Positions 1 to 34,560 of a stretch of DNA of 34,560 nucleotides are shown here, one piece after another. The translations under genes and the position numbers were made by a program. The stretch comes from a virus. Position 1 is the stretch's first letter. Each line of letters opens with the position of its first letter. Where the stretch lies: the IMG/VR virus record IMGVR_UViG_3300032293_000111, positions 1-34,560 of that record; one strand, written 5' to 3'. The notes beneath the pieces were generated by a model, which saw only the letters and a program-made list of their open reading frames with translations, was not told the origin of the DNA and did not search any database.

Positions 1-123
1 ACCGCGCCTGTGGCTCCGGTTCCATCAGCAATTGACGGAGTAAAATCAGTCAGTGCAGTTGTTGGCGTTAATGTATGAATTAGTGTTCCGTTTTTGTAAA
101 CATAAACACGGTTTGCTCCAATG
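1..123. repeat. Left copy of 123-bp terminal direct repeat (circular assembly overlap)
   Basis: Bases 1-123 are identical to bases 34438-34560. The repeat lies inside a tail-fibre coding region, and the frame is continuous when the two copies are merged. This points to a circular or circularly permuted genome whose contig ends overlap, with a unit length of 34,437 bp. A true T7-type terminal repeat is possible but would be unusual inside a coding region. Confidence 0.93.
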
Positions 124-1847
124 TCTACAGCTACGCCAAGCACATCATTCGTGGTGTATGTACCGCTGTCTGGAGTTGTGCAATTTAAAACAGTGCCGTT
201 TGGACGAAGACCAACAAAAACACTTTTGTTGTTAGTCATTATTCCAGCAAAAAGATTTGCGGTCGTAGCACTAATTGCTTGAACTAAAAGCTCGTAATAC
301 CATTGACCGGACGACACAAACATCGTCCCAAATGTTGCGGTGTTGGTTGCGGTCGAATCGGAGCGCGTCAGGTTTCCGTTGGTTAAAGTACCAGCAGAAC
401 CGTTCTGCGATGTATCGAGCGGGTTCAGTACGCAGTAATTCCCACGCCCATTGCCGCCATCAGCCCACTGCGTCGGCACATCCAGCATCGAATCATACGT
501 CGTGCCAGCAGTCACGCTGATGTTGTTTGGTGTCCAGTTGTTGTACCCGCCTGTGCTAACGGATAAGTCTTGGCCGAGATTGTTGGTAGATGCTTGCGCG
601 GAAGCCACGGTCACAAGATACATCCCCGGCAAACTGCCCGCGTTTAACTGCATCCCCCAAACATAGTATCCGTTTGATGTATTGCCTGCATACGCTTCAA
701 ACAGTGCAGATGTGCCGGTTAAAATTGAAACAATGGCGAGTCTGGCAGCGGTAGTTGCTCCAATTGATGTGGTTAAGGCAATGCGATACCAGCCACTACC
801 AACGCTTGTAATGGTGGCGTTGATGTTTGTGCCTGTGCCGTAATTAAAGGATTGCGTAACAGAGCCATTAGTCAAATCAAAGTTTGCGTAGCCACCGTTG
901 GTGGTAACGGTGTTATCAAAAACTAGCTGAACAAATTGCTTGTTGATTGCTTTAATATAAACGGATGCCGTATAGGTTGCGCTAGACACAACCGTAATTG
1001 ACGATGCGTTAGTAAGACAATGAATGCCATTAGTTACAGTTTCTAGTAACGTATCGGCAGTCGTCGCTCCATTCGGAGCGGTTGTCGAATTTGCGGAAAC
1101 CGTAATGTTTGATTTAGTCCAATAAGCGTTATCGGCTTGCTCAGAATAGTTGAGTAAATTCTGGCTTGTTCCAGAGTTGTCGGAGAAGTTCAGGTAGAAG
1201 CCGTTCGTGCCGTATGTGCCTGTGTACTTAATAGGTGACCATACGCCAGTAATGTAGTTAGTCTGACCGAATGACGAAGGTGTCAGGGCTTGACCGTCGA
1301 TGAAGTTGATCTCGGTTAGGTAGCCGTCGAAAAAATTTGTTGAGCCTTGATTTGCACCAATAAGAGATGCTGTGTTGTTTGTAAATCCAAGTGCAGTGTT
1401 TTGTGCTGGGATAGTAGAAGTTCCAAATGAACTTACTTGAGCACCATTGATATAAAGTATTACTCGATTAGAGGATGATGCTTGAGTCGTGTCGATATAA
1501 ATAACAATGTGATACCAAGAAGATGGGTCACGAAAAACTTGAGTTGTTACAAGTTCAAGTGCAACGGCACCTGCTGAGTTATAACCAACGATTGAAAATG
1601 TGTCTGTTGTTACGTTGAAGGCTAAAAAAAATCTACTGTTATTTCCGCTAGTCCCAGCAACATGATAAATCTGTTGTGCTGTACTTAATGCTCCACGTTT
1701 TATCCAAAACGAAAACGTGCCTTTAGTTGTATTCCCAGCACTCGCCGGTGTCCTGCTAAAAGTTGCACTCGCGCTCGACCGCAGACGAACGCTGCGGCTG
1801 ATCTGGTAGCCCTCCGGGGCAAGCAGCAGTGGGATAGCGTCAATCAT
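1..1847 (-). CDS. Large tail fibre/receptor-binding protein, N-terminal 616 residues (gene crosses the contig join)
   Basis: The ATG at 1847 overlaps the TGA of the preceding fibre gene (ATGA), and the frame stays open to base 1. It continues in phase from base 34437 to a TAA at 33372, giving 970 aa overall. Residues about 15-215 look like a LamG/concanavalin-A-like lectin domain (WYHIVIYID near 111, GYLTEINFIDGQAL near 175). Residues about 228-420 match a carbohydrate-binding module often seen in phage fibres (LLNYSEQADNAYW, then GWYRIALTT, then YVWGMQLNAGS). Residues about 470-620 resemble a SPRY-like domain (GVAVDIGANRVYVYKNGTLI at 571-590). The likely role is host surface glycan binding at the virion tail. 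Domain names are from pattern recognition; the host receptor is unknown. Confidence 0.88.
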   Translation of the reverse strand, partial: MIDAIPLLLAPEGYQISRSVRLRSSASATFSRTPASAGNTTKGTFSFWIKRGALSTAQQIYHVAGTSGNNSRFFLAFNVTTDTFSIVGYNSAGAVALELVTTQVFRDPSSWYHIVIYIDTTQASSSNRVILYINGAQVSSFGTSTIPAQNTALGFTNNTASLIGANQGSTNFFDGYLTEINFIDGQALTPSSFGQTNYITGVWSPIKYTGTYGTNGFYLNFSDNSGTSQNLLNYSEQADNAYWTKSNITVSANSTTAPNGATTADTLLETVTNGIHCLTNASSITVVSSATYTASVYIKAINKQFVQLVFDNTVTTNGGYANFDLTNGSVTQSFNYGTGTNINATITSVGSGWYRIALTTSIGATTAARLAIVSILTGTSALFEAYAGNTSNGYYVWGMQLNAGSLPGMYLVTVASAQASTNNLGQDLSVSTGGYNNWTPNNISVTAGTTYDSMLDVPTQWADGGNGRGNYCVLNPLDTSQNGSAGTLTNGNLTRSDSTATNTATFGTMFVSSGQWYYELLVQAISATTANLFAGIMTNNKSVFVGLRPNGTVLNCTTPDSGTYTTNDVLGVAVDIGANRVYVYKNGTLIHTLTPTTALTDFTPSIADGTGATGA

Positions 1848-3514
1848 TTAACGTCGCTCACAAGGCGAGCTGCGATGCGGCTGCTGCTCTCAACAAAATA
1901 TACAAGCAAGTCCACAGCATTGATCGTTGTGGTCAGCACCGGAGCTGCACCGTTGCTGAATTTAAAGTTGCTGCCATAAGCCAGTGTCCTGCTGCCGGTG
2001 CCGTCCTGCACCACACGGATCACACCGCTCTGACCGGCCACCACGTTGGTCGGGTTAGCCAAGGTACGGTTGCCACCGAGTGTGACTTCGTAATGGTTGT
2101 TCAGTGAAAAGTCAGGTGTGATAGTTGCGCCATCTGTAAGAACTGTAATTGATCCACGTTGGGCTTTAGTAAATGTATTGTTCGCTGCTACCTGTGCATA
2201 CCTAGAATCAGACTGCGCCTGCGTGTATGTATTGGCGACATTGAAACTAGAGAACGCGCAGACCTTTAGCTCATCATTTAACGACGCAGCTACTGACAGA
2301 ACAACGCTTGTACCATTGCTTGCTGTGTAGTCATCGCCGGGGCGAAGGATCACGCCGTTAAGCGCAACGATGATGCCGCCTGCAATGTAGGACAGCGTGA
2401 GAGCATTGGCATCAGCACCAGTGAATGTTGTCTGTCCTGCTGTGGCTACATACTCATACGTCACCAGCGCAGCCTGCTGTGCAGCAGAAGCCTCAATCCA
2501 CTGAGCGCCGTCGTACACCTTCATGCCGATAGGTGCTGTCGTGCGGTAGTACAGCGCACCAGTTACCAGCGCGTTGCCGTCGTTGTCCACCGTTGGGTCG
2601 CTTGATTTTGAGCCAAGGTAGCGGTCGTCAAAACTATCCAAAGACGCAGCCGCAGAAGCGGCAGATGACGCAGCACTGCTTGCACTGCTCGATGCTGCTG
2701 ACGCGCTGCTCGCTGCATTTGTTGCACTTGTGCTGGCGGCAGAAGCTGAGTTGGATGCGTTAGTCGCAGACGTACTAGCTGCACTTGCGCTATTGCTTGC
2801 GTTGGTAGCCGACGTTGCCGCAGCCGAGGCTGAAGCTGCTGCCGCATCTGCGCTGTCCGAAGCTGACTCTGCATCTACTACTAAGTCCCACTTAGCCGAG
2901 TCTGCATTGGATGAGATCGGTGTTGTGCCAGTCGATGTGTGAGCTGTGTTGCAGCGGTAAACATTGTAGTTACTTGCATCTTTGACCAGATCACGAACTG
3001 TGTATGCCGTACCTGCTGCCCAGTTGCCACGCCAGTTACCGATGTCTTCACCGACTACTGGGTTGCCGTTAGAATCAAAGGCCAGTGTCTTACCTGCCCG
3101 TGCCGTCTTTGTCGGCAGCGTCATGTTGATGTCGGTCGGGTCGTAGACCGGAGCCTTTAGACCACGCAGCGCCAACTCATATGTCTGCTGATTGAAGATC
3201 GTCTGAGCATCTAACTCTTCGTTCAGCGAGTTAGCCAGCAGATCGCCACCAGTCACGAAGTCAGTAGACCGGGCGATACCACGGTCCCCAACAATGGTGA
3301 TGTTGTTTGTGCCTGCGGTAGTTACCAGCGTGACAGAGCCAGTGCCATCGACATTAAGACTGACGGTGTAATCCGTTGTCAGAGTCAGTAGCGTTGCTCC
3401 ACGGTAAACCGCAATGTCTGTCTGCGAGAGAACCTCGAAGGTAAACTGATACGGTCCCGTACCATTAGGCGCATAAACGACTCTACGCAGCACATCAGAA
3501 ATATCGATTGCCAT
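1844..3514 (-). CDS. T7 gp17-like tail fibre protein with Ala/Ser-rich shaft
   Basis: This 556-aa protein begins with a domain like the N terminus of T7 tail fibre gp17, which docks the fibre to the tail (residues 1-120, with YQFTFEVLSQTDIAVYRG). Residues about 158-212 form a small aromatic-rich module (NWAAGTAYTVRDLV, then YNVYRC, then KWDLV) resembling a chitin/carbohydrate-binding module. Residues 215-291 are almost entirely Ala, Ser, Thr and Asn and include three 14-residue repeats (235-276), probably an extended shaft. The C-terminal part is beta-rich. The start has a good GAGGTAAT ribosome site. Its 3' end overlaps the start of the 970-aa fibre, so the two are probably made together and may form an adaptor plus distal fibre. 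Confidence 0.9.
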   Translation of the reverse strand: MAIDISDVLRRVVYAPNGTGPYQFTFEVLSQTDIAVYRGATLLTLTTDYTVSLNVDGTGSVTLVTTAGTNNITIVGDRGIARSTDFVTGGDLLANSLNEELDAQTIFNQQTYELALRGLKAPVYDPTDINMTLPTKTARAGKTLAFDSNGNPVVGEDIGNWRGNWAAGTAYTVRDLVKDASNYNVYRCNTAHTSTGTTPISSNADSAKWDLVVDAESASDSADAAAASASAAATSATNASNSASAASTSATNASNSASAASTSATNAASSASAASSSASSAASSAASAAASLDSFDDRYLGSKSSDPTVDNDGNALVTGALYYRTTAPIGMKVYDGAQWIEASAAQQAALVTYEYVATAGQTTFTGADANALTLSYIAGGIIVALNGVILRPGDDYTASNGTSVVLSVAASLNDELKVCAFSSFNVANTYTQAQSDSRYAQVAANNTFTKAQRGSITVLTDGATITPDFSLNNHYEVTLGGNRTLANPTNVVAGQSGVIRVVQDGTGSRTLAYGSNFKFSNGAAPVLTTTINAVDLLVYFVESSSRIAARLVSDVK

Positions 3515-3525
3515 AGTATTACCTC

Positions 3526-6489
3526 TTAGTCCTCAAGCCTTAAACGGGTTGCGAGATCGGGGTCCTTCATCTTCAGCTTCTCCAGTGCCATCCTGTCAAA
3601 GACAGAAGCGATTGCCTGCAAAGAATCAGCCTTTTGTTCCTTGTCCATCAGGGCGTACTCTGGTGAACGAATCTTATTGACCATCATCGAATACATTGTG
3701 GCACCGGGATCGTACCCATCCCCAGTTGCGCTCTTCTCTCCCGGACCCCGGCCAGCAGCATCAATCTCCATTGCCGTTTTCAGAAGAAAATTATATTGCT
3801 CGGCGTTAAAAATAACACCACCTTTTTTCTTTTCTGGCATTTTTATGCCAGCCTCCAGCCGCTGCAATTCCTTGCCAACTTGGCTATATTGCTGGCTGTA
3901 GGTTTTCCACGGGGTAAGCATCTCCCAGCCAGAGCCGTTACCCTGTGGGACGATTTCAGCCCAGCGGTTAAGCTTTGGTGGCACATCCTCAGAGAAGAAC
4001 GGGTTGCGGCCCTTGGCCTTCTGTAGCGCCTCGTAGAAGCCTCGCAAATAGAATGGAAGCCGAGTAGGGTCCTCACCAAGCATACCCTTGGCTGGCAGCC
4101 TTGTGCTGGAGCCATCAGGCATGATCCAACGCTCTGTGGCTGCAAAGCCAGACGAGACAGTTGGGAAGACATTCAGGCCAGCAGACACAACTTTCTCTGA
4201 GGAAACTTCGCCAAATCTTTTCAGCTTGTCCCTTAATTCTGGCTGCTGCGCTCCAAAGGCTTTCGAGATGTCCGCAATGCCTTCGACCATAGGTAGGCTA
4301 GTCATAATCTCGGCTGTTCCAAGAGTCATCGCCAATGCCAAATTCTCAAGCACTGAGTTGTCTTCTTCGTGCTGGGCGTAGTAGGCAAAGTCAGCAGCCA
4401 TCGCAATGACACCAGCCTCCGGTCCTAGCTGGTTGTAGCTGTAGCCAGTCCAGTTGCCATCAGCATCCTTGAAGTTGATGGTGTACGGCATGATGCCCAT
4501 TGCCTGCAAGTTTTCCTGTGCGGCAAAGTTACTAGGGCCAGCACCAGTAATCATCACGTTGTCGCCAAAGCCACCCATAGCGCCCCAAGCAATCATGCTA
4601 AATGCAGACGAACCTAGTGCTGCCTTGGACAAAGCCAGATCAGCTTCAGAACCACCAGCCTTCAAAGTCTGATAAAACTTTGGATTAAAGAACTGTGCCG
4701 GGCTACGCTCTAGTGTTTGCAGGATGACATTGCTGGGTGTCTTGTAGAACGGGACGATCAGCTTGACAGCCGGGTGGTTGAAGAACGGCTCCATCTTCGC
4801 AAGGAAGTCAGGCAGATCGCCTTGGAATACCATCTCCTTTGCACCTTCACGGACATCAGTAATGATGTTCTCTGGCGGGTTCTGCATTATCTCGGCATAC
4901 CGCTTTGAGGCAGCAGCACGAGCAAACTCTTTAGTCTGTTTCTGCTCTAGCAGGTCATCGTACAGTTTCATACTGTCCCGCTTTGCCGCCTTACGCAGCA
5001 AATGCTGGGAAGCTACCGACTTAAATACTTCGTCTTCTGTCACCAAGAATCTGCCCGGCAACCGATAGTAGTTACCCAACACATCGACAGCACGGCCACC
5101 AAGACTGTTCTCAGGGATGTCAAAGTTCTTAGCAGTGATTGCCTTACGAGTATCTAATTCCAATTTGCTGACAGTGCTGACAGGCTCACCACGGGCAAAC
5201 ACCTTGCCGCCAATCAAGAACGAGTCACGCATGATTTCAGGTAGATCAGACAACGAAGCAAATGCCTCGCTGGAATACACCCGATCCTTTGATCCTGTAA
5301 TCGTAGTCCTTGCCTTCCCAATAACACCAGCCAATGCTGTCTCAGGAATGTCAGCGACCAATCGAATAAAGTTCGATGTGACGTTGACCATGTGGGTGAC
5401 TGGGCTACTCAGGATGGAGTTGATATAAATCTCCATCAAGGCATCGACAGTTTTGGCACCAATGCTTTTCTTAATAAACCGTGCCTGCTGGGCAGGATTG
5501 TTTAAGCTTTCGTATAGCCGGATAGCAACATCAATGTTCTTGCCACCACCAAAGTCTCTGGCAATCTGCTGAATCTTCTGTGAGCGGCCAGCAATCGATG
5601 CCATGTCAATGCCAGTGGTCTGTGCCAACTGACTGACCGTATACATGGTTCTGGCGCTCTCACTTGCCACACCAGACACCGAGGCCAGCATATCGGCTTC
5701 AGCGTTGACAACCTTCAGCCATGCAGCCTTGTCGGCATCTGTGCCAGTCTGGATAGCCTTCTTGCCCAAAGCACGGGCTTCGTTGTTCAGCGCAACCGAT
5801 GAGATGAAACCAGCTAAGAAGTCCTCGGCATTGAAGACCTCGCCCTCTTTGCGGTTCAGGAACATCTTAACGATGTCGTCCATGCCACGGGCTTCAGCCG
5901 CAGCCATCAACGCATCCATGTTCAATGTGCCACGACGGGCAGACTCAATCAGATCAGGGTTGGCGTTCTTGATTGCATTCAGATACTCAAGGCTATCCCT
6001 TGCATCGCCAGTGGCATCGTCGATCAGACGGACAATGTTGATGCCCTTACCCTTCTGAGCGCCAAGGCCATCCAGAAACGACTGCATACCGGCTTCAGTC
6101 TCCGGCATAATTGTGATGGTATTACCACGGACCTTTGGCTCAACCGGCTCATCAATCATTACGCTGCGCTGTTCAGCAGCTTTGGTGGCATTCTTGACGC
6201 GCTCAATAACCTTGGGGACAGCTTGAACCGCTTCCTCGACTGTGGTAGCCGCCTTCTTCGGCAGCATCTTCTTAGCGCCTTTGATGACAAGCCCACCGAC
6301 TTTCTCACCGATACCGGCTAACGGCTCGTACTCAGGGAACTCTTCTGGCGCAACACCTGTCTGGACAGCAACTTCCTGCTCAACTTCCTGAACATCAATT
6401 GGGGACGCATCCGGTACTGGGATAGTCTCAGCAGCAACAGATGCCGTCATCTGATCCAGCTTGTTCTCAATGCCTTGTTGGATAGCCAT
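3526..6489 (-). CDS. Large internal virion/structural protein (987 aa)
   Basis: This is the largest protein made wholly within the contig coordinates, in the position where podoviruses encode the large internal (ejected) virion protein. The N-terminal 120 residues are acidic and Pro/Val-rich. The middle has a long helical region, and the stretch around residues 360-385 (NSILSSPVTHMVNVTSNFIRL) is a pattern I associate with large phage structural proteins. A hydrophobic Ala/Gly/Met-rich section near residues 635-670 could insert in a membrane. I see no lysozyme or transglycosylase motif. The start directly follows the TAA of the upstream gene. The family role (channel formation or DNA ejection) is inferred from position and size. 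Confidence 0.75.
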   Translation of the reverse strand: MAIQQGIENKLDQMTASVAAETIPVPDASPIDVQEVEQEVAVQTGVAPEEFPEYEPLAGIGEKVGGLVIKGAKKMLPKKAATTVEEAVQAVPKVIERVKNATKAAEQRSVMIDEPVEPKVRGNTITIMPETEAGMQSFLDGLGAQKGKGINIVRLIDDATGDARDSLEYLNAIKNANPDLIESARRGTLNMDALMAAAEARGMDDIVKMFLNRKEGEVFNAEDFLAGFISSVALNNEARALGKKAIQTGTDADKAAWLKVVNAEADMLASVSGVASESARTMYTVSQLAQTTGIDMASIAGRSQKIQQIARDFGGGKNIDVAIRLYESLNNPAQQARFIKKSIGAKTVDALMEIYINSILSSPVTHMVNVTSNFIRLVADIPETALAGVIGKARTTITGSKDRVYSSEAFASLSDLPEIMRDSFLIGGKVFARGEPVSTVSKLELDTRKAITAKNFDIPENSLGGRAVDVLGNYYRLPGRFLVTEDEVFKSVASQHLLRKAAKRDSMKLYDDLLEQKQTKEFARAAASKRYAEIMQNPPENIITDVREGAKEMVFQGDLPDFLAKMEPFFNHPAVKLIVPFYKTPSNVILQTLERSPAQFFNPKFYQTLKAGGSEADLALSKAALGSSAFSMIAWGAMGGFGDNVMITGAGPSNFAAQENLQAMGIMPYTINFKDADGNWTGYSYNQLGPEAGVIAMAADFAYYAQHEEDNSVLENLALAMTLGTAEIMTSLPMVEGIADISKAFGAQQPELRDKLKRFGEVSSEKVVSAGLNVFPTVSSGFAATERWIMPDGSSTRLPAKGMLGEDPTRLPFYLRGFYEALQKAKGRNPFFSEDVPPKLNRWAEIVPQGNGSGWEMLTPWKTYSQQYSQVGKELQRLEAGIKMPEKKKGGVIFNAEQYNFLLKTAMEIDAAGRGPGEKSATGDGYDPGATMYSMMVNKIRSPEYALMDKEQKADSLQAIASVFDRMALEKLKMKDPDLATRLRLED

Positions 6490-7587
6490 TTACTTTCTAC
6501 CTTCAGTGCTGGTTGCTTTACGGACAAACGTAATGCCTTTGCCGCCATCACTTACGCGCTCAAACTCTGTTTGAAGAACTCGTGCCGCCAAACTCTTTAC
6601 CTTCTTTAGATCAGCTTCTTTTGCAAAGGTAATTGACTCAATTGATCTCGGAGCCACAACGTCTGCCTTATATTCTCGACCAGCCAAGTTTCCTGTCATT
6701 GGCTTTTTGTTTTCTTCACCACTGACAGAGTTTGGCCTAAACTTGACAGTAACACCTTTATTTACGCCTTGACCAAGCGCAATGTCAGCATTGTCTGTAA
6801 CAAAGACATTGGCATAAGAAAACTGGCCGTCTTGTCTCAACAAATCAGTCAACCCATCAACATTAGTTTCACGATACAAAGGTTTGTTTTCAGCAATTAC
6901 TTTGGGTTTAATATTTGCTGGCCCAACTGGAAATCGCTCAATGGAATCAACCCGTGGCAACGCAAACTGTGTAATGCCAGTTTTTTCTGCATACTTTGCA
7001 AGCATTTCGCCAGCAGCCGGAGCTAGTGATTTGGCTACTTTCTTGCCGCCCTTATAAGCCAAGCCTGCTGCCGGAGCCAAGTTAATCAGTTCAGCCGACT
7101 CCATTGTTGGGCTTAACGTCTGACCACTACCAGTCACAGGCGGGAAGCCTTCAGCAATGTTGACCAGCACTTTACCCAAGTCACCAACGGTCAAGTCTTT
7201 CAGCGTCAGTGTGCCAATGCCGGGTAAGCCCAGCACATCAAAGTCAATCTTCTCAGCGCCAGACTGGATCAGCTGACCCACGCTCTTTAGTGCGCTCATG
7301 GCCCCAGTAGGCTGGATTGCCTTGGCCTCACCCAGATCAAGCTGACCTTGCTTTGGCGACACTGGTGGCTTCACAACCTTCTTCGCAGGCTTCGGCAAGT
7401 TGCCAGTAACCACAACCTCCGGCAATGACGGTGCAGCAGCAGGCGCAGGCGCAGGCGCTTCTTCCATCGCCACTTCTGCTTCAGGCAGGTAGTAACGCAT
7501 CACGCCATCAGCATCTAGTCTCATGTCCAGCGGTTCCTCGCTAGACTTCATGATCTTAGCTTTTAGATATTCCTGATCGAAGTCCAT
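6490..7587 (-). CDS. Putative internal virion protein with possible ADP-ribosyltransferase-like C-terminal domain
   Basis: The ATG at 7587 overlaps the previous TGA (TGATG) and has AAAGGAG upstream, giving 365 aa; an in-frame GTG one codon earlier is less likely. The N-terminal third is Pro/Ala/Lys-rich and probably disordered. The C-terminal part has LYRETNVDGLTDLL, then FVTDNADIALGQGVNKG, then AGREYKADVVAPRSIESITF. That order (Y-R at an early strand, an F-V-T-D strand, a late E-x-x-A/V strand) recalls the R-S/T-E layout of ADP-ribosyltransferase-like domains in phage polyvalent and virion proteins, but the catalytic residues cannot be assigned with certainty. It sits between two internal virion genes, so it is probably packaged and perhaps injected. 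Confidence 0.6.
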   Translation of the reverse strand: MDFDQEYLKAKIMKSSEEPLDMRLDADGVMRYYLPEAEVAMEEAPAPAPAAAPSLPEVVVTGNLPKPAKKVVKPPVSPKQGQLDLGEAKAIQPTGAMSALKSVGQLIQSGAEKIDFDVLGLPGIGTLTLKDLTVGDLGKVLVNIAEGFPPVTGSGQTLSPTMESAELINLAPAAGLAYKGGKKVAKSLAPAAGEMLAKYAEKTGITQFALPRVDSIERFPVGPANIKPKVIAENKPLYRETNVDGLTDLLRQDGQFSYANVFVTDNADIALGQGVNKGVTVKFRPNSVSGEENKKPMTGNLAGREYKADVVAPRSIESITFAKEADLKKVKSLAARVLQTEFERVSDGGKGITFVRKATSTEGRK

Positions 7588-9770
7588 CACTTCGCTCCTT
7601 TCAGGGCATTCAGATCATTGACGTATAAGTTCAAATCCGTTGGTGAAAGCTTGATGGTAATGTCGCTCTTCTGGCCGCTGATGCTCAACTGAATCTGCTT
7701 CCTGATCTCGTCATCCGTGTATGTCTTGCCTTTAGGCAGGTAAGTATTACGGAACGAATCGACCCTTGATCGAGCGCCATTAATAACCTTAACTTCTTTT
7801 TCCTTGACCGCATCTTTCAGCAGGGTATCCATTTCCTGCACAGCATTCCAAGGTTTGTAATCTTTAGCACCAATTTGCTGACGATTCTTAAGGAAACGAT
7901 TAGAAAACTCCGTTTCAACAGCAATGTAGGAGTTCTGTGCCTCAATGTCAGAAGCCGTCTTATTGACCGCAGCAGCAATGTCTCTGGTGTACTTAAGCTG
8001 GTTTCTTGCCTTGGTCAGCGCAATCTCATTCTCTTTGTCAGATGTTGTCAAAGCATAACCAAAGTATTGCTCTTGAGAATTTATTGTCAAGTTGCTGCCT
8101 AACCGCAACACCATGTCTGTATTCAGTGTGCCATTCGCTCTGGCAATCTGTAGCTGACGAATTGTGCCGGCATCATCTTGAGTGCGGCCAGCAGCAAATG
8201 CTTTAGTAATATCAGTCCACTTGAGGGAATCAAGCGTTTTTAGTTCAGCAAGCGCAACTTTAACTTCTGGGGAATTTCTAGGCTTCCCAAAGATTATTTG
8301 TATTTTTTCTCTTACCGCATCTTTACGAGCGTCTTCTACACGACGGTCTTCGCTGGCAAGGAATGAGTTACGCGCAATGATTTCATCACGCAGATGCTTC
8401 TGAAGTTCAACCCTAGTCGCCAGATCAGCCGACTGGAAAATGTAGTTAATCGCCTTCGAGTTGTTTCCAGCAGCAGACTGACCAAGCTCCAAACTCTTCT
8501 GCTGGTCCGATGTCATCTTTGTTTGTACAAAGTCAGAGATAAACTGCTTATAAACAACCATCAGGCCGTCCGATGCAGCTTTGGTAATCTCAGGGGAATT
8601 GACAGCCGAAGCCGTACTATTAAACTCTTTGGCTTTCCCAGCCAAGAACTCAGAGATGCCTGCTTCACTCACGCCCGGATCATTGGCATCCAAAGCCAGC
8701 AACTTACTCTTCAATCCTTCAGCAACTTCAACAACCGCCCGAGATGAAGTCAACTTATCAATCTCACGGCTTTTGGTAATTAAGTTATAACGCGCATTGA
8801 ATGCAGCATTAAATTCTTCGCGAACCGACTTCTTCTCTTCGTCGTTTAGATAGTTCCACTCGGCCTGCAAGTCAATCGGCACTTCGTTACCGGCAACATT
8901 GACCTTGATATTGAATTCTCCACTTTGCAATGCTTTCTGAACAATCTGTGGATTGTCCAAAGCAGCAGGCGAGTTGACAGCATCCTTGATTCTTGCGGTA
9001 ATAGCAGCTCGGAAAGCTTTTCTTGCAGGCGTAAAGAATGTAGTCTCATCGCCATGCTTTGCGGCAAACATGGCAGGGTCTCTTAATACAACAGACTCAA
9101 TCTGCTTCATGTCAACAGGCGCACCGCTTCCAATTAGCTTGCTAATTTGGAAATCAATCTGGTCTGGGAACGTATCAATATATTGCTTCAATACAATTTC
9201 ATCAGTCGTCTTAGTACGTCTTGCCGTTAGCTGCACGGCTTTTTCATACACAGACGATCCGCGCATAGCCACATTGGCTTTAAACTTTAAGCCGACTTCT
9301 GGACTCATAGACGAAACGACAGGCATAGCACCGTCAATTGCATCACGCACCGTAGCCACAGCCTGTTGCTCGGTAATCTCGCCTAGCTCAAGCTTTTTCT
9401 TTAACAGGTCAAACTGGTTCTCAAGCCGGACCGTCAACTCGGAACTTAGCTGCGATGCCTGCGCGGCCATGTAGGTTTCTTTGAAAACCTTACCCTGACC
9501 CTTAAAGTATTTGTCTAGCTCTTTAGGATCACGGCGAATGTCACGCCATTGTTCTGGAGTCAGTGGCCTCTCAATTGCATACTCTGCTGCCTTGCGGCGA
9601 ACATCTTCTTCTTGTGCCTTAAACAAGGACTGCGACATCCGATCAAGGGCATCACCAATGTTGCCGCCAGCTCTGGCAGTGACTGCTAAGTCTTCAAAGC
9701 GCAAAGAAGGAACGTCAGCAAGTGCTGCACGTTGTACATTGGCGGCTTGTACTTTAGGTAATTCAGCCAT
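7587..9770 (-). CDS. Internal virion protein, helical (727 aa)
   Basis: I chose the ATG at 9770 (MAELPKVQAANVQRAA), which follows the upstream TGA by one base; a GTG at 9782 would add four residues. The protein is long, charged and almost wholly helical, with few cysteines and many Lys, Glu, Asp and Gln residues. This fits the T7 gp15/gp16-like ejection proteins found at this position between the gp14-like gene and the largest internal virion protein. I see no enzymatic motif. The gene is translationally coupled to both neighbours. The function is inferred from size, composition and synteny. Confidence 0.7.
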   Translation of the reverse strand: MAELPKVQAANVQRAALADVPSLRFEDLAVTARAGGNIGDALDRMSQSLFKAQEEDVRRKAAEYAIERPLTPEQWRDIRRDPKELDKYFKGQGKVFKETYMAAQASQLSSELTVRLENQFDLLKKKLELGEITEQQAVATVRDAIDGAMPVVSSMSPEVGLKFKANVAMRGSSVYEKAVQLTARRTKTTDEIVLKQYIDTFPDQIDFQISKLIGSGAPVDMKQIESVVLRDPAMFAAKHGDETTFFTPARKAFRAAITARIKDAVNSPAALDNPQIVQKALQSGEFNIKVNVAGNEVPIDLQAEWNYLNDEEKKSVREEFNAAFNARYNLITKSREIDKLTSSRAVVEVAEGLKSKLLALDANDPGVSEAGISEFLAGKAKEFNSTASAVNSPEITKAASDGLMVVYKQFISDFVQTKMTSDQQKSLELGQSAAGNNSKAINYIFQSADLATRVELQKHLRDEIIARNSFLASEDRRVEDARKDAVREKIQIIFGKPRNSPEVKVALAELKTLDSLKWTDITKAFAAGRTQDDAGTIRQLQIARANGTLNTDMVLRLGSNLTINSQEQYFGYALTTSDKENEIALTKARNQLKYTRDIAAAVNKTASDIEAQNSYIAVETEFSNRFLKNRQQIGAKDYKPWNAVQEMDTLLKDAVKEKEVKVINGARSRVDSFRNTYLPKGKTYTDDEIRKQIQLSISGQKSDITIKLSPTDLNLYVNDLNALKGAK

Positions 9771-9771
9771 A

Positions 9772-10287
9772 TCAAATATCACCTATGTCTTTACCGCCAT
9801 ATGAAGGCGTTCTTAAGTCCATACCTGCCTTGAACGCAAAGACGGAACCAATAGCAGCATCGAACAATGCCGAGGTCATCGCTGCCTTACCAGCCGAGCG
9901 GTAGATGTCTGCCTGTACGCCAGAAGCCAGTTGTGCCTCTAGGCCAGCATTCAGTGATTGGATCGCGTTCTCGCGTGAAATGTCAAAGTCACGGCTAGAC
10001 TGCACACCTTGCTGGAATGCAACTTCTGCCGCAGAACCTTCTTGGCTTAGTACGCCACCAGCCGCTGCACGAGCGTTGACCGCAGCGTAGAAACGGCGCT
10101 GGTTCTTCAGAATGTCCAATGCCTGATTGTTGTAGTTCAGCGCAGTAATGCGGCCTTTCAAAGCCTCTCGTTCACCTTGCAGGCGAGTTTGCTCGGCCTG
10201 AAAGTTGTACATTTTCTGCTGCTGGATGCCACCATAAATCTTGGAGCCAGCGGCAACTGCGGCAAAAATATAAGGAATAGCCTGCAT
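9772..10287 (-). CDS. Internal virion protein, T7 gp14-like (171 aa)
   Basis: The protein has a Gly/Ala-rich hydrophobic N terminus (residues about 3-22, FAAVAAGSKIYGGI), a helical Gln-rich middle, and a second small-residue hydrophobic stretch near residues 133-155 (ALFDAAIGSVFAFKAG). This layout is typical of gp14-type internal virion proteins of podoviruses, which form the outer-membrane part of the ejection channel. The start overlaps the upstream stop as TAATG. It lies directly after the tail nozzle gene and before the larger internal virion genes, as in T7-like and BPP-1-like phages. Confidence 0.75.
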   Translation of the reverse strand: MQAIPYIFAAVAAGSKIYGGIQQQKMYNFQAEQTRLQGEREALKGRITALNYNNQALDILKNQRRFYAAVNARAAAGGVLSQEGSAAEVAFQQGVQSSRDFDISRENAIQSLNAGLEAQLASGVQADIYRSAGKAAMTSALFDAAIGSVFAFKAGMDLRTPSYGGKDIGDI

Positions 10288-12263
10288 TATGTCCCCGCGT
10301 AAGTAGACACTTTATATTCAAGACCAAGCAATGTCATCTTCAGCGGCAAAGTCTGCGTGACATCGACGTATGCTTCTCTGGTGTAGCCAAGGATGCCTTC
10401 AAGTTCCTTGATGCCAGTATATGACGGTTCAGGCTGGTCAAGAACGTCTTCACCAAACTTCTTAAACGTCACCAGCTTGTCGTTGATAACAAAGTGCTGT
10501 GTCTCGTAAACAATCGCATTGACTTCAACAATGCGTTTCTTGAACGATGTTCTAACGCCAGCCGTTGTCTTTACCTCGACAGGCATGGTCTTGACGCGAG
10601 TGGTAAACGGCAAGCCAACCTCGTAGCTAGTTGCAGCCGGGCGTTCAAATGTCACCGCACCACTTGCCACCACCTCGTTCTCTAGCACAACGCCATCGGC
10701 TATGACATTAACAGTCTTGCCATTAAGCGGCAGGCCTGAAGCACCAGAACCAGCACCACCAGTCTTGTTACAATCGGTGAAAGTACCATCGGTAAACAAC
10801 TCAACAAAGTAACGATTCGTTCCACCAATAACTCGTTTCACAAGTGCATAAATATCGGTTACATCTACGCCGACTTCTTCAAACGTCCCGTCGGTTGTAA
10901 ACTCTGTGGCAGCAACAATCTGCTGGCTTCTCAGGATTGTGTAAACCGCCATTGTGCCATCACTTACATTCGGTATCAGCAGCAAGTCACCTTCATCGGT
11001 AGACGTTGCTTTCCGCAAAGCAAGACGCTTTGGGTTCTTCATCAAATGCGAAGACAACAGCGATACGCGCTGCGTTACATAAGTCGCTTCGGTATCCGTG
11101 TAGAGGAATTCGTTAAGCGATTTGCCTTGGCGCTGTAGGTAGATGGTACTACCGTCAAGCTGCTGAACTCGGACACCTTCTTTTGCTCCGTTCTTACTTG
11201 CGCCTTTGACAAAGAAGTTGGTCGGCGTGATAGGGTCCAGACCAGACTGCGGCACATAGAACTCAGCACCAGTAGTAAACACTTGAAGATCACGAGCTGA
11301 AATAAGATCAACGATGGTATTAAGCTGGTTCGTGTCCAGAGTTGCCTCAAGCGCATCGTCTTCATATCCACTGTCCGGTCTAAAGTCGAAGAACAAACCT
11401 ACCTTGCTGCCCCAGATCGTTGACACTCTGGACTTACTGCCGCCAAAGTACAACCGTCCTTCGTGGAAGGTGACGGTTCTCGGCCAGCCTTTAGTGCTAG
11501 ACCAAACAGCTTCGTAGCCGCCTTCGACTTCCCATGAACCACTGGCAATGGCGTTTGTATCAAAGAAGGGAATCTCAGTAATTCCGCGTACCACCGTGCC
11601 AGAATCATAGGACGTTATCCTTAACCGTCCCTGCGGCGTAGCATTGATGTATTGCCCGACGCTGCCAGACGTAAACACCGAAGCGGATGCCGTAACCTTA
11701 ACCGTCCCAGAAGTCTTATCAGGGGTAAGCGTCGCAGCAGGATTCGTAAAGGTCTGAGTAAATGCGTAAAACGGGATCGAATCAAAAGTGATCGTAGATA
11801 TTGTCCAAGACGCATCATTGGCACCACGCACTAATTTAACTGGAGCAACGTCCGGGTGGACAATAATCATTGTATCTGCTGACTGCGTGTAGCAGATGGT
11901 GTTTAAGCGAGAACCTGTCAAACCAACGCCACTGGTGCTTAGATAATCGTTGCCAGACGCATTGATGTTCGTAATCAGTACGCCATCCTTAAAGACAGCC
12001 ATCTGGTTATTGGTAAAGCACAGCATATAGCTGTCTGTTACCGAGAACTCAAACGGAACTAGCCGTGCGCCAGACGAGGCATTAGCAATCTCTGCAATGT
12101 ACTTTAAGCCTGAACGACGCTTCACACCGCCCTGTGGCTGCACAATAACATTCGTCAACTTCTCGCAGGCATTCTCGTATTGTTTTAAGTCAATACGCGC
12201 ACGGAGCAACGGGTCAATCTCACCCGAAGTAAAGTTAGTCTGAATGTTGATGAAGCGTGTCAT
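10287..12263 (-). CDS. Tail nozzle / tail tubular protein B-like (stabilisation protein)
   Basis: This 658-aa beta-rich protein begins TRFINIQTNFTSGEIDP and continues with a YENACEKLTNVIVQPQGGVKRRSGL segment, a pattern typical of podoviral nozzle (T7 gp12-like) or stabilisation proteins. I chose the ATG at 12263, which overlaps the upstream TGA and has GAGG five bases before it; a TTG one codon earlier is less likely. It would attach below the adaptor ring and close the tail tube. The neighbours fit: the adaptor gene precedes it and the internal virion genes follow. Confidence 0.85.
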   Translation of the reverse strand: MTRFINIQTNFTSGEIDPLLRARIDLKQYENACEKLTNVIVQPQGGVKRRSGLKYIAEIANASSGARLVPFEFSVTDSYMLCFTNNQMAVFKDGVLITNINASGNDYLSTSGVGLTGSRLNTICYTQSADTMIIVHPDVAPVKLVRGANDASWTISTITFDSIPFYAFTQTFTNPAATLTPDKTSGTVKVTASASVFTSGSVGQYINATPQGRLRITSYDSGTVVRGITEIPFFDTNAIASGSWEVEGGYEAVWSSTKGWPRTVTFHEGRLYFGGSKSRVSTIWGSKVGLFFDFRPDSGYEDDALEATLDTNQLNTIVDLISARDLQVFTTGAEFYVPQSGLDPITPTNFFVKGASKNGAKEGVRVQQLDGSTIYLQRQGKSLNEFLYTDTEATYVTQRVSLLSSHLMKNPKRLALRKATSTDEGDLLLIPNVSDGTMAVYTILRSQQIVAATEFTTDGTFEEVGVDVTDIYALVKRVIGGTNRYFVELFTDGTFTDCNKTGGAGSGASGLPLNGKTVNVIADGVVLENEVVASGAVTFERPAATSYEVGLPFTTRVKTMPVEVKTTAGVRTSFKKRIVEVNAIVYETQHFVINDKLVTFKKFGEDVLDQPEPSYTGIKELEGILGYTREAYVDVTQTLPLKMTLLGLEYKVSTYAGT

Positions 12264-12877
12264 CAATACCTCACAGCAATTAGGCTGTAATCTTCAATCG
12301 ACTGCGGTGGCTGGCCTTGGCCTTCGATGTTGGCGGCAATGCGAAAGTAGCCACCACGGCCATTCTCAGACGGAGCGCCAACCGCAACACCTTGCCAATA
12401 CTGTGCCTTGCTGGCCTGATCGGTCAAAGGCTCTGCCAAGTGCCATGCCATCATGTACTTCAGCAACTGAACGAAGTACACCGGCATCTTGTTTTCAGGT
12501 ACCGAGAACTGATAGTCAACAACTATTGTTGTCGAGTTAGTTAATAGCTTGTCTTCATAAAGCTCCCATTGCTGGAACGGGCGCTCACCGACAGCGGTGC
12601 TGGTAAATGCAGCACGGGGTGGGCCAATACGATCCGCAGGAAGCTGATAAGCGTACCGCCATTCATTGATTGGGGTAGTAAGAATCTGGGATAGTGAGAC
12701 TTTTTTGAATGAGAAAGCCCACGGATACTGCTGTAGCAGTGAATCGCGGACGTTGGGATAGATACGGTCGCAAATGTTGGCTGCGTCTGTACCTTCACTG
12801 AACGACGAAATAGGCTTTGCTCCGATCAGCAATAGCGCATCAGAACAGATTCGAATTGATGTATCGCCTGCTGCCAT
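12263..12877 (-). CDS. Head-tail adaptor / tail tubular protein A-like (T7 gp11-like)
   Basis: This 204-aa protein opens with SIRICSDALLLIGAKPISSF and has RDSLLQQYPWAFSFKKVSL near residues 43-62, the usual signature of gp11-type tail tubular proteins. The family forms the adaptor ring between portal and nozzle. It is preceded by an intrinsic terminator after the small post-capsid gene, so it is either read through or served by a promoter I could not identify. Its 3' end overlaps the nozzle gene, implying coupled translation of the two tail-tube parts. Confidence 0.88.
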   Translation of the reverse strand: MAAGDTSIRICSDALLLIGAKPISSFSEGTDAANICDRIYPNVRDSLLQQYPWAFSFKKVSLSQILTTPINEWRYAYQLPADRIGPPRAAFTSTAVGERPFQQWELYEDKLLTNSTTIVVDYQFSVPENKMPVYFVQLLKYMMAWHLAEPLTDQASKAQYWQGVAVGAPSENGRGGYFRIAANIEGQGQPPQSIEDYSLIAVRY

Positions 12878-12897
12878 AACAACCTCTCATGTAATAA

Positions 12898-12931
12898 AGG
12901 GCTAGTCCTAAGTCTCCCCAGAACTAGCCCT
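12898..12931 (-). terminator. Intrinsic terminator after the post-capsid gene
   Basis: AGGGCTAGT at 12898-12906 and ACTAGCCCT at 12923-12931 form a perfect 9-bp stem with a 16-base loop. On the minus strand the stem is followed by TTTATTA, a weak U-tract. It closes the capsid transcription unit and may let partial read-through supply the lower level of tail proteins. Confidence 0.72.
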
Positions 12932-12949
12932 ATACTGCGTAACTACGGG

Positions 12950-13225
12950 TTAGTCCGTATCAGTTGCCGAAACAGTCGTACCGTCAGCAATGTCAACCAC
13001 TCCAGCTGAAGACACAGCGTTGACGTAAGTCAACACTAGGCTGGGGGTAGTAGCGTCATAGACAAAAATAATGTCGCCGACTTTTAACAGCGATGCGATG
13101 CTGTCAAAGTAGCTCACAGTGTTAACCGTGGCTTGGGTATCTGTTGTTTTGTACAGATACATTGATGGTGCATTGCCAGATTTGGCAGCGCATACGGTTA
13201 CAAAACCAGTGCTTGAAAATGCCAT
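12950..13225 (-). CDS. Small protein encoded next to capsid, possible head decoration protein
   Basis: This 91-aa protein is rich in Ala, Ser, Thr and Val and looks all-beta (FDSIASLLKVGDIIFVYD, then ADGTTVSATDTD at the end). AAAGGAG lies just before its ATG. It follows the major capsid gene by 12 bases and is cut off downstream by a terminator, so it is co-expressed at capsid level. Such placement is common for decoration or head-fibre proteins. I do not recognise a named family. Confidence 0.72.
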   Translation of the reverse strand: MAFSSTGFVTVCAAKSGNAPSMYLYKTTDTQATVNTVSYFDSIASLLKVGDIIFVYDATTPSLVLTYVNAVSSAGVVDIADGTTVSATDTD

Positions 13226-13237
13226 GATTACTCTCCT

Positions 13238-14083
13238 TTACGCGCCGTTTTCATCGCAAGTGATTTCCACGATGCCTTCAGCGTCGATAGCCACAGCACC
13301 AGCCGAGAACATCGAAGCAACCAGATAAGAAGTCTTCTCTGCGATGTAATCGATGCGAGTGGTCAGGCCCATACCTTCGGCCATACCCACTGCTTGCTTG
13401 TGGTATGCGTACACTTTACGGTCACCCGACGAAATTGCCAGACCACCTTCGTCGCGGTCGCCAATGGTGATGAACTTGAAGCCCAGATAGGTATCAAGCT
13501 GACCAGCCACCAGTGCCTTGACGGTGTTGAAGTCAGACGATTTCACTTCTGTCTCGTCCAGCAACGACGCGAGGTTGTTAGCGTGGATGATGATGAAGCG
13601 GTCAGTCGGAGGGACGTTCTTGGCATCCAGTGCCTTCTTAGCTGCCAGCAGCTTGTCCAGATTCATGTTGGTGTTTGCACCACCAACGCTGGAAGCAACT
13701 GTCAAAGAAGTGCTGGAGTTCGTCAGGGAGTCGAGAATCAACTGGTCTTGACGACGAGCAATAGCTTTCGACACAACCTGAACGAGTTCTTGACGCTCGT
13801 CAAAGTTGATCTTAGCTTGGTTGAAAATGTCCGAGTATTCGGCAGCAATGTAATCCGACAGGGTGCAAGTAACTTGCGAGTAGGTTACATTCAGTGGGGT
13901 AACGTCAGTTTGCGGAACGCGAACATTAGCGACACCACGACCGATTTTTGGGAACTTGTGGGTTGCAGCCTCTACACCTGTACGAAGACGAACCGTGTTA
14001 CGCAGGGCGCTTTCGCCTTGATAAGCCTGCTTAACTTCGGCATCGAACAGGGTAACAAAGGCATTAGATACTGAAATTGCCAT
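13238..14083 (-). CDS. Major capsid protein
   Basis: The 281-aa sequence (VSNAFVTLFDAEVKQAYQG, then RLRTGVEAATHKFPKIGRG, then AIARRQDQLILDSL) looks like a HK97-fold podoviral coat protein. It comes directly after the scaffold gene. It has its own promoter, a hairpin-bearing leader and a strong ribosome site (GAGGTAATAATATGG), which fits a protein needed in hundreds of copies. No cleavable delta domain is apparent, consistent with a separate scaffold gene. The identification rests on pattern and position. Confidence 0.87.
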   Translation of the reverse strand: MAISVSNAFVTLFDAEVKQAYQGESALRNTVRLRTGVEAATHKFPKIGRGVANVRVPQTDVTPLNVTYSQVTCTLSDYIAAEYSDIFNQAKINFDERQELVQVVSKAIARRQDQLILDSLTNSSTSLTVASSVGGANTNMNLDKLLAAKKALDAKNVPPTDRFIIIHANNLASLLDETEVKSSDFNTVKALVAGQLDTYLGFKFITIGDRDEGGLAISSGDRKVYAYHKQAVGMAEGMGLTTRIDYIAEKTSYLVASMFSAGAVAIDAEGIVEITCDENGA

Positions 14084-14176
14084 ATTATTACCTCGTCAAA
14101 AAGTTAAAAAAACACTCTTTGCCTTGGTTATCCAGAATTACTGGGCCGCGACTTGCGTTTACGCCACGCCAATGCG

Positions 14177-14219
14177 AGAAGGTTCACTTCTATAAAGGGC
14201 CACAAGGGTTGTCCTTGTG
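14177..14219 (-). other. Two hairpins in the capsid mRNA leader
   Basis: AGAAG-GTTCA-CTTCT at 14177-14191 and CACAAGG-GTTGT-CCTTGTG at 14201-14219 are perfect inverted repeats lying between the promoter at 14225-14253 and the capsid start. Neither has a U-tract. A 5' stabilising hairpin close to the transcript start or a protein-binding operator are the simplest explanations. Confidence 0.6.
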
Positions 14220-14224
14220 ACAAG

Positions 14225-14253
14225 CTTATACACTACATTTTTGGAAATTGCAA
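14225..14253 (-). promoter_or_regulatory. Sigma70-type promoter for the capsid gene
   Basis: On the minus strand TTGCAA (-35, 14248-14253; 4 of 6 consensus bases) is separated by exactly 17 bases from TATAAG (-10, 14225-14230; 5 of 6). It lies immediately after the scaffold terminator and drives into the capsid gene. This implies use of host RNA polymerase, in agreement with the absence of a phage RNA polymerase gene. Confidence 0.65.
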
Positions 14254-14255
14254 AT

Positions 14256-14278
14256 AAAAAAACCCCGCCGAAGCGGGG
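14256..14278 (-). terminator. Strong intrinsic terminator after scaffold gene
   Basis: On the minus strand CCCCGC-TTCG-GCGGGG (14263-14278) is followed by seven T residues (14256-14262). The UUCG-type tetraloop and U7 tract make this a strong rho-independent terminator. It separates the terminase-to-scaffold transcript from the capsid transcript. Confidence 0.93.
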
Positions 14279-14299
14279 AAGTCTCCACGAAGGAGGAGG

Positions 14300-15082
14300 T
14301 TAGCTGCCAAACGCCTGCTGAAAAAGCTTTTCGACTTTGCGCCGATATTGTGGATCGGTCTTGTACTCTGGGCGACCTACCATCTCGTAGAGTTCGTCCT
14401 TACTAGGCGCACCCTCAAGAGGAACAGATTCTACAGGAACCCGGCCTTCATAAGCCTCACGAAGTTTTGTCAAAGCGTTAAGACCTTTGGCTGTGCCGCC
14501 CCAGACCTTAAACTCTTCGAAGTCGTCCGCAGACCAGATACCCTTTTGCACCAGACCTCTTGCCCACTGGGCATGGCCTTGGATGATGGCATCGGCTTTA
14601 GGACCTAGTAATGCTCGTTCCCGCTCGGCATTTTGCTGGGTCATCTCGGACTGAGCGCCCATGATCTCGCCAAACTGACTTGCCATTTCGTCAAATGCTT
14701 CTTGGCTTAGACCGTATTTAGCCGCCCAGCCCACATAAGCACTTGCCAAAGGATCATCGGAGATGTCCTCGCCCAGCACGGAAGTATCGTATTTACCGCC
14801 TTCGGGAGCCTTGTGCTTTCCTGCACGAAACTTTTTCTCCAGTTCCGAGTAGGATTTTGCCAGCCCTTCGAGGTCGGGTTCGTTCTTGTCTTTGACCCAG
14901 AACTTCTCGGGCCAATAGTCTGGCCGCTCTAGTGGATCGTCATCGATCTCAGCGGACAGGTTTGGAGATGTTGGTTGGTCAATATGTGGAACACTTACAC
15001 CAGCCTCCGGGGTTGTCGCCTCGTCAGCGGAATCAATCGATTCGCCAGCGAGAAGGCCACCAGTATCTGCTGTGTCTGTCAT
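14300..15082 (-). CDS. Scaffolding protein
   Basis: This 260-aa protein lies between portal and capsid genes. It has an acidic, Asp/Glu/Pro-rich N-terminal 60 residues, then RPDYWPEKFWVKDKNEPDLEG, a common motif in podoviral scaffolds, then a helical Gln/Glu/Ala-rich centre, and a basic C terminus (YRRKVEKLFQQAFG) suited to coat binding. Scaffolds guide procapsid assembly and then leave. The ATG overlaps the TGA of the Bbp19-like gene. Confidence 0.85.
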   Translation of the reverse strand: MTDTADTGGLLAGESIDSADEATTPEAGVSVPHIDQPTSPNLSAEIDDDPLERPDYWPEKFWVKDKNEPDLEGLAKSYSELEKKFRAGKHKAPEGGKYDTSVLGEDISDDPLASAYVGWAAKYGLSQEAFDEMASQFGEIMGAQSEMTQQNAERERALLGPKADAIIQGHAQWARGLVQKGIWSADDFEEFKVWGGTAKGLNALTKLREAYEGRVPVESVPLEGAPSKDELYEMVGRPEYKTDPQYRRKVEKLFQQAFGS

Positions 15083-15339
15083 TGCAGGGCTCTCCTTATT
15101 CGAGCTTCAAGATCGCGGATAACGGCGTTCTGACCTTCGCGCCAGTAGCCATAACTGTTATCCGCACCGGGTTGCCACGATGGATTCTCAAGGTAAGCTT
15201 CTCGCATCCATTGCAGCAATTTTTTACCGTCCTCAGTGCCAAACACACGCTGCACTAAGCGGTCTAGTTCTTCTCTTTTTGATATAACTTCAGCCGCATC
15301 GACTGTAGGAATTGCTTCTAAATCATCCCACCCAGCCAT
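15079..15339 (-). CDS. Bbp19-like phage protein
   Basis: The 86-aa protein has the core FGTEDGKKLLQWMREAY, then NSYGYWREGQNAVIRDLEARI, matching the Bbp19 family named from Bordetella phage BPP-1. That family is found between portal and scaffold genes in podoviruses. Its function is not established; a head-assembly role is inferred from position. A GGGAG ribosome site precedes the ATG. Confidence 0.8.
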   Translation of the reverse strand: MAGWDDLEAIPTVDAAEVISKREELDRLVQRVFGTEDGKKLLQWMREAYLENPSWQPGADNSYGYWREGQNAVIRDLEARIRRALQ

Positions 15340-15347
15340 AACTCTCC

Positions 15348-15674
15348 CTATTTTGTTGGCAAACTAAACTTCTCCGTGGAATCAGCAAAGGGAGACTTGT
15401 TCTGTTTGACTCTCCCAGCCGCATAATCAACCGCCTTGTCGATGATCGATGGCGGTATGTTCTTCATAAAGTCAGGTGAATCGACATTGCTCTTACGCAA
15501 GTAATCCAACTCCTGCTTGGTAAGTGTTGGGACGATCAAGGGGATCAGCGTTTCCTTGCCGTTTAAGCCTACGCCAATGCTAACCTCGGTCATCACATTG
15601 CCGTCTGGGCGTGGGATTTCACCGAAGAATCCTTTGCCCTTTGGGCTACCGTCTGGTCGCTTGCCGTAGTCCAT
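15348..15674 (-). CDS. Conserved phage protein of unknown function
   Basis: This 108-aa protein opens with RPDGSPKGKGFFGEIPRPDG and contains LIPLIVPTLTKQELDYL and a C-terminal AVDYAAGRVKQNKSPFAD segment. I recognise this arrangement from many phage genomes, usually beside the portal gene, but no function is known to me. The ATG overlaps the portal stop (TAATG), so it is probably co-translated with the portal protein. Confidence 0.72.
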   Translation of the reverse strand: MDYGKRPDGSPKGKGFFGEIPRPDGNVMTEVSIGVGLNGKETLIPLIVPTLTKQELDYLRKSNVDSPDFMKNIPPSIIDKAVDYAAGRVKQNKSPFADSTEKFSLPTK

Positions 15675-17263
15675 TACATCATCCCCTCTTCCATTTCACC
15701 CGATGCTTGCTCTACTACTTGCGTCGCACCGGCTGGCACCATACCTTGCTGTTCAGCCATTGCTGCGGCGATCTGAGCCTGCTGCGCCATTGCCTGCTGA
15801 CGTTCAATCGAACTCATCCGCAGTGTGGCAGGCACACCCAGCTTGTCACCGATGTAATCGACTGTCTCACCGTTGTTCAATGCCATCTGACCTTCAGGGC
15901 CAAACGCTTCGGCAAGCTGCTTGAACTGCATGATGTTGCTGATCTCTTCCATGCTCTGTGCCATTGCCAGCGGAGCCACTGGCGACACCTTGACCTGCAT
16001 ACCGTTGACCTTTAACGGCATCACGATCAAGCCCTTCTCATCCATCACCTCAAGGATTTTGGATACCAAAGGAATCATGGTTTCGTTAATCAAGCGTCCG
16101 AAGGCAGAGCCAAGGTTTTGCGACAACTCTTTCATGCGCTCAACGACTTCGGTGGCCGACCGTGCCGACATATTGTCCGGTGGCAACGATTCATCTAGCA
16201 GGGTACGCTTGATGTTCTGACGAAGATCATTGATGACGATCTGGCTGACATTGAAATCCCCAGCACGGGGCAATGCTTTGAGAGACTCGCCTTGCGGACC
16301 ACCGTTTCTCGCCACAGGTATAACCGCACCGGGGATAATCTTCACTGTCTGCGGATTCAACACGCCATCATCGGCTGCGGTGTACACGCCACTGATTGCC
16401 AGTGATGCGTTCTTTAGCAGCAACTCCAGTGTTTTGTTCAGCGTCTTGATGTCAGGCAACGCGGTAATCGCAGGACCACGGCCATAGATTTCACCAGCCA
16501 CCTTCATGTAGCGGCTAACGACCCACGGGCTGCGCTTTAGCAGGCGCTCATAAATCTTCTGCTTTGATTGTTCGTGGATCACGCAGTAGTGGTATTCGCC
16601 ACGGCGATAGTCGTAGATGGTAGCTTCAACAAAGTCAAAATCATCAGTCGGCTTGTCTTGAATCATCCGGGCAAGGTCGCCAGTAACTTTAGCGCCCTTC
16701 CATTGCTGGAATACTGCCTCGCCTTTGATACGCATCATGCGGTAAACATTGTCTACCTGACCGTTCGCACCTTCCTCGTAGCTCACCAAGAACTGTGGCA
16801 CGGGGGTAAAGTTGATCGGATTGTCATCATCGCCCGGCTGCACCATCATGACAGCGGTACCGATGGACAGGTCCAGCAAAAACTCGCCAATGACCATATC
16901 GAAGTTCGACTGCTTTAGGGCAGCAAACATCTTCTCTGTGTACTGGTCAAGTGCAACCTGCGCTTCATAGCGACGGTCCTCTGGAATATCAGGACCCGGC
17001 TCTAGTCGGCACCACTTGCGCTGTGGCGGGAAGACACCTGACTGCATCCGGTTCGCAAACCGTTGGATGGAGTTGATTGCGGTCGAGTCAAACACCCGTG
17101 CCATCTTTTTCTGGCCGGGGCTTTTGCCCTCGTATTCACCACCATAGAGGTTACGCTGAGGTAAGCAGAATTCGTAAGCGTCTTCGTACAAATCACGGAA
17201 CAATTCTTTCTTTGCCCGTGCGGTCTTGTGACGCTTGATGATCTCTTCAACTGAGTAAGCCAT
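15674..17263 (-). CDS. Portal protein (head-tail connector)
   Basis: The 529-aa sequence begins EEIIKRHKTARAKKELFRDLYEDAYEFCLP and has DSTAINSIQRFANRMQSGVFPP near residues 59-80, the hallmark of the T7-type Head-tail connector family. The dodecameric portal forms the DNA channel at one capsid vertex. The C terminus is Gln/Met/Ala/Glu-rich (residues about 485-529) and probably flexible. It is flanked by a DUF6321-like gene upstream and head-assembly genes downstream. Confidence 0.93.
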   Translation of the reverse strand: MAYSVEEIIKRHKTARAKKELFRDLYEDAYEFCLPQRNLYGGEYEGKSPGQKKMARVFDSTAINSIQRFANRMQSGVFPPQRKWCRLEPGPDIPEDRRYEAQVALDQYTEKMFAALKQSNFDMVIGEFLLDLSIGTAVMMVQPGDDDNPINFTPVPQFLVSYEEGANGQVDNVYRMMRIKGEAVFQQWKGAKVTGDLARMIQDKPTDDFDFVEATIYDYRRGEYHYCVIHEQSKQKIYERLLKRSPWVVSRYMKVAGEIYGRGPAITALPDIKTLNKTLELLLKNASLAISGVYTAADDGVLNPQTVKIIPGAVIPVARNGGPQGESLKALPRAGDFNVSQIVINDLRQNIKRTLLDESLPPDNMSARSATEVVERMKELSQNLGSAFGRLINETMIPLVSKILEVMDEKGLIVMPLKVNGMQVKVSPVAPLAMAQSMEEISNIMQFKQLAEAFGPEGQMALNNGETVDYIGDKLGVPATLRMSSIERQQAMAQQAQIAAAMAEQQGMVPAGATQVVEQASGEMEEGMM

Positions 17264-17583
17264 TATTTTTTACTCGCTTCGTATCGTTTCAATAAAGCCC
17301 TGCCTTTTGCTGCCAGTTTTGCTGCGGCAGAACGGTCGCTTGGCACTGGTTCGCCCCATGCTTTTGCTGACAACGCCAATCTAGTTGGCTCTCCGCTGGG
17401 CTTCTTCATTGGGCCAGACGGATTGGTAAAGAATCTCGTCAAGAACGACCCCTTACGCCGCATCTTCTCTGGCGTATCGGCTGCACCTTTGACACCCGGC
17501 TTTAGGTTTGCGCCTTCTTTACGCTTGAAGTGCGCTCGGCCTGCGGCTGTCAAACCACCTTCAGGGTCCTTCAGCTTACTCAT
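17263..17583 (-). CDS. DUF6321-like small phage protein
   Basis: The 106-aa basic protein has DPEGGLTAAGRAHFKRKEG, then NLKPGVKG, then MRRKGSFLTRFF, then LALSAKAWGEPVP and a C-terminal KGRALLKRYEASKK. This matches what I know as DUF6321, widespread beside phage portal genes. It is very rich in Lys, Arg, Ala and Gly and could bind nucleic acid, but no function is established. The ATG overlaps the upstream TGA. Confidence 0.75.
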   Translation of the reverse strand: MSKLKDPEGGLTAAGRAHFKRKEGANLKPGVKGAADTPEKMRRKGSFLTRFFTNPSGPMKKPSGEPTRLALSAKAWGEPVPSDRSAAAKLAAKGRALLKRYEASKK

Positions 17584-17936
17584 GTCGTCCCGTCAGTCCT
17601 TAATATCACCCAGCAATTAATATTTGTGCTTCCATTACCAGAAGTAATCGATGGCTTAATAAACCGTGGCTCTGTTAGCAAAGTTTCTATCGAGTCAGCC
17701 GTCAGGATCATTGATCCAACGTCATGCTTTTTAGTAACAGCAAAGTTTGTACCGCTGTTTGAGCCGAGGATATTGAGGTTTGCGCTACCAGAAAAGCTAC
17801 CGAAGCCATGAATTGTGATGTGGTGGAATTCATCGACCTGAAGCGCAGCACCATCGTCGTTTTGCAGAAGACCTTCCCACTTGTAAATCCTTGCGTGTCG
17901 GTCGCCAGACACGAACTGCAATGCTCTAGTCGCCAT
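17580..17936 (-). CDS. Hypothetical beta-rich protein in head-gene cluster
   Basis: This 118-aa protein starts ATRALQFVSGDRHARIYKWEG and is rich in Gly, Ser, Asn and Thr, with alternating hydrophobic residues that suggest beta structure (DEFHHITIHGFGSFSGSANL). I do not recognise the family. Its position between small basic proteins and the portal suggests a virion or assembly role. The ATG overlaps the 3' end of the preceding small gene by 11 bases. Confidence 0.62.
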   Translation of the reverse strand: MATRALQFVSGDRHARIYKWEGLLQNDDGAALQVDEFHHITIHGFGSFSGSANLNILGSNSGTNFAVTKKHDVGSMILTADSIETLLTEPRFIKPSITSGNGSTNINCWVILRTDGTT

Positions 17937-18102
17937 TTTCTTCTTCCTCGTCTACTTTCGCAGCCCGCATCATGTCTTCTTTGTTGGGCTTCTTCCTGCC
18001 GTTTTCTTTGGCAATAATCTGCGCCACTTTCTTTTGCAGGGCTGACGGCTTCTTCATCTCTTCTTCGTCGTCATCGCCCATTTCAATTTCAATCTTCAGC
18101 AT
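17926..18102 (-). CDS. Small basic/acidic protein, tandem paralogue of the next upstream gene
   Basis: ATG at 18102 to TAG at 17926 encodes 58 aa. The core SALQKKVAQIIAKENGRKKP followed by NKEDMMRAAK matches the gene immediately upstream (SPMQKKAAQMMAKKAGRPYP, then NLVDNMRAAK) at most positions, so the two are duplicated copies. This copy gained an acidic N terminus (GDDDEEE) and an acidic C-terminal tail. The start follows the previous TAA by one base, which supports a real, coupled gene. Function unknown. Confidence 0.72.
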   Translation of the reverse strand: MLKIEIEMGDDDEEEMKKPSALQKKVAQIIAKENGRKKPNKEDMMRAAKVDEEEENGD

Positions 18103-18103
18103 C

Positions 18104-18259
18104 TTATTTCCCTTTAGCGGCTCTCATGTTGTCCACGAGATTTGGGTAAGGACGGCCAGCTTTCTTTGCCATCATCTGTGCTGCCTTTTTCTGCATTGGC
18201 GAGAGTTTTTGCGGTTCGCCCAAGTCTTTCGGGCGTGGCTTATCCCAGACTTCTTTCAT
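18104..18259 (-). CDS. Small basic protein, tandem paralogue pair member
   Basis: ATG at 18259 (overlapping the upstream TGA as TGATG) to TAA at 18104 encodes 51 aa. The C-terminal 31 residues (Q-K-K-x-A-Q-x-x-A-K-x-x-G-R-x-x-P-N then M-R-A-A-K) are shared with the downstream 58-aa protein. The predicted product is small, very basic and helical. Both copies lie in the cluster between terminase and portal, where other podoviruses carry similarly small unassigned proteins. Confidence 0.72.
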   Translation of the reverse strand: MKEVWDKPRPKDLGEPQKLSPMQKKAAQMMAKKAGRPYPNLVDNMRAAKGK

Positions 18260-18417
18260 CACTTGCCTTTCTGCTTGTATCCGGCTTCGGACATTGCAAT
18301 GGCAACTGCCTGATCGCGTGACTTAACCTTTTGTCCGCTAGAAGATTTCAGCTTGCCAGCTTTGTACTCGCGCATCACCTTCGTGACTTTATTCTTCATC
18401 TTGTCGGACTTTTCCAT
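18259..18417 (-). CDS. DUF6496-like small phage protein
   Basis: ATG at 18417 to TGA at 18259 encodes 52 aa. The sequence KVMREYKAGKLKSSSGQKVK followed by SRDQAVAIAMSEAG is the characteristic core of a very common tiny phage protein that I know as DUF6496. Its start overlaps the upstream TAA by one base (TAATG). Its biochemical role is unknown; the Lys-rich surface would suit DNA or capsid binding. Confidence 0.85.
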   Translation of the reverse strand: MEKSDKMKNKVTKVMREYKAGKLKSSSGQKVKSRDQAVAIAMSEAGYKQKGK

Positions 18418-18683
18418 TACATTCCTCCGAGCGTTGTCTGCTGACCAGCAAGGGTAGAAGAAGCAGCTTCAGCATCTATCCGTTCTTGCGACAGCAATGA
18501 CCGGGTGCCACGGCGACGACGTAGTGCTAAGTTTTTTTCTTCAGGGCTTGCAATTCTGGCAGCAGGTCCAACAGGTTCGCCCATGCTTGATGGTGCTTGA
18601 CCTGTTGGCCGACGTTCTTTGCCACTTAGCGCCTGACCTGCTCTTACAAAAATGCTTCCAACACCTTTAGCTATACTGCTCAT
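18417..18683 (-). CDS. Small protein with RRRGxRxLLSxERxDAEA motif (paralogue of neighbour)
   Basis: This 88-aa protein ends in LRRRRGTRSLLSQERIDAEA, and the neighbouring 83-aa protein has ARRRGGQRALLSAERMDAEA in the same place. They share only this C-terminal module, so they are diverged paralogues or two users of one motif. AAGGAG precedes the ATG. I know similar RRRG-LLS tails from other podoviral small proteins between terminase and portal; the function is unknown. Confidence 0.72.
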   Translation of the reverse strand: MSSIAKGVGSIFVRAGQALSGKERRPTGQAPSSMGEPVGPAARIASPEEKNLALRRRRGTRSLLSQERIDAEAASSTLAGQQTTLGGM

Positions 18684-18693
18684 AATTAGCTCC

Positions 18694-18945
18694 TTATTCC
18701 ATTACGACCAATTGTGGTACACCCGCTTCTGCATCCATGCGCTCGGCAGACAGCAGTGCGCGTTGACCGCCACGCCGTCTAGCTCTGGCTTGCGCCTGCA
18801 TCCGCATTGCTTCTTCTGTTTTCATTTCGGCTAATTGGTCTTCTTGTTTTTTAATCCGTGCCGACTCGCGCTCATTAGCTTGGCGCTGCATTTCCATTTG
18901 TTGTTTGACTAGCCTGTCTGTTTTGCCGCCAAATAATCCGCTCAT
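18694..18945 (-). CDS. Small coiled-coil protein with ARRRG-LLS motif
   Basis: The 83-aa protein starts SGLFGGKTDRLVKQQMEMQR, continues as a Gln/Glu/Lys-rich likely coiled coil (residues about 12-50) and ends with ARRRGGQRALLSAERMDAEA. The C-terminal module is shared with the next gene. The ATG overlaps the TGA of the GNAT-like gene. A structural or assembly role is an inference from position only. Confidence 0.72.
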   Translation of the reverse strand: MSGLFGGKTDRLVKQQMEMQRQANERESARIKKQEDQLAEMKTEEAMRMQAQARARRRGGQRALLSAERMDAEAGVPQLVVME

Positions 18946-19433
18946 GTTTGCCTCACAATGCTCATCATGTAGAAATCAGCCTTATCTGTTCCATAGGCTT
19001 TTAAGATACCTTCTTGCTTAAAGCCAATAGCATTCGCCCATTTAACCGCTGCTTCGTGGTCGCACCTTACTGTAATCTGTTGCCGGTGTAAACTGTAGGA
19101 TATCGCGCATATATCCATAAATGCTCTGCCGCCACGGGTCATGAATATAGGATAGGCGCGTAGACGTTCATCTGGGATGAACCACATCTCGGCGACACCC
19201 GGCCAAAGTGGCACCATACCGAACACGCCGACGGGTTGACCGTGGATCATGACGGTTGTGGCTTCTCCCATGTTGGCTTGAGCGGTCACCAGTTGCTCAC
19301 GAGAAACGCTATCCCCAATACAGAGAATGTCCTTGTTGTTAGTATTTATGTAACTAACATGGTCAGGTGCGTAGGGCATAAAAATCGCCCCATTGGGGCG
19401 ACGGACTTGCTCGTTTAAGTCGAAGGCGATCAT
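18942..19433 (-). CDS. GNAT-like protein, T7 gp13/DUF2833-like
   Basis: The 163-aa protein has the later part of a GNAT acetyltransferase fold: GVAEMWFIPDERLRAYPIF, then a helix, then QQITVRCDHEAAVKWANAIG followed by FKQEGILKAYG and DFYMMSIV. This is the pattern of the DUF2833 family that includes T7 gp13. Family members in podoviruses are needed for assembly of the internal core, and an acetyltransferase activity is unproven. The gene overlaps the large terminase stop by four bases. Confidence 0.78.
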   Translation of the reverse strand: MIAFDLNEQVRRPNGAIFMPYAPDHVSYINTNNKDILCIGDSVSREQLVTAQANMGEATTVMIHGQPVGVFGMVPLWPGVAEMWFIPDERLRAYPIFMTRGGRAFMDICAISYSLHRQQITVRCDHEAAVKWANAIGFKQEGILKAYGTDKADFYMMSIVRQT

Positions 19434-20986
19434 GCGAAGACATCGAAATCGCTGTTAGCGATGGTTTGTGCGGTGAAAGTTCCTGTGGGCAGGTGGGAAT
19501 TCTTGGTCATTCTGCGGTGTTCGCCGCCACCTAGTAGTAAATACCCGAATGCGTCGCCAACGTGGGAGTGTTCGTTCTTGTTGGGTGCGTCCCGGAAGCG
19601 TTCTTGTCCTGCGCCGACTGAGATTCGCTTGAAATGGTAGCCACCGGCTAGTGATTTCCTAAGAAGTTTGCAGGATTTGTCCACACGCAGGCCGGGTTTA
19701 CCGCCGATTAGGCGTTGCATGGGTGCGGCTGCGGCTTCCCGACGTACTTTGAAGTCGTTACTGGGGGTAGGTTGTGCGCGTAAACCCAGTGTTCGCAGGT
19801 GATCGAAGGCGGTGACTTCGTAAATAGCGTCACGCTGCATACCTGCTGGGTCGCCCCACACTAATACTTGGGCTTTTGGGTATCTGGCGTTCAGTTCACC
19901 CAGTAATTGCTGGCCGAAACGCTCAAGACCCATGTCGAAGGTGACGATTTCGTGCAGGATATTCCATGTACCTGCGCCTGTTTTCTGCCCGATGACGGCG
20001 GCTGGGGTCAAACCGAAGTCGAGGCCAACATGGATGGGCAGGCTCATGTCGTAATCCAAGTCGGCTGACATCATGTTGTCGTCGTACTCAGGCCAGACGG
20101 GTCTGCCTTCTTGGACGTAAGTGTATTTACCTTCGGCGTAGCAGCGAATCCAGTCTAGGTTTTTTCCGAGGAGCATTTGCTGGTAGTAGCCTGCTGGTAG
20201 ATTGCTGATGTTTTCAGCTTTGCTATTCTTTTTCCACCATCTTCCTGCACTATAGATGCAATCGTTAGCTTCAGGATTTTCTGGAAGTTCTGCAACATCT
20301 GCTTCTTCGACTCCACCGGGTTGTCTGAAGAACTCCCATTTGAAGGCCCCACTCATTTTCTCCTTTTCTGCCAGTCTGAACCACCAATGGTCGTCATCCA
20401 TTGGGTTGGTATCCATGATGATGCCGTGCCAAGTTGCCCCACCATCACGTTTAGTCGGGTATCGTCCGACTCGGTGTGTCAGTCCATCGATGACTGCTTT
20501 TGGTAGTTCCCGTGCTTCGTTGACCCATGCACCGGTCAACTCCAACGACAGCAGCTTTCTGACATCCTTTGGCTGATCCAGTGCAAGGAAGATGACTTCG
20601 CAATCGATTCCAGCGGCACCTTCTCTCGCAGGCAGTCGGATGTGGTGGGTAATTGGTGGTGTCCATAGCAGTGGCCCGAAAGTATTTTCTGGGAACAGGT
20701 CGAGCCATGTCTTAATGGTTGTCGTCTTCAGCATGGGATAGCTGTTTCGGACAATCGCAAAGCGGCTGTATTTAATGCCGTCAATCGGAGAAGGCTTTTG
20801 CTGCACGGCCTTCATCATGATCTCAGCGCAGCAGGCGTATGACTTGCCAGAACCTACTGGTCCCATGACTCCACGAACGAATGCTTTGGATTGCAGGAAC
20901 TTCCACACCATTGGGCTGGTGGAAAAGTCTAAGTTCAGCCCGGTTACGGGCATCTCTTTGGTGCCTGCTTCTTTAGTTTTGCTCAC
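19430..20986 (-). CDS. terL: Terminase large subunit
   Basis: This 518-aa DNA-packaging motor has a Walker A at residues 42-49 (GPVGSGKS), a Walker-B-like strand with acidic residue near 151-158 (TGAWVNEA), and a coupling motif MDTNP at 191-195. The C-terminal RNase H-like nuclease has acidic residues D323 (HVGLDFGLTPAAV), D379 (VLVWGDPAG) and D478 (HVGDAFGYL). It acts with the small subunit and portal to cut and pump DNA. Length and motifs are complete. Confidence 0.95.
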   Translation of the reverse strand: MSKTKEAGTKEMPVTGLNLDFSTSPMVWKFLQSKAFVRGVMGPVGSGKSYACCAEIMMKAVQQKPSPIDGIKYSRFAIVRNSYPMLKTTTIKTWLDLFPENTFGPLLWTPPITHHIRLPAREGAAGIDCEVIFLALDQPKDVRKLLSLELTGAWVNEARELPKAVIDGLTHRVGRYPTKRDGGATWHGIIMDTNPMDDDHWWFRLAEKEKMSGAFKWEFFRQPGGVEEADVAELPENPEANDCIYSAGRWWKKNSKAENISNLPAGYYQQMLLGKNLDWIRCYAEGKYTYVQEGRPVWPEYDDNMMSADLDYDMSLPIHVGLDFGLTPAAVIGQKTGAGTWNILHEIVTFDMGLERFGQQLLGELNARYPKAQVLVWGDPAGMQRDAIYEVTAFDHLRTLGLRAQPTPSNDFKVRREAAAAPMQRLIGGKPGLRVDKSCKLLRKSLAGGYHFKRISVGAGQERFRDAPNKNEHSHVGDAFGYLLLGGGEHRRMTKNSHLPTGTFTAQTIANSDFDVFA

Positions 20987-21416
20987 GGACTTCCTCTGCG
21001 TCGATGACTTCAGGGGCTTTGACGTTGATACCGATCACGCTCGGTTTATCGGAATCCTCGACGGTATCTAGTAAGCCAGAGGCTTTGGCTAAGATGCGTA
21101 GTACACCCACCTTGTCGTACAGTTCGATGTCTAGTGTTCTGACGCACCCGCCTTCTTTGTCGTAGCGTTCGTTGACCTTGATGGACTTAATGGCTTGCTG
21201 GGCGTGTTCTGGGATGTCTTTGCTGGCTTTTACCTTAATGTTGCCGGTTTCATCCCACTCCATGATGTCGGTCAACTTGGTATTAGCGATGGTTAGCAGG
21301 GCATAGGCCACTGCTTCTCTGTTTTTAGCGATGGTGGTGGAGCCGCCTAATCGTTCTTGGATTCTGCGAACGCCGCCCCAGTTCTTAATCGATGGTATTT
21401 GTTTGCTTACGCTCAT
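20973..21416 (-). CDS. terS: Terminase small subunit
   Basis: This 147-aa protein overlaps the start of the large terminase gene by 14 bases. It has the conserved central pattern TDIMEWDETGNIKVKASKDI, then AIKSIKV, then IELYDKVGVLRILAKASGLL, which I associate with podoviral small terminases. The N-terminal NWGGVRRIQERLGGS would be the DNA-recognition part. It recognises the packaging site. No strong ribosome site precedes the ATG, but the leader is unusually structured. Confidence 0.85.
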   Translation of the reverse strand: MSVSKQIPSIKNWGGVRRIQERLGGSTTIAKNREAVAYALLTIANTKLTDIMEWDETGNIKVKASKDIPEHAQQAIKSIKVNERYDKEGGCVRTLDIELYDKVGVLRILAKASGLLDTVEDSDKPSVIGINVKAPEVIDAEEVREQN

Positions 21417-21432
21417 AGTCTTTTAGGGTGAT

Positions 21433-21491
21433 CCTCGTCTTTCCGAGGTGTCCGTGTGGTCTCACCGATTCTTAAGGGGCCGGTTCCACAC
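21433..21491 (-). other. Hairpin-rich leader of the terminase genes
   Basis: Two inverted repeats precede the small terminase start. One is CCTCG-TCTTTC-CGAGG at 21433-21448. The other is a nested repeat, GTGTGG 21454-21459 with CCACAC 21486-21491 enclosing ACCG 21464-21467 with CGGT 21481-21484. I found no convincing sigma70 promoter between them and the upstream terminator. They may act in packaging-site recognition, antitermination or translation control. Confidence 0.5.
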
Positions 21492-21518
21492 TGCCGCTGT
21501 TAGCAGGGAAAAACAAAC

Positions 21519-21568
21519 AAAAAAAACCTGCGCCACCTGCGGCTGGGCTAAACCCCGCTAGTCGCAGG
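21519..21568 (-). terminator. Intrinsic terminator upstream of the terminase genes
   Basis: On the minus strand CCTGCG (21563-21568) pairs with CGCAGG (21536-21541, or the second copy at 21527-21532), with an inner GGG/CCC helix, and a run of eight T residues follows at 21519-21526. The two alternative CGCAGG partners could give alternative folds. It ends the early leftward transcript 100 bases before the small terminase gene. Confidence 0.8.
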
Positions 21569-21649
21569 GCGTACTCCAAAATATCGGGTGGGGTACTCAC
21601 TGTAACCCTTGACGACCTACTAATGATCGACACAGCTTTCCCCCGTATT

Positions 21650-21796
21650 TCAGAAACAGCTTTTCATACAGGATGACTCATAACAGCAGATTGAGCAACT
21701 GACGCACTTCTCTAGCGTACAGTAGTGTCGCCAGAAGCACTTTTCTAAAGTATCTGGCGGTGGCAGGCTTAGTGATATTGCTAACAGGTAGGTCAT
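21650..21796 (-). CDS. Cysteine-rich 48-aa microprotein
   Basis: ATG at 21796 to TGA at 21650 encodes 48 aa beginning MTYLLAISLSLPPPD. The last 30 residues hold eight cysteines (patterns KCFWRHYC, EKCVSC, ICC, SSC, KSC). A near-perfect ribosome site, AAGGGGAG, lies five bases upstream. The N terminus is mildly hydrophobic. The many cysteines suggest metal binding or disulphides. The gene sits between the 95-aa gene and the terminator, so it would belong to the early leftward operon. No family is recognised; the case rests on the ribosome site, composition and fit to an otherwise empty interval. Confidence 0.5.
   Translation of the reverse strand: MTYLLAISLSLPPPDTLEKCFWRHYCTLEKCVSCSICCYESSCMKSCF
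21729..21759. other. Long imperfect hairpin
   Basis: CGCCAGA (21729-21735) pairs with TCTGGCG (21753-21759), and inside it ACTTT (21739-21743) pairs with AAAGT (21747-21751) around a 3-base loop. The total is 12 bp with a small asymmetric internal loop. No U-tract follows on either strand. It lies within the cysteine-rich microprotein frame. Confidence 0.55.
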
Positions 21797-21902
21797 GTGG
21801 CTCCCCTTGGGGTTATAGGATGGGTACTCGCTCCATTACTGAACTTCTGCCGCGTGGGGGCATATGCCGAACAGTAAAATCCGCTTTCCCCCTGTCAATA
21901 TA

Positions 21903-22190
21903 TCAGAATGGGATTTCTTCATCCAGCGTCTCTTTCCTATCGCCGGGGGCATATCTATTGCCCTTATCTATACTATGCTGGGTAGGTTCTGCTGGCACCA
22001 TCTTCCCAAGCCTTACCGAAAAGAACACATCGCCAGTTTTCGTCTTCTTTTCCCACGCAGACAAATAAAACAACTGACTGTTCAACTTTATCTTCCCAGA
22101 CCAGTCCGGGCTATTCTCACCCTTCTTCTTATTTAAAAACAGATTCCCTCTGTCATCCTGCAACTCATATGGCTTGTTACTGTAGTTCAT
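21903..22190 (-). CDS. Conserved small phage protein, DUF736-like/ssDNA-binding-like
   Basis: I chose the ATG at 22190 (MNYSNKPYELQDDRG), which has GGAGAG four bases upstream; a TTG four codons earlier is possible. The 95-aa product has NLFLNKKKGENSPDWSGKI, then QLFYLSAWEKKTKTGDVFF, then SVRLGKMV. This is a recurrent layout in small phage proteins that resemble DUF736 or OB-fold single-strand DNA-binding proteins. Its place next to the likely replication gene fits a role in DNA metabolism. The function is inferred. Confidence 0.68.
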   Translation of the reverse strand: MNYSNKPYELQDDRGNLFLNKKKGENSPDWSGKIKLNSQLFYLSAWEKKTKTGDVFFSVRLGKMVPAEPTQHSIDKGNRYAPGDRKETLDEEIPF

Positions 22191-22696
22191 ATGGCTCTCC
22201 AAAGAGATTACTAAAAGTTATTTGCAGTATTCTGCTCATCCACTATACTTCATTTCGGGGCTATGACCCAGCCCTCCCGTAGGTAGCTTGCGACCAAGGG
22301 AATAAACGTGGCGAATAGGACGGTACTCCTTATTCATACCCCCGGATGGGATCAGGTAGAGAATATCGGGACACATAGTTCTTGCAGAGACTGACACCTC
22401 TGTTAGCCTAGATAAACAAGAGCAAGCATCCAGCAATGGATTACACCCATAAAAAAAATATGGGTTAGGTGTTCTATCGTCCACCCCGTGAGGTACCTAG
22501 CCTCAACCTCACCACTGCCGGGCCAGCGCCCAGCCCAGAGGAACCGAGACTCCCCATTTTATATAATTAAAAGTTCTAAACCTCCCTCGGTTCCGGGCCT
22601 ATACCTTATAAACAAGGCAGTGGAACAAGGCCATCGCAGACCTGCAAGCGGCTAAAAAGCTGGGAAAAATTGAGCGGAGTACCCACGCCCACATAC
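22191..22696. other. Non-coding interval, about 500 bp, structured
   Basis: I find no convincing gene here. An 82-codon minus-strand frame (22236-22484, GTG start) has no recognisable features. The interval holds a poly-A-looped hairpin (ACCCATA 22445-22451 with TATGGGT 22459-22465), short hairpins near 22393 and 22428, and a three-tier inverted repeat at 22512-22623. It lies directly downstream of the winged-helix gene, the position where phages often carry an origin. Confidence 0.6.
22512..22623. repeat. Nested inverted repeats around an AT-rich core (candidate origin or structured RNA)
   Basis: Three arms are in register. CCACTGCC 22512-22519 pairs with GGCAGTGG 22616-22623; GCCC 22533-22536 pairs with GGGC 22595-22598; GGAACCGAG 22540-22548 pairs with CTCGGTTCC 22586-22594. 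All are perfect. The enclosed 37 bases are AT-rich (22557-22575). No U-tract follows on either strand, which argues against a simple terminator. Confidence 0.65.
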
Positions 22697-23446
22697 CTAC
22701 GGTAGGGGGGGAGCATGGTCCCTTTTCAATATGGCATCGATTGCCTGCCTGCGAAATGCACTGATTCTATGCGGCGGCTCTCTGCTTGTGCCTGCTACAG
22801 AGCGAAGGGTAGCCAGTACGATGTCGTCAAGTACAGGCACAGTAACCCCTGCCGCTGCTAACTCAGCAATGACTACCTCATCCTCGGGAGTTGCAATCCT
22901 GCTAAAACCTGCTTGGCGATTGAGAGATATCCATCTTGCGATATATGCTCTTCCAACTAGCTCCTCACCCTTACTCTCACTTGCCGTTACTGCAACATTG
23001 TTAAATGCTTCTTTGTCCTGATTTAACAATTCGATGGTTTCCTTTTCCTTCCAAGCTTGCAAGGTTGGCGGCAAGTCTTCGAACTTGATCGAATCCATCA
23101 GGTTACTATTTGACAATGTTTCATCATAGACAACCCTGATGATCTGCGCTGTCTTGCCGTAGCTATGATTCTTGACTACCTTGAAATAACCTAGCTCTCT
23201 CAAGATTCTTATCTGCCTGCCTGCTGCCTGTCTTGATACGCCGAGGGCTTTGCCTACGTTGGCATGGCTCGGCCAACATAAGCCTGCTCTGTTCGCATAA
23301 CTGCATACTGTTAGCAATACGCGCATTGCCGCTGGTCTTATCCTTCTGTCTGCTGCTGCTCTGATCGGCACAATCGAATACTTCCGCAAATCCTGCGGTC
23401 TATGCTGCTTAATGATCGGTTCATCCGGTAGTTCAAAGCTTTGCAT
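22697..23446 (-). CDS. Winged-helix DNA-binding protein, candidate replication initiator
   Basis: The 249-aa protein has a helix-turn-helix/winged-helix domain at residues about 30-110 (RVLLTVCSYANRAGLCWPSH, then VGKALGVSRQAAGRQIRILR, then ELGYFKVV). This HTH_36-like type is found in phage and plasmid replication initiators and in regulators. The C-terminal half is helical and of no family I know. No helicase or helicase loader is seen nearby. The ATG overlaps the upstream RHH gene by 14 bases. A run of seven C residues lies three codons before its stop. Confidence 0.72.
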   Translation of the reverse strand: MQSFELPDEPIIKQHRPQDLRKYSIVPIRAAADRRIRPAAMRVLLTVCSYANRAGLCWPSHANVGKALGVSRQAAGRQIRILRELGYFKVVKNHSYGKTAQIIRVVYDETLSNSNLMDSIKFEDLPPTLQAWKEKETIELLNQDKEAFNNVAVTASESKGEELVGRAYIARWISLNRQAGFSRIATPEDEVVIAELAAAGVTVPVLDDIVLATLRSVAGTSREPPHRISAFRRQAIDAILKRDHAPPLP

Positions 23447-23615
23447 TAGTTATCATCCTACTAAGTTTGTCTTCAGTACTCTCTCTGCTGCGGTAATATT
23501 CCCGTACTGCCGCTTCAACAATGCTCACCCTTGACCTGCGTTGATCTGCCGCAAGCTTGTCGAGCATTTCCCTAACTTCGGGGCGCAACCTTAATAGAGT
23601 AGCCTTATGTGTCAT
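23433..23615 (-). CDS. Ribbon-helix-helix transcriptional regulator
   Basis: This 60-aa protein (ATLLRLRPEVREMLDKLAAD, then RRSRVSIVEAAVREYYR) has the strand-helix-helix pattern of CopG/Arc-type repressors. It is the first gene of the leftward early transcript, lies next to divergent promoters, and its start codon sits inside one copy of a 10-bp direct repeat. Autoregulation and control of the rightward promoter are therefore likely inferences. Confidence 0.82.
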   Translation of the reverse strand: MTHKATLLRLRPEVREMLDKLAADQRRSRVSIVEAAVREYYRSRESTEDKLSRMITNAKL

Positions 23616-23670
23616 TTGCGGAATCTATCACAATGCAGGCAATGATTAAAATATATTACTTGTCATTTGC
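23610..23670. repeat. Pair of 10-bp direct repeats, candidate operators
   Basis: TGTCATTTGC occurs at 23610-23619 and 23661-23670, 51 bp apart, about five helical turns. The first copy covers the RHH start codon; the second overlaps the -35 of the rightward promoter and the -35 of the leftward promoter. Confidence 0.6.
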
Positions 23671-23673
23671 CAA
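23645..23673 (-). promoter_or_regulatory. Leftward early promoter (sigma70-type)
   Basis: On the minus strand TTGGCA (23668-23673, 5 of 6) and TTTAAT (23645-23650, 5 of 6) are separated by 17 bases. It points at the RHH gene, 30 bases downstream of the -10, and overlaps the rightward promoter. Confidence 0.62.
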
Positions 23674-23687
23674 GCAATGCCTATACT
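23660..23687 (+). promoter_or_regulatory. Rightward early promoter (sigma70-type)
   Basis: TTGTCA (23660-23665, 5 of 6) and TATACT (23682-23687, 5 of 6) are separated by 16 bases. It drives the rightward block beginning at 23736. The -35 shares bases with the second direct repeat. Confidence 0.62.
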
Positions 23688-23735
23688 CCAATCCGTAGCA
23701 CTTGATAAACGTCAACCATAAAAGGAAACGACATC

Positions 23736-23906
23736 ATGAAAGACTCAACAGCTCTCATCCTCTCATCACTAGTATTTTTCATCCTCACCATCTTCGCTGT
23801 CATCATTTCAGCCCCTGTTAGTGCCTGCGGAATTCTCTGCCTATGTGGTGCTGTATTGATGGGTGGCGGCTTCGTTGCTCTGAATCACGAACAATCGATA
23901 GTCTGA
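23736..23906 (+). CDS. Small membrane protein (56 aa)
   Basis: ATG at 23736 (AAAGGAAA nearby upstream) to TGA at 23906 encodes 56 aa with two hydrophobic stretches, about residues 6-26 (ALILSSLVFFILTIFAVII) and 30-48 (ACGILCLCGAVLMGGGFVAL). It is the first gene of the rightward transcript and is followed 12 bases later by the GP88-like gene. A two-helix inner-membrane protein, possibly a superinfection-exclusion or host-modifying peptide, is an inference. Confidence 0.65.
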   Translation: MKDSTALILSSLVFFILTIFAVIISAPVSACGILCLCGAVLMGGGFVALNHEQSIV

Positions 23907-23918
23907 TCGGGGGAACAA

Positions 23919-24563
23919 ATGAAGATATCTGTTACCTCAAAGCTTGATGGCATCCGTTCTTGGTCTTTGCAGGCCATTGATACCTGTCCCGGCTCTGTTG
24001 CCGCTCCGGGTGAACTTGTCGATGCTTGCAAGGGATGCTATGCAACGACAGGCAATTATCGCTTCGCTAATGTCAAGGCTCCAAGGCTACACAACCAAGA
24101 GGATTGGAAACGGATGACATGGTCGGATGACATGGTGGCCGAGCTATCCAAAGACAGGTTTTTCCGCTGGTTTGATTCAGGCGATATATATACCTTGGCT
24201 CTTGCTGAAAAGATTCTCGAAGTAATGAAGCGGACCCCTTGGTGCAATCATTGGCTACCGACCCGGATGTACAAGTTCCCGAAGTTCAGACAAGTATTGT
24301 CGGAAATGCAAGCATTGAAAAATGTTTCCGTGCGGTTCTCATCCGACAGCGTGACAGGCGACTATACCAAGGGCTTGCACGGCTCAGTGATTATCCCGAC
24401 AGCCGAAGATGTCAAGAAGGGGATGACACTTTGCCAAGCTTATGAAAACGAGGGCAAGTGTAACGGATGCCGAGCCTGCTACGACAAAAAGGTCAAGGTT
24501 ATTGCTTACCCGGCACATGGTAAGAAAATGCACAAAGTAATATCTATCAAGCTAGCTGCTTAA
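23919..24563 (+). CDS. GP88-like cysteine-rich protein
   Basis: This 214-aa protein (GGGGGA ribosome site) has eight cysteines: C23, C37 and C40 in CPGSVAAPGELVDACKGCYA, C109 in RTPWCNHWLPTR, and C172, C181, C184 and C187 in the C-terminal GKCNGCRACYDKK. FFRWFDSGDIYTLALAEKIL and NVSVRFSSDS look like strands and helices of a TIM-barrel. The layout matches phage GP88-type proteins, which I recall as radical-SAM-like in fold, but no canonical CxxxCxxC is present. An iron-sulphur or zinc site is likely; the activity is unknown. Confidence 0.7.
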   Translation: MKISVTSKLDGIRSWSLQAIDTCPGSVAAPGELVDACKGCYATTGNYRFANVKAPRLHNQEDWKRMTWSDDMVAELSKDRFFRWFDSGDIYTLALAEKILEVMKRTPWCNHWLPTRMYKFPKFRQVLSEMQALKNVSVRFSSDSVTGDYTKGLHGSVIIPTAEDVKKGMTLCQAYENEGKCNGCRACYDKKVKVIAYPAHGKKMHKVISIKLAA

Positions 24564-24583
24564 ACCTGAAAGGAAAATGCAAA

Positions 24584-24790
24584 ATGATTATCTTTAATTA
24601 CCCATCCAAAAAAGAACTCAAAGCTTCCATCGGCAAGCCTTTAAAGTACATCGAGACATCGATGTTTGGACCCGAATACAAGCCCGATGGGATGTTAACG
24701 GGTGCCAATAGACCGCACATTACCGGCCAAGGCAGAGAATTCTTTGCCAATGTCATCATGGAAAACGGATTGATAAAAGGGGTCAAATGA
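24584..24790 (+). CDS. Conserved small phage protein
   Basis: The 68-aa protein (FNYPSKKELKASIGKPLKYI, then ETSMFGPEYKPDGMLTGANR, then PHITGQGREFFANVIMENG) is of a type I recognise from several phage genomes, usually close to GP88-like genes, without a known function. AAAGGAAA precedes the start. It is separated from the GP88-like gene by 20 bases and overlaps the next microprotein as ATGA. Confidence 0.75.
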   Translation: MIIFNYPSKKELKASIGKPLKYIETSMFGPEYKPDGMLTGANRPHITGQGREFFANVIMENGLIKGVK

Positions 24791-24867
24791 ACATTCTCGA
24801 AATGATCGGAGGCTTTGTAGCTTTCCTGATAATGTGGGCTTTTCTTTTTGTATTGCTCTCGTTCTAA
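24787..24867 (+). CDS. Single-span membrane microprotein (26 aa)
   Basis: ATG at 24787 overlaps the previous TGA (ATGA) and the frame ends with TAA at 24867. The product, MNILEMIGGFVAFLIMWAFL plus six more residues, is one hydrophobic helix. Stop-start coupling and the position just before a terminator support expression. No family can be assigned at this size. Confidence 0.5.
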   Translation: MNILEMIGGFVAFLIMWAFLFVLLSF

Positions 24868-24901
24868 TACAGGCCCTACAAGCCATTTTCTTTGCAGCAC
24901 C

Positions 24902-24926
24902 AAGCCGGATGCCCTCCGGCTTTTTT
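24902..24926 (+). terminator. Intrinsic terminator in rightward block
   Basis: AAGCCGGA (24902-24909) pairs with TCCGGCTT (24915-24922) around a 5-base loop and is followed by T residues at 24921-24926. It divides the membrane/GP88-like genes from the recombination genes, which would need read-through or a promoter that I could not identify. Confidence 0.88.
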
Positions 24927-24955
24927 AAAGCCCTATAAACCGAAAGGAAGCCACC

Positions 24956-25147
24956 ATGCCTGTCTGCCTAGCCAAGCAACCCTCAATCCCTGTATCCCTT
25001 GCCGTAGTTCAGGAAATAAACCCGGACATTACCGAGCAGGACGCATACCAAGTATTGCATTTATTGCATTTATCAGAGCAACAAGGTTACTCAATCAATC
25101 ACTCAATGATTGAACGCATCATCGAACGCGTTATCTTTCCATTTTAA
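24956..25147 (+). CDS. Hypothetical protein upstream of the YqaJ exonuclease
   Basis: This 63-aa protein (SLAVVQEINPDITEQDAYQV, then LHLLHLSEQQGYSINHSMIERI) has AAAGGAAG before its ATG. It is hydrophobic and helical with no transmembrane span. It begins the segment after the terminator and lies 13 bases before the exonuclease gene. No family recognised. Confidence 0.65.
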   Translation: MPVCLAKQPSIPVSLAVVQEINPDITEQDAYQVLHLLHLSEQQGYSINHSMIERIIERVIFPF

Positions 25148-25160
25148 TAAGGGGTCTATC

Positions 25161-26117
25161 ATGGTCGGAAAAGTTACACCCAATACAATGCTCTCGGCTT
25201 CCCGCCTGCCTGCCGTCATGGGATACAGCAAATACAGAAGCCCAAATGACGAGCTACAAGCTGGCATAGAAGCTATAAACGGCATCGATTCAACATCACC
25301 ACAAAATGAAGCAATGCAGTGGGGTGACACGCTCGAGCGAATCATCATTGAAAAAGCAGCAGAGCGATTAGGCGTTACCGATCTGATAACTCATCACCCT
25401 GAACCTCGCTTCCACCCTTTGCTGCCGCTGGCCTGTAGCATAGATGCTGTAGCAAATGGCAACGCAATAGTGGTTTCCAATGACCCCGACAAGGGAATCA
25501 TGGTCATGGACGGCGACATCATGCAGCTAACCGGTGTCGGCATCATCGAAGCCAAGCTAACCTCAGTCGCTCCAGAACATACCCCAGCTTTGTACAGGGG
25601 ACCAATCCAACTACAGGCACAGATGGACATCACAGGCGCTAAATGGGGCGCTCTGGCAGTCCTCTATCGCGGTACAGAGTTACGGATTTTCCTTTTCAAA
25701 CCGCACGAGCCAACCCTTCGGGCCATCGAGAAAGCTACGCTCGACTTTCAACGTAGACTTGACATCTGGAAAGCAGAGAGGCATATTGACTACTATCCAC
25801 CTGTCAACAGTGATGATGCCAACAGAACATGGGGGACTGCCGAAGATGCCACAGTCCACCTAGCAGGTGAGTTCGAAACGTGGGCGCGAGACATCTACGA
25901 AGCCAAGCAGGACATCAAGCAATGCGAAGACATCATAGATGACAGAGAGAAACGTATCAAAGAAGCAATGCAAACAGCTACCAAAGCTGAGATCGGGAAG
26001 TACCAAGTAAGCTGGCCTATGCGCCACTACAAAGCAACAACAGAGCGAGTCATCCCCGCCAAAGAGGGTTACTCCATCAGGCAATCAAGCCTAACCATCA
26101 AGGAGAAAAAACAATGA
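25161..26117 (+). CDS. YqaJ-family viral recombinase/exonuclease
   Basis: I chose the ATG at 25161 (MVGKVTPNTMLSASRLPAVM) with AAGGGG upstream; a frame extension to 25110 would overlap the previous gene. The 318-aa protein has SASRLPAVMGYSKY (12-25), WGDTLE (54-59), D95 in CSIDAVA, E130 and K132 in GIIEAKLTS and PIQLQAQMD (148-156). These are the PD-(D/E)XK motifs of lambda-exonuclease-like YqaJ proteins. It resects double-stranded ends 5' to 3' to load the RecT-like partner encoded next. A C-terminal helical segment (about 240-285) is charged. Confidence 0.92.
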   Translation: MVGKVTPNTMLSASRLPAVMGYSKYRSPNDELQAGIEAINGIDSTSPQNEAMQWGDTLERIIIEKAAERLGVTDLITHHPEPRFHPLLPLACSIDAVANGNAIVVSNDPDKGIMVMDGDIMQLTGVGIIEAKLTSVAPEHTPALYRGPIQLQAQMDITGAKWGALAVLYRGTELRIFLFKPHEPTLRAIEKATLDFQRRLDIWKAERHIDYYPPVNSDDANRTWGTAEDATVHLAGEFETWARDIYEAKQDIKQCEDIIDDREKRIKEAMQTATKAEIGKYQVSWPMRHYKATTERVIPAKEGYSIRQSSLTIKEKKQ

Positions 26118-27136
26118 GCAATGTGACAGTCAGAAACGGATTCCTGCCGACAACATTTTCCGAAGCCAAGACCTTCGCAGGCGAACTAGCAGCATCCAAC
26201 CTAGTCCCCAAAGCCTATGCAGGTAAGCCACTGGATATCCTAGTCGCTATCCAATGGGGCAACGAGATTGGACTTGCACCCATGCAGGCTTTGCAAAACA
26301 TCAGCGTCATCAACGGCAAGCCATCAGTCTACGGTGACGCAGCAATGGCACTGGTGCAGGCACACCCAGCCTGTGAGGGCGTAGAAGAGTTCTTTGAGGG
26401 CGAAGGTACACCAAACCCTGTCGCCGTCTGTATCGCCCACAGAAGGGGCCGTAAGCCCGTCACAGCTAAGTTCTCAGTCGAGGACGCAAAGAGGGCAGGA
26501 CTGTGGAATAAACAAGGTCCTTGGACATCCTACCCAAAGAGAATGTTGCAAATGAGAGCCAGAGGTTTTGCTTTGAGGGATGCTTTCCCCGATGCACTGA
26601 AAGGACTCATCACCACAGAGGAAGCAGATGACTACCCAGCAGAAGCCAAGCAAGAAGCAAAAGACATCACGCCTAAGAATCCATTGGATGCTATCGCTTC
26701 GCCTGAAGTAATAGAACCTTCCTATCAGGAAGCCGCTGTAGAAGTGGTCGATGGTACAGTTACCGTTGAAGCAGAGGTAGTAGAAGTCGTCGCAGAACCA
26801 GAGGAACCAGAAACTTCTGGGGGTGGATGGCTTTTGTACACACCTCGCAAAGACCCGCAGGAACTATCGTCATTGGAAGAGTGGCTCAAAGAGTACAACG
26901 CGCTGGCAGACAAGACCGCTGGCGCAGGCAGGGCGGCACCCAGAGCAAGGATGACAGCCCTGCGTGAACTGCGAGAAGCCAACGATCCAACGATCAAGCG
27001 AACACCCACGCTAGTCAAGGTGGTGCTAACGCAAGGCCACCAGACCAGACTGGCTTGGCTAGGCCACCAGATGCGGGAAGAGGAAGGCAAATCTGACAAC
27101 GTGAAGGAAGATCATGGACCACAACGTCAAACTTGA
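26114..27136 (+). CDS. recT: RecT-family single-strand annealing protein
   Basis: The 340-aa protein has the RecT core: KTFAGELAASNLVPKAYAGK, then DILVAIQWGNEIGLAPMQAL, QNISVINGKPSVYGDAAMAL, FSVEDAKRAGLWNKQGPWTS and YPKRMLQMRARGFALRDAFP. It anneals complementary strands after resection by the exonuclease. The C-terminal 130 residues are acidic and then basic and fall outside the core. The ATG overlaps the exonuclease TGA, so the pair is translated together. Confidence 0.94.
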   Translation: MSNVTVRNGFLPTTFSEAKTFAGELAASNLVPKAYAGKPLDILVAIQWGNEIGLAPMQALQNISVINGKPSVYGDAAMALVQAHPACEGVEEFFEGEGTPNPVAVCIAHRRGRKPVTAKFSVEDAKRAGLWNKQGPWTSYPKRMLQMRARGFALRDAFPDALKGLITTEEADDYPAEAKQEAKDITPKNPLDAIASPEVIEPSYQEAAVEVVDGTVTVEAEVVEVVAEPEEPETSGGGWLLYTPRKDPQELSSLEEWLKEYNALADKTAGAGRAAPRARMTALRELREANDPTIKRTPTLVKVVLTQGHQTRLAWLGHQMREEEGKSDNVKEDHGPQRQT

Positions 27137-27341
27137 GATAGCAAAGCAGTATCTACGGGACCGCAAGAAGTACATATGCGAACAGGATCAGAGCGATCCG
27201 ACTCGCTTTGTTCCGCGCAAATCAGTAGAGACAGATGTCAAACAAACATGGGGAGAATACCAACATGAGCAAAATAAAAGTAAACAACAAGCCGCATCGC
27301 CTATTCGATTTTTTGATAGAAAGATTCGGTATCAGAAGTGA
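27114..27341 (+). CDS. Hypothetical protein overlapping recT and the HTH gene
   Basis: AAGGA five bases before the ATG supports translation. The 75-aa product begins DHNVKLEIAKQYLRDRKKYI. It overlaps recT by 23 bases and the HTH gene by 77 bases, so its C-terminal quarter may not be under normal constraint. I do not recognise a function. Confidence 0.5.
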   Translation: MDHNVKLEIAKQYLRDRKKYICEQDQSDPTRFVPRKSVETDVKQTWGEYQHEQNKSKQQAASPIRFFDRKIRYQK

Positions 27342-27483
27342 CTATCAGTTGTCACATATGCTAGAGGTCGGACCATCTGCCGTCAGCAAGTTCAGGTCAG
27401 GCAGGCCAGTCACAGCCAACCTCATCCTGAAAGTGCATGAGACATTCGATGTACCCATTAAAGACATCAAGGCACTCTTATGA
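27265..27483 (+). CDS. XRE-type helix-turn-helix protein
   Basis: I chose the ATG at 27265 (MSKIKVNNKPHRLFDFLIER) with GGGAG upstream; the open frame extends 10 codons earlier. The 72-aa protein has a helix-turn-helix at residues about 26-48 (SDYQLSHMLEVGPSAVSKFRSG) and NLILKVHETFDVPI after it. It is probably a small Cro/CI-type regulator acting on phage promoters. Its target is unknown. Confidence 0.8.
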   Translation: MSKIKVNNKPHRLFDFLIERFGIRSDYQLSHMLEVGPSAVSKFRSGRPVTANLILKVHETFDVPIKDIKALL

Positions 27484-27683
27484 TGAACATCGTCGCAATC
27501 GCCAGCATGATGGCGGTAATCTACTGGGGCGCTATCGTACTCGCTGACAAAAGCATCGGCGAGTACAAGCGTGGCTACAAGGACGGCATCTCAAGTCAAC
27601 AGAGAATAATCGATGAGCCAAAGTGCGAAGACAAGCGCAAACCTAAAGTGGTGCAGCGCCTGCAACAGCCACCGAGAGACTGA
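27480..27683 (+). CDS. Small single-span membrane protein
   Basis: The ATG overlaps the HTH gene TGA (ATGATG). The 67-aa product has a hydrophobic N-terminal helix at residues about 3-22 (NIVAIASMMAVIYWGAIVLA) followed by a charged tail with a Lys/Arg-rich end. An inner-membrane anchored N-in or signal-anchor protein is likely. No family recognised. Confidence 0.6.
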   Translation: MMNIVAIASMMAVIYWGAIVLADKSIGEYKRGYKDGISSQQRIIDEPKCEDKRKPKVVQRLQQPPRD

Positions 27684-27804
27684 CGGTGGCGAGTGGAAAG
27701 AGTGTAGAAGGACAAGACGCTGGGTCTGCCTATCGTGCAAAGAACTAAAGTCACCTAGTTTCTATGGAAAAAATAATGTTCTGCCTACACTGTGTGAACT
27801 TTAA
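27613..27804 (+). CDS. Zinc-ribbon-like small protein
   Basis: The 63-aa frame holds CSAC near residue 14 and CLSC near residue 39, with KEC between them, a spacing that suits a zinc ribbon. It overlaps the preceding membrane protein by 71 bases and the next gene by 29. No strong ribosome site is seen, so translation may depend on coupling. Function unknown. Confidence 0.5.
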   Translation: MSQSAKTSANLKWCSACNSHRETDGGEWKECRRTRRWVCLSCKELKSPSFYGKNNVLPTLCEL

Positions 27805-27988
27805 CCTGAGAGACTATCCGTCTCATGTTCGAGTCGGATTCGGTAGATGTATGGCAGCTGACTTGTATAGCAAAGGCGCTGTCTTCATGCCGATCCGAAC
27901 CGTTCATGAATGCGACAAGTACGACTCAGTAAAAGATGATGTGTTGATAAAAAGAAAGGAATGGAATGAGAGCCGCAAAGGTAGATGA
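27776..27988 (+). CDS. Cysteine-rich conserved phage protein
   Basis: I prefer the ATG at 27776 (MFCLHCVNFNLRD), with GGAAA five bases upstream, over the ATG at 27764. The 70-aa product has CLHC, then GFGRCMAADLYS, then RTVHECDKYD. This C-x2-C, C, C arrangement is a pattern I know from small proteins of proteobacterial phages, probably metal-binding. It overlaps the VRR-NUC gene by 23 bases. Confidence 0.68.
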   Translation: MFCLHCVNFNLRDYPSHVRVGFGRCMAADLYSKGAVFMPIRTVHECDKYDSVKDDVLIKRKEWNESRKGR

Positions 27989-28280
27989 CAACCAGAAGGA
28001 GATCGTCAAAGCATTGCGGACTCTTGGCTGTTCCGTTCAGCATCTGCATAGCGTAGGCGCTGGATGCCCGGACCTGCTCGTCGGCTATAAGGGGTTCAAC
28101 ATCCTGCTAGAAGTGAAGGACGGCAACAAGTCACCGTCGCAACAGAAGCTAACGCCAGACCAAATAATCTGGCATAGAGATTGGCGCGGCCATGTCAATG
28201 TTGTCAACAGTTCAGAGCAAGCAATCATAGCGGTACTCACAACAGCCAGAGACTTGTCGGATTTGGACGATCTGAAATGA
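27966..28280 (+). CDS. VRR-NUC domain nuclease
   Basis: The 104-aa protein is a stand-alone VRR-NUC domain: D36 in GAGCPDLLVG, E49 and K51 in NILLEVKDG, and QQ at 59-60 in SPSQQKLTPDQ. These are PD-(D/E)XK catalytic positions. Stand-alone phage members are thought to process branched or damaged DNA, often with recombination genes. AAAGGAA lies just before the start. Confidence 0.88.
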   Translation: MRAAKVDDNQKEIVKALRTLGCSVQHLHSVGAGCPDLLVGYKGFNILLEVKDGNKSPSQQKLTPDQIIWHRDWRGHVNVVNSSEQAIIAVLTTARDLSDLDDLK

Positions 28281-28318
28281 GTCTGTGGCGTAAGCGACAA
28301 CTAAACATAGGGAAAAAA

Positions 28319-28549
28319 ATGAATACAGAAGACATTATCCGCATGGCACGGGAGGCTGGATTCACAGAAGTCAAAGTGCAAGGATTTGAATTCCCAGTTT
28401 CTCTTTACACAGCAAGTATCCATGACATCAAACGGCTATTGGAAACGGAACGGGAGGAGTGCGCGAAGCTATGTGAGATGGTTGAAGATGATGACCTTTA
28501 CTTTGGTAGCCAATATGCTGCTGCTATCCGCGAAAGGGGTGCGCCATGA
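28319..28549 (+). CDS. Conserved small phage protein of unknown function
   Basis: The ATG at 28319 has AGGGAAA upstream and gives 76 aa: NTEDIIRMAREAGFTEVKVQ, then LLETEREECAKLCEMVEDDD, then AAAIRERG. The (E)REECAKLCE and AAIRxRG pattern is a frequent small phage protein type whose function is unknown to me. The frame extends further upstream but would overlap the nuclease gene. Confidence 0.68.
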   Translation: MNTEDIIRMAREAGFTEVKVQGFEFPVSLYTASIHDIKRLLETEREECAKLCEMVEDDDLYFGSQYAAAIRERGAP

Positions 28550-28582
28550 GACAGACATTCGAAGCCAAGCTGAAGGAAAAGA

Positions 28583-29002
28583 ATGCGCCCCATCTATGAG
28601 ACAGAGGCAGACCTAAAGCGAGAGAAAGAAGTGCAAGAAGCTTTGTACCTCATGTGGGAAGTGGACTTTCACAAGCTGCCTCGTGCCTACCATGTGGACT
28701 GGATGCTGACAAAGAAAGGACAAGCCAAAGGATTTGCTGAACTCAAGTGCCGAAACAATCCTCGCCGTCAGTATCCTACCTTGATGCTATCAATGCACAA
28801 ATGGATGCACGGCAAGGCAATGGCACAAGAGATTGGTGGCAAGTTCATTGTCATCGTCCGGTGGAGCGACGGTATCTTCTACCACAAGCAAGGCTGGTGC
28901 GATGTTACCTACGGCGTAGGCGGCAGGAAAGATAGAGGGGACAGTCAGGATATAGAACCAGTGGTCCATATCCCGACTGACTACTTCAGACGCGCTACTT
29001 AG
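28583..29002 (+). CDS. Predicted PD-(D/E)XK-type nuclease
   Basis: The 139-aa protein has D39 in YHVDWML followed 14 residues later by E53 and K55 in GFAELKCR, the D...ExK core of PD-(D/E)XK nucleases. MHKWMHGKAMAQEIGGKFIV follows as the helix and strand after the core. It is the last gene of the rightward block and its TAG overlaps the convergent Rz stop. Substrate unknown. Confidence 0.68.
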   Translation: MRPIYETEADLKREKEVQEALYLMWEVDFHKLPRAYHVDWMLTKKGQAKGFAELKCRNNPRRQYPTLMLSMHKWMHGKAMAQEIGGKFIVIVRWSDGIFYHKQGWCDVTYGVGGRKDRGDSQDIEPVVHIPTDYFRRAT

Positions 29003-29459
29003 GCCTCAAGGCTTCGTATTGTTTGACGCAGGTGTCGAGGGCTGCTTGGAGTCTTGCGGCATCGGCACTGTACCCTGCAAGAAAGATTGCATCTCGGCTT
29101 GCCAGTTCCGCTCCACTCGCTCCACCGCAAGATTGGGTGGCACCGGACACGGCACTTGCCGAGGTGGTGGGGCGCTCGGGGCGCTGGCGCAAGCTGTTAA
29201 TAAGCTTGTCAGACCGAGCGTTAATATCCTTGATTTGTTCATAAGATTCCTTCCTTAACTGGTCAGCCTGTGCCTGTAATGCCTGCTCCTTCTCACGCGC
29301 AGCAGCCTGTGCCTTCGCATATTCCTCTGCCTGCTTGGCACGTTCCTGATCCCACGCAGACTGGACCTCTGCCTTACCGTGCGCTGTGCCTTTGACATAG
29401 CCACCAGCGCCTGCAAGGGCGACAGCGATAACGGCACCGGCCACAAAATAGGGATTCAT
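28995..29459 (-). CDS. Rz-like i-spanin
   Basis: The 154-aa protein has an N-terminal signal-anchor at residues about 4-21 (YFVAGAVIAVALAGAGGY) and a long Gln/Ala/Glu/Lys-rich coiled coil (about 30-90), the Rz layout. With the embedded Rz1 it spans the periplasm and fuses the two membranes after murein is cut. It is the last gene of the lysis cassette. Confidence 0.9.
   Translation of the reverse strand: MNPYFVAGAVIAVALAGAGGYVKGTAHGKAEVQSAWDQERAKQAEEYAKAQAAAREKEQALQAQADQLRKESYEQIKDINARSDKLINSLRQRPERPTTSASAVSGATQSCGGASGAELASRDAIFLAGYSADAARLQAALDTCVKQYEALRPK
29006..29242 (-). CDS. Rz1-like o-spanin lipoprotein, embedded in Rz
   Basis: This 78-aa frame lies wholly within the Rz gene in another frame. 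It has a lipoprotein signal with lipobox LLTAC (Cys18) and a Pro-rich stretch just after (SAPSAPPPRQVPCPVPP), which is typical of Rz1. AAGGAA precedes the ATG. It would be the outer-membrane partner of Rz. Confidence 0.9.
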   Translation of the reverse strand: MNKSRILTLGLTSLLTACASAPSAPPPRQVPCPVPPNLAVERVERNWQAEMQSFLQGTVPMPQDSKQPSTPASNNTKP

Positions 29460-29641
29460 TTCGGTGGCACCTTGGTACCATCAAGCTTCTTATGAATCTT
29501 TACCTCACGGCAGACCTGTACTTCCTTACCCTTCTTATCCTTCTCAGCGTGGCAAACTTTCTTTGTCTCGCCAGCATGGATTTGGAAAGCCAAGAACAAG
29601 CTGGCAATAACTGTGACAGCCATACGCGCATAGATCAGCAT
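29456..29641 (-). CDS. Small secreted protein in lysis cassette
   Basis: The 61-aa protein has an N-terminal signal peptide (residues 1-23, ending QIHAGE, with a likely cut after the Ala) and a mature Lys-rich part with two cysteines (KKVCHAEKDKKGKEVQVCRE). I recognise it as a frequent neighbour of holin and spanin genes in proteobacterial phages, without known function. Both ends overlap the neighbours. Confidence 0.72.
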   Translation of the reverse strand: MLIYARMAVTVIASLFLAFQIHAGETKKVCHAEKDKKGKEVQVCREVKIHKKLDGTKVPPK

Positions 29642-30081
29642 TATGAAATCTCCGGGTGAGGTGGTTGAACAGGTGCTGCCTTACCGCCATAACCTGTAGC
29701 TACAGGTGTGGCAGAGATTGGATCAATCGTAGGTTCCATACGAACAGGAGCCTGTGTAGGTGAAGGTGGTGGCGCTTTAGGTGGAGTCGGATCAGCCCAG
29801 TCACTCGCCTTGCTTACACCGGGTGGTGGATCGATCAACTTAGCTACGCCGTCCTTACCTTTGATAGCAAGCAATGTTGCTAACGCCCCGAGGATATATT
29901 TTGACATATCGGAAAGCAACATAAAGAATTGTTTATCCGCAGGCGCAATAGAGGTCATACTTTGAGTGACGAATACGACACTGTACATTGACAATGTACT
30001 CATCATTAAAAGTACCAAGCAGAATGTGGTGCCAATAATTAGCTTGATGACAGAATCAATTTGGTCAGGAGTCCACTTCAT
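29641..30081 (-). CDS. Putative holin
   Basis: The 146-aa protein has two hydrophobic spans, residues about 12-38 and 52-74, and a Pro-rich hydrophilic C terminus (84-146). It lies between the lysin/lipoprotein genes and the spanins, so a holin role is likely from topology and synteny. The ATG overlaps the preceding lipoprotein stop. Confidence 0.65.
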   Translation of the reverse strand: MKWTPDQIDSVIKLIIGTTFCLVLLMMSTLSMYSVVFVTQSMTSIAPADKQFFMLLSDMSKYILGALATLLAIKGKDGVAKLIDPPPGVSKASDWADPTPPKAPPPSPTQAPVRMEPTIDPISATPVATGYGGKAAPVQPPHPEIS

Positions 30082-30275
30082 TTCTCACCCTCCGTTTTGA
30101 AATCCGCAGCAGGCACTAGCTGGTCAGGGCAAGTACCCGTGATGGCGCAAGTTGGCCGTTGGCATTCGGGCTTACTCCAGTTCTTGTTATCCATACAAGG
30201 ATACCTGAAGCGGTCCTCACACCCACTAAGCCAAGCGAGTGCCAGAAGTATTAAAGCTATTGAGCGCAATTTCAT
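30078..30275 (-). CDS. Small lipoprotein in lysis cassette
   Basis: The 65-aa protein has a lipoprotein signal (lipobox LSGC, Cys19), followed by a cysteine-rich part (YPCMDNKNWSKPECQRPTCA). Such proteins occur beside endolysin and spanin genes in many proteobacterial phages; their role is not known. The start is 50 bases inside the endolysin gene in another frame. Confidence 0.75.
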   Translation of the reverse strand: MKLRSIALILLALAWLSGCEDRFRYPCMDNKNWSKPECQRPTCAITGTCPDQLVPAADFKTEGEK

Positions 30276-30882
30276 AGTGATGTTCCCTGTCTTCCAGTCC
30301 TATGTAGCCGCCATTGATTGCCTTGGTTAATCCCTTAAAGTCATTCGCATCAACGAAACGATTGAGTTTGTTTTCACTCCAGTACCAGCAGGCACTCTGC
30401 GCTGCTCCCTCGAAGGTCTGTAAATATTCAGCCGCTTCTTCAGGTGTAATCTCAAGCGAAGCAGCAAACCAAAAGTAATTATTTTTGCCGGTGAGCTGCA
30501 AAATTCCTCGGCCACGGAACTTGAACCCATCTCCGCTGGCCTCATCGCCATTGCCCATGCGGTTAGCGTAAACCTTATTCGCTATCTTCTCAGGGTTACG
30601 GGCATAGGGCTTGGCCGTTGCCAAGTCAGGAAAGTATTTGTTGAATATCCTGACCAGACCTTCGGCACTGTAGTTCAGGTTCTCTGTCAGGAATACATAG
30701 CCGCCTGATTCGTGGCTAGTCTGGGCAAGGAAAGCAGCGATGCGCTTCGGTGTATTGATCTCATACTCTTCGAGCAAAGACTTGCCACCGAACTCTGACT
30801 GCGGGCTGAACATTGCGTCGTACCACTGGTCAGCGTACTTGCTCTTAGGGATAAACTTTTTGAATGCGTTGCGACTAATCAT
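30226..30882 (-). CDS. Endolysin, GH19 chitinase-like
   Basis: The 218-aa protein has the GH19 core: QTSHESGGYVFLTENLNY with catalytic glutamates E58 and E67, and FKFRGRGILQLTGKNNYF (residues 120-137). Phage GH19 enzymes cut peptidoglycan. No signal peptide is present, so release needs a holin. ATGA overlaps the upstream membrane gene. Confidence 0.93.
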   Translation of the reverse strand: MISRNAFKKFIPKSKYADQWYDAMFSPQSEFGGKSLLEEYEINTPKRIAAFLAQTSHESGGYVFLTENLNYSAEGLVRIFNKYFPDLATAKPYARNPEKIANKVYANRMGNGDEASGDGFKFRGRGILQLTGKNNYFWFAASLEITPEEAAEYLQTFEGAAQSACWYWSENKLNRFVDANDFKGLTKAINGGYIGLEDREHHYEIALNSFNTSGTRLA

Positions 30883-31184
30883 TTGCCATACATCCTTTCG
30901 CTTTGAATCTCACGCCGCAGCTCTCGCATCTTCCTAACCTCATGCACTGCCGCCTGCGTGGCGTAATACATATCGTAGTACATGAAGGCTAAGATCGGCA
31001 TGACGATAAAGAACATCAGCACCACAGCCATGACCGTAGCAATCAGTGACCAAGGTACATCCTCATTGTCGCGCTTCTGATTACCAGCCACATTAGACCC
31101 ACTGCCCACAGAATTACGAACACGACTGCCCCAATCCATACCAGACGACCCTTGAGCCGATTTACCGCCTGCCTTCGTTGCCAT
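30879..31184 (-). CDS. Membrane protein, overlapping gene
   Basis: The 101-aa protein has a single strong span at about 46-68 (SLIATVMAVVLMFFIVMPIL) after a Gly/Ser-rich start, then a basic helical tail. A later Met at 31139 with AAGGG upstream is an alternative start. It overlaps the end of the 232-aa gene by 142 bases in another frame. It is a possible holin or antiholin, but this is uncertain. Confidence 0.6.
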   Translation of the reverse strand: MATKAGGKSAQGSSGMDWGSRVRNSVGSGSNVAGNQKRDNEDVPWSLIATVMAVVLMFFIVMPILAFMYYDMYYATQAAVHEVRKMRELRREIQSERMYGK

Positions 31185-31741
31185 CTAGCCGCCTGAATCT
31201 TTCTGGTTTCTATTGCCAGTGCATCTGCCTGCTCATTCTGAATGTCGTGCCATGCTTTCTCAAACCTTGACCACACACCGTTAAGTTCTGGAAACGAGTT
31301 ATATATCATCGCTTCCCGTACCTTTGCCAGCATCTCGTCCAGCTTAGACTCTAGCCTGATACGCTCCAGAGCCCTGCGACCTAGCGACAGATCACCCTTG
31401 TAAACCTCTTTCGCTGCTGCCTCGCTCTGCACATATATCTTTGCAAGCGCCTCATACTGGTCAATGAAGTTGCCAAGGTTAGACCAGATGTCATTCAGCA
31501 CATCATCCGGCGTGGCCTTCGCCACTTCCTGCACCCGCTTGACCTCTTCTTGAAACTGCTTCGTCTGCTCCTTACTCGGGCTGGTTATTCTGTTGTACTG
31601 CTCTCGCAGGTCTTTCAGTACGTCGCTGACATCCCCGCTCGTGGATTTAATCTGCTTGTATAACTCAACGCCCTTCTTGGCAAGATCGATGGCTGTGGTG
31701 CAAGCGCGGTAAGCTGCGGCAATTGTGATCGGGTCCAGCAC
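31043..31741 (-). CDS. Helical protein with C-terminal membrane anchor
   Basis: The 232-aa protein is mostly helical and charged (residues 1-195), then has a hydrophobic span at about 200-221 (LVWIGAVVFVILWAVGLMWL). A tail-anchored protein facing the cytoplasm is likely. Its 3' end overlaps the next membrane gene by 142 bases. No family recognised. Confidence 0.68.
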   Translation of the reverse strand: MLDPITIAAAYRACTTAIDLAKKGVELYKQIKSTSGDVSDVLKDLREQYNRITSPSKEQTKQFQEEVKRVQEVAKATPDDVLNDIWSNLGNFIDQYEALAKIYVQSEAAAKEVYKGDLSLGRRALERIRLESKLDEMLAKVREAMIYNSFPELNGVWSRFEKAWHDIQNEQADALAIETRKIQAARWQRRQAVNRLKGRLVWIGAVVFVILWAVGLMWLVIRSATMRMYLGH

Positions 31742-31742
31742 A

Positions 31743-32033
31743 TCAGAACAGGTGGAGCTGCTTCTTCATGCTAATGATCTCTTCGCGCAAGGCATCGTTC
31801 GCTTCCTCGCACTTACGGTTCTGCTCTTCGACCGCAGCCAGCCGATCAGATAGGCGTGACACTTCATCCCGCAACATTTGTATGACCTGCTGGGTAGCAG
31901 CGTCAGTCGTGCTGTTGATGCGGCCTTCGCGGTTGTCGGCTAGTACCTTGCGGTACATGGCATAGGCACCGGCGACAGCAGCGCCAGCGCCCACGCCAAG
32001 GTTAGTCAGCCAATCATTCACCTGACACCTCAT
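31743..32033 (-). CDS. Small membrane coiled-coil protein
   Basis: The 96-aa protein has a short hydrophobic stretch (residues about 9-26, [20 protein letters not shown]) and a coiled coil after residue 45 ([20 protein letters not shown]). A GTG at 32021, preceded by GAGG, gives 92 aa and is a good alternative start because it overlaps less of the upstream gene. Possible membrane-anchored lysis or tail-associated protein. Confidence 0.65.
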
Positions 32034-32166
32034 CTGCTGGTAACGGTTCGTTGCCCTCGGAAAGCCACTTCAAATAGGCTTGATAGTCGGTGTTGGCGGG
32101 GTCGAAGGGTATGAAAGCAGTGTCAGACAAACGCTGCACAGTATGTGAATTAAATAGCTTGTACAT
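32014..32166 (-). CDS. Small conserved phage protein (50 aa)
   Basis: ATG at 32166 to TGA at 32014 encodes [20 protein letters not shown], then [20 protein letters not shown] and an acidic end. The RLSDxAFIPxDPANTDYxxYLxWL pattern is a frequent small protein beside phage tail-fibre genes. It directly follows the fibre gene stop. A fibre-assembly role is inferred. Confidence 0.8.
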
Positions 32167-33192
32167 TTAAAGCTCCACACTTAATGACACTACTGCGCCA
32201 GTGACTACTGTTGCCCCAGTAGCAGAAACCGTTGCGCCAGCATAAGAATATCCGTCTGTAATTGGAACCCAAGCAAAAGCAGAACCATTTGTATATGTTG
32301 GCGCTGTTATTACGGCTGCTGTTGGAGTTGCTCGCATCACAACAGGATGCGAAATTGTTTGGTTAATCGCGTTACCAGTTGCGCCATAAAAAGCAGCCCT
32401 ATAGTTTGCTGTTTGATAATAACGCTGGCACATCATCAACTCACGCCCATAATCTCTGCGCTCAAATGGTGTTGCTACTGAGCCAGCTTCTAGTTGTACG
32501 CCGGTGACATACCAAGTAGCACCATTAGTGGCAATTACGTTAGTTGACCCAGTTGGCGCACCAACAAAGCTACCCGCCCATGTGTTAGCAGTACCAAGAT
32601 ATGAAGACCCCATACCCATGCTAAAGCGAAGGCGCAAACCAATACCGTTAGTGGTTAGCCACGTTCCAGACGTATCACCAGCAATCGTTATGGTTTTTTG
32701 CTCCCATGTGTTTGCGGCTGAAATTGTGTAACTAAACGGATATGCTCTTGTTTGTGCTGAGTTAGTAACAGTGCCACCAAAAGCACCAGTCAATGATGAG
32801 CGAACCCAAAAAGACAGGGTGACGGTTTGAGCATTTGCAGTTCCCCAACCTAAGTCAGCAACATTAAGCCCTTCAACAAACTGGCTGATTAAGTACGCAT
32901 CCGTAGACCCCGGCGTTCCAGAAGATACCGACGTAGCCCCAAGATAGTTTGTAAATCCTGCCGGAGGAGTAACTGACGCTGCGTTCTGCTGTATGGTATA
33001 GCGGCTATTTGCAGAAGCAGTTCCTTGCCAACGGTCAAGCGTATAGTTGTCAGACGTAGTAATCGCAACACTCGCACCATTATTCCGCTGATCGATCCTC
33101 ATGTCACCGTTAATGATGCGGTTACGGAAACCAAGTAAGCCACCGCTGTCATAGCTGGTGGCAAGTTCTGCTAGTTCTCTAGCTCGTGGCAT
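32167..33192 (-). CDS. Tail fibre / carbohydrate-binding tail protein
   Basis: The 341-aa protein has RNRIINGDMRIDQRNNGASV near residues 22-41, then NYTLDRWQG and GVQLEAGSVATPFERRDYGR followed by MMCQRYY. This is a common phage fibre type with a beta-sandwich carbohydrate-binding module. It probably forms an additional or alternative receptor-binding fibre next to the 970-aa one. Confidence 0.8.
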   Translation of the reverse strand: MPRARELAELATSYDSGGLLGFRNRIINGDMRIDQRNNGASVAITTSDNYTLDRWQGTASANSRYTIQQNAASVTPPAGFTNYLGATSVSSGTPGSTDAYLISQFVEGLNVADLGWGTANAQTVTLSFWVRSSLTGAFGGTVTNSAQTRAYPFSYTISAANTWEQKTITIAGDTSGTWLTTNGIGLRLRFSMGMGSSYLGTANTWAGSFVGAPTGSTNVIATNGATWYVTGVQLEAGSVATPFERRDYGRELMMCQRYYQTANYRAAFYGATGNAINQTISHPVVMRATPTAAVITAPTYTNGSAFAWVPITDGYSYAGATVSATGATVVTGAVVSLSVEL

Positions 33193-33368
33193 TATTCTTC
33201 TCCTTCATTAACTTGTGCTTCAGGTTCCGGGTCAGGCACCTCGGTGATGCCGATAGCCTGCTTCTCTTCCAGCGATGTTAGACGCAGCCAGTTGGCTGGA
33301 TAGCTGTTGCCCTCGGCATCGCGGAATGGCGTGTCAAGTGGCAGCGGTTGTCCGTTTAGTAGAAACAT
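33192..33368 (-). CDS. Small fibre-associated protein (58 aa)
   Basis: ATG at 33368 to TAA at 33192 encodes FLLNGQPLPLDTPFRDAEGN, then SYPANWLRLTSLEEKQAIGI and an acidic tail. This FLLNGxPLPLDxPF...YPANWLRL pattern occurs in phages between fibre genes, sometimes fused to DUF4376, which is missing here. A fibre chaperone role is possible. It overlaps the next ATG by one base. Confidence 0.8.
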   Translation of the reverse strand: MFLLNGQPLPLDTPFRDAEGNSYPANWLRLTSLEEKQAIGITEVPDPEPEAQVNEGEE

Positions 33369-33371
33369 GGG

Positions 33372-34560
33372 TTACCTCGCGAGAGCGTTCTTAAATGGGT
33401 TTTCGGCGAAGGCCGCGAAAATATATGTGCCGCCAGACCGGTTTGCTCCGTTGCCTGTGTTTCGCACCTTGAAACCATTAGACAATTCATCAATCGGGAA
33501 GCCGGTGTTAAGTTCTGCTCCGCTGCTGTTCGCAAGTAAACGCAAATCATCCGCGTTAAATTGCGCTCGCGCTGTGTCGTGCATGATCCAATCAGACGTG
33601 CTTGCCGCTGTCGTCTCTTTAATCAGTACAAACCTCGGCCTAAATCCTAAAAACACAAACGGCCCGTCAGCCGACCCGTTGCCTGTGTAGCTGCCGAAGC
33701 GACTGAAGCCTGCGACTGCGGCGAATAAGTAGGCAACATAGTTTTGGCTGGTTTGATTTGTTATTCCATAGTCAGCCGCATCACCCACAGTAAATGTTGA
33801 GCTGTTGCCTAAAAGAAGGCGTGTGCCAGAAGAAATAGTGGCGTTGGTTGTGTCTAACAACAGCAGGTTGTTTGCCGCCAAAGAAGTGTGCGCCACAGGC
33901 CAGTTCTGAACTGCACTTCTGTTCTTGACGATAATCATAGATGGCGTTACGCCAAGACTGTGAGCAATAGTTCTGTTAGCGGTGCTGTTCCCCGTATACG
34001 TCACAATGTCGAAGCCCTGCGTCGCGCCTTCTTTCCATTGCCAGCCGACGTAGGTAGTAGATGCAGCATTGATTGAGCCGCCAGCACCCATCGAAAATCC
34101 GTTTGAATTAAACGATGTAATGTGATCAGCGGCAGACGCTTCAGCCGCTGTTGTGTTTGATTGCAAGTAAAGAGGCAAGCCACGCACTGCATCTTGCCAA
34201 ATGTGACCAGTGCCTCCAGCAGTACCGGCACGCGCTTTAGCCCAAACAAGGTCTGGCTGCATTGCGCCACTATTAACGATTGATTGTGTTGATGCGTTAC
34301 CCGTCCAAGTAGACACATCAAAAAACTGATTGCCCTTCAGGATGGTCGGCGTTGGCAGGTTCTGCGTGTTCAGCGCACGGAAGCCGGTCGGCGGCGTGTA
34401 CTCAAACGGGCGTTGGCCGAAGTTGAACGATGCAGTGACCGCGCCTGTGGCTCCGGTTCCATCAGCAATTGACGGAGTAAAATCAGTCAGTGCAGTTGTT
34501 GGCGTTAATGTATGAATTAGTGTTCCGTTTTTGTAAACATAAACACGGTTTGCTCCAATG
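33372..34560 (-). CDS. Large tail fibre/receptor-binding protein, C-terminal part (continues at 1847-1)
   Basis: This is the 3' part of the 970-aa gene that starts at 1847; residue 616 falls at the join, and 34438-34560 repeat 1-123. After the SPRY-like end (SFNFGQRPFEYTPPTGFRAL) the last 340 residues have PDLVWAKARAG, ADHITSFNSNGFSMG, IAHSLGVTPSMIIVKNRSAV and NGFKVRNTG, a pattern I associate with DUF7483-type fibre C termini. The stop is TAA at 33372-33374. It likely forms the distal receptor-binding end. Confidence 0.88.
   Translation of the reverse strand, partial: IGANRVYVYKNGTLIHTLTPTTALTDFTPSIADGTGATGAVTASFNFGQRPFEYTPPTGFRALNTQNLPTPTILKGNQFFDVSTWTGNASTQSIVNSGAMQPDLVWAKARAGTAGGTGHIWQDAVRGLPLYLQSNTTAAEASAADHITSFNSNGFSMGAGGSINAASTTYVGWQWKEGATQGFDIVTYTGNSTANRTIAHSLGVTPSMIIVKNRSAVQNWPVAHTSLAANNLLLLDTTNATISSGTRLLLGNSSTFTVGDAADYGITNQTSQNYVAYLFAAVAGFSRFGSYTGNGSADGPFVFLGFRPRFVLIKETTAASTSDWIMHDTARAQFNADDLRLLANSSGAELNTGFPIDELSNGFKVRNTGNGANRSGGTYIFAAFAENPFKNALAR
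34438..34560. repeat. Right copy of 123-bp terminal direct repeat
   Basis: These bases repeat 1-123 exactly and should be removed to obtain the 34,437-bp unit genome. Confidence 0.93.

Follow-up and report, generated by a model that had tools for sequence, protein, structure and literature searches.

Several families and enzymes resemble the central protein of the phage cassette described here. The cassette lies in a virus record of IMG/VR that is 34,560 bases long; this record is the whole stretch of DNA analysed and is called the window below, and positions in the cassette are those of the whole stretch. Its 214-aa protein, GP88, is a member of PF17338 (GP88, Gene product 88) with 109.3 bits against a gathering cut-off of 24.4. 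The same family has another branch, GP88b, with a Cx7Cx3C site and without the four-cysteine site that the window protein possesses. PF23872 (DUF7227) is like GP88 in having a three-cysteine site, an RxxxxGD motif and a four-cysteine site, and in being a neighbour of the small protein p68, although it differs in its Cx3Cx6-7C spacing and is only about 20% identical. PF07505 (DUF5131, phage Gp37/Gp68-like) has the pattern Cx6CxxCY in 11/11 sequences taken. GP88 scores 10.7 bits against it (cut-off 28.9) and 7.9% in hhalign, and its predicted structure matches a Gp37/Gp68-like viral fold model at E 4e-4. Among radical SAM enzymes the nearest is QueE (7-carboxy-7-deazaguanine synthase), which is like GP88 in predicted fold, minimal size and an N-terminal three-cysteine site (Cx14CxxC in the solved QueE 4njg, close to Cx13CxxC in GP88). 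GP88 differs from it by an extra four-cysteine site, by having no match to PF04055 and by the absence of any sequence relationship found. p68 belongs to phrog_37117, where no function is known. Another phage-borne radical SAM module, accompanied by a DUF483 protein, has been described from Thermus phages (PMC11437467). Open-access literature yielded no study on PF17338, on GP88 as a phage domain, on DUF7227, on DUF5131 or on the GP88-p68 pair.

Layout of the cassette

The features of the region are as follows.

23433-23615, minus strand: divergent ribbon-helix-helix (CopG/Arc-like) protein of 60 aa (Pfam and PHROG)
23605-23619 and 23656-23670, plus strand: 15-nt direct repeat, two copies 87% alike, the second overlapping the -35 box
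23660-23687, plus strand: sigma-70-like promoter, TTGTCA-16-TATACT (promoter scan; conserved -10)
23736-23906, plus strand: tm56, hydrophobic protein of 56 aa (ORF; two likely membrane spans, by eye)
23919-24563, plus strand: GP88, PF17338 protein of 214 aa (ORF; Pfam, alignment, predicted fold)
24584-24790, plus strand: p68, protein of 68 aa, phrog_37117 (ORF; PHROG match)
24787-24867, plus strand: tm26, hydrophobic peptide of 26 aa (one likely membrane span, by eye)
24902-24922, with a U-run to about 24927, plus strand: intrinsic terminator stem-loop (8-bp stem, -12.5 kcal/mol, z -2.8)
24956-26117 (to the RecT end at 27136), plus strand: next unit, beyond the cassette, with a 63-aa protein, a YqaJ-type exonuclease and RecT (ORFs, Pfam, PHROG)
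25161-26117, plus strand: YqaJ-type exonuclease (Pfam/PHROG)
26114-27136, plus strand: RecT (Pfam/PHROG)

This arrangement is best explained as a small rightward transcription unit bounded by the divergent ribbon-helix-helix repressor gene on one side and by the intrinsic terminator on the other. The 60-aa protein matches PF01402 (20.8 bits, cut-off 20.5) and the Arc-like repressor family phrog_3431 (E 6e-5), and it is likely to be the repressor of the rightward promoter, with the 15-nt direct repeat as its possible operator. It is the first gene on the divergent side, which also encodes a replication-initiator-like HTH protein. The promoter named in the original prediction was found at its place and its -10 box, TATACT or TATAAT, is kept at the aligned place in 14/19 sequences, although the scan match by itself is no better than chance (12 sites found in the region against 14.7 expected). 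The terminator predicted at 24902 was confirmed, and it closes the cassette separately; one terminator scan missed it, probably because the stem enters the T tract. Judged from its position, the cassette would be expressed early.

Each of the four ORFs is preceded by a plausible Shine-Dalgarno sequence (GGGGG for GP88, by eye), and the start of tm26 overlaps the stop of p68. Since synonymous change per site far exceeds non-synonymous change in all four, with dN/dS against the closest relatives of ~0.03 for GP88, ~0.02 for p68, ~0.02-0.09 for tm26 and ~0.1-0.34 for tm56, all of them, including the 26-aa tm26, are real genes under purifying selection at the places given by the original prediction. 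Rfam and tRNA searches of the window gave no match, and NCBIfam gave no real match to the window proteins, TrbA at 18 bits against a cut-off of 164 being noise. Within the recombination region, a putative phage PDDEXK endonuclease (PF24579, 149 bits) is encoded at 28583-29002.

GP88, its relatives and its predicted fold

GP88 has eight cysteines. Seven of them, C23/C37/C40 and C172/C181/C184/C187, are invariant in 82 aligned sequences, and the eighth, C109, is variable (C in 34/82). Five (C23, C40, C172, C184 and C187) remain invariant in an eight-sequence alignment that reaches down to 19-20% identity and includes DUF7227 proteins. Their conservation supports two clusters compatible with metal binding, much as originally proposed, except that C172 had been missed and the invariant cysteines number seven, not six. 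The spacing of the first site is Cx13CxxC in the window protein and Cx12-13CxxC throughout the GP88a branch (33/33), compared with Cx3Cx6-7C in DUF7227 (9/9 sequences). The R-x4-G-D motif that follows this site is present in 33/33 GP88a and 9/9 DUF7227 sequences, and the four-cysteine site in 32/33 and 9/9, respectively. In the third branch, GP88b, which Pfam places in PF17338, all seven sequences taken have Cx7Cx3C and none has the four-cysteine site (0/7); the counterpart of RxxxxGD there is R-L-N-x-x-S-D, the pattern being found in 4/7 and the remaining three having RLNTISD. Profile comparison indicates that GP88 and DUF7227 share ancestry: hhalign aligns GP88a with PF23872 at 96.9% (E 1.9e-10, 195 columns), and the window GP88 itself matches PF23872 with 39.2 bits (cut-off 27). 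The relation of GP88a to GP88b is weaker in hhalign (46%, E 2e-4). DUF7227 was not found in 96 genomes of one class.

An AlphaFold model of GP88, built with 33 window and locus sequences, has a pLDDT of 83.0 and a pTM of 0.83, the cluster loop being its least certain part (pLDDT 62-63). Foldseek against the PDB returns nothing at E<0.001, and the top-ranking entry is a radical SAM enzyme, BlsE (E 0.15). When 999 Foldseek candidates are aligned by VIA-align, radical SAM enzymes take all of the first 13 rows (Z 4.8-6.1), among them QueE, SuiB, LAM (lysine aminomutase), BtrN, EpeE, GDGT-MAS and SkfB. The best match is QueE 5tgs with Z 6.1, rmsd 4.1 and 140 aligned residues. Counted by hand, radical SAM enzymes make up 25/50 rows, a few of which we take to be such enzymes. 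Because a Z under 8 may reflect merely a common arrangement, here the barrel, matches at Z ~6 support a radical SAM fold for GP88 and do not prove it. The 18 matches at E<0.001 to viral structure models include GP88, DUF7227 and one Gp37/Gp68-like protein.

PF04055 (Radical_SAM) gives no row for GP88 at E<=1, the canonical CxxxCxxC is absent, a PDB profile search finds nothing related, and hhalign with a QueE profile of only two sequences finds no match. With PF04055 and the sequence searches negative, the radical SAM reading comes from the fold and the cysteine pattern only, and with neither the PF04055 match nor CxxxCxxC, GP88 is described here as working like a radical SAM enzyme and is not filed as a superfamily member. 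The same negative match and the modest Z, together with weak Fer4-type matches confined to the region around residues 176-189 (E 0.047-0.5), leave some room for a TIM-like protein that holds Fe-S or zinc and has no radical SAM chemistry, e.g. a factor that serves early replication or repair through redox activity or by binding nucleic acids. We regard this as a minority possibility, since the top fold matches are radical SAM enzymes and include no ferredoxins, and the three-cysteine site is invariant with a spacing near the QueE type.

p68 and the exchange of genes around GP88

p68 matches phrog_37117 at E 4.9e-25. An alignment of 34 sequences from different phages has 27/68 invariant columns, with 71-87% identity to the p68 of the window, whereas the enzymes beside it diverge to ~20% identity. 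Its model is a compact alpha/beta domain (pLDDT 93.7) with a conserved block in the middle of the protein, in which respects p68 appears unlike a RiPP leader-core peptide. No chain is found above Z 2.5 in a fold search of 253 PDB chains, no Pfam match is better than E 0.23, and no real PDB-sequence match is found.

Scanning IMG/VR with p68 gave 162 related stretches, of which 80 were kept, and the 43/80 with contigs of at least 8 kb were searched for enzymes. PF17338 is found above the cut-off in 22 of these records and PF23872 in 7 others (29/43), and three weak matches raise the number to 32. All 32 enzyme matches are on the strand of p68 and 27 are within 1 kb, on either side of it. Among 43 random contigs of 8-75 kb, PF17338 is found in 2/43 and PF23872 in 0/43; this control consists of 43 of 80 listed records (five above 75 kb, the shorter ones and 31 more being left out) and is unmatched for habitat and host. 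The difference between 29/43 and 2/43 of these unmatched records is significant (Fisher 6e-10), and it persists after similar loci are clustered by single linkage with thresholds of 70% identity and 40% coverage of the shorter locus (16/26 clusters, p 3e-7). p68 itself is present in 0/43 random viral records, a search that detected 3/3 positive controls. It occurs beside all three superfamily branches, GP88a, GP88b and DUF7227, in phages of unrelated backbone, and in Pelagibacter phage Greip the GP88-type gene and p68 are adjacent (gp26-gp27). The pairing of GP88 or DUF7227 with p68 is real as a genomic association.

There is no GP88-type match in 11/43 p68 records, and among seven phage-collection p68 records (of 16 found), PF17338 is above the cut-off in two, weak in one and lacking in 4/7. 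Conversely, most GP88 loci are without p68: it is present in 9/76 evaluable ones, the window included, by a motif search in which the p68-bearing loci L092, L093 and L135 were not scored as carriers. Its distribution on a quick GP88 tree, which has very long branches for L092, L114, L124 and L138, needs 7 changes, 3 of them forced by well supported branches, a pattern that we count in favour of the enzyme-partner reading. In the pooled loci p68 is the commonest neighbour family (46/127), a count biased by the part of the loci that were fetched via p68. A search of 18 GP88-bearing bacterial genomes found no p68, a negative of little weight, as the search was run without a positive control.

Further proteins occur close to p68. 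In 8/80 p68 loci (L109 110-723 and seven others) a family of 204 aa lies directly upstream of it; this family could be another p68-using enzyme, and an idea formed by eye that it is a DNA glycosylase was dropped, as Pfam gives no match. In Tunturiibacter phage Tunturi_1 (L170 4645-5337), a CDS at 55983-56675 of that phage's record annotated as 'DNA methyltransferase' covers a PF17338 match at 56085-56627, ~0.5 kb downstream of p68; this annotation may be wrong, or it may hint that the protein uses SAM. In Pseudomonas phage Kremar (L168 1284-2744), which has no PF17338 match, p68 follows a DndB-like protein (PF14072, 110 bits) by a few genes.

The other genes of the cassette are kept less well. 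The original prediction regarded the four as one module, and a fixed set of four does not hold up: among 83 other GP88 loci (80 from IMG/VR and 3 from a phage collection; tblastn E<0.01), tm56 is present in 10/83, p68 in 8/83, tm26 in 4/83 and all four in 2/83. Co-occurrence, on which that prediction had staked itself together with a fold bearing clustered cysteines, is strong for p68 with the GP88 superfamily and is not found for the membrane peptides. A terminator-like hairpin lies 3' of GP88 in 17 of the 18 window-group sequences, at a distance from the start of GP88 that ranges from 665 to 1009 bases; the hairpin of L006 is of another kind, and L021 lacks one. The slot between GP88 and the terminator is empty or contains tm26 alone, p68 with tm26, or ORFs of 82, 85, 93 or 99 aa, and the slot upstream of GP88 is likewise variable. 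Since the small genes change and GP88 and the terminator are constant, the cassette amounts to a delimited slot that GP88 occupies together with small genes open to exchange, and tm56 and tm26 are best explained as exchangeable local accessories on a shared transcript.

An acidic 82-aa protein fills the p68/tm26 slot in L012 and L018 (668-917 from the GP88 start), and a 93-aa protein does so in L014, L019 and L020 (668-950); both may be alternative partners of GP88. Scanning 101 neighbour proteins for function, out of 150 listed representatives from 332, gave DNA methylases (2) and a single DUF932, DUF2958, helicase, primase etc., with no clear functional theme among the 101. Neither GP88 nor p68 was found in a plasmid search. 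A GP88 relative in an Acidobacteriota assembly (L336 5797-6573) is, by eye, surrounded by mobilisation- and integrase-like genes, and from these neighbours the GP88 family may also be carried by non-phage elements.

Two loci differ in the enzyme beside the same p68. Upstream of the enzyme, the DNAs of L094 and L105 share 85% identity across almost 2 kb; they share 87% from base 2899, which lies at the enzyme 3' end, through p68. Between these flanks no DNA match exists, and the enzyme body is GP88a in L094 and DUF7227 in L105. L103 and L160 show the same pattern against L094 at 75-80% identity. One enzyme branch has replaced the other beside the same p68, and this swap is the best evidence that the enzyme branches are equivalent in function and that p68 takes part in that function.

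The exchange also bears on a plainer explanation, in which the region is an ordinary hot spot for phage accessory genes, with GP88 standing alone and p68, tm56, tm26 and the remaining small genes gained and lost independently of it. Variable slots on both sides of GP88 in the window group and the many GP88 loci lacking p68 would fit it. Against it stand the occurrence of p68 beside three superfamily branches far above the random control, its retention when the enzyme is replaced, and its first rank, in a biased count, among the neighbour families, and we hold this explanation to be possible and somewhat doubtful. Much the least probable is a single module of tm56, GP88, p68 and tm26 that serves host take-over or superinfection exclusion through membrane effectors: the four genes do span up to one shared terminator, and small hydrophobic proteins are common exclusion factors, but tm56 and tm26 are not kept with GP88, PADLOC-DB (defence-system library) HMMs gave 0 families for the 5 proteins tested, and no observation here ties the cassette to host take-over.

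Proposed mechanism and its meaning

We propose, at about even odds, that the cassette produces an early-expressed, radical-SAM-like Fe-S enzyme that has p68 as its partner or substrate. GP88 would be a divergent enzyme of this kind, built as a partial TIM barrel. C23/C37/C40, located in the loop behind its first core strand, would be the ligands of a [4Fe-4S] cluster that binds SAM. Contact with SAM would also be made by the invariant R83-x4-G88-D89, which follows the next core strand, and an auxiliary cluster would sit on C172/C181/C184/C187. p68 would be a dedicated compact partner, which either is the substrate or presents it. The likeliest chemistry would be the modification of a protein by a radical mechanism in early infection, since those of the nearest folds that have auxiliary clusters belong to peptide- or protein-modifying enzymes, which SuiB, SkfB, EpeE and anSME are. 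A protein target is a guess, prompted by these folds and by the presence of a small dedicated partner.

A broader and more tentative proposal, to which we give well below an even chance, is that GP88 and DUF7227 constitute one phage family of very small enzymes of radical SAM type, lying beyond the superfamily as it is now recognised, and form with p68 a two-part modification system, the enzyme branch being exchangeable and p68 being the fixed, target-facing part. In such a system, p68 might bind one conserved host or phage molecule for modification, or might itself be modified and thereby activated.

The set was originally put forward as a good lead for something undescribed, and the present results support this. 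Proteins of PF17338 and DUF7227 are found in phages of several unrelated hosts and are without an assigned function in the libraries used. The radical-SAM-like reading gives them a concrete test and makes p68 a candidate partner or substrate, and the L094/L105 swap offers a ready case, made by nature, for asking which component determines the target.
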